Below, piece by piece: positions 1 to 46,762 of a stretch of DNA of 46,762 nucleotides (its first letter is position 1; the number at the start of each line of letters is the position of its first letter). The translations under genes and the position numbers were made by a program. A model generated the notes under the pieces. That model saw only the letters and a list, made by a program, of their open reading frames with translations, ran no database searches and was not told where the DNA came from. The stretch comes from Candidatus Frackibacter sp. WG13 (GTDB lineage: Bacteria; Bacillota; Halanaerobiia; Halobacteroidales; Acetohalobiaceae): assembly GCF_900114655.1 (NCBI RefSeq), contig NZ_FOTT01000026.1:1-46762 (forward strand), given 5' to 3'.

Positions 1-102
1 TTATTACATTCTGTTCTAGTCTTTTAAAGTCAAAAAAAATGAAAAACTAAGAATAAGCGAGTATGAGTGAGATAATTTTAATTCAAAGAGGGAGGGATTG
101 TT

Positions 103-1593
103 ATGATTGAAAGGGTACAATTAGATCAATCTTCATCTAAACATTTATATATTCAATTATATAGTCAGTTAAAAGAGCTAATTGAGAGAAGAAAAATAAA
201 ATCCCATACCAAATTACCTTCAATTAGAAAGTTTGCTAAAGAGTTAGGAGTCAATAATGTAACTATTGTTAATGCTTATAATCTATTAGAAGAAGAAGAA
301 TTAGTTTATAAAAAGGTTGGTAGTGGAACTTATGTTGCTCCTATAGTTGAATTGAAGGATGATATTTACTTAGATGAAGAAGTATATATTGATGAGGATA
401 CTAAGTTTATAGAAGAGAAGAAAAGAGGTAGTAAGGAAGGTAAAATAATTAATTTTGCCACTGCTGCGCCAACTCCTGATTTATTTCCAATTAAACCGTT
501 CAAAAGATTACTTAATAAGGTTTTAGACAGGGACGGGGGTTATGCATTTGGATATCAAAAGAGTCAAGGTTATTCACCGTTACGGAAATCTATTAGTCAA
601 TATATAGGTAAATGTCAGATAGAAGCTAGTATTGATGAAATTCAAATTATTTCTGGGGCTCAACAGGGAATTGATATTTTAGCTAAAACTTTTTTAGATT
701 ATGGGGATAAAGTCTTTGTAGAGCGCCCTACTTATCCTGGGGCAATTTCAGTCTTTAAATCGCGACATGCTGACATACGAGAGGTTCCTATTAGAAAAGA
801 TGGTATAGATCTTGATTTGTTGGAAGAGGAATTAGAAAAAGAGAAGCCTAAATTTCTTTATCTAATGCCTAATTTTCAAAATCCGACTGGTTATAGTTAT
901 TCGCAGGAGAAGAAAGAAAGAATATTAAAATTAGCTGAAGAATATGATTTACTGATTATTGAAGATGATTGTTTAAGTGACTTAAATTATGGAGTGGGTT
1001 ATGGAGAAAATAAATTTTTAGCTTTAAAAGCAATGGATAAGGATGATAGAGTAATATATATCAAGAGCTTTTCAAAGATATTTATGCCTGGTTTAAGATT
1101 AGCGTTTTTAATCATTCCTGAACGTTATTTTGATGATATTCTTTTGTCTAAGTATATGTCAGATATTTTTACTGATGGTCTAGTTCAGCGAGTTTTAGAC
1201 CTTTATTTTAGAGAAGAATTCTGGGAAGACCAGATTAATAAGTTAAAGCAGACTTATCAGAAACGATATGAAGTTATGGTTGTTGCTTTGAATAAATATT
1301 TGCCGCAAGAGGTTAAATTTATTACTCCTCAGGGAGGATTGAACCTTTGGTTAGAGTTGCCACAGGGACTTACTGTTAAGAAGTTATATGATAAAGCGTT
1401 TGCAGCAGGAGTTAATATTGCTCCTGGCACAGTATTTTATTATACTCAACCTCAAGAGGATAAGGTTAGACTTAGTATAGCAGCAGTAACTGAAGAAGAG
1501 ATTAAAGAGGGAATAAAAAGATTAGGAAAAATTATTAGTAAGGAACTATCTAACAATAAAGACTGGGATAATAGTTGGATGCCTATGGTATAG
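103..1593 (+). CDS. MocR-family regulator (GntR HTH fused to aminotransferase-like domain)
   Basis: A 496-residue protein with an N-terminal GntR winged helix (about residues 10-78) and a C-terminal fold-type I aminotransferase domain (about 115-480). This is the MocR/GabR/PdxR architecture: PLP-binding transcription regulators of amino acid, GABA or vitamin B6 genes. The Schiff-base lysine is visible as K325 in SFSK, and NFQNPTGYSYS matches the aminotransferase NPTG motif, so the domain should bind PLP. The ATG is preceded by GAGGGAGGGA at good spacing. No target gene is adjacent: the next gene is a convergent LysR regulator. A plain class I aminotransferase is excluded by the HTH. The effector is unknown. 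Confidence 0.9.
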   Translation: MIERVQLDQSSSKHLYIQLYSQLKELIERRKIKSHTKLPSIRKFAKELGVNNVTIVNAYNLLEEEELVYKKVGSGTYVAPIVELKDDIYLDEEVYIDEDTKFIEEKKRGSKEGKIINFATAAPTPDLFPIKPFKRLLNKVLDRDGGYAFGYQKSQGYSPLRKSISQYIGKCQIEASIDEIQIISGAQQGIDILAKTFLDYGDKVFVERPTYPGAISVFKSRHADIREVPIRKDGIDLDLLEEELEKEKPKFLYLMPNFQNPTGYSYSQEKKERILKLAEEYDLLIIEDDCLSDLNYGVGYGENKFLALKAMDKDDRVIYIKSFSKIFMPGLRLAFLIIPERYFDDILLSKYMSDIFTDGLVQRVLDLYFREEFWEDQINKLKQTYQKRYEVMVVALNKYLPQEVKFITPQGGLNLWLELPQGLTVKKLYDKAFAAGVNIAPGTVFYYTQPQEDKVRLSIAAVTEEEIKEGIKRLGKIISKELSNNKDWDNSWMPMV

Positions 1594-1697
1594 GAAATTA
1601 ACTATAATTCTATTCATTAAAACTAATCAAATAAAAAGGGGAATCTTCTTTAATATAAAAATAGTAATATAATAGCAGCTTTAAAATTAATAAGTTA

Positions 1698-2609
1698 TCA
1701 ACAAAAGATGTGTTCATTTTGAATATTTAAGAATTTAGTAAATCTAGTAATAATATTAGGTTGGTCAGTTTGATTTTGGTGAATTAACTTGAACTCTATA
1801 GTTAATCGGTCTTTAAATTTGTTCTGCATATTAATTACTTTAAGAAGGTCTTGATAAACTTCCTTTTTTATAGCTGAATGTGAAGCAATAGAGACTCCTA
1901 ATCCAGATTCTACGGCTGATTTAATAGCAGTTATGCTTCCCATTTCTGCAACAATATTCAGACTATTAATGTCTATTTCATTTATTTCAAGAAATTGATT
2001 AAATTTTTGTCTGATACCGAAGTCTTCATTGAGTAATATAAGTGGAATATCTTTTAATTCTTCAATAGTAAATATATCTTGTTCATATTCTGTAGGTGAT
2101 GCTATAAATTTTAATTTATCATGCATGATTGTCGTGGGCTTTAAATTGGTTTCCGAAGGGATTTCACCTTCTACAATACCGATATTAACTTCTTCTTTCA
2201 GTACTTTTTTAATAATATCTTCGGTGTGACCAATCTGTAGTTTAATATCAATTTTAGGATGTTTATCTTTAAATGTCCAGACTGTACAAGGTAGTAGATA
2301 ATCTCCTGGTGTTACACTAGATCCTACTATTAATTGAGAATTTTCTAAATTAAGATGTTTATCAATTTCTTTTTCTAATTCTTCGTGAGTCTGTAAGATA
2401 TTTTTTGCATAATCGTAGACTGTTTGACCTGCTGAAGTTAAGCTTACTCCTTGGTTATTTCGATTAAATAATCTAGTACCATAATATTCTTCCATTGATT
2501 TAATATGCTTGCTGACGGCTGGTTGACTTAAATATAATAGACTAGCTGCTTTCGAAAAACTTTTTACTTTTACCACAGTAGTAAAAATTTGAAATTGGTA
2601 GATTTTCAT
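1698..2609 (-). CDS. LysR-family transcriptional regulator
   Basis: A 303-residue LTTR with the N-terminal winged HTH (residues 1-60, core SQPAVSKHIKSMEEYYG) and a C-terminal periplasmic-binding-protein-like effector domain (about 90-300). I start it at the ATG at 2609 because AAGGTG lies six bases upstream; an in-frame GTG nine bases earlier overlaps that ribosome binding site. It is divergent from the sulfur transport operon at 2715 with about 100 bp between, the usual LTTR arrangement, so it probably controls that operon, perhaps in response to a sulfur compound (CysB/CysL-like). The effector is inference only. Confidence 0.9.
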   Translation of the reverse strand: MKIYQFQIFTTVVKVKSFSKAASLLYLSQPAVSKHIKSMEEYYGTRLFNRNNQGVSLTSAGQTVYDYAKNILQTHEELEKEIDKHLNLENSQLIVGSSVTPGDYLLPCTVWTFKDKHPKIDIKLQIGHTEDIIKKVLKEEVNIGIVEGEIPSETNLKPTTIMHDKLKFIASPTEYEQDIFTIEELKDIPLILLNEDFGIRQKFNQFLEINEIDINSLNIVAEMGSITAIKSAVESGLGVSIASHSAIKKEVYQDLLKVINMQNKFKDRLTIEFKLIHQNQTDQPNIITRFTKFLNIQNEHIFC

Positions 2610-2663
2610 TATTATCACCTTTTATTTTAAGTTTTTGCTTAAGTAAACTTTTCAACTAAATAG

Positions 2664-2695
2664 ATTAATATTCCTGCATGTTATCGAATATTAAT
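2664..2695. promoter_or_regulatory. candidate LysR operator (10-bp inverted repeat)
   Basis: ATTAATATTC and GAATATTAAT form a perfect 10-bp inverted repeat with a 12-base spacer, in the divergent interval between the LysR gene and the YeeE-like gene, ending 19 bases before the latter's ATG. Position and dyad suit an LTTR box. Binding is inferred. Confidence 0.45.
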
Positions 2696-2714
2696 AATAA
2701 AGAAAGGGATTCAA

Positions 2715-3329
2715 ATGTTAAAAAAAGAGAAGCAGTTAAAATGGTTTGTGATTATTCTATTAATTTCTTTAGGCTTTGGATTATTATTATTATACTTATC
2801 TCTTGATTTATCGATACTTTGGTTTATAGGTTTGATGATAGGGTTTATTTTACAGAGAGCTAACTTCTGTTTTGCTGGTGGCTTTTTAAATTTCTTTTTA
2901 TTTAGAAACACTAAATTAATAAGAGCAATTATTATTTTAATTGGAATTTCAACTATAGGTTTTGCTATTTATCAATACCTTACCTTTAATAGTTGGAACC
3001 AAGTTTTAGGACAGGTTTTACCTTGGGGACTATACACAATTGTTGGTGGATTTATATTTGGTTTAGGAATGTCTTTAGCAGGAGGATGCGCATGTAGTAG
3101 TTTGATGCGTGTTGGAGAAGGAACAATTATCTTTGTGATTGTAATTTTTGGTTTTATAATTGGGAATAGTATTGCGATAGTTCATTTGGAATGGTGGATA
3201 GATAAGTTTACAGTAGCAACTATTTTTATTCCTAAGTATTTAGGATGGGTAAGAGCAGTTTTATTACAGGTGATAGTTTTATCTTTATTGTATAATTTCT
3301 TTAGTTGGTTTGAAAAAAGAGGAAACTAA
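2715..3329 (+). CDS. YeeE/YedE-family sulfur transporter, first half
   Basis: A 204-residue, strongly hydrophobic protein with about six membrane segments. It carries the two Cys-containing signatures of the YeeE/YedE (DUF395, thiosulfate/sulfur transport) family: RANFCFAGG near residue 50 and AGGCACSSLMR near 130. E. coli YeeE is about 350 residues and carries both halves; here the function is split between this gene and the one at 3613. The ribosome binding site AAAGAAAGGG precedes the ATG. It lies 18 bp upstream of a TusA-like gene, matching the YeeE-YeeD partnership. Likely role: uptake of thiosulfate or a related sulfur species through the inner membrane. Confidence 0.85.
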   Translation: MLKKEKQLKWFVIILLISLGFGLLLLYLSLDLSILWFIGLMIGFILQRANFCFAGGFLNFFLFRNTKLIRAIIILIGISTIGFAIYQYLTFNSWNQVLGQVLPWGLYTIVGGFIFGLGMSLAGGCACSSLMRVGEGTIIFVIVIFGFIIGNSIAIVHLEWWIDKFTVATIFIPKYLGWVRAVLLQVIVLSLLYNFFSWFEKRGN

Positions 3330-3347
3330 TATTTTGAGGTGAAGTAA

Positions 3348-3572
3348 ATGACAGAAGAAGTTTTAGAATTATTAGGAGAAGTATGCCCGATTCCTTTGTT
3401 AAAGACAGAGAGTGAAATTAATACATTAACTGCTGGTGATAGATTAATAATTAAGGTGGATCATACTCAGGCAGTAAGAAATATTATGGATTGGTGTGAG
3501 GATAATGGTTATGAATTTAATATTGATGAAGTAGCTCCTGGTATTTGGAAAGTGGAAATAATCAAACTTTAA
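3348..3572 (+). CDS. TusA/YeeD-like sulfurtransferase
   Basis: A 74-residue cytosolic protein of the SirA/TusA/YeeD family. The family motif Cys-Pro-x-Pro is present as CPIPLLK, with C13 as the expected persulfide-carrying residue. YeeD partners YeeE in thiosulfate uptake, accepting or processing the sulfur on the cytoplasmic side; the position between two YeeE-type half-transporters fits that role. GAGGTGAAGTA precedes the ATG. A tRNA-thiolation role (TusA proper) is less likely given the neighbours. Confidence 0.9.
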   Translation: MTEEVLELLGEVCPIPLLKTESEINTLTAGDRLIIKVDHTQAVRNIMDWCEDNGYEFNIDEVAPGIWKVEIIKL

Positions 3573-3612
3573 ATGGTAATTTAAATAAGAAGAAAGTAAG
3601 GGAGTAATAATT

Positions 3613-4140
3613 ATGCAATTAATTAATAAGCTATCTGTTTTAGTGAAGAATAACTGGTCTTATTGGTTAGGGGGACTTTTGTTAGCTATATTAAATATTT
3701 TGATCTTTGTTTTAACAGATGAACCTTGGGGGATTACTACTACTTTTGCTCTTATAGGGGCTAGTGGTATGAAATTCTTAGGGGTTGATATTTCTCAGTG
3801 GTCATATATAAGAGATATTCTTCAAGGGAAAGATATTATTGATTATTTATTAACATATAGGGGAACTATTTTAGATTTAGGGATAATTATTGGTTCACTT
3901 TTATCTATTCTATTGTCTATGCAGCTTCGTTTTCGAAAAATCCATAAGTGGAAAAGAGCTATAAGTGCATTAATTGGTGGAATATTAATGGGTTATGGTG
4001 CGCGGATAGCCGGAGGATGTAATATAGGTGCTATGGTTACGGGAATTGCATCTATGTCGATTCATGGTTGGATCTTTGGTATCTTTCTTTTGGTAGGAGT
4101 TTATATAGGAGGTAAATATATAAAGGCAGTTATGTTATAG
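3613..4140 (+). CDS. YeeE/YedE-family sulfur transporter, second half
   Basis: A 175-residue membrane protein with about five hydrophobic segments and the family signature ARIAGGCNIGAMVTG near residue 135, comparable to the second Cys motif of YeeE/YedE. It lacks the rest of a full-length transporter, so it most likely pairs with the protein at 2715 to form a two-subunit channel. It is the third gene of the operon, 40 bp after the TusA-like gene, and is closed by a strong terminator. The ribosome binding site is AAGTAAGGGAG. Confidence 0.85.
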   Translation: MQLINKLSVLVKNNWSYWLGGLLLAILNILIFVLTDEPWGITTTFALIGASGMKFLGVDISQWSYIRDILQGKDIIDYLLTYRGTILDLGIIIGSLLSILLSMQLRFRKIHKWKRAISALIGGILMGYGARIAGGCNIGAMVTGIASMSIHGWIFGIFLLVGVYIGGKYIKAVML

Positions 4141-4175
4141 TTTGGAGTAATAATTAAAAAATAAATATTTTCACT

Positions 4176-4206
4176 AAAGGATACCTAATTAGGTATCCTT
4201 TTTTTG
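4176..4206 (+). terminator. rho-independent terminator of the sulfur uptake operon
   Basis: A perfect 26-base palindrome (AAAGGATACC, then its complement) directly followed by a run of T, 35 bases after the stop codon of the last transporter gene. Confidence 0.9.
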
Positions 4207-4537
4207 ATGAGATAGCTTTGGGTTATAATACTTAGTTATAATGGTATAATGCATACTAATAGCGAGTATAGAGGAGAAAACAAGATAATATTGAATATAT
4301 TAAATATAGACAATAAATAATAAAGTTTTACAGATTATAATAAGAGTAGACAATATTATTTTTCAAGATTTATTAGTGAAAGAATTCATTTTCACAAAAA
4401 TATATTGCTTTAAGGAAGGGGGGATAAATCTTATAATTTAAGATTTTATTTCTAACATAAAAGCATGTTAAAAGGGGAAGGGAATTAAGGATAGGTTTTT
4501 ACAATAATTTACTAAAACTAACTTGGGGGTGCGAAAA
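4207..4537. other. 331-bp intergenic region before the cytochrome gene
   Basis: AT-rich, with no coding potential seen. Three TATAAT hexamers lie close together (4224, 4237 and 4245), none with a convincing -35 box, so a start site here is possible but would leave a leader of almost 290 bases. No clear hairpin. Confidence 0.4.
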
Positions 4538-5311
4538 ATGACAGATAAGAAGAATGAAAAGATGTCTCGAAGAAATTTTTTAGCTAGTGCAGGAGGAGTA
4601 GCAGTTGGAGCGATTGTAGCAGGTACAGGTTTAAGTTTATCAAGTTCAGAAGCAGAGGCTGGAGGACTCCCGGAATATCCATGGACAAATTATTTTGATA
4701 AAAAGTTGGATGTAGAGAAGGTAAGAGAAAAAGGAACTAAATACTATCATGAAGGTAATCATTGCGGTGAAGCTACTTTTAGAGCTTTAACTGAAGAATT
4801 AGGACATCCATTTGATAAGGTTCCGTCTCAAACAATGTGGTTTGGAGCTGGAGGTGGAGCAGGTTGGGCAACTCTTTGTGGAACAGTAAATGGTTCTGGA
4901 GCTGCTTTTTCACTATTATATGGTAGAACAGGAGATACAATGAAATTAACTCAGGAGTTATTTGGCTGGTATAGTGAAACTCCTTTACCTCGAAAGGAGA
5001 ATAGTAGTCAAGCTAAAAGTGTAGCTGGAAATCCACTTTGCCATGCATCAGTTACTAACTGGTGTGAGGCATCAGGTAAGAAGTCATTTTCTCAAGAACG
5101 AGCTGATCGTTGTGGTCGATTAGCTGGTGATGTAGCGGCTAAAGCTGCAGAATTATTAAATGCAAAGTTAGCTGGAAACTTTGTGCCAGCTTATGAAATT
5201 CCTGAAGAAGCGAAGGAATGTATGAATTGTCATACTAAAGATAGTATGCTAGAAAATACACGAGGCAAGATGAACTGTACAACATGTCATGATGACCCAC
5301 ATGATTCTTAA
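4538..5311 (+). CDS. Tat-exported dihaem cytochrome, split-Soret cytochrome c type
   Basis: A 257-residue protein with a twin-arginine signal ([11 protein letters not shown], then a hydrophobic stretch ending near EAEA), a middle C_GCAxxG_C_C-like domain with scattered cysteines ([38 protein letters not shown]), and two C-terminal haem c sites, CMNCH (228-232) and CTTCH (247-251). This order matches the split-Soret cytochrome c of Desulfovibrio. I chose the ATG at 4538, six bases after GGGGGTG, over an upstream TTG. tatA follows 14 bp later, which supports Tat export. Likely an extracytoplasmic electron carrier; partner unknown. C-type cytochromes are not common in fermentative Firmicutes. 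Confidence 0.8.
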
Positions 5312-5325
5312 TAGGAGGGGTAAAC

Positions 5326-5496
5326 ATGTTTGGTTTAGGTCCTACAGAATTAATCTTAATTTTGGTTATAGCTTTGGTGATTTTTGGCCCTAGTAAACTA
5401 CCGGAGATAGGTAAGTCAATTGGTAAAGGGATTAGTGAATTTAAGTCAGCAGCTCAGGAAATAGAAGAAAAAGTTGTTGATAACTCTAAAGAGTAA
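5326..5496 (+). CDS. tatA: TatA sec-independent translocase subunit
   Basis: A 56-residue protein, easily missed because of its size. It has an N-terminal membrane helix ([19 protein letters not shown]), the [16 protein letters not shown] hinge and amphipathic helix typical of TatA, and a charged tail. AGGAGGGG lies six bases before the ATG. It directly follows the gene of a twin-arginine cytochrome, so pore and substrate appear to be co-transcribed. No tatC is visible nearby. Confidence 0.92.
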
Positions 5497-5544
5497 GGTC
5501 TTAAAAATAATTTAGAGTGTTTGTTATATTAGTTATAATTGATG

Positions 5545-5572
5545 CTAGAAGCTTTTATGCTTCTAGTTTTTT
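5545..5572 (+). terminator. rho-independent terminator after tatA
   Basis: CTAGAAGC and GCTTCTAG form an 8-bp stem with a short loop, followed by TTTTTT. Confidence 0.85.
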
Positions 5573-5711
5573 CTCTGTGGAGTATTAAGATTAAATATAG
5601 TTAATTATTTAAGTATTGCAGGATTAATACAATAATTGTAGAATCTTATCATTGAGAAGAAGTCAATAATTACTACTAGCTAACATTGCAAGTAGGAAGG
5701 GGTCATTATAA

Positions 5712-7676
5712 ATGGAAAAAGATTTAGAGAAGATAACTAATGCATGGCAGGCTTATATTTCTCAAGGGAGAATAAAGCAAGGTTTAAACCAGGAGATTAA
5801 AAGGTCATGGCAAAGATGTGCGGAATATAAAATTGACCCTTTGCAAGATTCTTCAACTCACATTTTGCAGGAAAATAATCTGCGAGAGAAACTAGATAAG
5901 TATGAAGAAGTAATTAGAATAGCTACACCGATTATGAAAGAGCTATATAAAGCTATTAAAGGCTCAAATTTCATGATGCTTTTAACTGATGAGCAAGGAT
6001 ATATATTAAAAAGCATTGGTGATGATAGCTTTATGAGTTCAGCTCAAGCTGTCTATTTAATTGAAGGTGCAAGTTGGCATGAAAGAATAAAAGGTACTAA
6101 TGCTATTGGGACAGTTATTGAAGAGCAAAGTCCTTTGAATATATATGCAAGTGAACATTTTTCTCAAGAAAATCACTTCTTAACTTGTTCAGCTGCGCCA
6201 ATATTTGATGCTGATGATAATTTTATAGGAGTTTTAGATGTTTCGGGTAATTATCAGAGTGCTCATCAGCATACGTTAGGAATGGTAGTGGCTGCTACTA
6301 ATGCTATCAGGCAACAGTTGTTATTAAGGAATATGCAGCAAGAGTTGATGATTTCTGAAAAGAAGCAGAGATTAATCTTAAATTCATCATCAGAAGGGTT
6401 CTTTACTATCAATAAAAACGGAGTCATTACTCAAATAAATCAAAAAGGGAGTAAGTTATTAGGACATGCACCTCAAGAATGTATTGGTAAAGAACTTGAA
6501 ACTTTTTTTCCGGATTCTACATTCTCTTCATTAATGGAATTAACAACTGAAGGACAGCATAAAGAAGAAATAGTTTGGAATTTAAAGAGAGAAAAACTGC
6601 AGGTTACTTCTAAAGCTCAAAGAATTTTTAATGAAGATGAAGAAGTTACAGGGTTAGTAGTTAAGGTCAATGATTTTAATGCACAAGATAAGTCTATGAC
6701 CAAGGAAATAGAAAAAAGAGCGAATTATTCTTTTAGTAATATAATAGGAGAAAGTAAAGCAATAACTGATGCAATTAAGATGGCACAAAAAGTAGCTATT
6801 AGTGATTCTACAATTTTATTAACTGGGGAAAGTGGTACTGGTAAAGAATTATTTGCTCAAGCTATTCATAACCAAAGTTTTCGTCAGGAAGGACAGTTTG
6901 TAGCGGTTAATTGTGGAGCTATTCCAAAAGATTTAATAGAAAGTGAACTCTTTGGCTATCAGGAAGGGGCTTTTACCGGTGCTAAAAAGGGTGGCAAGCC
7001 TGGTAAATTTGAAATAGCTGATGGAGGGACTATCTTTCTTGATGAGATTGGAGAGATGAACCTTAATGCTCAGGTTAAATTACTACGTATTTTGCAAGAA
7101 AAAACGGTTGGTCGGATCGGTAGCAATGAACTAATTCCTATTAATGTTAGGATTATTGCTGCTACTAATAAGGATTTGAAGGCAAGAGTTGAAGTTGATA
7201 AATTTAGAAAAGACCTTTATTATCGTTTAAATGTAATTAATATAAATCTTCCGCCTTTAAGAGAAAGAGAAAACGATGTAATTATTTTGGCTAAACATTT
7301 GCTACAAAAATTAGGTAAAGTATTAGGAAAGCCTAATCTTGATTTATCGGAGCAGGTAAAAGTAATATTTAGAAATTACAACTGGCCAGGTAACATAAGA
7401 GAATTAGAGAATATAATTGAGCGAGCTTTAAATCTAACGGAGGGAACAGTAATTAAGAAAGAACACCTTCCTGACTATCTTAAGAAGCAAGAGGTTGTAG
7501 CAAAATTAGAGAATGGTAGTAAATTGTTGTCTATAGAGGAAGCTGAAGCCAAGGCCATTAGAGAGGCGCTTGAACATTTTGAAGGGAACATTAGTCAAAC
7601 AGCTCGATGTCTAAAGATAAGTAGAAATACATTATATAGAAAACTTAATAAATATGATATAGATATTGAAAATTAA
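5712..7676 (+). CDS. sigma-54-dependent activator (GAF-PAS-AAA+-Fis), AcoR/DhaR-like
   Basis: A 654-residue enhancer-binding protein. Order: GAF-type sensor (about 60-205), PAS (about 218-320), AAA+ domain with Walker A GESGTGKE near 373 and the sigma-54 contact loop GAFTGA near 419, then a Fis-type HTH (ISQTARCLKISRNTLYRKL) at the C terminus. It should drive sigma-54 RNA polymerase open complex formation. The alcohol dehydrogenase gene downstream has a -24/-12 promoter and upstream dyads, so it is the likely target. The AcoR/DhaR-like layout suggests a ligand such as an alcohol, aldehyde or acetoin; the actual ligand is unknown. AGGAAGGGG precedes the ATG. Confidence 0.92.
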   Translation: MEKDLEKITNAWQAYISQGRIKQGLNQEIKRSWQRCAEYKIDPLQDSSTHILQENNLREKLDKYEEVIRIATPIMKELYKAIKGSNFMMLLTDEQGYILKSIGDDSFMSSAQAVYLIEGASWHERIKGTNAIGTVIEEQSPLNIYASEHFSQENHFLTCSAAPIFDADDNFIGVLDVSGNYQSAHQHTLGMVVAATNAIRQQLLLRNMQQELMISEKKQRLILNSSSEGFFTINKNGVITQINQKGSKLLGHAPQECIGKELETFFPDSTFSSLMELTTEGQHKEEIVWNLKREKLQVTSKAQRIFNEDEEVTGLVVKVNDFNAQDKSMTKEIEKRANYSFSNIIGESKAITDAIKMAQKVAISDSTILLTGESGTGKELFAQAIHNQSFRQEGQFVAVNCGAIPKDLIESELFGYQEGAFTGAKKGGKPGKFEIADGGTIFLDEIGEMNLNAQVKLLRILQEKTVGRIGSNELIPINVRIIAATNKDLKARVEVDKFRKDLYYRLNVININLPPLRERENDVIILAKHLLQKLGKVLGKPNLDLSEQVKVIFRNYNWPGNIRELENIIERALNLTEGTVIKKEHLPDYLKKQEVVAKLENGSKLLSIEEAEAKAIREALEHFEGNISQTARCLKISRNTLYRKLNKYDIDIEN

Positions 7677-7712
7677 ATTATTATTCAAGTAATTTAATAT
7701 GTTTGAGAATTA

Positions 7713-7751
7713 GGAGCTATTTAGATTGCAATTCTAAATAGCTCCTTTTTT
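7713..7751 (+). terminator. rho-independent terminator after the sigma-54 activator
   Basis: A 13-bp stem, GGAGCTATTTAGA with TCTAAATAGCTCC, a short loop, then TTTTTT. Confidence 0.92.
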
Positions 7752-7819
7752 ATCTTACTAGGAAATTATACTTGATTTCAAATTATTGATTTTGTTCTTT
7801 ATTATCTGTATTCTCGAAG

Positions 7820-7912
7820 TGTTATATTTTGTAACAGTGGTAAAAAATATAACAGTAAGCTTAAGTAGTTGTTAATAAGTGGTTTAGAGAAAAAGTGTTA
7901 TAAAATCTAACA
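7820..7912. promoter_or_regulatory. candidate enhancer sites for the sigma-54 activator (three 17-bp dyads)
   Basis: Two copies of the dyad TGTTA-N7-TAACA, at 7820-7836 and 7896-7912, and one copy with a single change (TGGTA-N7-TAACA) at 7838-7854. All are 17 bases long. They lie between the activator gene's terminator and the -24/-12 promoter, as expected for upstream activating sequences. A fourth, poorer copy is at 8002-8018. Confidence 0.7.
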
Positions 7913-8090
7913 AGCAAACCTAAGTTTAGAAGATAATACTTTAAATATAATGACAATTATGTATATTGTGATTTTTATAACTAGGATATTTTTATATTTA
8001 TTGTTATAACATGTAATATAAAATGTAGTAATATGAACTTTTATGTAATTAATGCTAAAAAATCTATAAAATAATTATTTTTGGCCATCC

Positions 8091-8108
8091 TTGGAATATA
8101 ACTTGCAT
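8091..8108 (+). promoter_or_regulatory. sigma-54 (-24/-12) promoter
   Basis: TTGGAATATAACTTGCAT has GG (8093-8094) and GC (8105-8106) separated by exactly 10 bases, with the TTGCA form of the -12 box. It lies 46 bases before the alcohol dehydrogenase ATG and downstream of a sigma-54 activator gene. Confidence 0.85.
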
Positions 8109-8153
8109 TTAATATTAAGCAACAATTATTAAAAATCAGGAGGGAAATTTATT

Positions 8154-9317
8154 ATGAAAAAGACTTATGGGTACTTTATGCCACCAGTTAATTTGATGGG
8201 AGCAGGATCAGTAGAGGAGATAGGGGACCAAATTAAGAAATTGAAAGGGACGAAAGCTTTAATAGTTACCGATGAAGTGTTAGTTGAAATAGGAATTGTT
8301 GAACAAGTAACAGACCAGATTGAGGAGGCTGGAGTTGAAACAGTAGTATTTGACGGAGTACAGCCTAACCCGACTGTTGGAAATGTTGAAGCAGGACTAG
8401 ATCTTTTAGAAGCTGAAGATTGTGATGTAGTAGTTTCTGTTGGGGGAGGTAGTCCGCACGATTGCGCTAAAGGAATTGCTTTAGTTGCTACTAATGGAGG
8501 AGTAATTAATGATTACGAAGGTGTTGACCAGTCGACTAAGCCGATGATGCCGTTAATTGCGGTTAATACTACGGCTGGAACTGCTAGTGAGATGACTCGT
8601 TTCTGTATTATTACAGATGAAGAAAGACATATAAAGATGGCTATCGTTGATTGGAGAGTAACTCCTAATGTGGCGATTAATGATCCACTTTTAATGATGA
8701 AGAAGCCGCCAGCTTTAACAGCAGCAACTGGTATGGATGCTTTAACTCATGCTGTCGAAGCTTATGTATCTACGGAAGCAACACCGGTTACTGATTCAGC
8801 AGCATTAATGGCTATTGAGTTAATTGCCAAGAATTTAAGAAATGCGGTAGCTAATGGAGATAATTTTGAAGCTAGAGATAATATGGCTTATGCTGAATTT
8901 TTAGCAGGAATGGCTTTTAATAATGCTTCACTTGGTTATGTGCATGCTATGGCTCATCAATTAGGTGGTTATTATGACTTACCACACGGAGTATGCAATG
9001 CTATTTTATTGCCACATGTAGAGCGTTTTAACTTGATTGCTAATCCACAGCGTTTGGCTGATATTGCAGAAGCAATGGGTGAGAATATTGATGGTTTATC
9101 AGTAAGAGAAGCAGCAGATAAAGCTCTTGATGCTATTGTAACTTTATCAGAAGATATTGGTATTCCTCAGAGCTTAAGTGATTTAGAAGGGACTGAAGTT
9201 AAGAAAGAAGACTTTGAGGTATTAGCTGAAAATGCTATGAAAGATGCTTGTAGTTTAACTAATCCAAGAACAGCTACTAAAGAAGAAGTGATTGGAATTT
9301 TTGACGCAGCATTTTAA
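8154..9317 (+). CDS. iron-containing alcohol dehydrogenase
   Basis: A 387-residue group III (Fe-type) NAD(P)-dependent alcohol dehydrogenase, cytosolic. The nucleotide-binding motif [11 protein letters not shown] is near residue 98; the four expected metal ligands are visible as D195, H199, H264 and H278. Length is typical of the family (380-390). It probably oxidises or forms short alcohols; the neighbouring aldehyde oxidoreductase operon would handle the aldehyde. Expression is likely under the sigma-54 activator just upstream. Closest functional relatives could include ethanol, butanol or 1,3-propanediol dehydrogenases; the sequence alone does not decide. Confidence 0.93.
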
Positions 9318-9336
9318 TTGAAAAGTTATAAATAAG

Positions 9337-9374
9337 AGTGTGAGCTATGGATTAAAGATAGCTCACACTTATCT
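9337..9374 (+). terminator. terminator-like hairpin after the alcohol dehydrogenase
   Basis: AGTGTGAGCTA and TAGCTCACACT form an 11-bp stem. The following tract (TATCTTATT) is only moderately T-rich. Confidence 0.7.
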
Positions 9375-9564
9375 TATTACTTGTATCAGTTTGAGAGCAA
9401 AAAGCATATCTTTATGGAGTTTTATAATTAAACATTAAAATAATCTTATTCTTAGTATCAGAAAATTATGTTTTTAAGAAAGTTATGTCTCTTTAAATGA
9501 ATGGTAAGTAGAAGAAGTATATTGATTTTGTGCTTATTTTAGAGAATAATAAGGAGGTTTCTTT

Positions 9565-10050
9565 ATGCGTAAGACTTTATTGATTAATCCTAAAAAATGT
9601 ACTGGGTGTAGAACTTGTGAATTAGTCTGTTCTTTAGAACATACTGATGAATTTAATCCTAGCTTATCGAGGGTAACTATGATAAATTTTCCAGAAGAAA
9701 TAATAACTATTCCAGTAACTTGTCTTCATTGTCAGGAGCCAAGTTGTAAAAATGTCTGCCCAACTGGAGCGATTGAGAGAGATAAGGAGACAGGAGCGGT
9801 TGTTATTGTTGATGAAAAATGTATTGGTTGTAATATGTGTTTGATGGTTTGTCATATTGGAGCAATTAGCACAGTTGAACAAGAACGTTTAGAATATAAT
9901 GTTAAGTGTAATCTTTGTGATGGAGAGCCGGAGTGTGTAGAGTTCTGTCCTACTGGTGCTTTAGAATTTGGACGTCCAGATGATATGTTATTAACTAGAA
10001 AGAAGAAAGTAGCGAATCAGTTACGTAGTTTGATTGAGGAGGCGATATAG
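9565..10050 (+). CDS. four-cluster ferredoxin subunit for aldehyde oxidoreductase
   Basis: A 161-residue iron-sulfur protein with sixteen cysteines arranged in groups (CTGCRTCELVC; CLHCQEPSCKNVCP; CIGCNMCLMVC; CNLCDGEPECVEFCP), enough for four [4Fe-4S] clusters as in the HycB/DmsB type. Its stop codon is directly followed by the ATG of the aldehyde oxidoreductase, so the two are co-translated and it is the likely electron acceptor or transfer subunit of that enzyme. AAGGAGG precedes the ATG. Confidence 0.92.
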   Translation: MRKTLLINPKKCTGCRTCELVCSLEHTDEFNPSLSRVTMINFPEEIITIPVTCLHCQEPSCKNVCPTGAIERDKETGAVVIVDEKCIGCNMCLMVCHIGAISTVEQERLEYNVKCNLCDGEPECVEFCPTGALEFGRPDDMLLTRKKKVANQLRSLIEEAI

Positions 10051-11850
10051 ATGAACGGCTGGATGGGACAGATTTTACGAATTAATCTCACAGAGGAAAC
10101 AGTAAATGTGGAAGAATTAGACCAAACATTAGCTAAAGATTATATTGGCGCTCGTGGCTTAGGAACTAAGATTTTTTGTGATGAAGTTGAACCAACGGTT
10201 GACCCATTAGCGCATGAGAATAAACTCATTTTTGCTACTGGGCCTTTGACAGGAACAGCAGCGGTATCAGGAAGTAGATATAATGTAGTAACTAAGTCGC
10301 CTTTAACTGGCACAATAGCTGCATCTAATTCGGGAGGCTACTTTCCATCAGAATTAAAATATGCTGGTTATGATGTTGTTATCTTTGAAGGAAAAGCTTC
10401 ACGACCGGTTTATATAGTGATTGATGATGACCAAGTAAAGATTGAGTCTGCTGAAGAACTATGGGGGGAGACTATTCTAGAAACAGATAATCAATTAAGA
10501 GCAAAATATGGTGATAACTTCAGGATTGCTGCTATTGGTCCAGCAGGAGAGAACTTAGTTAAGTTTGCTTGTATAATGAATGATCGTGAGAGGGCTGCTG
10601 GTCGCTCCGGGGTAGGAGCAGTAATGGGTTCTAAAAATTTAAAAGCGGTAATAGTGCGTGGAACGCAAGGAGTTAGAGTGGCTAACAAGGGCAAATTTAA
10701 AGATGTATTACGTAATTGCTTGGGTAAGATTAAAGAGTCGGGAGTAACTAACGAAGGCTTGCCTGCTTTAGGTACAGCGGTATTAGTTAATATTATCAGT
10801 GAACATGGAAATTTGCCTACACGTAATTTTCAGAAAGGCAATTTTGAAGGAGCGGAACAAGTTAGTGGTGAAGCTTTAGCAGATGAATTATTAGTAAAAA
10901 ATAAAGCATGTGCCGGTTGTCCGATAGGCTGTGGAAGAGTATCTTTGGTGCCGGATGGCGAATATAAAGGTTTTGGAGAAGGTCCAGAGTATGAAACCCT
11001 TTGGGCTTTTGGACCTGACTGTGGCATTGATAATTTAGAAGCTATTACTAAAGATAACTTTATCTGTAATGAATTAGGATTAGACACAATTACTATGGGA
11101 ACGACTATTGCTTGTGCTATGGAAATGTATGAAGAAGGTATAATTACTAAGGATGAGCTTGGTTTAGAATTAGAATTTGGTAATGCACAAGCTATGGTAG
11201 AGGCAGTTAAATTAACAGGAACTAGAGAAGGGATCGGAGACTTATTAGCAGAAGGTTCTTATCGCTTAGCTGAAAAATATGACTGCCCTGAATACTCTAT
11301 GAGTAGTAAGAAACAAGAATACCCAGCCTATGATCCAAGAGGATCACAAGGGATGGGGTTAGAATATGCTACTTCTAATCGCGGTGGCTGTCACGTAAGA
11401 GGTTATCTAACTTCACCTGAAATACTGGGAATTCCTGAAGCTATTGATCCGTTGACTATAGAAGGTAAAGCAGAATGGGTTAAAATTTTCCAAGATCTAA
11501 CCGGAGTAGTTGATGCTAGTGGTATCTGTTTATTTACTACTTTTGCTCTAGGTGGTGGAGATATTCATGAATTATTAGAGGCTGTAACCGGAGTAGGTTA
11601 TACAGAAGAAGAGATGATGAAGGTTGGTGAAAGAATCTGGAATTTAGAAAGACTCTTTAATTACGAAGCCGGTGTAGGTCCAGATGAAGATAAATTAGCT
11701 AAAAGATTAGTAGAAGAACCTCTACCTGAAGGTCCGGCTGAAGGTAAAGTAGTAGGTTTAGAAACGATGTTGGAAGAATACTATCAGCTACGGGGTTGGA
11801 CTCCTGAAGGGGATGTTAAAGAGGAGAAGATAGCTGAGTTAGGGATTTAG
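10051..11850 (+). CDS. aor: tungsten aldehyde ferredoxin oxidoreductase
   Basis: A 599-residue member of the AOR family, which oxidises aldehydes to acids (or reduces acids) with a tungstopterin and one [4Fe-4S] cluster. The cluster ligands are C287, C290, C294 and C493, almost the same numbering as in the Pyrococcus furiosus enzyme. N-terminal domain motifs include GARGLGTK and TGPLTGT. It abuts the ferredoxin gene and is followed by a MoaD-like sulfur carrier needed for the pterin dithiolene. The upstream alcohol dehydrogenase suggests alcohol-aldehyde-acid interconversion with ferredoxin. Confidence 0.95.
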   Translation: MNGWMGQILRINLTEETVNVEELDQTLAKDYIGARGLGTKIFCDEVEPTVDPLAHENKLIFATGPLTGTAAVSGSRYNVVTKSPLTGTIAASNSGGYFPSELKYAGYDVVIFEGKASRPVYIVIDDDQVKIESAEELWGETILETDNQLRAKYGDNFRIAAIGPAGENLVKFACIMNDRERAAGRSGVGAVMGSKNLKAVIVRGTQGVRVANKGKFKDVLRNCLGKIKESGVTNEGLPALGTAVLVNIISEHGNLPTRNFQKGNFEGAEQVSGEALADELLVKNKACAGCPIGCGRVSLVPDGEYKGFGEGPEYETLWAFGPDCGIDNLEAITKDNFICNELGLDTITMGTTIACAMEMYEEGIITKDELGLELEFGNAQAMVEAVKLTGTREGIGDLLAEGSYRLAEKYDCPEYSMSSKKQEYPAYDPRGSQGMGLEYATSNRGGCHVRGYLTSPEILGIPEAIDPLTIEGKAEWVKIFQDLTGVVDASGICLFTTFALGGGDIHELLEAVTGVGYTEEEMMKVGERIWNLERLFNYEAGVGPDEDKLAKRLVEEPLPEGPAEGKVVGLETMLEEYYQLRGWTPEGDVKEEKIAELGI

Positions 11851-11862
11851 GTGATTAATACG

Positions 11863-12129
11863 ATGAAAGTAAAACTTTTAGCTACTTTACGCAATATAAC
11901 TGATTGTAATGAGCTAGAATTGGAAGTAGAGAATATTCAAGAAGTAGTAGAAAAACTAATCGAATTATATGGTGAGGAAATGAAAACAGAATTATTAGAG
12001 TCCGATCAGCTAGATGAAACCATTACTATCTTAGTTAATGGTAGGAATATGTTATATTTAAATGGGTTAAAGACTAAATTAAAGCGCAATGATATAGTAA
12101 CTATCTTTCCACAAGTAGCTGGAGGATAG
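11863..12129 (+). CDS. MoaD/ThiS-family sulfur carrier
   Basis: An 88-residue ubiquitin-fold protein ending in the Gly-Gly tail (PQVAGG) that is thiocarboxylated for molybdo/tungstopterin synthesis. I use the ATG at 11863, with AGGTGA eight bases upstream, over a GTG at 11851 that overlaps the AOR stop. It is the third gene of the AOR operon; dedicated MoaD paralogues next to AOR are common. Its partner MoaE/MoeB is not in this window. Confidence 0.88.
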   Translation: MKVKLLATLRNITDCNELELEVENIQEVVEKLIELYGEEMKTELLESDQLDETITILVNGRNMLYLNGLKTKLKRNDIVTIFPQVAGG

Positions 12130-12139
12130 AATGAGGAAA

Positions 12140-12169
12140 GCATGTCCTACTTTAGGGCATGTCTTTTTT
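12140..12169 (+). terminator. rho-independent terminator after the AOR operon
   Basis: CATGTCC pairs with GGGCATG (one G-T wobble), loop of seven, followed by TCTTTTTTC. Confidence 0.75.
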
Positions 12170-12222
12170 CTTTCTAGACAACTTTATTAATTAATGTTAA
12201 AATGATGTACGAGGTGATTGGG

Positions 12223-14268
12223 ATGTCAGAGACCAAGGAACTTAAAGAAGAGATGAAAAATTTAGTTGCAAAATTAAATAAGTATAGTTATTATTATTAT
12301 GTCTTAGATGAACCATTAATTAGTGACCGCGAATATGACAGACTTTATGATAGATTGGTAGAATTGGAAGAAGAGACTGGTGAAAGATTACCGAATTCTC
12401 CAACTCAAAGAGTAGGTGGAGAACCTTTAGATGCATTTGATTCTCATCGTCATCTAGCTCCATTATGGAGTCTGGATAAAGCGCAAAGCGGTGGGGAATT
12501 ACGAGATTGGGACCAAAGAGTAAGACGTTTAATTGCTGAGTATAATCTGGGGAACTCTGATGCTTCTTTGCCTAAACCAACTTATACTGTAGAGTATAAG
12601 TTTGATGGTTTAACTATTAACCTTACATATAATGATGGGAAATTGGTTCAAGCAGCTACCCGGGGTAATGGTGAAGTAGGTGAAGCGATTTTAGAACAGG
12701 TGAAGACGATTAAGACAGTTCCTTTAGAGATTCCATTTCAAGCTGGAACTTTAGAGGTACAAGGTGAAGGAATTATGCGTTTATCGGTCTTAGAAGAATA
12801 TAATAAACAGGCTGAAACTCCATTAAAGAATGCGCGGAATGCAGTAGCAGGAGCATTGAGGAATTTAGACCCCAAAACAACAGCAGAACGTAATCTAGAT
12901 GCTTTCTTTTATAATATTGGTTATTATGAGGGAGTAGAGTTTGACAAACATTTAGAAATTTTAGAGTTTCTTCGTGAGAATAGATTTATGGTTAATGATT
13001 ATGTAAATACTTTTACTGATATAGATGATGTTGTTGAAGAGATGGAAAGAGTTGAAGATGAATTAGAAGAATTGGATTATCTAATAGATGGTATGGTAAT
13101 TAAGATTAATGATTTACGCACCCGAGAGGTTTTAGGTTATACTGCCAAAGCACCTCGTTGGGCGATTGCTTATAAGTTTGCTGCTACAGAAGTAACGACT
13201 ACTCTTGAAGATATCATTTGGCAAGTAGGGAGAACAGGAAAGTTAACTCCTGTGGCTTTATTAGAGCCGGTTGATATTGAAGGAGCTACAATTCAAAGAG
13301 CAACTTTAAATAATTGGGATGATATCCAACGTAAGGATGTAGCGAAGGGTTGTCGAGTATGGCTGCGTCGTTCTAATGATGTAATACCAGAAATTATGGG
13401 GAGAGTAGAGATTGAGGAAGATGATAGAAGAGAGATAGAGCCTATTAATAAACCAGAAGAGTGCCCGGCTTGTGGAAGTGAATTAATAGAGGATGGAGTT
13501 CATATCTTCTGTCCTAATTCATTATCTTGTAAGCCACAATTAGTTTCGAGATTATCACATTTTGCCAGTCGAGATGCAATGGAAATCGAAACCTTTAGTG
13601 ATAAGACAGCGGCGCAGTTATATGAAGAGTTAGAATTGCGAGATATAGCTGATCTTTACGAATTAGATTTTGAAGATTTATTAGAACTAGATAGATTTGG
13701 TGAAAAGAAGGCAAGAAACTTATTAGATGCTATTGAAGAGAGTAAAGATGTAGCGTTGTCATCTTTCATCTATGGTTTAGGTGTACCCAATGTAGGCAAG
13801 AATATAGCTCAGTTATTAGCTGATGAATTTAAATCTTTAGATGCAGTAATAGAAGCTAAAGAAGAAGAATTATTAGAGATTAATGGAATTGGTGAAGTAG
13901 TAGCTAAAGGAATAGTTAACTTTTTTAATGATGAGAATGTACAACAGAGTATTCAAGATATGTTAGAAGTTGGTGTTAATCCAACTCATGAAGCTATAGA
14001 GATAGCGACTGATGAAGATGAGAATATCTTTAATGATAAGACAGTAGTTATTACTGGTTCTTTACCAGGGTTAACCCGTAGTGAAGCTAAGGATAAGGTT
14101 AAGGCATTAGGTGGTAAAGCTACTAGCAGTGTGAGTGGTAATACTGATATTTTAATTGCTGGGGAAAGAGCTGGGTCTAAGTTAGATAAAGCTAAAGAGC
14201 TTAGTACTAAAATCATAACTGGAGAAGAGTTTGTGAAATTATTAGATGATTATGGATTAGATAGTTAA
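12223..14268 (+). CDS. ligA: NAD-dependent DNA ligase, divergent LigA
   Basis: A 681-residue LigA: adenylation domain with the nucleophile K126 in KFDG, OB domain, a Cys4 zinc finger (C414, C417, C430, C436), HhH repeats (EINGIGEVVAKGI) and a C-terminal BRCT (about 600-675). It seals nicks with NAD+. The start at 12223 has GAGGTG six bases upstream. Several usually conserved positions differ: RGNG for RGDG, GEAIL for GEDVT, EVQGE for EVRGE, and TLNN for TLHN. It also stands alone, not beside pcrA. It may be a second ligase rather than the housekeeping copy; activity is still likely because the lysine and zinc ligands are kept. Confidence 0.92.
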   Translation: MSETKELKEEMKNLVAKLNKYSYYYYVLDEPLISDREYDRLYDRLVELEEETGERLPNSPTQRVGGEPLDAFDSHRHLAPLWSLDKAQSGGELRDWDQRVRRLIAEYNLGNSDASLPKPTYTVEYKFDGLTINLTYNDGKLVQAATRGNGEVGEAILEQVKTIKTVPLEIPFQAGTLEVQGEGIMRLSVLEEYNKQAETPLKNARNAVAGALRNLDPKTTAERNLDAFFYNIGYYEGVEFDKHLEILEFLRENRFMVNDYVNTFTDIDDVVEEMERVEDELEELDYLIDGMVIKINDLRTREVLGYTAKAPRWAIAYKFAATEVTTTLEDIIWQVGRTGKLTPVALLEPVDIEGATIQRATLNNWDDIQRKDVAKGCRVWLRRSNDVIPEIMGRVEIEEDDRREIEPINKPEECPACGSELIEDGVHIFCPNSLSCKPQLVSRLSHFASRDAMEIETFSDKTAAQLYEELELRDIADLYELDFEDLLELDRFGEKKARNLLDAIEESKDVALSSFIYGLGVPNVGKNIAQLLADEFKSLDAVIEAKEEELLEINGIGEVVAKGIVNFFNDENVQQSIQDMLEVGVNPTHEAIEIATDEDENIFNDKTVVITGSLPGLTRSEAKDKVKALGGKATSSVSGNTDILIAGERAGSKLDKAKELSTKIITGEEFVKLLDDYGLDS

Positions 14269-14671
14269 GGTAGATTCTTTCGCCATTTATTATTTCTCTA
14301 CTACTCGATAGGATTATAATTATATATTAAATACAAAGGCAAATGTATGTGAAAGAAATAATATATATAATGATTAGAACACAAAAAGGTCATATTGAGC
14401 AAATCATACATTTTTCGGTCAACATCTTGGTGAGTAGGAGCCGAAAATATGGCCGAACCACAGGACGTGGTGAGCTAATCTCAGGACAGGATGTCCTATA
14501 GATTAGGAAGCCTTATTTTTGGCGTATACGAACCTTAGATGTTTCGAAAAATGTATTCTGCCGCGAAAGGTGACCTTTTTGTGGTTATACCATGTAATGT
14601 GATTAATTACAATAGAATCTGATATACAATATTAAATCAGAGTAGAAAAATAAAGATGGAGGCAATACTTA
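14269..14671. other. 403-bp intergenic region with a large foldback element
   Basis: No gene seen. Positions 14380-14583 form the nested inverted repeats described separately. The 88 bases from there to the MFS start contain only small hairpins. TATAAT at 14315 could be a -10 box but has no good -35. Confidence 0.6.
14380..14583. repeat. 204-nt foldback / candidate structured RNA
   Basis: Nested complementary arms: 14380-14392 with 14571-14583 (13 bp), 14406-14417 with 14545-14556 (12 bp), 14421-14427 with 14537-14543 (7 bp), 14440-14449 with 14514-14523 (10 bp, one wobble). The centre holds three more helices: ACCAC/GTGGT at 14457-14471, CTAATCT/AGATTAG at 14475-14506, and inside it AGGACA/TGTCCT at 14483-14497. 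It is more GC-rich than its flanks. It may be a noncoding RNA, a leader of the MFS gene, or a MITE-like element. I do not recognise a known family. Confidence 0.6.
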
Positions 14672-15967
14672 ATGGCAGTACAAGAAAAATTAGAAAATGG
14701 AGCTTCTAATAAAGAACTAGAAGCGTTTGAAAGAGAAGTAGATGAAAATCTTAAACGTAACTTTACGTTAAATACTTTAGATGGTGCTTTCTTTGCTTTT
14801 GGTAAGAGCTTTGTTTCATTAAGTACTATCTTACCACTTTTTGTTAGAAAGCTAACGGATTTAACTTTTTTAGTAAGTTTGATTGGCGGACTCGACCGAT
14901 TAGGCAACTATATTCCTCAGATACTTTCCGCTAAGTTTGTAGAAGATAAGAAGAAAAAGAAAGGGTTTGTTTTACTTTTTGGCGGTTTACAACGGTTAGC
15001 TTGGTTAGGAATGGCTTTAAGTACATTATTCTTTGCTAAAAGCTCAGAGGATATGTTATTATTCGGTTTCTTCTTATTCTTTGCACTTTATGCTTTTTCT
15101 TCGGGATTCTTTACTCCAATTTGGTTTGGTTTTATATCTAAAATAATTCCGACTAGAAAAAGAGGGAAGTTTTTTGGGACTAGAAGTTTCATAGGTAGAA
15201 TCTTGGGAATTATAGGAGCAATGGTTGCTGGATGGATATTAAAGGAATATGCTTTTCCTATGAACTTTGTTTACTTATTTTCGCTAGCATTTATAGGTAC
15301 TACTATTTCATATATCTTTGTGTGGGGGTCGAAGGAACCGGTCTATCCGGTAAGTAATGAAAAGAAGAGTTTAAAAGAATACTTTAGTGAGTTGCCGCAA
15401 ATAATCAAACAAGATGATAATTATCGTAATTATTTAATAGCAAATGTGTTAATCCAATTCTTTTGGATGGCAAACAGTCTTTACACAGCAGCTGGAATTG
15501 ATCTGCTAGGGGCTACTGATAAGACAGTTGGGTACTTTACGACTATTCTATTATCAGCTCAGGCAGTTGCTTATTTATTTTGGGGTTGGGTTGGTGATAA
15601 GAAAGGCCATAAGTTAGTTTTAGAGTGGGGAGCAGTCTTAAATGTTTTAGCTATAGTCATAGCTATTTTCGCTAAGAGTATCTTAGTCTTTTATCTGGTA
15701 TTTATATTTAGTGGTTTTGCTTTAGGAGCTAATAGAATTTCATTATTAAATATTATTCCAGAATTTTGCCCGCCAGAGAAAGTATCAACCTATGTAGGAG
15801 TAACTAATTCATTAGCGGGTCTATCAACAGCTGCAATTATTATGTTTGGTGGAGTTTTAGTTGATATATTTAACTATTTTACAGCATTTAGTCTCGCTGG
15901 AATAGCTATGGCTGGCGGTTGGTTTATTTTGACTAATTATGTAAAGGAGCCTAGATATAATAGATAA
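14672..15967 (+). CDS. MFS transporter
   Basis: A 431-residue integral membrane protein with about 12 hydrophobic segments and a soluble N-terminal stretch of about 40 residues. The cytoplasmic loop after TM6 is charged (KEPVYPVSNEKKS). WGWVGDKKGHK matches the MFS loop motif G-x3-D-x2-G. It resembles the broad MFS_1 group of efflux-type carriers; the substrate cannot be read from the sequence. GATGGAGG precedes the ATG. It is 30 bp upstream of the P-loop/Asp23 gene and probably co-transcribed. Confidence 0.85.
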   Translation: MAVQEKLENGASNKELEAFEREVDENLKRNFTLNTLDGAFFAFGKSFVSLSTILPLFVRKLTDLTFLVSLIGGLDRLGNYIPQILSAKFVEDKKKKKGFVLLFGGLQRLAWLGMALSTLFFAKSSEDMLLFGFFLFFALYAFSSGFFTPIWFGFISKIIPTRKRGKFFGTRSFIGRILGIIGAMVAGWILKEYAFPMNFVYLFSLAFIGTTISYIFVWGSKEPVYPVSNEKKSLKEYFSELPQIIKQDDNYRNYLIANVLIQFFWMANSLYTAAGIDLLGATDKTVGYFTTILLSAQAVAYLFWGWVGDKKGHKLVLEWGAVLNVLAIVIAIFAKSILVFYLVFIFSGFALGANRISLLNIIPEFCPPEKVSTYVGVTNSLAGLSTAAIIMFGGVLVDIFNYFTAFSLAGIAMAGGWFILTNYVKEPRYNR

Positions 15968-15997
15968 TAGGTAAATTAGTTCATTTGAGGTGAAAAT

Positions 15998-16810
15998 ATG
16001 AATGTATATGCGTTGGTAGGTCCAAGTGGAACCGGGAAGAGTCATCGGGCCCGGATGGTAGCTTTTGGTAATAATATTAACTATATTATAGATGATGGAC
16101 TTTTGATTAGAGGAAGTAAAGTAATAGCAGGAAAGTCAGCCAAAGAAGAAGATAGTAAAATTAAAGCGGTTAAACGTGCTATCTTTATGGAAAAAGAGCA
16201 TGCTAGCGAGGTCAAAGAGGTAATTAAAGAGTATGAGGTAGAGAGCTTATTAATCTTAGGAACTTCATTGAAGATGATTAATAGGATCATTACTGCTTTA
16301 GAGTTGCCTGAACCACAGGAGATAATTAGAATTGAAGATATAGCCTCGCCAGAAGAGATAGAAAAAGCCAAGTATCATCGGCAAAAGAAGGGAAAGCATG
16401 TTATTCCAGTACCTAATATTGAAGTTAAACCTAAATTTTCAGGTCAATTATTAGAAAAACTTGAACTGCTATTTTCTAATAAGGATGATGAAATTAAGGC
16501 TGAAAAGACTATAGTAAGGCCTAAGTTTAGTTATTATGGTAAACTATTAATAGCAGACCAGGCAATGACAGATTTGATAGAACATACTTTGAAACAGGAC
16601 CAAAGGATAGTCGACATTAAGAAGATTAAGGTAGATCAAGATGATGAGGGAACAAAAATTTTGATTATTTTGACGATAGGGTACGGTTGGCAACTACATA
16701 GAGTTGCTCATGAATTACAATTGAGTGTTAAAGAGCTGATTGAGTATAGTACGGGTGTCAATGTAATGAATGTAGATATTGAAATTGCTGGTTTAATAGT
16801 TGAAAATTAA
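15998..16810 (+). CDS. P-loop NTPase fused to an Asp23-like domain
   Basis: A 270-residue protein with an N-terminal Walker A motif (GPSGTGKS, residues 8-15) followed by an ATPase-like segment, a linker rich in Lys and Pro (about 125-165), and a C-terminal Asp23/Gls24-like (DUF322) segment from about 175 to the end, recognised by ITALELP-independent features: the paired strand pattern IGYGWQLHRVAHELQ and TGVNVMNVDIEIAGL. Asp23 proteins are envelope-associated stress proteins in Gram-positives. The fusion suggests nucleotide-dependent control of an envelope or stress function. AGGTGAAAAT precedes the ATG. The function is unknown to me; the Asp23 assignment is by eye. Confidence 0.7.
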   Translation: MNVYALVGPSGTGKSHRARMVAFGNNINYIIDDGLLIRGSKVIAGKSAKEEDSKIKAVKRAIFMEKEHASEVKEVIKEYEVESLLILGTSLKMINRIITALELPEPQEIIRIEDIASPEEIEKAKYHRQKKGKHVIPVPNIEVKPKFSGQLLEKLELLFSNKDDEIKAEKTIVRPKFSYYGKLLIADQAMTDLIEHTLKQDQRIVDIKKIKVDQDDEGTKILIILTIGYGWQLHRVAHELQLSVKELIEYSTGVNVMNVDIEIAGLIVEN

Positions 16811-16816
16811 TATTTA

Positions 16817-16859
16817 AGGTTCTTGCAGAATTAATTGCTGACATTTAAAATTCCGCATG
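16817..16859 (+). repeat. dispersed intergenic repeat, copy 1
   Basis: AGGTTCTTGCAGAATTAATT, then GCTGACATTTAAAATTCCGC. It starts seven bases after the stop of the P-loop gene. Its left part and its AATTCCGCA end match the minus strand of 41745-41789; its GCTGACATTTAAAA core matches 38791-38823 and 24501-24525. Confidence 0.55.
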
Positions 16860-16888
16860 AAATTTATTTAGTTAAAAATACAATTTTC

Positions 16889-16938
16889 AAGCACCTACTC
16901 TTAGATCTTAATAGGGTCTAAGAGTAGGTGCTTTTTTT
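16889..16938 (+). terminator. rho-independent terminator after the P-loop/Asp23 gene
   Basis: A 17-bp perfect stem (AAGCACCTACTCTTAGA and its complement) with an 11-base loop, followed by a T run. Confidence 0.93.
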
Positions 16939-17202
16939 ATTTAACGTAACTAATAATTAGTGAGAAGAGATTAATATTTAACATTTAGATAGATACCACA
17001 AAAGAATTGAGGATTCTTTGTAAAAGACTAACACAGGAAATGAGTAAGAAAGGAAAGAAATTGTTATATATACTGGCAAAGAAATATGTCGGCAGATGTA
17101 AAAATTAGATTTAGCATAAATGGAATAATAAGAATGAAGATTAAGTATAAACTTAAATAGTATAAGCTATTAAAAATTTTAGCCTATAGGAGTGAGATAG
17201 AG

Positions 17203-18753
17203 ATGGGAATTGAAACAAAATTAGATGAACTTCGTAAGCGGAAAGAAGAGGCACGGCAAGGTGGAGGTAAGGAAAGAATCAAGAAGCAGCATAGGAAAGG
17301 GAAGATGACGGCTAGAGAAAGAATTGATTTCTTATTAGACGAAAATAGTTTTGTTGAGATTAATTCTTTTGTTGAGCCAAGATATGCAGAACATGGGATG
17401 GAAGATAAGAAGGCAGTCGGTGACGGGGTAGTTACTGGATACGGAACGATTGATGGTCGTTTGGTCTATCTTTTTGCGCAGGACTTTACAGTGATGGGTG
17501 GTTCACTAGGTGCAGCTCATGCAGAAAAGATCTGTAAAGTAATGGATATGGCAAATGAGATGGGAGCACCCTTTATTGGTTTGAATGATTCTGGTGGTGC
17601 AAGGATCCAAGAAGGTGTAGAGGCTTTAAATGGATTTGGAGAAATATTTAGACGGAATGCACTTATGTCGGGTGTAGTACCACAGATTTCTGTGATTTTA
17701 GGACCTTGTGCCGGAGGAGCAGTCTATTCACCAGCATTAACTGATTTTGTCTTTATGGTTGAAAGCACAAGTAAGATGTTCTTAACTGGTCCGAGTGTAA
17801 TTAAATCGGTTACAGGGGAAGAAGTTTCAGCAGAAGAATTAGGTGGTGTTGGTGCTCATGGACAATTAAGTGGTGTAGCTCATTTCACAACTCAAAATGA
17901 AGAAGAATGTCTTATGCAGATTAGAGAGTTATTAAGTTACTTGCCAGCTAACAATATGGAGGACCCACCAGAGATAGAAGATTATCATATCGACTTAAAA
18001 GAGAACGATCAATTAGAGGATATTATACCTGGCAACCCTAATGAAGCTTATGATATGAAAGAAGTCATTAATCATATTATTGACCCAGGTACTTTCTTTG
18101 AAGTGCAAGCAGATTATGCCAGGAATATTGTAGTAGGATTAGCTAGACTTAATGGTAAATCTGTAGGTATTATAGCTAACCAACCTAAATATAAGGCAGG
18201 ATGTTTAGATATCAATGCTTCGGATAAGGCAGCTAGATTTATTAGGATGTGTGATAGTTTTAATATTCCGCTATTAACATTAGTTGATGTGCCAGGTTTC
18301 TTACCAGGAGTTAGTCAAGAATATAACGGTATTATTCGTCATGGTGCTAAGATGCTTTATGCTTACACAGAAGCCTCGGTGCCAAAGGTTACTCTAGTAA
18401 CTAGGAAGGCTTATGGTGGGGGATATATTGCTATGTGTAGTAAGTCGATGAATGCTGATTTAGTACTTGCTTGGCCAACTGCAGAGATAGCAGTTATGGG
18501 GCCGCGCGGTGCAGCAAATATAATCTATCGTAAAGAGATTAATAATGCCGATAACTCAGAAGAAATATTAGAAAAGAAGGTTGCAGAGTATAGAGATAAG
18601 TTTGCAAACCCTTATGTCGCAGCTCAAAGAGGGATTGTTAATGATGTAATTGAATTTAAAAAGACTACAATTCGTTTGGCTAATGCTTTAGAGATGTTAC
18701 AGAGTAAAAGGGTTGACCGTCCAGAAAGAAAACATGGGAATATGCCTCTGTAA
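17203..18753 (+). CDS. mmdA: carboxyltransferase (alpha) subunit of a biotin-dependent acyl-CoA decarboxylase, MmdA type
   Basis: A 516-residue carboxyltransferase of the methylmalonyl-CoA decarboxylase alpha / propionyl-CoA carboxylase beta family, cytosolic. Visible hallmarks: GLNDSGGARIQEGV, GPCAGGAVYSPALTDF and AYGGGYIAMCSKSMNADL. The next ORF begins with an OadG/MmdD-type membrane subunit, which points to a sodium-pumping decarboxylase rather than a carboxylase. The biotin carrier (MmdC) and sodium-translocating MmdB subunits that should follow are absent here. The substrate could be methylmalonyl-CoA, malonyl-CoA or a similar acyl-CoA; the sequence alone does not decide. Confidence 0.88.
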   Translation: MGIETKLDELRKRKEEARQGGGKERIKKQHRKGKMTARERIDFLLDENSFVEINSFVEPRYAEHGMEDKKAVGDGVVTGYGTIDGRLVYLFAQDFTVMGGSLGAAHAEKICKVMDMANEMGAPFIGLNDSGGARIQEGVEALNGFGEIFRRNALMSGVVPQISVILGPCAGGAVYSPALTDFVFMVESTSKMFLTGPSVIKSVTGEEVSAEELGGVGAHGQLSGVAHFTTQNEEECLMQIRELLSYLPANNMEDPPEIEDYHIDLKENDQLEDIIPGNPNEAYDMKEVINHIIDPGTFFEVQADYARNIVVGLARLNGKSVGIIANQPKYKAGCLDINASDKAARFIRMCDSFNIPLLTLVDVPGFLPGVSQEYNGIIRHGAKMLYAYTEASVPKVTLVTRKAYGGGYIAMCSKSMNADLVLAWPTAEIAVMGPRGAANIIYRKEINNADNSEEILEKKVAEYRDKFANPYVAAQRGIVNDVIEFKKTTIRLANALEMLQSKRVDRPERKHGNMPL

Positions 18754-18812
18754 TTTGAGGATTGAGAATTAAGAATAGATCAAAATAAGTATCTTAGGGA
18801 GGAGATTATTCA

Positions 18813-20759
18813 ATGGAAAACTTAGGGTTTGGCTTACAAATTACTGTGATTGGGATGGTAACGGTTGTTGTTTCATTAGGAGGGTTAGCGTTAATAATTA
18901 AACTTCTTGAAAGAATTTTTCATGAAAAGCCTGATAAACGACAAAATAATAGTATGAGAAGTCAGAGTAAAGAAAGGACGAATGAAGTAACTGTCAATAA
19001 TCAAAAGGAAGCAAAAAAGATAACTGCTAAAAAGATAGCGGCTATTAGTGGAGCAATCTCAGCTTATTTAGATGCAGAACAAGGTGAATTTGTTATTACA
19101 TCTATTAAATCTGCATCTATCAACTGGAGTTTAAGCGGCAGACAGAGATTATTAGCACAACAGTTCGGTGGTGGATTCGGTGGTAAGGCCGGTTTAAATC
19201 CAGAGACTCCGATTGCTGTAGCTTTATCTAAATTGGTATTAGGTCGTCCGGTGAAGATCACTTATACTCGTGCTGAAGAGTTCGAATGTGCAACTGCACG
19301 ACCAGGAATTATTGCTAGATTCAAAACAGGTGTAAAAGAAGATGGAGATATTATTGCTCAAGAGATAGAGTATATTTGGGATGGTGGAGCATATAACGAT
19401 TATACAGTAAATGTAAGTAAGACTGGAGGATATTCTTGTGCTGGGCCGTATGAAATTCCAAATGTAAAGGCTGATTCATACTGTGTTTATACTAACCGTC
19501 CAGTAACAGGTGCATATCGTGGTTTTGGTATGTGCGAAATTCACTGGGGGATTGAGCAGCATATAGAGAATATCGCTGAAGATTTAGGATTAACACCGTT
19601 AGAAATGAGATTAAAGAATGCTCTTAAAGATGGTTCTAAGAACGTAACCGGTGAAGAATTATCAGATGTAGGATATAGTGAAACTCTTGAACTAGCTGCT
19701 GAACAGATTGAGTTAGACGAAAAAGAGGAGACAGCAAATCCTACCAAAGTTAGAGGAAAAGGAATTGCTGGAGGTTACAAAGGACCTTCGACTCCTCCGA
19801 ATGCAGCTTCTAGTGCACTTATTCAGGTTTTAGCAGATGGTTCTATCAATCTATTAATCACTGCTACTGATATTGGACAGGGAGCTTATACTGCTTTAGC
19901 GCAGATGGCTGCAGAAGCATTAGGAGTTTCTATAGATACTATTAATGTTTCTACTCCAAATACAGATTATACTCCTTATGAATGGCAGACAGTAGGTAGT
20001 AGAACTACATTTTCAGTAGGAAATGCTATCATTAACGCTGCTGAAGATGCCAGAGAGCAACTATTCGATTATGCATCTGAGGATTTAGGAGTAGATGAGG
20101 AAGACTTAGATATGGAAGAGGGCATTATCTTTGATACTACTGACCCAGATAATACTGATAAGCAAGCTCCAATTAGTAAGTATGCTATCGGTATAATGTA
20201 TGAAGACGGTAGTGGTCGTGGTGGACAAGTTATCGGTCGTGGTGTATATATTCCAGAAGGCGTAAGTAATCTTGATGAAAATGGTCAAGGTAGAACTGTA
20301 AATCATTGGACTTATGGTTGTCATGCTGCTGAAGTTGAAGTAGACACAGAAACAGGTCAAGTAGAAGTATTAAATATGGTTACTACTTTTGACGTAGGTA
20401 AGGCGATTAACCCAGAGTTAGTAGAAGGACAGTTAGAAGGAGGATTAGTCCAAGGATTTGGTACAGCTCTATTTGAAGAGTTTGTATATGACGGAGGTAA
20501 GCTTCTGAACAAATCTTTTGTTGACTACAAGATTCCAACTGCTATGGATATACCAAATATTGAAACTAATATAGTAGAGAATGCATTAGGACATGGTCCG
20601 TTTGGAGCTCGAGGAGTAGCTGAACCAGCAATGATTCCAGCTGCCCCAGCTATTGCTAATGCTGTTTATGATGCGATTGGTGTTAGAGTGAAGAGTATGC
20701 CGATCACACCAGAGAAAATTCTTGCAGCATTGAAAGAAAAAGAAGCGAACGATAATTAA
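18813..20759 (+). CDS. chimera: OadG/MmdD subunit joined to C-terminal part of a molybdenum hydroxylase
   Basis: A 648-residue ORF with two unrelated parts. Residues 1 to about 113 are a complete OadG/MmdD-like subunit: one membrane helix (about 6-30), a charged linker, and the end motif AISAYLDAEQGEFVITSIK...INWSLSGRQ. From about residue 117 (QFGGGFGGK) it is the C-terminal 530 residues of a xanthine dehydrogenase-family molybdopterin subunit, including AYRGFGMCE and GVAEPAMIPAAPAIANA with the expected catalytic Glu. The hydroxylase hammerhead domain and first 200 or so residues are missing. Likely product of a deletion removing mmdC, mmdB and the hydroxylase start, or of a misassembly. I would not expect either activity to be normal. 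Confidence 0.85.
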   Translation: MENLGFGLQITVIGMVTVVVSLGGLALIIKLLERIFHEKPDKRQNNSMRSQSKERTNEVTVNNQKEAKKITAKKIAAISGAISAYLDAEQGEFVITSIKSASINWSLSGRQRLLAQQFGGGFGGKAGLNPETPIAVALSKLVLGRPVKITYTRAEEFECATARPGIIARFKTGVKEDGDIIAQEIEYIWDGGAYNDYTVNVSKTGGYSCAGPYEIPNVKADSYCVYTNRPVTGAYRGFGMCEIHWGIEQHIENIAEDLGLTPLEMRLKNALKDGSKNVTGEELSDVGYSETLELAAEQIELDEKEETANPTKVRGKGIAGGYKGPSTPPNAASSALIQVLADGSINLLITATDIGQGAYTALAQMAAEALGVSIDTINVSTPNTDYTPYEWQTVGSRTTFSVGNAIINAAEDAREQLFDYASEDLGVDEEDLDMEEGIIFDTTDPDNTDKQAPISKYAIGIMYEDGSGRGGQVIGRGVYIPEGVSNLDENGQGRTVNHWTYGCHAAEVEVDTETGQVEVLNMVTTFDVGKAINPELVEGQLEGGLVQGFGTALFEEFVYDGGKLLNKSFVDYKIPTAMDIPNIETNIVENALGHGPFGARGVAEPAMIPAAPAIANAVYDAIGVRVKSMPITPEKILAALKEKEANDN

Positions 20760-20783
20760 AGTGTTTATTTATGATTAGTAAAG

Positions 20784-20818
20784 CTTACTTAGACTGGTTA
20801 GCAGCCAGTCTAAGTAAG
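20784..20818 (+). terminator. strong hairpin after the chimeric ORF
   Basis: CTTACTTAGACTGG and CCAGTCTAAGTAAG form a 14-bp perfect stem with a seven-base loop. The tail is AT-rich but not a T run, so it may stop transcription only partly or protect the 3' end. Confidence 0.65.
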
Positions 20819-20970
20819 AATATAATTATACACTTAAATGTCAGAAAATTTTACAAGTAAAGATCTTTTAAACTCTTCAAGAGAAAGGAGGCGTAGTTAA
20901 GCTAAGGATAGGGAGCATATTGCTATTACTAGAATGTCAATCATAGAATAATCAGGGGGGTTATATAAAA

Positions 20971-22368
20971 ATGTCAGCAGAGACTAACGTAGAGACAGAA
21001 ATTGAAACAAATGACAATGGAATGATCTATGGTTTAGATGATGTCCCAAAACCTTTTAGTAAAACACTAGGTTTAAGTATTCAAGCAATTTTAACTATGT
21101 TTGGAGCAACAGTAGCCGTGCCTTTATTAGTAGGTCCTAAATTAGGATTAGGTCCGGTTCAGATGGCTATTTTAGTGAGTGCTTGTTTTATTGCAGCAGG
21201 CTTAGCAACTTTAGTACAGGTTAACTTCGGAACTCGTTTGCCTATTATTCAGGGAACTTCTTTCTCTTTCTTAGCCCCGTTCTTTGCCATAATTGCTACT
21301 GTTGATGGTGGTGGAGCTGAAACGATGGCTTATATTAGTGGTGCAGTTATTTCAGGAGCATTAGTTGAGGCTTTTATTGGATTTTCAGGTTTAATGGGAG
21401 TTTTGAGAAAGTATATTACGCCAGTAGTTATTGGACCGACTATTATGTTAATTGGATTAGGATTATATGAGGCAGGTGCCCCGCAAGCAGGTCAGAATTG
21501 GATTATTTCTATTATAGTTATTTTAGCAGTCTTCTATTTCTCTTTAATGTCAAAAAGTAAGAAACTTAGTCTGTTCCCAATTTTAATAGCGGTAGTTATA
21601 GGGTATATTGTGGCGTTATTTATGACTTTAACTGGAATTTTAGAACCAGGAATGCCAGGTTATGTAGACTTTGCTCCAGTAACTAATGCGCCTTGGTTTA
21701 GAGATCCAAGATCATTAATCTTCCCTTGGGGAATGCCAAAGTTTAAGTTATCATTCTTCTTCGCTATCTTAGCTGCTTATTTAGCTTCAGCTATTGAATC
21801 TTTTGGTGATTACTTCTCTATGGCAGATGTAGCTGGTGCTTCAGAACCGACTACTAAGCAGATTAATCGAGGAATTGGTTCAGAAGGTATAGGTTGCTTA
21901 TTAGCTGGTTTAGTTGGTGCTTTTGCTAATACTAGTTATACAGAAAATATCGGTTTAGTAGGGCTGACTAAAGTAGCTAGTAGATATGTAACAACTGTAG
22001 CAGCAGTTCTATTGATAGTTTTAGGATTATTTGCTAAAACAGGAGCTTTAGTAGCTACTATTCCTGGACCAGTAGTAGGTGGAGTTTATTGTGCATTATT
22101 TGGTTTAATTGCAGCTGTAGGACTTAGTAACTTAATGAAAGCTGACATGGGATCACAAAGAAATCAGATGATTGTCGGTTTTGCATTATTTATGGGCTTA
22201 AGTCTTCCAGTTTATTTTGGTAATAATCCATTAGAACTTCCAAATGCTCAAGTGTTAGCTGAAATTGTTAATACAATTGGAACTACAGGTATGGGAGTAA
22301 CTGCAATTCTTGCCTTAATCTTAGATAATGTAATTCCTGGTACAGATGAGGAAAGAGGAATTGCATAA
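20971..22368 (+). CDS. NCS2-family uracil/xanthine permease
   Basis: A 465-residue membrane protein with 12 or more hydrophobic segments. Signatures of the nucleobase:cation symporter-2 family are clear: IQGTSFSFLAPFFA (TM3) and ESFGDYFSMADVAG (TM8), followed by NRGIGSEGIGCLLAGL and FANTSYTENIGLVGLT. It imports a purine or pyrimidine base. It opens the catabolic cluster and precedes the pucR-like regulator. AGGGGGGTT precedes the ATG. Family members for uracil, xanthine and urate are hard to tell apart by eye. Confidence 0.92.
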   Translation: MSAETNVETEIETNDNGMIYGLDDVPKPFSKTLGLSIQAILTMFGATVAVPLLVGPKLGLGPVQMAILVSACFIAAGLATLVQVNFGTRLPIIQGTSFSFLAPFFAIIATVDGGGAETMAYISGAVISGALVEAFIGFSGLMGVLRKYITPVVIGPTIMLIGLGLYEAGAPQAGQNWIISIIVILAVFYFSLMSKSKKLSLFPILIAVVIGYIVALFMTLTGILEPGMPGYVDFAPVTNAPWFRDPRSLIFPWGMPKFKLSFFFAILAAYLASAIESFGDYFSMADVAGASEPTTKQINRGIGSEGIGCLLAGLVGAFANTSYTENIGLVGLTKVASRYVTTVAAVLLIVLGLFAKTGALVATIPGPVVGGVYCALFGLIAAVGLSNLMKADMGSQRNQMIVGFALFMGLSLPVYFGNNPLELPNAQVLAEIVNTIGTTGMGVTAILALILDNVIPGTDEERGIA

Positions 22369-22414
22369 GAATAGATTTAATTAGATACAACTTAATAGGA
22401 TTGAGCTTCCTTAT

Positions 22415-22448
22415 CCCCTTATCTACATGCTTATATGTGGATAAGGGG
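22415..22448 (+). terminator. terminator-like hairpin after the permease
   Basis: CCCCTTATC and GATAAGGGG, extended by ACAT/ATGT, with a short loop. The tail is only weakly T-rich. Confidence 0.6.
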
Positions 22449-22627
22449 CTCTACATTTTGAAGTGATACTATTACATATTATTATTTTTAAAGCAGAAAA
22501 TATAAAATTTTGTAGTTTAATAACAAAAAAATAGGCTGTATATTTGTGATGAACTTTTGCCGATATTAATAATAAGGTTTTATTAATTACTGATTAAGAA
22601 TAATTCTTAGCATGAGGAGGCATAAAG

Positions 22628-24337
22628 ATGCCCAAAGATATTGGAATTACAGTTAGAGAAGCTTTGCAACTGAAGCCATTAAAGAATGTAAAGGTGGTAG
22701 CTGGCCAAAAAGGTCTAGATAAGAATATTAAATATATTAATGTGATGGAAGTACCTGATATTTTAGATTGGGTCAAAGAGGGTGAGTTATTATTGACCAC
22801 TACTTACTCAATGAAAGATGATTTAGAAGCATTAAATAATCTAATTCCTAGATTGGCAAAGAGTAATTTAGCTGGCTTAGGTATTAAACCAGGTCGATAT
22901 ATTGAAGAAATTCCCGAAAATATGATTGAACAAGCTAATGAATTAGGGTTTCCTTTATTAGAATTGCCTTATGAAGTATCCTTTTCTGAACTGATGGAAC
23001 CAGTTTTAAGTGAGATATTAAATGAACAAGCAAACTTCCTGAAGATGTCATTAGATATGCATAATTATCTAATGGAGGTAGTTTTAGACGGGGGAGGCCT
23101 ATCGGAGATAGCAGATACTTTAGCTCGTTTGATTAAGTATCCAGTTGCTATTGTTGACCCTAGGTTTAAAGTTCTAGCTTTTGCTTCTGGGGATATTTCT
23201 GAAATAGAGGTTGATCTATTTGTTGGAAGTGGTGATGACCAGCATGCTAGTGATTACTTAGCTGAAGAATTGATTAGGAAAGATAGTATAGTAGGACGTT
23301 TTAAACGAACTAAGGTAGAGATTGATGAAAAAGAGATTTATCAGATGTCGATTCCAATTGTAGGTGGCGGAAAGCTAAGAGGACATCTCTTTGTTTGGGA
23401 GTTAAATGAAGAATTAAAAAGGGCTGACTTAATGGCTATCGAGCGTTCTTCAACTGTAGCGGCCTTAGAAATTATAAATCAACAAGCTATCTTTGAAGTA
23501 GAGAGGAAATATCATAATGAGTTGCTTTATGAGATTATTTCAGGGCGGTTCGATTCGGAGGCTACTATTATTGAAAGGGCACATTCGATTGGCTGGCATT
23601 TAGATAAAACCTATAGTTTGCTTTTGTTCGATTTGACTGATGGACAGAAGAATTCTAATAATGACCAAAAAAAGTTCCAAGAATTAAAGTCTAATCTTTT
23701 GTCTGAATTAAATTTATACTTAAAAAGTAATTATCCGGAGGTTATCTTAGGTGATCGAGGTTCAAATATTATTTTAATGTACCCAATTGAATCACTTTTA
23801 GAAAAAGAGTTGTCTGAGGAAGCTATCAAGGATAGAATTAGAAAGTTTGCAAAGAAATTATTAAAGATAAGCCAGAGAGTAGTTAAACATGATATTATTG
23901 TCGGTATCAGTAATTATTATGAAAGTATAGAAAAGATTCAAGATAGTTATGAAGAAGCTAATAGTGCTTTGCAAGTAGCTAATGTCATTAAACAAGAGGA
24001 CGATAATATTATCTTTTTTGAAGATTTAGGTGTCTATCGTTTATTATATAATCTAGATTTGAGCGAAATAGATTCTTTTTTGCAAGATACAATTCTACCA
24101 TTAATGCAGTATGATAAGAAACATAATACAGAATTTGTGAAGACTCTTGAGCAATACTTTATCTGTAACGGAAATCTCAAAAAGATGGCAGACAATTTGT
24201 TCCTACACTATAATAGTGTCCTATATCGAGTTGAACGTATCCAAGAAATTATGGATATTGACTTAAATAACCATGAACAACGTCTTAGTTTAGAAGTTGG
24301 TTTGAAGTTATTAGACTTTAATAAAGACAACTTGTAA
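22628..24337 (+). CDS. pucR: PucR-family transcriptional regulator
   Basis: A 569-residue regulator with the N-terminal PucR domain (about 8-130; VMEVPDILDWVKEGELLLTT), a GGDEF-like/CdaR middle segment, and the C-terminal PucR-type HTH (LKKMADNLFLHYNSVLYRVER). PucR of Bacillus controls purine degradation genes. The gene lies between the nucleobase permease and the allHFG genes and is the likely pathway-specific activator. GAGGAGG lies seven bases before the ATG. Confidence 0.9.
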   Translation: MPKDIGITVREALQLKPLKNVKVVAGQKGLDKNIKYINVMEVPDILDWVKEGELLLTTTYSMKDDLEALNNLIPRLAKSNLAGLGIKPGRYIEEIPENMIEQANELGFPLLELPYEVSFSELMEPVLSEILNEQANFLKMSLDMHNYLMEVVLDGGGLSEIADTLARLIKYPVAIVDPRFKVLAFASGDISEIEVDLFVGSGDDQHASDYLAEELIRKDSIVGRFKRTKVEIDEKEIYQMSIPIVGGGKLRGHLFVWELNEELKRADLMAIERSSTVAALEIINQQAIFEVERKYHNELLYEIISGRFDSEATIIERAHSIGWHLDKTYSLLLFDLTDGQKNSNNDQKKFQELKSNLLSELNLYLKSNYPEVILGDRGSNIILMYPIESLLEKELSEEAIKDRIRKFAKKLLKISQRVVKHDIIVGISNYYESIEKIQDSYEEANSALQVANVIKQEDDNIIFFEDLGVYRLLYNLDLSEIDSFLQDTILPLMQYDKKHNTEFVKTLEQYFICNGNLKKMADNLFLHYNSVLYRVERIQEIMDIDLNNHEQRLSLEVGLKLLDFNKDNL

Positions 24338-24690
24338 TAAGTACACAATTAAGACTATGATGATTGTTATAAAATCACAAAGGCAGTTACCTGTTGAAAA
24401 TAGAATTAATTATATAGAGAGTTAAATGAGTGGATTATAAAATAAGAACTTGAGAAATTATGAACAAGTCTGCAGCTATTCTTTATAGCTAAAATTGCTG
24501 CATAATTAAGCTGACATTCAAAAATCGGTTAAACAAGAAAGCATTGTAAACGAGGAATCCATTTATAAAATGAACACAATACAATTAACATCTTATCGTC
24601 AATTATTTACAAAGGCAACTATTGATAAAAAGTAGAATATATATACTGAAAGCAAGACAAAATAAATATAGTAATATTAAGGAGTTTGCA
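24338..24690. other. 353-bp intergenic region before the DUF2877 gene
   Basis: No gene seen; an in-frame upstream TTG at 24622 has no ribosome binding site. It includes a small hairpin (AGCTAT/ATAGCT near 24475-24490) and a partial dispersed repeat at 24501-24525. No sigma-A promoter stands out; a PucR-dependent promoter would be expected here. Confidence 0.5.
24501..24525 (+). repeat. dispersed intergenic repeat, partial copy
   Basis: CATAATTAAGCTGACATTCA followed by AAAAT matches the repeat consensus except for two missing bases (ATT before GCTGAC is shortened). Confidence 0.4.
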
Positions 24691-25632
24691 ATGAGGTTAT
24701 CTGGGTTAAAGATTGGTTCAGTGTTTAAAAGAGAATTAAAAAAAGGAAACCTTACTTTAGCCAAGGTAGAAAGTGTTTTTAAGAAAGTTATTAATTTAAA
24801 ATTGACTAATGGTAAGTTGGTTTCTATATCCACTTCTAATAATTTAAATGCTCCTAATAATCTGATTATTGCTTCTTCCAATAGGTTAGACTTAAGAACT
24901 TTTAATGTTAAACTTGGTGAAGAAGTAGAACTGACTCCAAAGGAGATTTTCTTTAAAGAAGCAGGGTTAAGGATAGGTTTAGACAGAGTTGAAGTTTGGA
25001 ATGGTGAACTCTTTAATAATATCGATGCTATACGACGAGATAAGTTTGAAAAAAATTTTAGCACCTTTGCGAAAATTGTTGTCGAAGAAGGCAAAATGGA
25101 AGGCGTAGGGGAAATAAGTCGTTTTTTGGTCCAAATGTTAAATGGAGAAAGGTTTAGGTCTTCTTTTGGTCGTGTTGCAGATGCGGCATATCCAAATATT
25201 CTTAATTTGCAGCAGGCTATTTTAACTCATAATAAAGATAAGATGATAAAAAGTTCTAAAAGGTTAATAGGTTTAGGACCTGGCTTGACACCAGCTGGGG
25301 ATGACTTTTTAGTAGGTTTTTATACTATCCTACAAATGGTGCAAACTACAAGTGGGGTTGAGTATATAGATTTAGAAGTAAGAGAGAAAATATTAACTGC
25401 TGCCAAAGAAGAAACTACTTTAGTTAGTAAGACTACTCTAGAGCATATACTTAATGCAGAAGCGCCAGAGGTTATTTTACAGCTTATTGAAGCATTATTC
25501 TTGGGTGATGCTGGAGATGTTTATTGTTATACACTACAGCTTTTAGCTCGAGGTAGCACTTCAGGGACTGATATAGCAACTGGAATCTTATCTGGAGGTT
25601 ATATTTTATCTAAGGTATTAGAAGATAATTAA
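24691..25632 (+). CDS. allH: DUF2877 protein, AllH (YlbF)-like oxamate carbamoyltransferase subunit
   Basis: A 313-residue DUF2877 protein. The conserved C-terminal half contains GLGPGLTPAGDDFLVGF and ARGSTSGTDIATGIL, typical of the family. In E. coli, the products of fdrA, ylbE and ylbF (now allF, allG, allH) together form oxamate carbamoyltransferase, which phosphorolyses oxalurate to oxamate and carbamoyl phosphate. All three occur here in order H-F-G. I start at the ATG at 24691 because AAGGAG lies six bases upstream. Whether the natural substrate here is oxalurate is open. Confidence 0.85.
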   Translation: MRLSGLKIGSVFKRELKKGNLTLAKVESVFKKVINLKLTNGKLVSISTSNNLNAPNNLIIASSNRLDLRTFNVKLGEEVELTPKEIFFKEAGLRIGLDRVEVWNGELFNNIDAIRRDKFEKNFSTFAKIVVEEGKMEGVGEISRFLVQMLNGERFRSSFGRVADAAYPNILNLQQAILTHNKDKMIKSSKRLIGLGPGLTPAGDDFLVGFYTILQMVQTTSGVEYIDLEVREKILTAAKEETTLVSKTTLEHILNAEAPEVILQLIEALFLGDAGDVYCYTLQLLARGSTSGTDIATGILSGGYILSKVLEDN

Positions 25633-25670
25633 GGTTAGAATATCTTGAAAAGAATGAAGGAGGAAATGAA

Positions 25671-27224
25671 ATGGCTAAAAAGGTTGTAATTGATGAGAAT
25701 AATTATTATGATTCTGTAACGTTAATGTCAATTTCTAAAGATATTAAAGGGATGGAAGGTATAACAGAAGCAGTAGTAGTAATGGCTACTCCTCATAATA
25801 AGGAGTTATTAGAAAATGTAGGACTTTTAACTGATGAGGCAGATAATGCTTCTCCAAAAGATATGGTAATTGCTGTTGAAGCTGATTCAGATGATCTAGC
25901 AGAAGAAGCATTAGCAGGTGTTGAAGAAGCATTAGAAGCTAAAGCTAGCGGTGGTGGAGATGATGAATATCGTCCACGTACTTTAGATTCTGCTTTAGAT
26001 GCGATGCCAGGTGCTAACTTAGCAGTTATTTCTGTGCCAGGAGATTATGCTAAGAAAGAAGCGGAAAAGGCATTAAATAAAGGCTTACATGTTATGTTAT
26101 TTAGTGATAACGTGCCAGTGGAGGAAGAGATTGAGTTAAAAGAATTAGCTGCTGAAAAAGGACTATTATTGATGGGACCTGATTGTGGTACTGCAGTAAT
26201 TAACAATAAACCATTGGCTTTCTCTAATGTAGTTAGTGAGGGGAATATTGGCTTAGTAGCTGCTTCAGGAACTGGAGCTCAAGAAGTTAGTACAATTATT
26301 GACAAAAGCGGTTTAGGAGTTTCTCAAGTTATCGGTACTGGAGGTAGAGACTTATCTACAGAAGTTGGCGGTATGGAAATGCTAAAAGGATTGAAAGCAT
26401 TAGCTGCTGATGATAGTACAGAAGTTATCGTATTAGTTTCTAAGCCACCTGCTGACGAGGTAGTTAAGAAGATATTAGCTGAAGTTGACAAGATTGAAAA
26501 GCCAGTTGTAGTTAACTTCTTAGGTGGAAATGAAGACTTATTTGAAGGTAGTAAAGCTATCTATAGTAGTAATTTAGAAGAAGCAGCCTTAAGAGCTGTT
26601 GCCTTAAGTGAAGGTAACGATTATGAAGCAAAAGACTTTACAATTCCAGAAGAAGTTGCTAAGATTGTAGAAGAAGAGACTGCTAAGTATAGTGATGACC
26701 AGAAGTACTTAAGAGGACTTTATACTGGTGGAACATTATGTGATGAGTCAATGTTAATTCTAGCAGATGAGTTAGATGCACTTTACTCTAACATCCCATT
26801 AAAGCCAGAATGGGCACTTGAAGATAATGCTAAGAGCCAAGAAAATACAGCGCTTGACTTAGGCGAAGATGAGTTTACAAAAGGTAGACCTCACCCTATG
26901 ATTGAACCTTATACTCGTGTAGAAAGAGTAGAAGTAGAAGCTGAAGATGAAGAAATGGCAATTCTTCTAGCAGATGTTGTATTAGGCTATGGTTCTCATG
27001 AAGACCCAGCTGGGGAATTAGCAGAATCTATTAAAGATGCAAAAGCTAAAGCGGAAGAACGAGGCGGACATTTAACTACAATTGTATCAGTATGTGGAAC
27101 AGATAATGATCCACAAGATTTAGCGGAGCAGACTGCAAAGTTAGAAGAAGTTGGAGCAATTGTAATGCCAAGTAACGCACAAGCAGCTAGATTAGCAGCT
27201 AAAATTGTTCAAGAAATTAATTAA
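25671..27224 (+). CDS. allF: FdrA (AllF)-like oxamate carbamoyltransferase subunit
   Basis: A 517-residue FdrA-family protein, related in fold to the succinyl-CoA synthetase alpha subunit. Visible are NVPVEEEIELKELA, LLLMGPDCGTAVIN, LVAASGTGAQEVS and GTGGRDLSTEVGG, in the order of the CoA-binding and ligase domains. It is the large partner of the AllFGH complex. It is about 40 residues shorter than I recall for E. coli FdrA, and a 58-residue free ORF follows at once, which may be its detached domain. GAAGGAGGAAATGAA precedes the ATG. Confidence 0.9.
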   Translation: MAKKVVIDENNYYDSVTLMSISKDIKGMEGITEAVVVMATPHNKELLENVGLLTDEADNASPKDMVIAVEADSDDLAEEALAGVEEALEAKASGGGDDEYRPRTLDSALDAMPGANLAVISVPGDYAKKEAEKALNKGLHVMLFSDNVPVEEEIELKELAAEKGLLLMGPDCGTAVINNKPLAFSNVVSEGNIGLVAASGTGAQEVSTIIDKSGLGVSQVIGTGGRDLSTEVGGMEMLKGLKALAADDSTEVIVLVSKPPADEVVKKILAEVDKIEKPVVVNFLGGNEDLFEGSKAIYSSNLEEAALRAVALSEGNDYEAKDFTIPEEVAKIVEEETAKYSDDQKYLRGLYTGGTLCDESMLILADELDALYSNIPLKPEWALEDNAKSQENTALDLGEDEFTKGRPHPMIEPYTRVERVEVEAEDEEMAILLADVVLGYGSHEDPAGELAESIKDAKAKAEERGGHLTTIVSVCGTDNDPQDLAEQTAKLEEVGAIVMPSNAQAARLAAKIVQEIN

Positions 27225-27274
27225 TTTATATAGATTAAAATGTTTACTATCCTTGAAGAAAGGTGGTGACTGAT

Positions 27275-27451
27275 ATGGAGGAAAAGATTTTAGAGCTTTT
27301 TGGTAAGAAGTTAAAAGTAATCAATATTGGTTTAGAATCATTTGCTGAAAGCTTGAAAGAAGAAGGTGTAGATGTAATTCAGATGGACTGGGAACCACCA
27401 GCTGGAGGAGATGCTGAATTAGCATCGTTATTAGATTCATTAATGGATTAA
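27275..27451 (+). CDS. free-standing 58-residue domain between AllF and AllG
   Basis: A small acidic protein with core KLKVINIGLESFAESLKE, then GVDVIQMDWEPPAGGD. AAAGGTGGTGA precedes the ATG at 27275; an upstream GTG pair at 27263 overlaps that site. It lies 51 bp after allF and 100 bp before allG. From memory, a very similar INVGLE...VDWxPPAGGD segment occurs joined to larger FdrA or DUF1116 proteins, so this is probably a separated piece of the same complex. No catalytic motif is evident. Confidence 0.75.
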   Translation: MEEKILELFGKKLKVINIGLESFAESLKEEGVDVIQMDWEPPAGGDAELASLLDSLMD

Positions 27452-27461
27452 TTAGGTGATT

Positions 27462-27496
27462 AAGCTGAAATTCGGTTAGTTGCTGAATTTCAGCTT
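27462..27496 (+). repeat. intercistronic hairpin upstream of allG
   Basis: AAGCTGAAATTC and GAATTTCAGCTT form a perfect 12-bp stem with an 11-base loop, without a T tract, inside the operon. It could protect the upstream message or be a processing site. Confidence 0.6.
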
Positions 27497-27550
27497 GAAA
27501 ATAAAGTATTTTAAACCAAAGATAAAAACTTCAAGGAGGTTATACTAACA

Positions 27551-28801
27551 ATGAGTATTAGCATTAAAGAAGCAAATGCAAAAGCCGTTGAAAGAATGCA
27601 AAATGCAGAACCTGTATTAGTAGATATTGAAACAGCAGAGGATGTAATCCCAGGGATGACTAAGAAGACTATCCTTCATGCAGGGCCGCCGGTAGAATGG
27701 GATGACATGTGTGGACCAATGCGAGGTGCTGTAATTGGAGCACTTATTTATGAAGGATTAGCAGAAGATGAAGATGAAGCAGTTGAATTAGCTGGATCAG
27801 GTGAGATTACTTTTGATCCTTGCCATCATCACCAAGCTGTTGGACCAATGGCAGGTATCGTTTCTGCTTCAATGCCGGTTTATGTTGTAGAGAATAGAGA
27901 CCAAGGGAATAAGGCATTCTGTACAATTAATGAAGGTTTAGGAAAAGTATTAAGATATGGAGCTTATAGTGATAAAGTAATTGAAAAGTTAAAGTGGATC
28001 GAGAACACATTAGCGCCAGCACTTAAGGAAGCATTAGCTTTAACAGAGGACGGTATTAACATTAAAAATATGACTTCCCAAGCTTTACACATGGGCGATG
28101 AGTGTCATAACCGTAATAAAGCTGGTAGTGCATTATTCATTAGAGAAATTACTCCGTATTTACTACAGACTGATACAGATAATAACACTATTAAGGATAT
28201 TATTAACTTTATGGCAGATAACGAACACTTCTATTTAAATATCTCCATGCCAGCATGTAAAGCGACTATGGATGCTGCTCATGGTATTGAAGGAAGCACA
28301 ATCATTACTGCTATGGCTCGAAATGGAGTTGAATTCGGAATTAGAGTTAGTGGGTTAGATGAAGAGTGGTTTACTGGAGAAGCTCAGGTAATTGACGGAT
28401 TATTCTTCCCGGGTTATAGTACTGACGATGCTAACCCAGATATTGGTGATAGTACAATTTCTGAAACTGCTGCAATTGGTGGATTTGCGATGGCAGCTGC
28501 GCCAGCAATTGTTGGTTTCGTAGGTGGAACACCAGAAGACGCAGTTAACTTTACAAAGTCAATGTATGAAATCAGTGTTGAAGAGAACAATACATTTACT
28601 ATTCCAAGTATGGGCTTTAGAGGAACTGCTACAGGTATTGATGTTCGTAAAGTAGTAGAGACGGGAATCTTACCAGCAATTAATACTGGTATTGCTCACA
28701 AAGACCCAGGAGTTGGACAGGTTGGTGCTGGTTTAGTAGACCCTCCAAAGAACTGTTTCGAAGATGCTCTAAGAGCTTTCGCTAAGAAGTATAGAGGTTA
28801 A
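27551..28801 (+). CDS. allG: DUF1116 protein, AllG (YlbE)-like oxamate carbamoyltransferase subunit
   Basis: A 416-residue DUF1116 protein similar along its whole length to E. coli YlbE: LHAGPPVEWDDMCGPMRGA near the N terminus, FDPCHHHQAVGPMAGI, GDECHNRNKAGSALF, GIRVSGLDEEWFTG and a C-terminal VVETGILPAINTGIAHK. With AllF and AllH it should form the carbamoyl-transferring complex. CAAGGAGG precedes the ATG. Followed 44 bp later by a CoA transferase. Confidence 0.9.
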   Translation: MSISIKEANAKAVERMQNAEPVLVDIETAEDVIPGMTKKTILHAGPPVEWDDMCGPMRGAVIGALIYEGLAEDEDEAVELAGSGEITFDPCHHHQAVGPMAGIVSASMPVYVVENRDQGNKAFCTINEGLGKVLRYGAYSDKVIEKLKWIENTLAPALKEALALTEDGINIKNMTSQALHMGDECHNRNKAGSALFIREITPYLLQTDTDNNTIKDIINFMADNEHFYLNISMPACKATMDAAHGIEGSTIITAMARNGVEFGIRVSGLDEEWFTGEAQVIDGLFFPGYSTDDANPDIGDSTISETAAIGGFAMAAAPAIVGFVGGTPEDAVNFTKSMYEISVEENNTFTIPSMGFRGTATGIDVRKVVETGILPAINTGIAHKDPGVGQVGAGLVDPPKNCFEDALRAFAKKYRG

Positions 28802-28844
28802 TTAATCTGAATAGATATTTTTACTTCAATGGGAGGTGTAATAA

Positions 28845-30026
28845 ATGACTCAAGATAAGCCTTTAAAAGGTGTTAGGGTTTTAGATATGACTCGAGTTTT
28901 AGCCGGCCCTTACTGTACAATGATGCTAGCAAATCTAGGAGCAGATGTAATTAAGGTTGAACGTCCTGAAGTAGGTGATGATGCTCGTAGTTTTGGCCCA
29001 TTTTTTGAAGATGGAGAAGAAAGTGCTTACTTTGCCAGCTTAAATAGTGGAAAGCGGAGTATTGAACTGAACTTAAAAGATGAAAAAGATATACAGACTT
29101 TTAAGGAATTAATTAAGAAAGTCGATGTAGTAGCTGAAAACTTTCGACCAGGAACTATGGAAAAGTTAGGTTTAGGCTATGAAACACTGAAAGAGATTAA
29201 TCCAGAGATAATTTATGCAGCAACTTCCGGGTTTGGACATAGCGGTCCAGATTCTAAGAAAGCTGCTTATGATATGATTGTTCAGGCTGCTAGTGGGGTA
29301 ATGAGTATTACTGGTTATCCTGATGGACCACCAGTAAGAGTAGGTGTGTCTGTCGGAGATATTGTAGCAGGTATGTTTACTGCAAGCGGTATCTTAGCAG
29401 CTTTATATCAAAGAACGATTACTGGTGAGGGGCAGAAAGTAGACGTTTCGATGTTAGATGGCCAGGTTGCTATTTTAGAAAATGCCATTGCTCGTTATAT
29501 GGTTGATGGCGAAGCACCAAAACCACTAGGTGCCAAGCATCCATCTATTACTCCATTCCAGGCTTTTGAAGCTAAAGACGGTTGGTTTGTAATTGCAGCC
29601 GGAAATGATACATTATGGGCTAAGTTATGTCAAGCTATTGAAAGAGAAGACCTAATTGATGATTCTCGCTTTAAGACTAATGCTGACAGATCAGATAATA
29701 TTGATGAATTAAACGAAGTCTTAGGTGAAGAATTAGCTAAGAAGACTGTAGATGAATGGGTAGAGATAATTGATAATCATGGGGTACCAACTAGTCCAAT
29801 TAATAGTATTGATGATTTATTTGACTATCCACAGATTGAAGCTAGAAATATGCTAGTTGGTTTAGACGATTATGAAGATGATATGGTAGTCGCAGGGAAT
29901 CCAATCAAGATGACAAATGTTCCAGAAGAGGATTCAAAACCACGTGCTCCAAAGTTAGGTGAGCATACTGAAGAAGTTATTGAAGAACTTTTAGATGGCG
30001 ACAAGCCTAAGATAGAAGCAGTTTAA
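28845..30026 (+). CDS. class III CoA transferase (CaiB/BaiF, formyl-CoA transferase family)
   Basis: A 393-residue family III CoA transferase. N-terminal KGVRVLDMTRVLAGPYCTMM and LGADVIKVERPEVGDD are diagnostic; the catalytic aspartate is D172 in VSVGDIVAG. Known members move CoA between formate/oxalate, carnitine, succinate and other carboxylates. In this operon it probably activates the carboxylic acid left after carbamoyl and ammonia removal (oxalate or malonate are candidates; inference). GGGAGGTG precedes the ATG. Confidence 0.9.
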   Translation: MTQDKPLKGVRVLDMTRVLAGPYCTMMLANLGADVIKVERPEVGDDARSFGPFFEDGEESAYFASLNSGKRSIELNLKDEKDIQTFKELIKKVDVVAENFRPGTMEKLGLGYETLKEINPEIIYAATSGFGHSGPDSKKAAYDMIVQAASGVMSITGYPDGPPVRVGVSVGDIVAGMFTASGILAALYQRTITGEGQKVDVSMLDGQVAILENAIARYMVDGEAPKPLGAKHPSITPFQAFEAKDGWFVIAAGNDTLWAKLCQAIEREDLIDDSRFKTNADRSDNIDELNEVLGEELAKKTVDEWVEIIDNHGVPTSPINSIDDLFDYPQIEARNMLVGLDDYEDDMVVAGNPIKMTNVPEEDSKPRAPKLGEHTEEVIEELLDGDKPKIEAV

Positions 30027-30044
30027 TTAAGATTGGTTAGTCTA

Positions 30045-30085
30045 TAGGATAAGGATAAGTAAATTTGATTCTTATTCTTATCCTA
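30045..30085. repeat. GGATAAGG-type palindrome between CoA transferase and cyclase genes
   Basis: TAGGATAAGGATAAG and CTTATTCTTATCCTA pair over 15 positions with one wobble, spacer of 11. No T run follows. It resembles the imperfect palindrome near 31022-31126. Confidence 0.6.
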
Positions 30086-30134
30086 ATTAAAACTATATAA
30101 AACTAAACTAAAATTTAAAAAGGGGCGATTTATA

Positions 30135-30887
30135 ATGAAATTTTATGATTTAACTCAACCATTAAGTACTTCTACACCACCTTGGCCAACGTATGAGCCA
30201 TTAGAAATGAAGTATTTCAAGCGATTGTCTACTGAAAGAGTAAATGGACAGATAATCAGAACTAGTAATCACGTTGGTACTCACCTAGATGGTGAACGTC
30301 ACTTCTGGACTGGCGGGAGAGATATTGCTAGTATTCCATTAGAAGACTTAATTGGACCAGCTGCAGTAGTTGACGTTAGTGATGCTGTAGGAGAGTATGG
30401 AATCTATACTTCAGAAATGATTGAAGAAAGAGTAGAAGTTAAGAAAGGTGATATTTTAATTATCCATACTGGATATCATCACTATGCTTACAATAAAGAA
30501 GAAGCTGATGAAGAAGCTTATATGTGTAAACACCCTGGACCTAATATGGAATTTGCTGAATGGTGTAGAGAAAAAGAAATTAAATGGGTAGGTGTTGATT
30601 GTGGATCTGCTGACCACCCAATGAACACAGTTATTCGTAAGTTAAGACCTGACCTAGCTGAAGAGTGTGAAGAGAAGTTAGGAAAGCCTTTAACTGAAAT
30701 CTTCCCTGATGAAGGTCGTCAGTTAATGCATACTAAACTATTCCCACACGGAATTATCCATGTTGAAAACTTAGGTGGAGAAATTGATGAGTTATTAAAC
30801 CAAAGAACTACTATTGGTTGTTTCCCATGGAGAATGGTAGATGGTGAATCTAGTATCTGTCGTGTAGTAGCTTTTGAAGATATGTAA
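30135..30887 (+). CDS. cyclase-family metal-dependent hydrolase (kynurenine formamidase / isatin hydrolase fold)
   Basis: A 250-residue cyclase-family (COG1878) protein. The metal-binding signature is complete: H46, H50, D52 and H56 in HVGTHLDGERH. A later segment, GVDCGSADHPMN, matches the family's second half. Members hydrolyse amide bonds in or next to rings (isatin, N-formylkynurenine). In this cluster a ring-opening step that yields a ureido acid for AllFGH is a sensible guess. It is separated from the CoA transferase by 108 bp with a palindrome. AAAAGGGGCG precedes the ATG. Confidence 0.85.
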   Translation: MKFYDLTQPLSTSTPPWPTYEPLEMKYFKRLSTERVNGQIIRTSNHVGTHLDGERHFWTGGRDIASIPLEDLIGPAAVVDVSDAVGEYGIYTSEMIEERVEVKKGDILIIHTGYHHYAYNKEEADEEAYMCKHPGPNMEFAEWCREKEIKWVGVDCGSADHPMNTVIRKLRPDLAEECEEKLGKPLTEIFPDEGRQLMHTKLFPHGIIHVENLGGEIDELLNQRTTIGCFPWRMVDGESSICRVVAFEDM

Positions 30888-30917
30888 AGTTAAAGTTTAA
30901 GTTTAATTTTTGCCTTA

Positions 30918-30956
30918 AATAGGTCAAGGTTGATTAAATGTCTTCCTTGGCCTATT
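30918..30956 (+). terminator. hairpin after the cyclase gene
   Basis: AATAGGTCAAGG and CCTTGGCCTATT pair with one mismatch, loop of 15. The tail (ATAAAAC) lacks a T run, so termination is uncertain. Confidence 0.45.
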
Positions 30957-31021
30957 ATAAAACATTTATCTAAAAAATTACAGTCTGAAAGTACATCTTT
31001 ATTAATAAAAGACGTAGTTTT

Positions 31022-31126
31022 TCAGGCTTAGGCTAAGGATAAGGTTGAGGGAGTTCAAACTTTTAAATTATAAAGGTTTATTATGGTCTTCCTCTGCCTT
31101 AATCTAAACCTTAACCTTAAAGATTA
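31022..31126. repeat. long imperfect GGATAAGG-type palindrome
   Basis: AGGCTTAGGCTAAGGATAAG and neighbours on the left are partly complementary to CTCTGCCTTAATCTAAACCT and neighbours on the right (about two thirds of 29 positions). It shares the GGATAAGG word with the palindrome at 30045-30085. Confidence 0.4.
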
Positions 31127-31203
31127 TATCAATAATAGTTAATACCACCCCACTTAAAAGTTTAAATATATAAAATTTGATTAATTAGAAAGGTGATATA
31201 AAG

Positions 31204-32175
31204 ATGACAAAGAGAATTGCAGTAGCGTTGGGAGGAAATGCGATATTACAGGCTGGACAGGAAGGTACTGCACAAGAACAACTGACTAATGTTAGGAATG
31301 CTTGTGAGCAGATAGCTAACTTAATAGAGAATGGTTACGAAGTAGTAGTAAGTCATGGAAATGGTCCGCAAGTAGGAAGTCTTTTAATTCAAAACGAAGC
31401 AGCTAGTGATGAAGTGCCACCGATGCCTTTAGAAATTTGTGGTGCACAAACGCAAGGGCAGATTGGATATATGATGCAGCAATCTTTAGGAAATGTTTTT
31501 AGAAAATTGGGAATAAATAAGAATGTGCTTACTACAGTGACTCAGGTAGTTGTTGAAAAAGATGATGAAGCATTTGATAATCCTACTAAGCCAGTTGGTC
31601 CTTTTTATTCCGAAGCTGAGGCTAAGCGAGCAATGGACGAGAAAGATGAGGTTTGGATAGAAGATAGTGGTCGAGGATGGAGAAAAGTTGTTCCGTCACC
31701 TGTACCACAAAAGATTGTAGAAACAGAAGCAATTAAAGAATTAATTGCTAATGATAATGTTATTATTGCTTCTGGTGGTGGAGGGATTCCAGTAACTGAA
31801 GATAAAAATGGTCAGTTAACAGGAGTTGAAGCTGTAATTGATAAGGATTTAGCTACTCGTAAACTAGCTTAAGAAGTAGATGCGGATATTCTAATGATTC
31901 TAACAGATGTACCTAATGTAGCAATTAACTTTGGAACACCAGACCAGAAAAATTTAGGTACGCTAACTGTTGAAGAGATGGAAGAATATAAAGCCGAAGG
32001 CCATTTTGGAACAGGGAGTATGGGACCAAAAGTACAAGCAGCATTAGATTTTGTTAATAACGGTGGAGAAAGAGCAATTATTACTTCTCTAGACCAAGCA
32101 TTAGAAGCTATTGAGAACGGATTAGGCACACAAGTTCATGGCGATGAAGTAGAAGAAACAAATATGATTGCCTAA
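31204..32175 (+). pseudogene. allK: carbamate kinase interrupted by an in-frame TAA
   Basis: Conceptual 323-codon carbamate kinase (carbamoyl phosphate + ADP to ATP + carbamate). Both halves are well conserved: ALGGNAILQAGQEGT and VSHGNGPQVGSLLIQNEAA in the first, GGGGIPV before the break, then ILTDVPNVAINFGTPDQK and EGHFGTGSMGPKVQAALDFV. The single defect is TAA at 31870-31872, where the family usually has Glu or Gln (LA-x-EVDAD), so one base change (for example GAA to TAA) explains it. Everything else is in one frame. It is either a recent nonsense mutation or a sequencing error. In this cluster it corresponds to AllK, giving the ATP of the pathway. Confidence 0.9.
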
Positions 32176-32204
32176 GTTGATTATAGATAAGGAGGAAAGT
32201 ATTA

Positions 32205-33104
32205 ATGAAAAAATTTGTAGCAGCAGGTGTACAGATTGCTATTAAACCAAATGATGTAGAAGCAAACTTAGCCAAAGTAGTTAAGTGGATAGATAAAGCT
32301 GTAGATGAATATGATGCTGAACTTATTGTCTTTCCAGAGGATGTAACTACTGGTTTTGATCCAGCTATGTCAGCAGAAGAGTTATATGAACTAGTAAGCC
32401 CTATTCCTGGCAAGGTAACAGAGCCGGTAGAGAAAGCAGCTAAAGAACACGGAGTTTATGTTGCTTTACCTACGTATGAACAGGGAGAAGAGCCAGGAAT
32501 CGTTTATAATTCAGTTGCTTTAATCGGACCGGAAGGCGTAGTAGGTGTTTATCGTAAGACTCATCCATTCCCAACAGAGAGATTAGCCGGTGGCGGCTGG
32601 GCTACTCCAGGTGATAAAGCAGAAGTATTTGATACGGAATTAGGAAAGATCGGAATGATTCTTTGTTATGATGGTGACTTCCCAGAATTAAGTAGATTGC
32701 TAGCAGTTAAAGGAGCAGAAATAATCATTAGACCGGCTGCTTTGTTGAGAAGCTTTGATATTTGGGAAATGACTAATATGGCACGGGCTTATGATAACCA
32801 CGTTTATATGATTTCAGTTAATGCTGTTGGACCGGATGCTGGTAATAACTATAACTTTGGACACAGCATGATCGTTAGTCCAATCGCACAGAAGTTGGCA
32901 CAGGCTCGTGGTGTAGAAGAGATTATTGCAGTTGAGTTAGATGATGACCCAATTAAGAATGTAAGCTATGGTACGAAATCTCCAATGATTTTTGACCATC
33001 TTGAGGATAGAAACGTTGGACTTTATAAGGATATATTAAAGGAAGCTAAGAGTCAGTTTGAACCGGCTAAACGTATTCCATATAAAAAGACTGAAAATAA
33101 ATAA
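32205..33104 (+). CDS. carbon-nitrogen hydrolase (nitrilase superfamily amidase)
   Basis: A 299-residue nitrilase-superfamily protein with the catalytic triad E45 (FPED), K118 (YRKTHPF) and C154 (LCYDGDFPE). These enzymes hydrolyse amides, carbamoylated amines or nitriles. It is the last gene of the catabolic cluster, 29 bp after the carbamate kinase, with AAGGAGG before the ATG. A plausible job is deamidation of the half-amide (oxamate or malonamate) released by AllFGH, or removal of an N-carbamoyl group; substrate not decided by sequence. Confidence 0.9.
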   Translation: MKKFVAAGVQIAIKPNDVEANLAKVVKWIDKAVDEYDAELIVFPEDVTTGFDPAMSAEELYELVSPIPGKVTEPVEKAAKEHGVYVALPTYEQGEEPGIVYNSVALIGPEGVVGVYRKTHPFPTERLAGGGWATPGDKAEVFDTELGKIGMILCYDGDFPELSRLLAVKGAEIIIRPAALLRSFDIWEMTNMARAYDNHVYMISVNAVGPDAGNNYNFGHSMIVSPIAQKLAQARGVEEIIAVELDDDPIKNVSYGTKSPMIFDHLEDRNVGLYKDILKEAKSQFEPAKRIPYKKTENK

Positions 33105-33119
33105 AAATAGTTAGACCCC

Positions 33120-33198
33120 CGAGGTAGCAATAGAAGGTCATCATAATAGCTCCCCCTTTCAAAGCTTATTATAGATGTTAACTCTGCTACCTCGTTTT
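33120..33198 (+). terminator. terminator-like foldback closing the catabolic cluster
   Basis: CGAGGTAGCA and TGCTACCTCG form a 10-bp stem enclosing a second imperfect stem (ATAATAGC with GCTTATTAT), followed by TTTTAT. Confidence 0.65.
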
Positions 33199-33223
33199 AT
33201 ATTTAAAGATAACAAACATCAGA

Positions 33224-33252
33224 TTGATATCTATTATAACAAGTGGTATAAT
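33224..33252 (+). promoter_or_regulatory. sigma-A promoter of the chemoreceptor gene
   Basis: TTGATA (33224-33229) and TATAAT (33247-33252) with a 17-base spacer, about 60 bases before the start codon. Confidence 0.8.
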
Positions 33253-33314
33253 ATAAAAAAGGACAAATTTATACAAAATTAGATTTCAAATTACATATTT
33301 AAGGGGAGATAATT

Positions 33315-35258
33315 TTGCTTAAAAGATTAAATTCTAATTTAAGAGTGAAGATGATAGGTTTAATGTTGGTAGTTATTATTGGGACACTTGCTATTATTTC
33401 TGGTTATATTATTTATAAGAATCGTGTAGAGACTATGGCTAACTTTAAAAGGCAAGGAGAGTTATTAGCAGATGTAATTAAGACCAGTAGTGCTAATGCT
33501 GAAACTGCCTATAAAAGTGCTGAAAAAGTTTTAGAAAAAGAGATGATTGCTGAAGCTCAATTAATAGCTGACCTGTTAAATGAAGGAGATATTAATAACC
33601 AAGATTTAATTAGATTATCAAAGAAAACAGGAATTGATGAATTTTGGATAACTAATGGTCAAGGTACAGTAACCTTAACTAATTTCACCGATGGTTTGGG
33701 ATGGACTTTTCCTGATGACCCTAAAGCACAAGCCTATGAGTTTAGAAAGATTTTAGATAACCCTGATAAAGTAGTAGCACAAAAGGCAATGGTTCGTGAT
33801 GTAGATGGTAAACTATTTAAGTTTGTCGGTGTTAGCAGAAAAGATAAACCAGGTATAGTACAGGTTGGTATGGATGCTAGTTTTTTAAAGCAGCTAGAAG
33901 ATAAGATTGGATTGCAGAGTATTTTGAAAGAGTTAAGTAGTAAAGATGAAATAGATTACATAACAGTATTAGATAAAGATAAAGAGGTAGTAGCTAAGAG
34001 TGGTATTTATGAAGAGTTTGCATCAGAGATAAAAAAGGCTTCTAAGAGTGATGATATATTTAAAGAAGTAATAAATGAAGCAGCGGTTAAGACTCAATTG
34101 TTAAATTTGAATGATCATCATATTTATCAAATTGTACTACCTTATAAAGATGGGGCATTAAATATAGGGATTTCATTTGATAAAGCCATGGCTGCCTTAG
34201 TGCAAACTAGGAATAATGTAATTATTATTAGTATTATTTTATTGGTAGGTGCTGCTATAATCATTAATCTATTTGCTAAGAGGATTAGTCGGCCAATCTT
34301 AGATTTAGTTAATGTAAGTAATTTAGTAGCAGCAGGAGACTTCTCACAGCAAGTTGAGGTTAAGAGTAAAGATGAGATTGGTCAATTAGAAGAAGCGTAT
34401 AATTATATGTTAGAAACTATTCGGGGGATAATTAATGGTATCTATCAAAATGCAGAGCAATTAGAGACTGTTCTGCAAGAAGCAACGGCTAATATTGTTC
34501 AGATTAATCAAAACACAGGCCAATCAGCCGAATCAGTTGATGAAGTAAGCAAGGTTATCGGTGAAGTAGCAGCTACTATTGAAGAGTTATCTGAACGGTC
34601 TCAAGAGATGCATATAGCGGGAAGTAAGACCTTTGAAGAGATGCAGCATACCGATAAGGATATCAAATATGGAAATAAGATTTTAGATAGTGCAACACAA
34701 GCTGTTCAGGATTTGGAAGAAAGGGTAGAGCGAATCAGTCAAATTTCAAATACTATTATGGATATTACCGAACAAACTAACTTATTAGCATTAAATGCTG
34801 CTATTGAAGCTGCTAGAGCTGGAGAAGAGGGTAAAGGCTTTGCAGTAGTAGCAGAGGAAGTAAGAGAGTTAGCAGAAAGAAGTAGCAAGTCAGCTAAACA
34901 GATTCAGAATATTACTGAAGCAGTTAAAGACGCTACGAAGAAGATGAAGGAGATTACTGTTGGCACAGAAAAGTCTAAACAGAATAGCATTGTTGATGTC
35001 TTCGATTCTATCTCTGATTCTTCAGGCTCAATTACAAGCAATATGAATAAAGTAATCGAAATTAGTGAAGCTCAATCTAGTAAAACCGAAGAGACTAGCG
35101 CTTCTACTGAAGAGATCTGGGCTTCTACAGAAGAAGTTAATTCTAAATTTGAAGAAGTTTCAGATTCAATAGACCAGTTGCAGAGCATGTTAGAGCAGAT
35201 AGCTAAAGATAGTGAACGGTTAGTAAATGATATAGATGACAAGGTTAAAAAGCTTTAG
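33315..35258 (+). CDS. methyl-accepting chemotaxis protein
   Basis: A 647-residue transmembrane chemoreceptor starting at TTG, with AGGGGAG eight bases upstream. Order: TM1 (about 12-32), a Cache-like extracytoplasmic sensor (about 35-295) with FWITNGQGTVTLTN, TM2 (about 303-322), HAMP, then the coiled-coil signalling domain with the conserved tip TNLLALNAAIEAARAGEEGK. The segment after GTEKSKQ (about residue 560) looks a few residues shorter than the usual methyl-acceptor helix, which may be a small deletion. The ligand is unknown; it has its own promoter, so a link to the catabolic cluster is only positional. Confidence 0.92.
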   Translation: MLKRLNSNLRVKMIGLMLVVIIGTLAIISGYIIYKNRVETMANFKRQGELLADVIKTSSANAETAYKSAEKVLEKEMIAEAQLIADLLNEGDINNQDLIRLSKKTGIDEFWITNGQGTVTLTNFTDGLGWTFPDDPKAQAYEFRKILDNPDKVVAQKAMVRDVDGKLFKFVGVSRKDKPGIVQVGMDASFLKQLEDKIGLQSILKELSSKDEIDYITVLDKDKEVVAKSGIYEEFASEIKKASKSDDIFKEVINEAAVKTQLLNLNDHHIYQIVLPYKDGALNIGISFDKAMAALVQTRNNVIIISIILLVGAAIIINLFAKRISRPILDLVNVSNLVAAGDFSQQVEVKSKDEIGQLEEAYNYMLETIRGIINGIYQNAEQLETVLQEATANIVQINQNTGQSAESVDEVSKVIGEVAATIEELSERSQEMHIAGSKTFEEMQHTDKDIKYGNKILDSATQAVQDLEERVERISQISNTIMDITEQTNLLALNAAIEAARAGEEGKGFAVVAEEVRELAERSSKSAKQIQNITEAVKDATKKMKEITVGTEKSKQNSIVDVFDSISDSSGSITSNMNKVIEISEAQSSKTEETSASTEEIWASTEEVNSKFEEVSDSIDQLQSMLEQIAKDSERLVNDIDDKVKKL

Positions 35259-35287
35259 AAGTAGGCTTTAAAGTTAATATTGAATCA

Positions 35288-35335
35288 AAAATGGTCAATA
35301 TACCATAAAGCAATAGTTGGTATATTGACCATTTT
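35288..35335. terminator. terminator after the chemoreceptor gene
   Basis: AAAATGGTCAATATACCA and its complement form a perfect 18-bp stem with a 12-base loop, followed by TTTTGTTTG. The A run on the left side could make it work in both directions. Confidence 0.85.
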
Positions 35336-35399
35336 GTTTGTAATTATTTCTTTAAAGGCTGTATATACTAATTTTATGTTAGCTATTGATTAGAGATTG

Positions 35400-35428
35400 T
35401 TGCTTCAATTACCAGGCTATGTTATAAT
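35400..35428 (+). promoter_or_regulatory. sigma-A promoter of gatCAB
   Basis: TTGCTT (35400-35405) and TATAAT (35423-35428) with a 17-base spacer, 46 bases upstream of gatC. Confidence 0.7.
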
Positions 35429-35474
35429 GATAAAAGATGTCTAGATGTATATTTAAGAAAGGGTGGTGAAGTTA

Positions 35475-35771
35475 ATGAAGATTGATCAGGCTACGGTAGA
35501 GAAAGTAGCTATGTTGGCTAGATTAGAGTTAGCAAGTGATGAAGAGGAAAAGATGACAGAACAATTAAATGATATTTTAGACTATGCGGACAAGCTAAAC
35601 GAACTAGATACTGAAGATGTGAAACCAACAGCACATGCTTTACCAATTAAGAATGTTTTTAGAGAAGATGTTGTTGAGGAATCTTTAGATAGGGATATTG
35701 CTTTAAAGAACGCGCCTGAAAAAGAGAGTGGCTCGTTTAAAGTACCAAAAGTTATAGAGACAGGAGAATAA
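35475..35771 (+). CDS. gatC: aspartyl/glutamyl-tRNA amidotransferase subunit C
   Basis: A 98-residue GatC, the small subunit that clamps GatA to GatB. The family N-terminal pattern [12 protein letters not shown] and the central [14 protein letters not shown] followed by KPTAHA are present. I start at the ATG at 35475, preceded by AAGGGTGGTGA, instead of the GTG at 35463 that overlaps this site. First gene of a gatCAB operon; 22 bp before gatA. Confidence 0.93.
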
Positions 35772-35793
35772 ATCGGTTAAAGGAGGGACTGGA

Positions 35794-37254
35794 ATGGAAC
35801 TTTATGAATTAACTGCTCATGAATTACATGAGAAATTAACAGCAGGAGAGGTAAGTGCTGAAGAAGTTATAAATTCAATCTATCAGCGTATAGAAGAGAC
35901 TGAAGAAGATGTTAAGGCCTATGTCACTTTAACTAAAGAAGAAGCCTTAAATAAGGCTAAGAAAGTAGATGAAAGGCTTGCAGACGGAGAAGATATTAAT
36001 CCTTTAGCAGGAATTCCGGTAGCTATAAAAGATAATATGTGTACAGAAGGGATTAAGACAACTTGTTCTTCGAATATATTACATAACTTTAAGCCACCGT
36101 ATAATGCGACAGTAGTACAGAAATTAAATGATGAAGATGCGGTGATGATAGGGAAGACCAATTTAGATGAATTTGCTATGGGATCTTCTACTGAAAATTC
36201 AGGTTTCTTTACTACTAAGAATCCTTGGGATTTAGAACGAGTACCAGGAGGTTCTAGTGGAGGTTCAGCTGCTGCGGTTGCTGCTAATGAAGCTATTATC
36301 TCTTTAGGTTCGGATACAGGTGGTTCAATCAGACAGCCTGCTGCTTTATGTGGTGTAGTTGGGATGAAGCCTACATATGGATTTGTTTCGAGATATGGAT
36401 TAGTTGCTTTTGCTTCATCTTTAGATCAGATTGGCCCTTTTTCTAAGGATGTAGAAGACTGTGCATTAGCATTAAATTATATTTGTGGGCATGATCCACA
36501 TGATTCTACTTCGGTTGAAAGAGAAGTGCCAGACTTTACTGAATCTTTAGTAGATGATGTTTCGGAGATGAAGGTTGGAATTCCAAAAGAATACTTTGGT
36601 GAAGGAATAGATGCTGAAGTAAAAGAAGCTGTAGAAGCTGCTATCGCTAAATTAGAAGAGTTAGGTGCTACTTGTGAAGAAGTATCTTTACCACATACTG
36701 AGTATGCACTACCTACTTATTATCTAATCGCTCCCGCAGAGGCTAGTTCGAATTTAGCTCGTTATGATGGAGTTAGGTATGGTTACCGTGCCGAAGGGGC
36801 TAACAGTTTAATTGATATGTTTAAAAAGACTAGGAGTGAAGGGTTTGGCGATGAAGTTAAGCGTAGAATTATGTTGGGTACATATGCTTTAAGTTCGGGG
36901 TATTATGACGCCTATTATTTAAAAGCTCAAAAAGTTAGAACTTTAATTAAAGATGACTTTGAAAAAGTATTCGAAGAATATGATGTTTTAATTTCGCCAA
37001 CATCACCAACGACTGCATTTAAGATTGGTGAGAAGAGTGATGATCCATTACAGATGTATATGTCTGATTTATGTACAATTCCGGCTAACTTAGCTGGTAT
37101 TCCTGGAATTTCAATTCCTTGTGGATTTGATAATGATGGTTTGCCTATAGGGTTACAGTTATTAGGAAATCATTTTGATGAAGAAAAGTTAATTCAGGTT
37201 GCTTATACTTTTGAACAGAATACAGATTTTCATAAAGAAAGTGCAGAATTGTAA
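35794..37254 (+). CDS. gatA: aspartyl/glutamyl-tRNA amidotransferase subunit A
   Basis: A 486-residue amidase-signature protein. The Ser-cisSer-Lys triad is K79, S154 and S178 (GGSSGGS and [13 protein letters not shown]), the same numbering as in the Staphylococcus enzyme. It releases ammonia from glutamine for conversion of Glu-tRNA(Gln) or Asp-tRNA(Asn). AAAGGAGGG precedes the ATG. Housekeeping gene with no oddities seen. Confidence 0.96.
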
Positions 37255-37276
37255 TTTAATCGTGGAGGTGTAAAGA

Positions 37277-38713
37277 ATGGGTGCAGATTATGAGGTTACA
37301 ATTGGGCTAGAGGTACATGCTCAATTAGATACTAATACTAAGATATTCTGTAGTTGTAGTACAGAGTTTGGAGCAGAGCCGAATGTACATACTTGTCCGG
37401 TTTGCTTAGGTTTACCAGGAGTGTTGCCGGTATTAAATAAGAAAGCAGTAGAATATGCAATTAAAACAGGACTAGCCTTAAATTGTGATATTGCTAGTTT
37501 TAGTAAGTTTGATCGTAAGAATTATTTCTATCCTGATTTACCAAAGGCATACCAGATTTCTCAATTTGATTTACCTTTATGTACAGATGGGCATATAAAT
37601 GTAAAGACTGAAGATGAAGAGGTAAGAGTAAGAATTAATCGAATTCATATGGAAGAGGATGCTGGTAAGTTAGTACACGATGGAACTACTGATGAAGGGA
37701 GTTTGGTAGATTACAATCGAGTTGGAACGCCATTAATTGAGATTGTAACTGAACCAGATATTCATTCTCCAGCGCAGGCAGTTGCTTACTTAAAGGAATT
37801 AAAGAGTATCTTAGAATACCTAGAGGTTTCCGATTGTAATATGGCCGAAGGTTCTTTGCGTTGTGATGCTAATGCTTCTATTAAGCCTAAAGGACAAGAG
37901 GAATTAGGAACTAAGACAGAATTAAAGAATATGAACTCTTTTAAGGCAATTGAGAAAGCATTAAAATATGAAATAAAAAGACAAGCAAAAGTATTAAATG
38001 CCGGTAAAGAAGTAATTCAAGAAACAAGAATGTGGGATGATGATCTTGGAAAGACCTTCTCGATGCGAGGAAAAGAGGAGGCTCATGATTATCGTTACTT
38101 CCCAGAGCCAGACTTAGTACCAATGGAAGTTGATGAATCTTGGTTAGAGAAGATTGAAGAAGATATTCCGGAGTTGCCAACAGACCGTAAAGCGAGGTTC
38201 ATAAATGAATTTGGATTACCAGAGTATGATGCTGAAGTCTTAACTGATTCTAAAGATATTGCTGATTTCTTTGAAGCTACTGTAAATAAACATGACGATC
38301 CAAAAAGTGTTAGTAACTGGGTAATGGGTGACTTAATGAGACTATTAAATGAAGAGAACTTAGAAATTAATGAAGCTGATATAACTGCTGATGGTTTAGC
38401 AGAAATGCTAGCATTAATGGATGATGGAACAATCTCTAGTAAGATTGCTAAAACTGTATTTGAGGAAATGTTTAAGACAGGAAAAGACCCAGATACAATT
38501 GTAGAAGAAAAAGGGTTAAAACAGATTAGTGACGAAGATGAATTAGGAAATGTAATCGATGGAGTAATCGAAAATAATCCAGATGCGGTTGCGGATTATA
38601 AAGGTGGTAAGGACCAGGCAATCGGTTATTTGGTAGGACAAGTTATGAAAGAAACACGTGGTAAGGCTGATCCACAATTGACTAATCAAATGTTAAGAGA
38701 AAAGTTAAGCTAA
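37277..38713 (+). CDS. gatB: aspartyl/glutamyl-tRNA amidotransferase subunit B
   Basis: A 478-residue GatB: N-terminal TIGLEVHAQLDTNTKIFCSC and TCPVCLGLPGVLP (Cys residues of the zinc-binding/kinase domain), RKNYFYPDLPKAYQISQ, and a C-terminal YqeY-like tail ending GQVMKETRGKADPQ. It phosphorylates and amidates the mischarged tRNA. Twenty-two bp after gatA, followed by a terminator. Confidence 0.96.
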   Translation: MGADYEVTIGLEVHAQLDTNTKIFCSCSTEFGAEPNVHTCPVCLGLPGVLPVLNKKAVEYAIKTGLALNCDIASFSKFDRKNYFYPDLPKAYQISQFDLPLCTDGHINVKTEDEEVRVRINRIHMEEDAGKLVHDGTTDEGSLVDYNRVGTPLIEIVTEPDIHSPAQAVAYLKELKSILEYLEVSDCNMAEGSLRCDANASIKPKGQEELGTKTELKNMNSFKAIEKALKYEIKRQAKVLNAGKEVIQETRMWDDDLGKTFSMRGKEEAHDYRYFPEPDLVPMEVDESWLEKIEEDIPELPTDRKARFINEFGLPEYDAEVLTDSKDIADFFEATVNKHDDPKSVSNWVMGDLMRLLNEENLEINEADITADGLAEMLALMDDGTISSKIAKTVFEEMFKTGKDPDTIVEEKGLKQISDEDELGNVIDGVIENNPDAVADYKGGKDQAIGYLVGQVMKETRGKADPQLTNQMLREKLS

Positions 38714-38716
38714 AGT

Positions 38717-38760
38717 TAATAATTCTCTACTTCTATAAGAGAGGTAGAGAATTATTATTT
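38717..38760 (+). terminator. rho-independent terminator after gatB
   Basis: TAATAATTCTCTAC and GTAGAGAATTATTA form a 14-bp stem with a 13-base loop; a short T run follows. Confidence 0.8.
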
Positions 38761-38790
38761 AAGTCTAATCCACTATATAATAATTAAGAC

Positions 38791-38823
38791 TCTTATATAA
38801 TTGATTGCTGACGTCTAAAAATT
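38791..38823 (+). repeat. dispersed intergenic repeat, copy 2
   Basis: TCTTATATAATTGATTGCTG, then ACGTCTAAAAATT. It matches copies at 16821-16850 (plus) and 45127-45160 (minus) in most positions. Confidence 0.55.
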
Positions 38824-38900
38824 ATAATTTAATTATACTAGGAATTTTATTATGGAATTGATTTAATTATTAATATGACATTCTTTCTATATAATTCTGG

Positions 38901-38929
38901 TTGACAAAAAATAAAAAAAACTATATAAT
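38901..38929 (+). promoter_or_regulatory. near-consensus sigma-A promoter
   Basis: TTGACA (38901-38906), a 17-base A-rich spacer, TATAAT (38924-38929). Both hexamers are perfect. It drives the leader of the downstream two-gene operon. Confidence 0.92.
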
Positions 38930-39112
38930 GAATATGTAGGTTTTATACGATAGGGATTCTATATTTTAATAATTTAATATACGAGGGCTTTAAATAGTGA
39001 GTACTTAGTCTTAATTATTACTTTTTCATAATTTTCTAAAAATTAAAGAAGGTAGTATAGAGTAGCAAAATATAGTAGTTTAAACATTTATAATTTGGAT
39101 TACATTAATTCT

Positions 39113-39146
39113 GACTCTAAGTATTCTACTTTAGAGTCTTTCTTTA
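39113..39146 (+). terminator. leader hairpin, candidate attenuator
   Basis: GACTCTAA and TTAGAGTC form an 8-bp stem (extendable) followed by TTCTTTAT, located between the strong promoter and the first gene, which suggests conditional termination. Confidence 0.6.
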
Positions 39147-39206
39147 TACCTATGATGTAATAATATACATTAAAAAGTATAAAAATTAAGAAGAGGAGTG
39201 GATTAG

Positions 39207-40349
39207 ATGGAAGGGATTAAGATAGTAGATACTACGTTAAGAGATGGTGAACAGACAGCGGGAGTTGTCTTTGCAAATCGAGAAAAGATCAGAATTGCTA
39301 AATTATTAGATCAGATTGGTGTTGACCAGATTGAAGCTGGGATTCCTGTTATGGGTGGAGATGAAAAGGAAGCCATTCAAACTTTAGTTAATGCAGACTT
39401 AGATGCTAGTATTATGGCTTGGAACCGTGCGGTTGTTTCAGATGTTAAAGAGTCTTTAGATTGTGGAGTAGATGCAGTAGCGATTTCGATATCTACTTCT
39501 GATATTCATATTGAGCATAAGTTACAGCAGGATAGAGACTGGGTACTTTCTAATATGGTTAAAGCAGTAGAGTTTGCTAAAAAGAATAACCTATATGTGT
39601 CAGTAAATGCGGAGGATGCTTCTCGTAGTGACAGAGACTTTTTAGTTAAATTTGCTAAGGAAGCTAAAGAAGCAGGAGCTGATAGATTAAGATATTGTGA
39701 CACAGTAGGGATTATGGAGCCATTTGTTATTCATGATCGTGTAAAAGATATCATTGAGGAAGTAGGAATTGATATCGAAATGCATACGCATAATGACTTT
39801 GGTTTAGCGGCTGCTAATGCTTTAGCTGGTGTTAAAGCTGGTGCTAATTACGTAGGAGTCACTGTAAACGGTTTAGGTGAGCGTGCTGGTAATGCTGCCT
39901 TAGAAGAGGTTGTTATGGCGTTGAAATACTTATATAATGTAGATATGGACTTTTCAACGGAAGATTTTAGACAACTTTCAGAGTATGTATCTCAGGCTTC
40001 ATCCCGTGAATTGCCGGTTTGGAAAGCGATTGTAGGTACTAATGTGTTTGCTCACGAATCTGGGATTCATGCAGATGGGGTATTAAAGAACGCTTCTACT
40101 TATGAGGTCTTTGCTCCTGAAGAAGTAGGATTAGAAAGACAGATTATCATCGGTAAGCATTCTGGGAAAAAAGCAATTGTTAGCAAATTTAAAGAGTACG
40201 GAATTGATTTAACAGACCAAGAGGCAAATGATCTTTTAGCAAGAATTAGAGAAACAGCAGTACAGTTGAAGCGAGCTTTATTTGATAAAGAATTAATGTA
40301 TATTTATGAAGATTATAAAGAAGAGATGGAACAAGAAGAAGGGGCATAA
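39207..40349 (+). CDS. homocitrate synthase / Re-citrate synthase family enzyme (NifV-like)
   Basis: A 380-residue DRE-TIM metallolyase condensing acetyl-CoA with a 2-oxo acid. Active-site motifs: DTTLRDGEQTAG at the N terminus, the metal-binding HTHNDFG (H193, H195), and VNGLGERAGNAALEE. FAHESGIHADG follows. The family covers NifV homocitrate synthase, isopropylmalate synthase and the Re-citrate synthase of clostridia. No nif genes are near; the isocitrate dehydrogenase-type gene 56 bp downstream favours citrate or homocitrate formation for glutamate (or lysine-like) synthesis. It has no C-terminal allosteric LeuA domain. GAAGAGGAGTG precedes the ATG. Confidence 0.88.
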   Translation: MEGIKIVDTTLRDGEQTAGVVFANREKIRIAKLLDQIGVDQIEAGIPVMGGDEKEAIQTLVNADLDASIMAWNRAVVSDVKESLDCGVDAVAISISTSDIHIEHKLQQDRDWVLSNMVKAVEFAKKNNLYVSVNAEDASRSDRDFLVKFAKEAKEAGADRLRYCDTVGIMEPFVIHDRVKDIIEEVGIDIEMHTHNDFGLAAANALAGVKAGANYVGVTVNGLGERAGNAALEEVVMALKYLYNVDMDFSTEDFRQLSEYVSQASSRELPVWKAIVGTNVFAHESGIHADGVLKNASTYEVFAPEEVGLERQIIIGKHSGKKAIVSKFKEYGIDLTDQEANDLLARIRETAVQLKRALFDKELMYIYEDYKEEMEQEEGA

Positions 40350-40405
40350 AGAATAGATAATTAAAGTATGAACATTAGAGATAATAAGTTGAGGAGGAGT
40401 CTAGG

Positions 40406-41401
40406 ATGTATAATATAACATTGGTCCCTGGAGATGGAATTGGACCAGAGGTTTCAAAAGCAGTACAGGAAATAATTGAAGCTACTGGAGTAGAGATTAA
40501 TTGGGAGGAAGTAGAAGCAGGTGCTGGCGTAATGGACGAGTATGGTACTCCGTTACCAGAAGAGGTATTGGATTCCATTCGTAATAATAAGATAGCTTTG
40601 AAAGGTCCAATTACTACTCCTGTTGGTAGCGGTTTTAGAAGTGTTAATGTAGCGATTAGAAAGAAGTTAGATTTATATACTAACCTGCGACCGGCTAAGA
40701 CTTTTGCTGGTTCTCCTACTATGTTTGAGGATATTGATTTAGTAGTTGTAAGGGAGAATACTGAAGGTCTATACGCTGGTATTGAACATATGGTTGGTGA
40801 CGATGCGGCAGAAAGTATTAAAGTAATTACGAGAAAGGCATCCGAAAGAATTGTTAGAGCAGCCTTTGAATATGCTAAGCGAGAGAATAGAGAGAAAGTA
40901 ACTGCTGTTCATAAAGCTAATATTATGAAATTAAGTGATGGATTATTCTTAGAAGTAGCGAGAGAAGTAGCTAAAGATTATCCAGAAGTTGAGTTTGATG
41001 ATCGGATTGTTGATAATATGTGTATGCAGTTAGTTCAGTATCCAGAAGAGTATGATGTTTTAGTACTACCTAATCTATATGGAGATGTAGTTTCTGATCT
41101 CTGTGCTGGATTAATTGGAGGTTTAGGACTAACTCCAGGTGCAAATCTTGGCGATGATATAGCTGTTTTTGAAGCTGTGCATGGTAGCGCGCCGGATATT
41201 GCTGGTCAAAACAAGGCAAATCCAATTGCTTTATTATTATCTGGAGTTTTGATGTTACGTCATTTAGACGAAAAAGAAGCTGCTGATAGTATTGAAAATG
41301 CAGTTGCGGAGGTTTTAGCCGAAGGTGAAACATTAACTGCAGACTTAGGTGGTCAAGCAAGTACAACTGAGATTACTGAAGCGATAATTGATAAACTATA
41401 G
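40406..41401 (+). CDS. isocitrate/isopropylmalate dehydrogenase family enzyme, probably NAD-isocitrate dehydrogenase
   Basis: A 331-residue beta-decarboxylating dehydrogenase. N-terminal [12 protein letters not shown], substrate loop [32 protein letters not shown], and [19 protein letters not shown] are present. The serine/asparagine pattern SVNVAIRK is typical of isocitrate or homoisocitrate dehydrogenases instead of LeuB, and the acidic residues after GSAPDIAG suggest NAD use (inference). Together with the preceding synthase it would make 2-oxoglutarate or its homologue. Aconitase is not in the window. GAGGAGGAG precedes the ATG. Confidence 0.85.
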
Positions 41402-41430
41402 ATTAAACTTTAAAATATAAACATTATTTC

Positions 41431-41471
41431 AGCACTACCTAAATTCATTAGGTAGTGCTATTTTCGTTTTT
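41431..41471 (+). terminator. rho-independent terminator after the dehydrogenase
   Basis: AGCACTACCTAA and TTAGGTAGTGCT form a 12-bp perfect stem, five-base loop, then ATTTTCGTTTTT. Confidence 0.88.
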
Positions 41472-41504
41472 AGAAGCAGGATCATATTTTGTTATAATTA
41501 GAAA

Positions 41505-41850
41505 GTAATTTGCGAACAAGTGAGAAGTTAGTCGAACACAAACTGTAACAAGAGGAAACTATACTTTTGGTATATTGACTTTGTTCATAGAGTAATATCG
41601 GCTAAAAAGTTAGACTTCGCGCATAATCGATTGATGTTAGCCATTTAGAATGGAGCAGACTGAAATAAATAAAGCATGGTAAAAGTTGTTTTCTGTTTGA
41701 CCGTTAGGGAGTTTGAAAACAACCCATGCTTTATTTATGGAAGTCGTTGCGGAATTTGTAGGCGGTATCAATTGATTATGTAAGAACCTAGATTTCAAAT
41801 ATGATTGAGGTGAGCAAATCTATAAGGGCTTACGAACCCCTATAAACATT
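41505..41850. ncRNA. candidate structured RNA or mobile-element remnant
   Basis: Several helices: GAACAA/TTGTTC (41514 with 41581), TATAC/GTATA (41560-41574), GGCTAA/TTAGCC (41600 with 41637), and a long hairpin in which 41665-41679 pairs with 41724-41738 (15 bp) and 41685-41693 with 41715-41723 (9 bp), capped by a 21-base loop. A minus-strand copy of the dispersed repeat lies at 41745-41789, which favours a mobile remnant. I do not recognise a known RNA family. Confidence 0.4.
41745..41789 (-). repeat. dispersed intergenic repeat, copy 3
   Basis: On the minus strand it reads AGGTTCTTACATAATCAATT and ends with CAAATTCCGC; the same outer words flank copy 1 at 16817-16859, while the centre differs. 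Confidence 0.5.
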
Positions 41851-41925
41851 AGGCTTATTTAGCTGATAGTATTCTTCATGATTAGGAGGGATGAATCTAT
41901 AAAAAGATTAAGGGAGAGATAATTG

Positions 41926-42654
41926 ATGAAGATAATTGACTTTCATGCCCATGCATTTCCAAGGAAAGTAGCTACAAAGGCAATAGATAGATTAGAGATT
42001 CATTATAATATAGAGATAGAGAATGTAGGGACTCTAGAACATTTAGTAACGACAGCATCTCAGGCGGACATTCATCGGTCAGTCTTGCATGCTTCAGCAA
42101 CAAATGCTAGACAAGTAGAAGCAGTTAATAATTGGATTGCAGATGTGACTTCACCACGTATAATTAGGTTTGGGACTATTCATCCAGAATACGAAGATAT
42201 TGAAAAGGAATTAATTCGCTTAAAAAGTTTAGGGATTAAAGGTTTGAAGCTCCATCCTGATTTTCAACAGTTCGATTTAACAGATCAGAAGATGTATGAA
42301 CTTTATGAAAAGATTGGTGACCAATTTTTAGTTTTATTTCATGTAGGAGATGATGTTTATCCTACTGAAGATAACTATAGCACCCCCCAAAAGATGGCAC
42401 AAGTAATTAAAGATTTTCCTCAATTAAATGCAGTAGCCGGTCATTTAGGTGGTTATCGAATGTGGGATGAGGCAGAAAAGAATATTATTGGTCACGATAT
42501 ATATTTAGACACTTCTAGCGTCTTTCGTTACATATCTTTAGAAAGAGCGAGTGAGTTAATTAAGGCTCATGGAACAGATAAAGTTCTCTTTGGTTCTGAT
42601 TATCCAATGGAGGTGCCTGCTAAAGAGATAAAGAATGTATTGAATTTAGACTAA
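41926..42654 (+). CDS. amidohydrolase-family protein, C-terminally truncated
   Basis: A 242-residue metal-dependent amidohydrolase (COG2159-like TIM barrel): metal site FHAHAFP, GLKLHPDFQ, LFHVGD, AGHLGGY and FGSDYP. It is about half identical by eye to the gene at 42889, which runs about 27 residues further. Its end is set by a TAA created within a 37-bp direct repeat (42615-42651 and 42689-42725). The missing C-terminal helix is still encoded downstream (42690-42800). The barrel residues are complete, so activity may survive. I use the ATG at 41926; a TTG at 41923 is adjacent. Confidence 0.85.
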   Translation: MKIIDFHAHAFPRKVATKAIDRLEIHYNIEIENVGTLEHLVTTASQADIHRSVLHASATNARQVEAVNNWIADVTSPRIIRFGTIHPEYEDIEKELIRLKSLGIKGLKLHPDFQQFDLTDQKMYELYEKIGDQFLVLFHVGDDVYPTEDNYSTPQKMAQVIKDFPQLNAVAGHLGGYRMWDEAEKNIIGHDIYLDTSSVFRYISLERASELIKAHGTDKVLFGSDYPMEVPAKEIKNVLNLD

Positions 42655-42725
42655 ACACGACCATAAGATTAATCAAATTGCTCAAAAAGCCTGCTAAAGA
42701 GATAAAGAATGTATTGAATTTAGAC
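42615..42725 (+). repeat. 37-bp exact direct repeat with 37-bp spacer
   Basis: GCCTGCTAAAGAGATAAAGA through GTATTGAATTTAGAC occurs at 42615-42651 and again at 42689-42725, offset by 74 bases. The spacer 42652-42688 starts with the TAA that ends the amidohydrolase gene and is not homologous to the paralogue. Confidence 0.95.
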
Positions 42726-42800
42726 CTTAGTCTAACAGATAAATGGAAGATACTATATAAGAACGGATTTGAGTTATTGTCTAGATTTGACCTATTGTGA
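42690..42800 (+). pseudogene. detached C-terminal remnant of the first amidohydrolase
   Basis: Reading from the second repeat copy gives PAKEIKNVLNLDLSLTDKWK and then ILYKNGFELLSRFDLL with a stop at 42798-42800. This aligns with the C-terminal end of the downstream paralogue (LGLDLVDRLKILSKNGLKLL), so it is the original tail of the upstream gene. There is no ribosome binding site or start codon. Confidence 0.85.
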
Positions 42801-42803
42801 ACC

Positions 42804-42840
42804 TCTCCACCTAATACAGTAGTTTAGATGGAGTTTTCTT
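42804..42840 (+). terminator. terminator after the first amidohydrolase
   Basis: CTCCACCTAA and TTTAGATGGAG pair with one mismatch, then TTTTCTTT. Confidence 0.6.
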
Positions 42841-42888
42841 TGACGATTTTAGATAAAAGGAGAAGAGATTATAGGAGGAGATTAAAAA

Positions 42889-43689
42889 GTGAAGGTAGTA
42901 GACTTTCATACTCATATTTTTCCAGAAGGGATTGCAAGTAGAGCGGTAGAGCAGTTAGAGAATCACTATCAATTGCAGATTAAGAATAATGGGACTTTTG
43001 ATAATTTCATGAATAAGTTTAAAGAAGCTGAATTATATAAAGCAGTAGTCCATGCAGCAGCTGTTGTACCGAGACAGGTGCCAACAGTGAATGACTGGTT
43101 ATTAAAAATTAAGGATGAGAATTTAGTCAACTTTGGTACAATTCATCCTGAATATGAAGATATAGAAGGAGAATTGACTCGTTTAAAAGAAGCAGGGGTT
43201 GGAGGGCTTAAGCTTCATCCGGATTTTCAGAAGTTTGATATTATTTCAAAAGAGGCATATGCTATTTATGAGGCAATAGGTGCTGATTTTTTGGTTCTCT
43301 TCCATGTCGGAGACCAAGTAGAAGAGCCAGCTAATAATTATAGTACTCCACAAAAATTAGCACAGGTTATAGCTGACTTTCCTGAATTAAGAGTTATTGC
43401 AGCCCATTTAGGTGGTTATCAAATGTGGCAAGAAGCTAAGGAATATTTAATTGGAGAGGATATTTACATTGATACTTCTAGTGCCTTAGACTTTTTACCA
43501 GAAGAAGTAGTAGTTGAGATTATTAATACTCATGGAGTAGATAAGGTCTTATTTGGCTCTGACTTTCCTATCAAAGATCCATTAACTGAGATGAGGCAGT
43601 TAACAGATTTAGGTTTAGATTTAGTAGATAGATTAAAGATTTTAAGTAAGAATGGACTAAAACTATTAGAAGAATTAGGGGTAGAATAA
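42889..43689 (+). CDS. amidohydrolase-family protein, full-length paralogue
   Basis: A 266-residue metal-dependent amidohydrolase starting at GTG with AGGAGGAG upstream. Same motifs as its neighbour: DFHTHIFPEG, GLKLHPDFQKFD, LFHVGDQ, AAHLGGYQMW and LFGSDFPIKD. COG2159 members act on C-N or C-C bonds in small carboxylates, often as decarboxylases. The two genes are a tandem duplication. No pathway context is given by the neighbours. Confidence 0.88.
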   Translation: MKVVDFHTHIFPEGIASRAVEQLENHYQLQIKNNGTFDNFMNKFKEAELYKAVVHAAAVVPRQVPTVNDWLLKIKDENLVNFGTIHPEYEDIEGELTRLKEAGVGGLKLHPDFQKFDIISKEAYAIYEAIGADFLVLFHVGDQVEEPANNYSTPQKLAQVIADFPELRVIAAHLGGYQMWQEAKEYLIGEDIYIDTSSALDFLPEEVVVEIINTHGVDKVLFGSDFPIKDPLTEMRQLTDLGLDLVDRLKILSKNGLKLLEELGVE

Positions 43690-43723
43690 AAGATTAGAAA
43701 GAGAATAACAAAGGAGTTGAAAA

Positions 43724-45103
43724 GTGTTGAGCAAAGATAGACCAGTTAAAGTAGGAGAAAAAGTAATAATAGAATTAGAAAATTTAGCTTATGGTGGCGA
43801 TGTAGTCGGGAGAAAAGAAGGGTTTGCTATCTTTGTTCCTCAAGGAGTACCTGGGGAAAGAGTCAAGATAAGAGTTACTAAAGTTAAAAAGAATTATGCT
43901 CGAGGTGAAATCATTGATATTGTCAAGGCTGCTCCTGAAAGAGTAACTGAACAATGTGAAGTAAGTAATGATTGTGGCGGTTGTCAATTGCAACATATTG
44001 ATTATGCAGCCCAATTAGAATATAAAGAAGAGATTGTAAAAGATGCTATAGAAAGAATAGGTAATTTGGAGGGAATAGAGGTTAATCCAGTAATTGGCAT
44101 GGATAATCCTTATTTTTATCGCAATAAAGCTCAATTTCCTTTAGGTATTAAGGAAGAAGAGGTAGTAGCAGGCTTTTATGCAGCTGGTAGTCATCAAATT
44201 ATAGAGACACAAGAGTGTTTGATTCAACACCAATTAATTAATAGGATAGTTAGGAAGACTTTAAACTTAATTAACGAATATGAGATCTCCATTTATGATG
44301 AAGAGAAGCATAGTGGTATCTTACGTCACTTAATAGTTCGGGTTGGTGTATGCACAAATCAAGCTATGTTAGTCTTTGTAACCAAAGATGAAGAACTACC
44401 TTACCAAGAAGAGCTCAGTCAGCAGTTAATGGAGGAGATACCAGAGTTAATTAGCATTCACCAAAATATTAATTTCCGTAAAACAAATATTATTTTAGGT
44501 GATAAGACAATTCTATTAGCAGGTCAAGACAAGATCATAGATTATATCGGTAAGATAAGATATAAGATTTCACCAGAATCATTCTTTCAGGTTAATACAC
44601 TACAAGCTAATAAACTCTATGCGCAGGTATTAAGAGCTGCTGATTTAAATGGAGAAGAAAGAGTTATCGATGCTTATTGTGGCATTGGTTCTATTTCACT
44701 ATATTTAGCCCAAGCGGCAAAGAAAGTTTATGGAATAGAAGTAGTACCACAAGCCATTGCAGATGCAAGAGATAATGCAAAGTTAAATGGAATTAATAAT
44801 TGTGACTTTCAAGTGGGCAAGGTAAGAGAAGTATTACCTCAGATGGAACAGGATGGCTTGTATCCTGAAGTTATAGTAGTCGATCCACCAAGAAAAGGGT
44901 GTCATGAAGAAGTTTTAAAAACTTTTTTAGATTTAAAACCAGATAAGATTATCTACGTTTCTTGTAACCCAAGTAGTCTAGCTAGAGATTTAAAAATATT
45001 AACTGCTGCAGATTATGAAGTAGCAGAAGTACAACCGGTTGATATGTTCCCGCAGACTTATCATATAGAGACAGTAGTAAAATTAATTAAGCCAATTTCA
45101 TAA
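43724..45103 (+). CDS. 23S rRNA (uracil-C5)-methyltransferase, RlmD/RlmCD (RumA) family
   Basis: A 459-residue TrmA/RumA-family enzyme: N-terminal TRAM domain (residues 5-68), [4Fe-4S] ligands C78, C84, C87 and C165, SAM-binding VIDAYCGIGSISLYLA, substrate-site VVDPPRKGC and catalytic Cys in IYVSCNPSSLARD. It methylates uridines in 23S rRNA (U1939, or both U747 and U1939 in Firmicutes). It starts at GTG with AAGGAG upstream; a TTG one codon later is possible. Which site it modifies cannot be told. Confidence 0.92.
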   Translation: MLSKDRPVKVGEKVIIELENLAYGGDVVGRKEGFAIFVPQGVPGERVKIRVTKVKKNYARGEIIDIVKAAPERVTEQCEVSNDCGGCQLQHIDYAAQLEYKEEIVKDAIERIGNLEGIEVNPVIGMDNPYFYRNKAQFPLGIKEEEVVAGFYAAGSHQIIETQECLIQHQLINRIVRKTLNLINEYEISIYDEEKHSGILRHLIVRVGVCTNQAMLVFVTKDEELPYQEELSQQLMEEIPELISIHQNINFRKTNIILGDKTILLAGQDKIIDYIGKIRYKISPESFFQVNTLQANKLYAQVLRAADLNGEERVIDAYCGIGSISLYLAQAAKKVYGIEVVPQAIADARDNAKLNGINNCDFQVGKVREVLPQMEQDGLYPEVIVVDPPRKGCHEEVLKTFLDLKPDKIIYVSCNPSSLARDLKILTAADYEVAEVQPVDMFPQTYHIETVVKLIKPIS

Positions 45104-45126
45104 TTAGATTTAAAACACAATTAACA

Positions 45127-45160
45127 TAAAATTTTTGGGTGGCAGCAATTAATTATGTAA
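45127..45160 (-). repeat. dispersed intergenic repeat, copy 4
   Basis: On the minus strand it reads TCTTACATAATTAATTGCTG, then CCACCCAAAAATTTT, 24 bases after the methyltransferase stop. It matches the left half and GCTG core of copies 1 and 2. Confidence 0.5.
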
Positions 45161-45277
45161 GATTTTTAATAAAAAATTAAACTTTTATGTATAAAGCACT
45201 TTAATAACTCGGATACTATGCATGTATCTTAAGAATCAGAATTAATTAAGTAAATGATTTAGGAGGAATTTAGTTTT

Positions 45278-45481
45278 ATGAAAACAGGAACAGTGAAATG
45301 GTTTAGTAATGAGAAAGGTTATGGATTTATTGAAGTTCCAGGAGAAGAAGATGTTTTTGTACATTATTCAGCAATTGAAGATGAAGGATTTAAAAGTTTA
45401 GAAGAAGGTGAACAAGTCGAGTTTGATGTGGTAGACGGAGAAAGAGGATTACAGGCCTCTAATGTAATAAAACGCCAGTAG
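45278..45481 (+). CDS. cold shock protein (CspA family)
   Basis: A 67-residue single cold-shock domain with RNP1 (KGYGFIEV) and RNP2 (DVFVHYSAI) and the start [12 protein letters not shown]. It binds single-stranded RNA/DNA as a chaperone. AGGAGG precedes the ATG. The 174-base upstream gap may hold a long leader, as is common for csp genes, but no cold-box was identified. Confidence 0.95.
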
Positions 45482-45522
45482 AAATAATGAGATGTTTTAT
45501 CAAAAATTGAATATTAGAAAAT

Positions 45523-45554
45523 AAAGGTCTAGGAGCTTTCCCTAGACCTTTTTA
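45523..45554 (+). terminator. rho-independent terminator after the cold shock gene
   Basis: AAAGGTCTAGG and CCTAGACCTTT form an 11-bp perfect stem with a seven-base loop, then TTT. Confidence 0.85.
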
Positions 45555-45684
45555 AGTGTTTACATAAAAAGTTCATAAATTTTAAAGAGGAATTTCTGGT
45601 TAAGTATTTAATTACGTTATTGTAGATAAATAATAATGATAGCGATACATAATCTACTTTCCCTTGGAGGGATTAATAAATACG

Positions 45685-45891
45685 ATGGAAATTAAATTAA
45701 GAATCACTTATGACCAAAAAGCAGATTTAGCATATATTTATTTGGAAGATATTCCACCAGGTGGAGTTAATGAATCGGTTAGAGTAGGGGATAAGGTCTT
45801 AGATTTTGACCAAGATGGTAGATTATTAGGGATAGAGTTTTTAGATGGGAAGGATGGTCTACCCAAGTCTCTCCTATCTAAATTAGATTAA
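45685..45891 (+). CDS. DUF2283 family protein
   Basis: A 68-residue protein with the DUF2283 pattern: ITYDQKADLAYIYLED, then VLDFDQDGRLLGIEFLD. The function of the family is unknown. I use the ATG at 45685; GGAGGG lies 13 bases upstream, somewhat far. A TTG at 45664 overlaps that site and has none of its own. Confidence 0.8.
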   Translation: MEIKLRITYDQKADLAYIYLEDIPPGGVNESVRVGDKVLDFDQDGRLLGIEFLDGKDGLPKSLLSKLD

Positions 45892-45893
45892 TC

Positions 45894-45940
45894 TTGACAG
45901 TCAAATTTAATTATTATAATATATTAATATGAATATTAAT
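45894..45940 (+). promoter_or_regulatory. promoter and candidate ArsR operator
   Basis: TTGACA (45894-45899) with TATAAT at 45915 (15-base spacer) or TAATAT at 45917 (17). Overlapping the start region is ATTAATAT-GA-ATATTAAT (45923-45940), a perfect 8-bp dyad. Placement suits autorepression by the ArsR-type protein encoded next. Confidence 0.65.
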
Positions 45941-45957
45941 TAGGGGGAAGAGGTTAA

Positions 45958-46245
45958 ATGAAAGATTTTGATGTGGATATGGAGCTTTTAAAAGGAAAAG
46001 CAAAGATATTAAAAGCTCTAGCTCATCCAGTAAGGTTATGCATTGTAAAAGGTTTATTAAAGGTTGGTAGCTGTAATGTTTCAAATATGCAGTCTTGTTT
46101 AGAGGTGCCACAATCTACAGTTTCACAACATTTAGCTAAATTACGTAATGCAGGAATTATTACAGGAAAAAGAAATGGTGTTGAGATTAATTATTCAGTA
46201 ATTAATGAAGATGCAAAGGCAATAGTTGAGACGTTATTCAGTTAA
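45958..46245 (+). CDS. ArsR-family repressor
   Basis: A 95-residue winged-helix repressor with recognition helix VPQSTVSQHLAKLRNAG. It has three cysteines, C28, C39 and C47; the pair C39/C47 just before the recognition helix could sense metal or thiol/persulfide. The next gene encodes a CoA-disulfide reductase-like flavoprotein, so a role in sulfide or redox control (as for SqrR/BigR types) is attractive but unproven. GGGGGAAGAGG precedes the ATG. Confidence 0.9.
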   Translation: MKDFDVDMELLKGKAKILKALAHPVRLCIVKGLLKVGSCNVSNMQSCLEVPQSTVSQHLAKLRNAGIITGKRNGVEINYSVINEDAKAIVETLFS

Positions 46246-46321
46246 GTTATAATTACAATTCTAATTATAAATATATTATTAATTGAGTAAATAACTATAG
46301 TTCTTCTATAGAGTGGTTATG

Positions 46322-46350
46322 ATTGAAATTTAAGTTTCAATTATTTTTTT
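46322..46350 (+). terminator. rho-independent terminator after the ArsR gene
   Basis: ATTGAAA and TTTCAAT form a stem with a six-base loop, followed by TATTTTTTT. Confidence 0.75.
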
Positions 46351-46464
46351 AATTATACAATTAATATATTATAATTAACCGATTTAATTAACTGAGATAC
46401 AGATGAATTATATATATTATAATAGACCAACTAAATTATACTACAACTGATGGAGGTTAAATTA

Positions 46465-46762
46465 ATGGCTAAAAAGATACTAATTATTGGTGGTGTAGCC
46501 GGCGGAGCAAGTACAGCGGCTAGACTAAGAAGAATGGATGAAGATGCGGAGATTATTATGTTTGAAAAAGGAGAATATATCTCATTTGCTAATTGTGGGT
46601 TGCCATATTATATTGGAGGAACGATTGAAGAAAGAGATAAATTATTAGTCCAGACTCCAGAACGGATGGAAGCTAGATTCAATATTGATGTTAGAGTTCA
46701 AAATGAAGTTATTGATATTGATACGAATAAGAAAGAAGCAAGGGTAAAAGATTTGGCAAAAG
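46465..46762 (+). CDS. CoA-disulfide reductase / NADH oxidase-like flavoprotein (5' part)
   Basis: The first 99 codons of a pyridine nucleotide-disulfide oxidoreductase; the gene runs off the window. The FAD motif GGVAGGASTAARLRR and the single active-site cysteine C44 in SFANCGLPYY match CoA-disulfide reductase, and also the related polysulfide/persulfide reductases that carry a C-terminal rhodanese domain; that end is not visible. TGGAGG precedes the ATG at 46465. The adjacent ArsR gene is a likely regulator. Confidence 0.88.
   Translation, partial: MAKKILIIGGVAGGASTAARLRRMDEDAEIIMFEKGEYISFANCGLPYYIGGTIEERDKLLVQTPERMEARFNIDVRVQNEVIDIDTNKKEARVKDLAK

Follow-up and report, generated by a model that had tools for sequence, protein, structure and literature searches.

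An in-frame fusion of sodium-pump decarboxylase and molybdenum hydroxylase genes that is probably the scar of a recent 8.6 kb deletion

The window analyzed here (the whole stretch of 46,762 nucleotides from Candidatus Frackibacter sp. WG13) contains a gene at positions 18813-20759, a single uninterrupted reading frame whose translation of 648 amino acids begins as one protein and ends as another. The frame is present in one copy in the genome, on contig 32 of an assembly of 2.77 Mb in 48 contigs with a rated completeness of 99.99%. The features of the locus that bear on its interpretation, many of them compared with a genome of the same family (G002), are as follows.

17203-18753, + strand: mmdA-like carboxyltransferase subunit gene, intact, its decarboxylase partners gone (Pfam Carboxyl_trans, E 4e-200)
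18813-20759, + strand: fusion reading frame, 648 aa (reading frame and Pfam)
18813-19163, + strand: OadG/MmdD part, residues 1-117 (OAD_gamma; 44% amino acid identity to G002 oadG; base alignment)
19164-19166, + strand: junction codon 118 (TTC), the probable deletion scar, where the window is 8,640 bp short of the G002 arrangement (base alignment, interval size)
19167-20759, + strand: C-terminal 529 residues of a hydroxylase large subunit, G002 residues 246-774 (92.5% amino acid identity to G002 xdhA; MoCoBD_1 partial, MoCoBD_2)
20971-22368, + strand: UraA/NCS2-type permease gene, retained (named from synteny and recognizable sequence; 77% amino acid identity to G002 over 324 aa, adjoining xdhA likewise)
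22628-24337, + strand: PucR-type regulator gene, retained (named from recognizable sequence; 68% amino acid identity to G002 over the whole length, same order)
31204-32175, + strand: carbamate kinase gene with an in-frame TAA at 31870-31872 (named from recognizable sequence; the intact 322-aa G002 counterpart is 84.5% identical in an alignment that spans the stop)

The domain content agrees with the preliminary description, which had reported an OadG/MmdD subunit running without a stop into the C-terminal part of a xanthine dehydrogenase-type subunit. Pfam places OAD_gamma at residues 6-85 (E 9e-12), with a score of 46 bits against a cut-off of 27 that identifies it as an OadG/MmdD domain, followed by a partial MoCoBD_1 (residues 112-270, 1e-46), whose match begins at profile position 87 of 244, and a complete MoCoBD_2 (residues 300-581, 2e-82). 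The hammerhead domain (PF01315), present in the intact xdhA of G002, was not detected by Pfam in the fusion protein. Because MoCoBD_1 is partial, the protein lacks the two complete MoCoBD domains by which a hydroxylase large subunit would be recognized. The OadG portion had been called complete, which holds for the Pfam domain but not for the protein, since about 35 C-terminal residues of the relative's 154-aa OadG are missing. On the hydroxylase side the first 245 of 774 residues are missing, including the hammerhead.

Base-level alignment to both G002 flanks places the join at codon 118 (19164-19166), in agreement with the interval 19150-19165 (residues 113-118) originally proposed. Identity to G002 oadG stops at 19164 and identity to G002 xdhA begins at 19164/19165, leaving an ambiguity of just 1-2 bases, so that OadG/MmdD residues 1-117 are in frame with hydroxylase residues 245/246-774. 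Preservation of the frame has a one-in-three probability by chance and does not require selection. No useful repeats were found at the junction within the window, and the longest word common to the two breakpoint regions of G002 is 7 bp and is located off the join.

Both parent genes occur in G002 on one contig in the same orientation, 8.6 kb apart, and 8,640 bp separate the matched flanks. Within this interval lie the 3' end of oadG, the biotin carrier gene mmdC, the OAD_beta gene mmdB, an XdhC-family gene, yqeC, a mocA-like gene, yqeB (TIGR03309, 370 bits where the cut-off is 220), a moeA-like gene, the genes for the FAD and [2Fe-2S] subunits and xdhA codons 1-245. Relative to G002, nine whole genes are thus missing from the window, along with the two gene ends. 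The comparison with close relatives proposed in the preliminary description, for mmdC, mmdB and full-length xdhA between these points, found all three in place in G002. The biotin carrier, MmdB and hydroxylase N terminus that had been noted as missing are indeed gone, and the view that the junction marks lost genes is borne out by the relatives, which show the genes that stood there; the loss is larger than had been expected, however, and takes in the FeS and FAD subunits together with five genes of maturation or accessory function.

The order mmdA-oadG-mmdC-mmdB-xdhC-yqeC-mocA-yqeB-...-FAD-FeS-xdhA is shared by G002 and Fuchsiella alkaliacetigena, as far as the two contigs of the latter reach: mmdA to mocA lie on NZ_JALKBZ010000051.1 (15,843 bases), running to near the contig end, and yqeB-FAD-FeS-xdhA-permease-pucR lie on a second contig. 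A more distant genome (G014) has both gene sets adjacent in a different order. Since the arrangement is undivided in G002 and, as far as its contigs reach, in F. alkaliacetigena, we consider that state to be ancestral and the window to be derived. The window is otherwise collinear with G002 on both flanks, over mmdA and all compared genes upstream and, on the downstream side, over uraA, pucR and another dozen genes. The mmdA-like protein is 91-92% identical to its G002 counterpart, aligned in two pieces; its top NCBIfam model is TIGR01117 (mmdA) at 851 bits, which is under the cut-off of 998.8 and does not assign a substrate. Further upstream, an intact reading frame at 10051-12129 resembles, by sequence recognition, an aldehyde ferredoxin oxidoreductase-type tungsten/molybdenum enzyme and is followed by a small MoaD-like frame. 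The permease gene beside xdhA in G002 (L022:6478-7863, minus strand) is interrupted by an in-frame stop that follows codon 324; the window copy is intact at 465 aa.

Whether the lost genes are present elsewhere in the genome was judged by family searches together with a DNA search of the assembly. The 8.6 kb segment had no match anywhere in the assembly, while the same search matched it in each of the four family members used as positive controls (G001, which is F. alkaliacetigena, and G002, G003 and G004), at 64-75% identity outside G002. Family searches of the genome detected no OAD_beta (MmdB), hammerhead, Fer2_2 (the [2Fe-2S] partner), XdhC_CoxI or YqeB (TIGR03309), the last being the marker for a selenium-dependent hydroxylase. 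The sole biotin domain in the genome is at the end of a carboxyltransferase-type protein on contig 6, beside an AccC-like biotin carboxylase, and the OAD_beta and biotin carrier partners that would place this OadG/MmdD in a pump were not found.

These results bear directly on the question of whether the join is an artefact, with the organism still holding the full 8.6 kb and the contig wrongly joined by the assembler or through a chimeric read. An artefact would fit a remnant without decay, a join that is in frame and its presence in a single genome, and in an assembly of 48 contigs small contigs could have been omitted. However, the missing segment would then be expected on another contig, and it is on none; in addition, the words shared by the G002 breakpoints, at 7 bp or less, are far too short for a false assembly overlap, although the ancestral sequence of this strain may have differed from that of G002. 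Breakpoints sharing no word longer than 7 bp and a join ambiguous by 1-2 bases represent the pattern left by homology-free joining, and would have given an assembler nothing to overlap. We consequently regard an artefact as unlikely. The preliminary description had judged a deletion fusion or a misassembly likelier than a new enzyme, and our analyses support that judgment and favor deletion of the two, based on the absence of the 8.6 kb from the whole assembly and of any long breakpoint repeat in G002.

The explanation we consider highly probable is that a genuine, recent and single deletion of about 8.6 kb occurred by recombination with little or no homology. Such a deletion would have removed mmdC, mmdB, xdhC, yqeC, mocA, yqeB, the moeA-like gene and the genes of both the FAD and the FeS subunit, so that codon 117 of oadG came to be followed, in frame, by codon 245/246 of xdhA.

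The state of the hydroxylase remnant provides an indication of the age of the event. None of 47 columns that are invariant among 19 homologs is altered, and with F. alkaliacetigena as outgroup the remnant has 8 amino acid changes of its own compared to 16 in the intact G002 protein. A remnant without lesions is expected if xdhA was whole until recently, and this lack of decay suggests that the deletion is probably recent; it is possibly confined to the strain or to the culture. The OadG part has 20 changes of its own versus 8 in G002 (p = 0.04, in a comparison that covered six genes). A very recent event does not account for this difference, but the signal is weak and we draw no interpretation from it.

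An open frame and conserved columns without lesion would also be seen if the fusion were a functional membrane-anchored protein maintained by selection. The dN/dS of 0.10 between the xdhA part and G002 points in the same direction, though almost all of this divergence must have arisen before the loss. Against this, the fusion was found in none of the 58 other genomes of the class (59 with its own; the species is represented by one genome), the hammerhead and the Mo-site Gln are gone, there is no MmdB for the product to associate with, and the genome has no FeS, FAD, XdhC or YqeB partner. We therefore consider selective maintenance very improbable, and still less credible the more specific proposal that the fusion is made and kept as a new molybdopterin-binding or scaffold protein at the membrane, working without a hammerhead and partner subunits. 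Conservation of the fusion in several independent genomes, which would have pointed to a real protein, was looked for in the same class-wide search and rejected: matches to the junction query begin inside hydroxylase frames of normal length, mostly about 760-930 codons. A literature search for similar fusions produced by deletion in bacterial genomes returned nothing directly useful.

It is also conceivable that the xdhA fragment arrived separately by transfer, beside an mmd operon that had already been lost. The xdhA remnant (19167-20756) has a pS of 0.33 relative to G002, under most of its neighbors (0.44-0.74), a difference that does not separate codon bias from gene exchange. The fdrA-type neighbors, however, also have low pS values (0.44-0.45), and codon bias or slow evolution may suffice as an explanation. 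Moreover, both flanks are collinear with G002, the identity of the xdhA part falls in the order 92% (G002), 77% (F. alkaliacetigena) and 66% (G014), which already suggests that it groups with the rest of the locus, and one deletion accounts for everything. Of the explanations weighed here, we give transfer the least credence.

If the locus has undergone the single deletion that we favor, neither enzyme system is expected to operate. Sodium-pumping decarboxylases of the OadABG/MmdABCD family require a biotin carrier and MmdB, the latter performing decarboxylation and ion transport. The pump is predicted to be dead because MmdB is absent from the genome and the biotin carrier from the locus. The hydroxylase is likewise predicted to be dead because it has lost the hammerhead, MoCoBD_1 up to profile position 86, the conserved Mo-site Gln, the FeS and FAD subunits, XdhC and YqeB. 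The Gln concerned is Gln218 of G002, 31 residues ahead of the Phe in GGGFGG, which falls in the lost part of xdhA and which we take to be the Mo-site residue from its spacing (bovine Gln767 to Phe798). In C. difficile, deletion of yqeB alone abolished the growth benefit from uric acid and severely reduced that from xanthine (PMC11448449). If translated, the fusion would yield an OadG-type membrane segment bearing a partial domain; we infer that such a product would be an inert membrane-anchored fragment, and most likely it does nothing.

Downstream, the cluster includes genes of the permease, PucR and FdrA types and the carbamate kinase gene. Apart from the fusion, the carbamate kinase gene alone was seen to be broken in the comparison with G002, which covered about 8.5-41 kb; the halves of this gene around the TAA stay in one frame, and the stop could be either a nonsense mutation or a sequencing error. 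Two lesions in one catabolic cluster hint at relaxed selection there.

Taken together, the scar looks like ordinary recent gene loss, a new instance of a familiar type of event and not a new enzyme. It illustrates cleanly how a single deletion would strip two unrelated enzyme systems and leave an intact-looking chimeric gene, which an automated annotation might take for a new protein. We predict that this strain can run neither this hydroxylase nor a sodium-pumping decarboxylase for acyl-CoA (or oxaloacetate), while close relatives can.

Compared with OadG/MmdD, the gamma/delta subunit (PF04277) of the Na+-translocating decarboxylases, the fusion is alike in its N-terminal membrane segment and OAD_gamma domain and in its position directly 3' of an mmdA-type gene, but differs in that the C-terminal residues of the subunit are replaced and in that the genome is without MmdB and MmdC. 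Compared with the large subunits of xanthine dehydrogenase and 4-hydroxybenzoyl-CoA reductase (NF043082, TIGR03194), it is alike in MoCoBD_2, in the second part of MoCoBD_1 and in all of the invariant positions of the retained region, but is without the N-terminal third and the FeS and FAD partners. The intact G002 relative of the hydroxylase part has PDB 1rm6 as a known match; even that protein reaches no hydroxylase equivalog cut-off, so that no substrate is assigned. Selenium-dependent molybdenum hydroxylase clusters with yqeB and yqeC are known (PMC2276186, PMC11448449), and G002 and F. alkaliacetigena resemble them in having the hydroxylase with yqeB, yqeC, mocA and xdhC, whereas the genome studied here has lost all of these accessory genes and retains selD. 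The selD gene (L047, contig 19, 7617-8537) has one in-frame TGA, which is probably read as selenocysteine, and its retention suggests that selenium use in general has not been lost, despite the loss of yqeB and yqeC.

Follow-up and report, generated by a model that had tools for sequence, protein, structure and literature searches.

The question raised by the present locus is how 37 bases of a phage came to lie inside a bacterial protein-coding gene, enclosed by two exact copies of 37 bases of that same gene. The gene, an amidohydrolase, belongs to Candidatus Frackibacter sp. WG13 and was analyzed in a stretch of 46,762 nucleotides (contig NZ_FOTT01000026.1), which is called the window here. 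An earlier note on this DNA, made from the sequence alone, had described a 37-bp direct repeat with a 37-bp spacer that truncates the gene, and had offered two explanations, a recent templated duplication or a small insertion with an unusually long target duplication. In our analysis by far the most probable answer, with a probability of roughly 0.94, is off-target CRISPR adaptation, in which Cas1-Cas2 put a phage prespacer into a chromosomal gene and not into the array.

The interrupted amidohydrolase gene

The following features of the window are needed for the argument:

41926..42800, plus strand: amidohydrolase gene (PF04909), given in the extent it would have if the 74 bp had not been gained (Pfam match, orthologue alignment, open reading frame)
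42615..42651, plus strand: first copy of the duplicated 37-bp target (direct sequence comparison)
42652..42688, plus strand: 37-bp phage-derived spacer, starting with the TAA that ends the open reading frame (match to IMGVR_UViG_3300028034_000051)
42689..42725, plus strand: second copy of the duplicated 37-bp target (direct sequence comparison)
42726..42800, plus strand: detached C-terminal coding sequence of the amidohydrolase, readable to a TGA (orthologue alignment)
42889..43689, plus strand: intact tandem paralogue (PF04909), a possible backup (open reading frame, Pfam match)

The two target copies are identical in 37 of 37 nucleotides and the bases flanking them differ on both sides, so that the borders are sharp and the unit has a geometry of 37/37/37 (target/spacer/target). 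The site has gained 74 bp in all, 37 of them new and 37 repeating bases that were already there. Counted from a TTG at 41923, the open reading frame now ends at 42654 after 243 amino acids, because the spacer brings a TAA and because the gain of 74 bp, which is not a multiple of three, shifts the frame; about 23 C-terminal residues are removed in this way. The reading of the earlier note, according to which the unit comprises exactly 74 bases, a TAA stands directly behind the first copy and the C-terminal coding sequence can still be followed past the second one, was borne out in all points: the copies are exact, the spacer opens with the TAA codon at 42652-42654, and 42726-42800 carries no further lesion.

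Comparison with relatives, as the earlier note had advised, brought to light an uninterrupted gene. The closest orthologue is found in a genome of the same family and another genus (G002; protein identity 74%), so the empty site is known from a comparison above species level. This orthologue reads through and, aligned with the window gene, lacks exactly 74 nt in total at the place of insertion, and when the flanks in the window are joined, a protein of 266 amino acids results that is colinear with the 267-aa orthologue; therefore 74 bp were gained in the window gene. The truncated amidohydrolase has presumably lost its enzyme activity, and the intact paralogue may explain why the broken gene is tolerated. 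In the gap upstream of the amidohydrolase gene, a 22-nt inverted repeat (window positions 41658-41745, arms 86% complementary with 44 nt between them) looks like a small hairpin element.

How exceptional the unit is was judged from a screen for direct repeats in 428,449 bases of the organism's own DNA, consisting of the window and sampled stretches (about 15% of the genome, CRISPR array excluded). With a minimum length of 18 nt and a maximum distance of 300 bp, 25 exact pairs were counted, and a repeat of 35-39 with a gap of 33-41 was displayed by one of them, the amidohydrolase unit itself, with no second unit of this shape in the 15% scanned. The other 24 were tandem runs of low complexity, dispersed repeats or short pairs of other kinds.

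Phage origin of the spacer

The view of the earlier note that the spacer is foreign to the gene can be sharpened, as all 37 nt match a phage contig. The 28-nt core of the spacer has a single match in IMG/VR, and on that contig, IMGVR_UViG_3300028034_000051, the identity extends over 37 of 37 nt, with the next base differing on both sides. The contig measures 72,413 bp and is probably derived from a temperate phage, because an SPP1-type portal, a minor capsid protein and an integrase are present. The protospacer lies inside a phage ORF of 153 codons without Pfam match, whose relatives in IMG/VR were confined to the same contig. The window has a G+C content of 34.5%, the phage stretches one of 34-35%. 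Among GenBank phages only four partial matches to the spacer, at chance level, were obtained.

Other sources of the spacer were considered and rejected. The genome search proposed in the earlier note, carried out with up to 3 mismatches allowed, located the spacer at a single place, so that a template in the own genome is lacking and the recent templated duplication has to be abandoned. A relative's prophage as the source is opposed by the occurrence of the spacer in just one of 59 genomes of the class, the own one (none of the 58 others contained it), and by the terminase search, in which no terminase of the donor-phage type was found in the own genome. The weak resemblance of part of the spacer to a dispersed repeat, for which chance had been allowed in the earlier note, is indeed best read as chance, because the phage explains all 37 nt. 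The perfect target copies fit a recent event, as does the perfect viral match.

Relatives of the donor phage were met with elsewhere. A terminase 83% identical to that of the donor belongs to a prophage-like region in a genome of the same order (G008:C6:329808-331202, L046), and one with 82% identity is contained in another IMG/VR record (L041). In a second sample a fragment (L043, IMGVR_UViG_3300028374_000288) carries a terminase 99% identical to the donor's over the last 187 residues; the donor phage therefore recurs.

CRISPR-Cas system of the host

The genome (G000; 2,767,037 bases in 48 contigs) possesses a single cas1, beside which cas4, cas2, cas3, cas5h, csh2 and a gene for a TM1802/Csh1 protein make up a type I-B set according to NCBIfam. 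Cas1, cas2 and cas4 score above the NCBIfam cut-offs, and at the position of cas6 a 229-aa ORF without NCBIfam match is situated. Adjoining the cas operon is an array in which a 37-bp repeat is present 25 times, perfectly in 24 cases, and its canonical spacers measure 35-39 nt, most commonly 37 (8 of the 22 that are readable, part of the array region being masked). The duplication in the amidohydrolase gene hence has the length of the host repeat, and the insert of 37 nt falls within the range of the host spacers. The second explanation of the earlier note, that of a small insertion, can thus be kept in form, with the insert now recognized as a virus-derived spacer and the unusual length of the target duplication explained by the length of the CRISPR repeat in this genome, which it equals.

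Likeness of the target to the repeat and flank of the protospacer

In sequence the target has little in common with the array. It agrees with the canonical repeat in 12 of 37 positions, a level reached by 32% of the background, and with the leader at background level. Its last ten bases match the end of the repeat in forward orientation at 7 of 10 positions, a score attained by 0.4% of the background and the highest among 13 comparisons. On the attacked strand the target, like the repeat, has G at both borders, a property of 2.5% of sampled 37-mers; for off-target sites of a type II-A system in vitro, a preference for G at the attacked base is described (PMC6895254).

In the orientation of the 7/10 end match the protospacer is flanked by TTA in the phage. 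TTA, TTTA and TTN are listed as type I-B PAMs (PMC8482600). Since 22% of the phage 3-mers agree with one or another of the PAMs listed there, and the PAM of this host may be a different one, the flank is no more than suggestive. Protospacers from which a PAM could be derived were sought with the cores of five of the 22 canonical spacers, which gave no match in IMG/VR. When all 22 were compared by BLAST with the examined parts of the donor phage and of the prophage loci, nothing beyond 13-14 nt was detected.

Probable off-target adaptation and alternative explanations

In regular adaptation the two 3' ends of a prespacer are linked by Cas1-Cas2 to opposite ends of the repeat, one on each strand, and repair duplicates the repeat. 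The length of the repeat is set by rulers, as shown for types I-E and I-B (PMC6895254), and how large the complex is determines spacer length and leader-distal site (PMC13034035). The same reaction at a site that is not a repeat would yield the unit observed here. The type I-B Cas1-Cas2 of the host, together with Cas4, would have been loaded with a 37-bp prespacer cut from the phage and would have attacked, in place of the leader-repeat junction, a 37-bp stretch of the amidohydrolase gene at both ends, each on a different strand. Filling in of the single-stranded halves would then have duplicated this stretch and left target, spacer and target with the true spacing of an array unit. Such a course would account for the anatomy of the unit, the empty site of the relative, the equal lengths of repeat and spacer, the cas genes and the phage match alike; the host's own Cas1-Cas2 as the agent, as well as the order of the two attacks, would be a reading of the sequence.

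As an alternative, repair of a staggered break, in which overhangs of 37 nt were filled in and a stray phage fragment of 37 nt was captured without any Cas integrase, would agree with a target that resembles neither repeat nor leader, and breaks are known in general to take up foreign filler DNA. It would, however, demand that both lengths equal the CRISPR lengths of the host by chance and that the phage match stops exactly at both borders, and no other pair of such shape turned up in the bases screened, so that this course is judged improbable. Still less credit is given to a conventional transposable element whose target duplication was very long: a direct duplication around foreign DNA would be expected from it, but no inverted repeat was reported inside the insert by repeat analysis, the insert is a piece of a phage ORF present at one genome place only, and the duplications made by insertion sequences are typically much shorter. 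An artefact of assembly might be suspected in a draft genome of 48 contigs; it is scarcely credible, as a misassembly would not set exactly 37 phage bases between exact gene copies and as the phage is otherwise absent from the assembly by terminase search.

A different proposal concerns the fate of the unit, which might be a functional CRISPR of one spacer, transcribed from the promoter of the gene, processed by Cas6 and retained since it guides Cascade against the phage. The position within a coding gene, in the sense of that gene, would suit this idea, as would the perfect match of the spacer to a phage with a TTA flank and the partial agreement of the last bases of the copy with the end of the repeat. 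If it were true, an array would have been caught at birth within a metabolic gene. Sharing only 12 of 37 positions with the canonical repeat, the copies are however not recognizable as the repeat of this system, and both the recognition by Cas6 and the 8-nt tag would presumably be altered. A guide RNA or a working mini-CRISPR is unlikely for that very reason, and the chance that the unit was kept for such a function is considered slight.

Comparison with known systems

When E. coli Cas1-Cas2 was overexpressed, integration at off-target sites was reported to occur in vivo (Nivala, Shipman & Church, 2018, as cited in PMC11788318 and PMC9456107). As far as that case is presented by the citing papers, it resembles ours in that the adaptation complex placed a spacer at a chromosomal site outside the array, and differs in that the window comes from a type I-B host in nature, with no overexpression involved, that a phage donor matches in 37 of 37 nt, that a coding gene was truncated and that the target is not much like the leader or the repeat. 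Nivala, Shipman and Church are also said to have listed candidates from nature in 2018, in Yersinia pestis and Sulfolobus islandicus. In the titles and beginnings of abstracts that were searched, among which most subscription papers were not included, no natural case from a host with a type I-B system was named. The amidohydrolase unit is most probably a further natural case of off-target integration, and an unusually complete one, with donor virus, enzyme set and the relative's empty site all known.

Ectopic acquisition in Streptococcus thermophilus likewise brought a new spacer to an unusual place and duplicated a repeat, but the target there, by the account given in the source, was a true repeat in the array (PMC7999890) and here it is a protein-coding gene. 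The ectopic CRISPR repeats of the CreTA type share with our unit the arrangement of a repeat-flanked element outside the array; those repeats are described as degenerate copies of the array repeat (PMC9458426), whereas the window has plain gene sequence with 12 of 37 matches. Integration by Cas1 is regarded as mechanistically analogous to transposition (PMC8390005). As in the target-site duplication of a transposon, staggered attack and fill-in would leave a direct duplication; unlike a transposon, the insert is a 37-bp phage fragment without element ends.

Read as off-target adaptation, the locus would be a natural, base-exact record of CRISPR adaptation as an insertional mutagen, with the viral donor known and a host gene broken. 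Since the target is hardly array-like, sequence would do little in nature to direct Cas1-Cas2 to the places where it makes full-site products. All genomes with cas1 can be screened for the signature, in which an insert of spacer length is enclosed by exact direct copies as long as the host's repeat, and such a screen would measure how often chromosomes are damaged by adaptation and whether this is how new arrays arise.

Further repeats in the genome

An isolated CRISPR repeat with one mismatch lies at 12626-12662 of locus L006, about 3 kb off the main array, with the stretch between them partly masked. In the same locus a sequence of 101 nt occurs twice (3087-3187 and 12423-12523; 97% identity, 9.3 kb apart), each copy beginning inside a fragment of the CRISPR repeat, and the two are possibly remnants of the array's old distal end. 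A dispersed repeat (GACAGTGAAGCCCAGAAAAG and neighbours) forms several tandem-like copies at L006 2732-2870 and L059 18829-19050.
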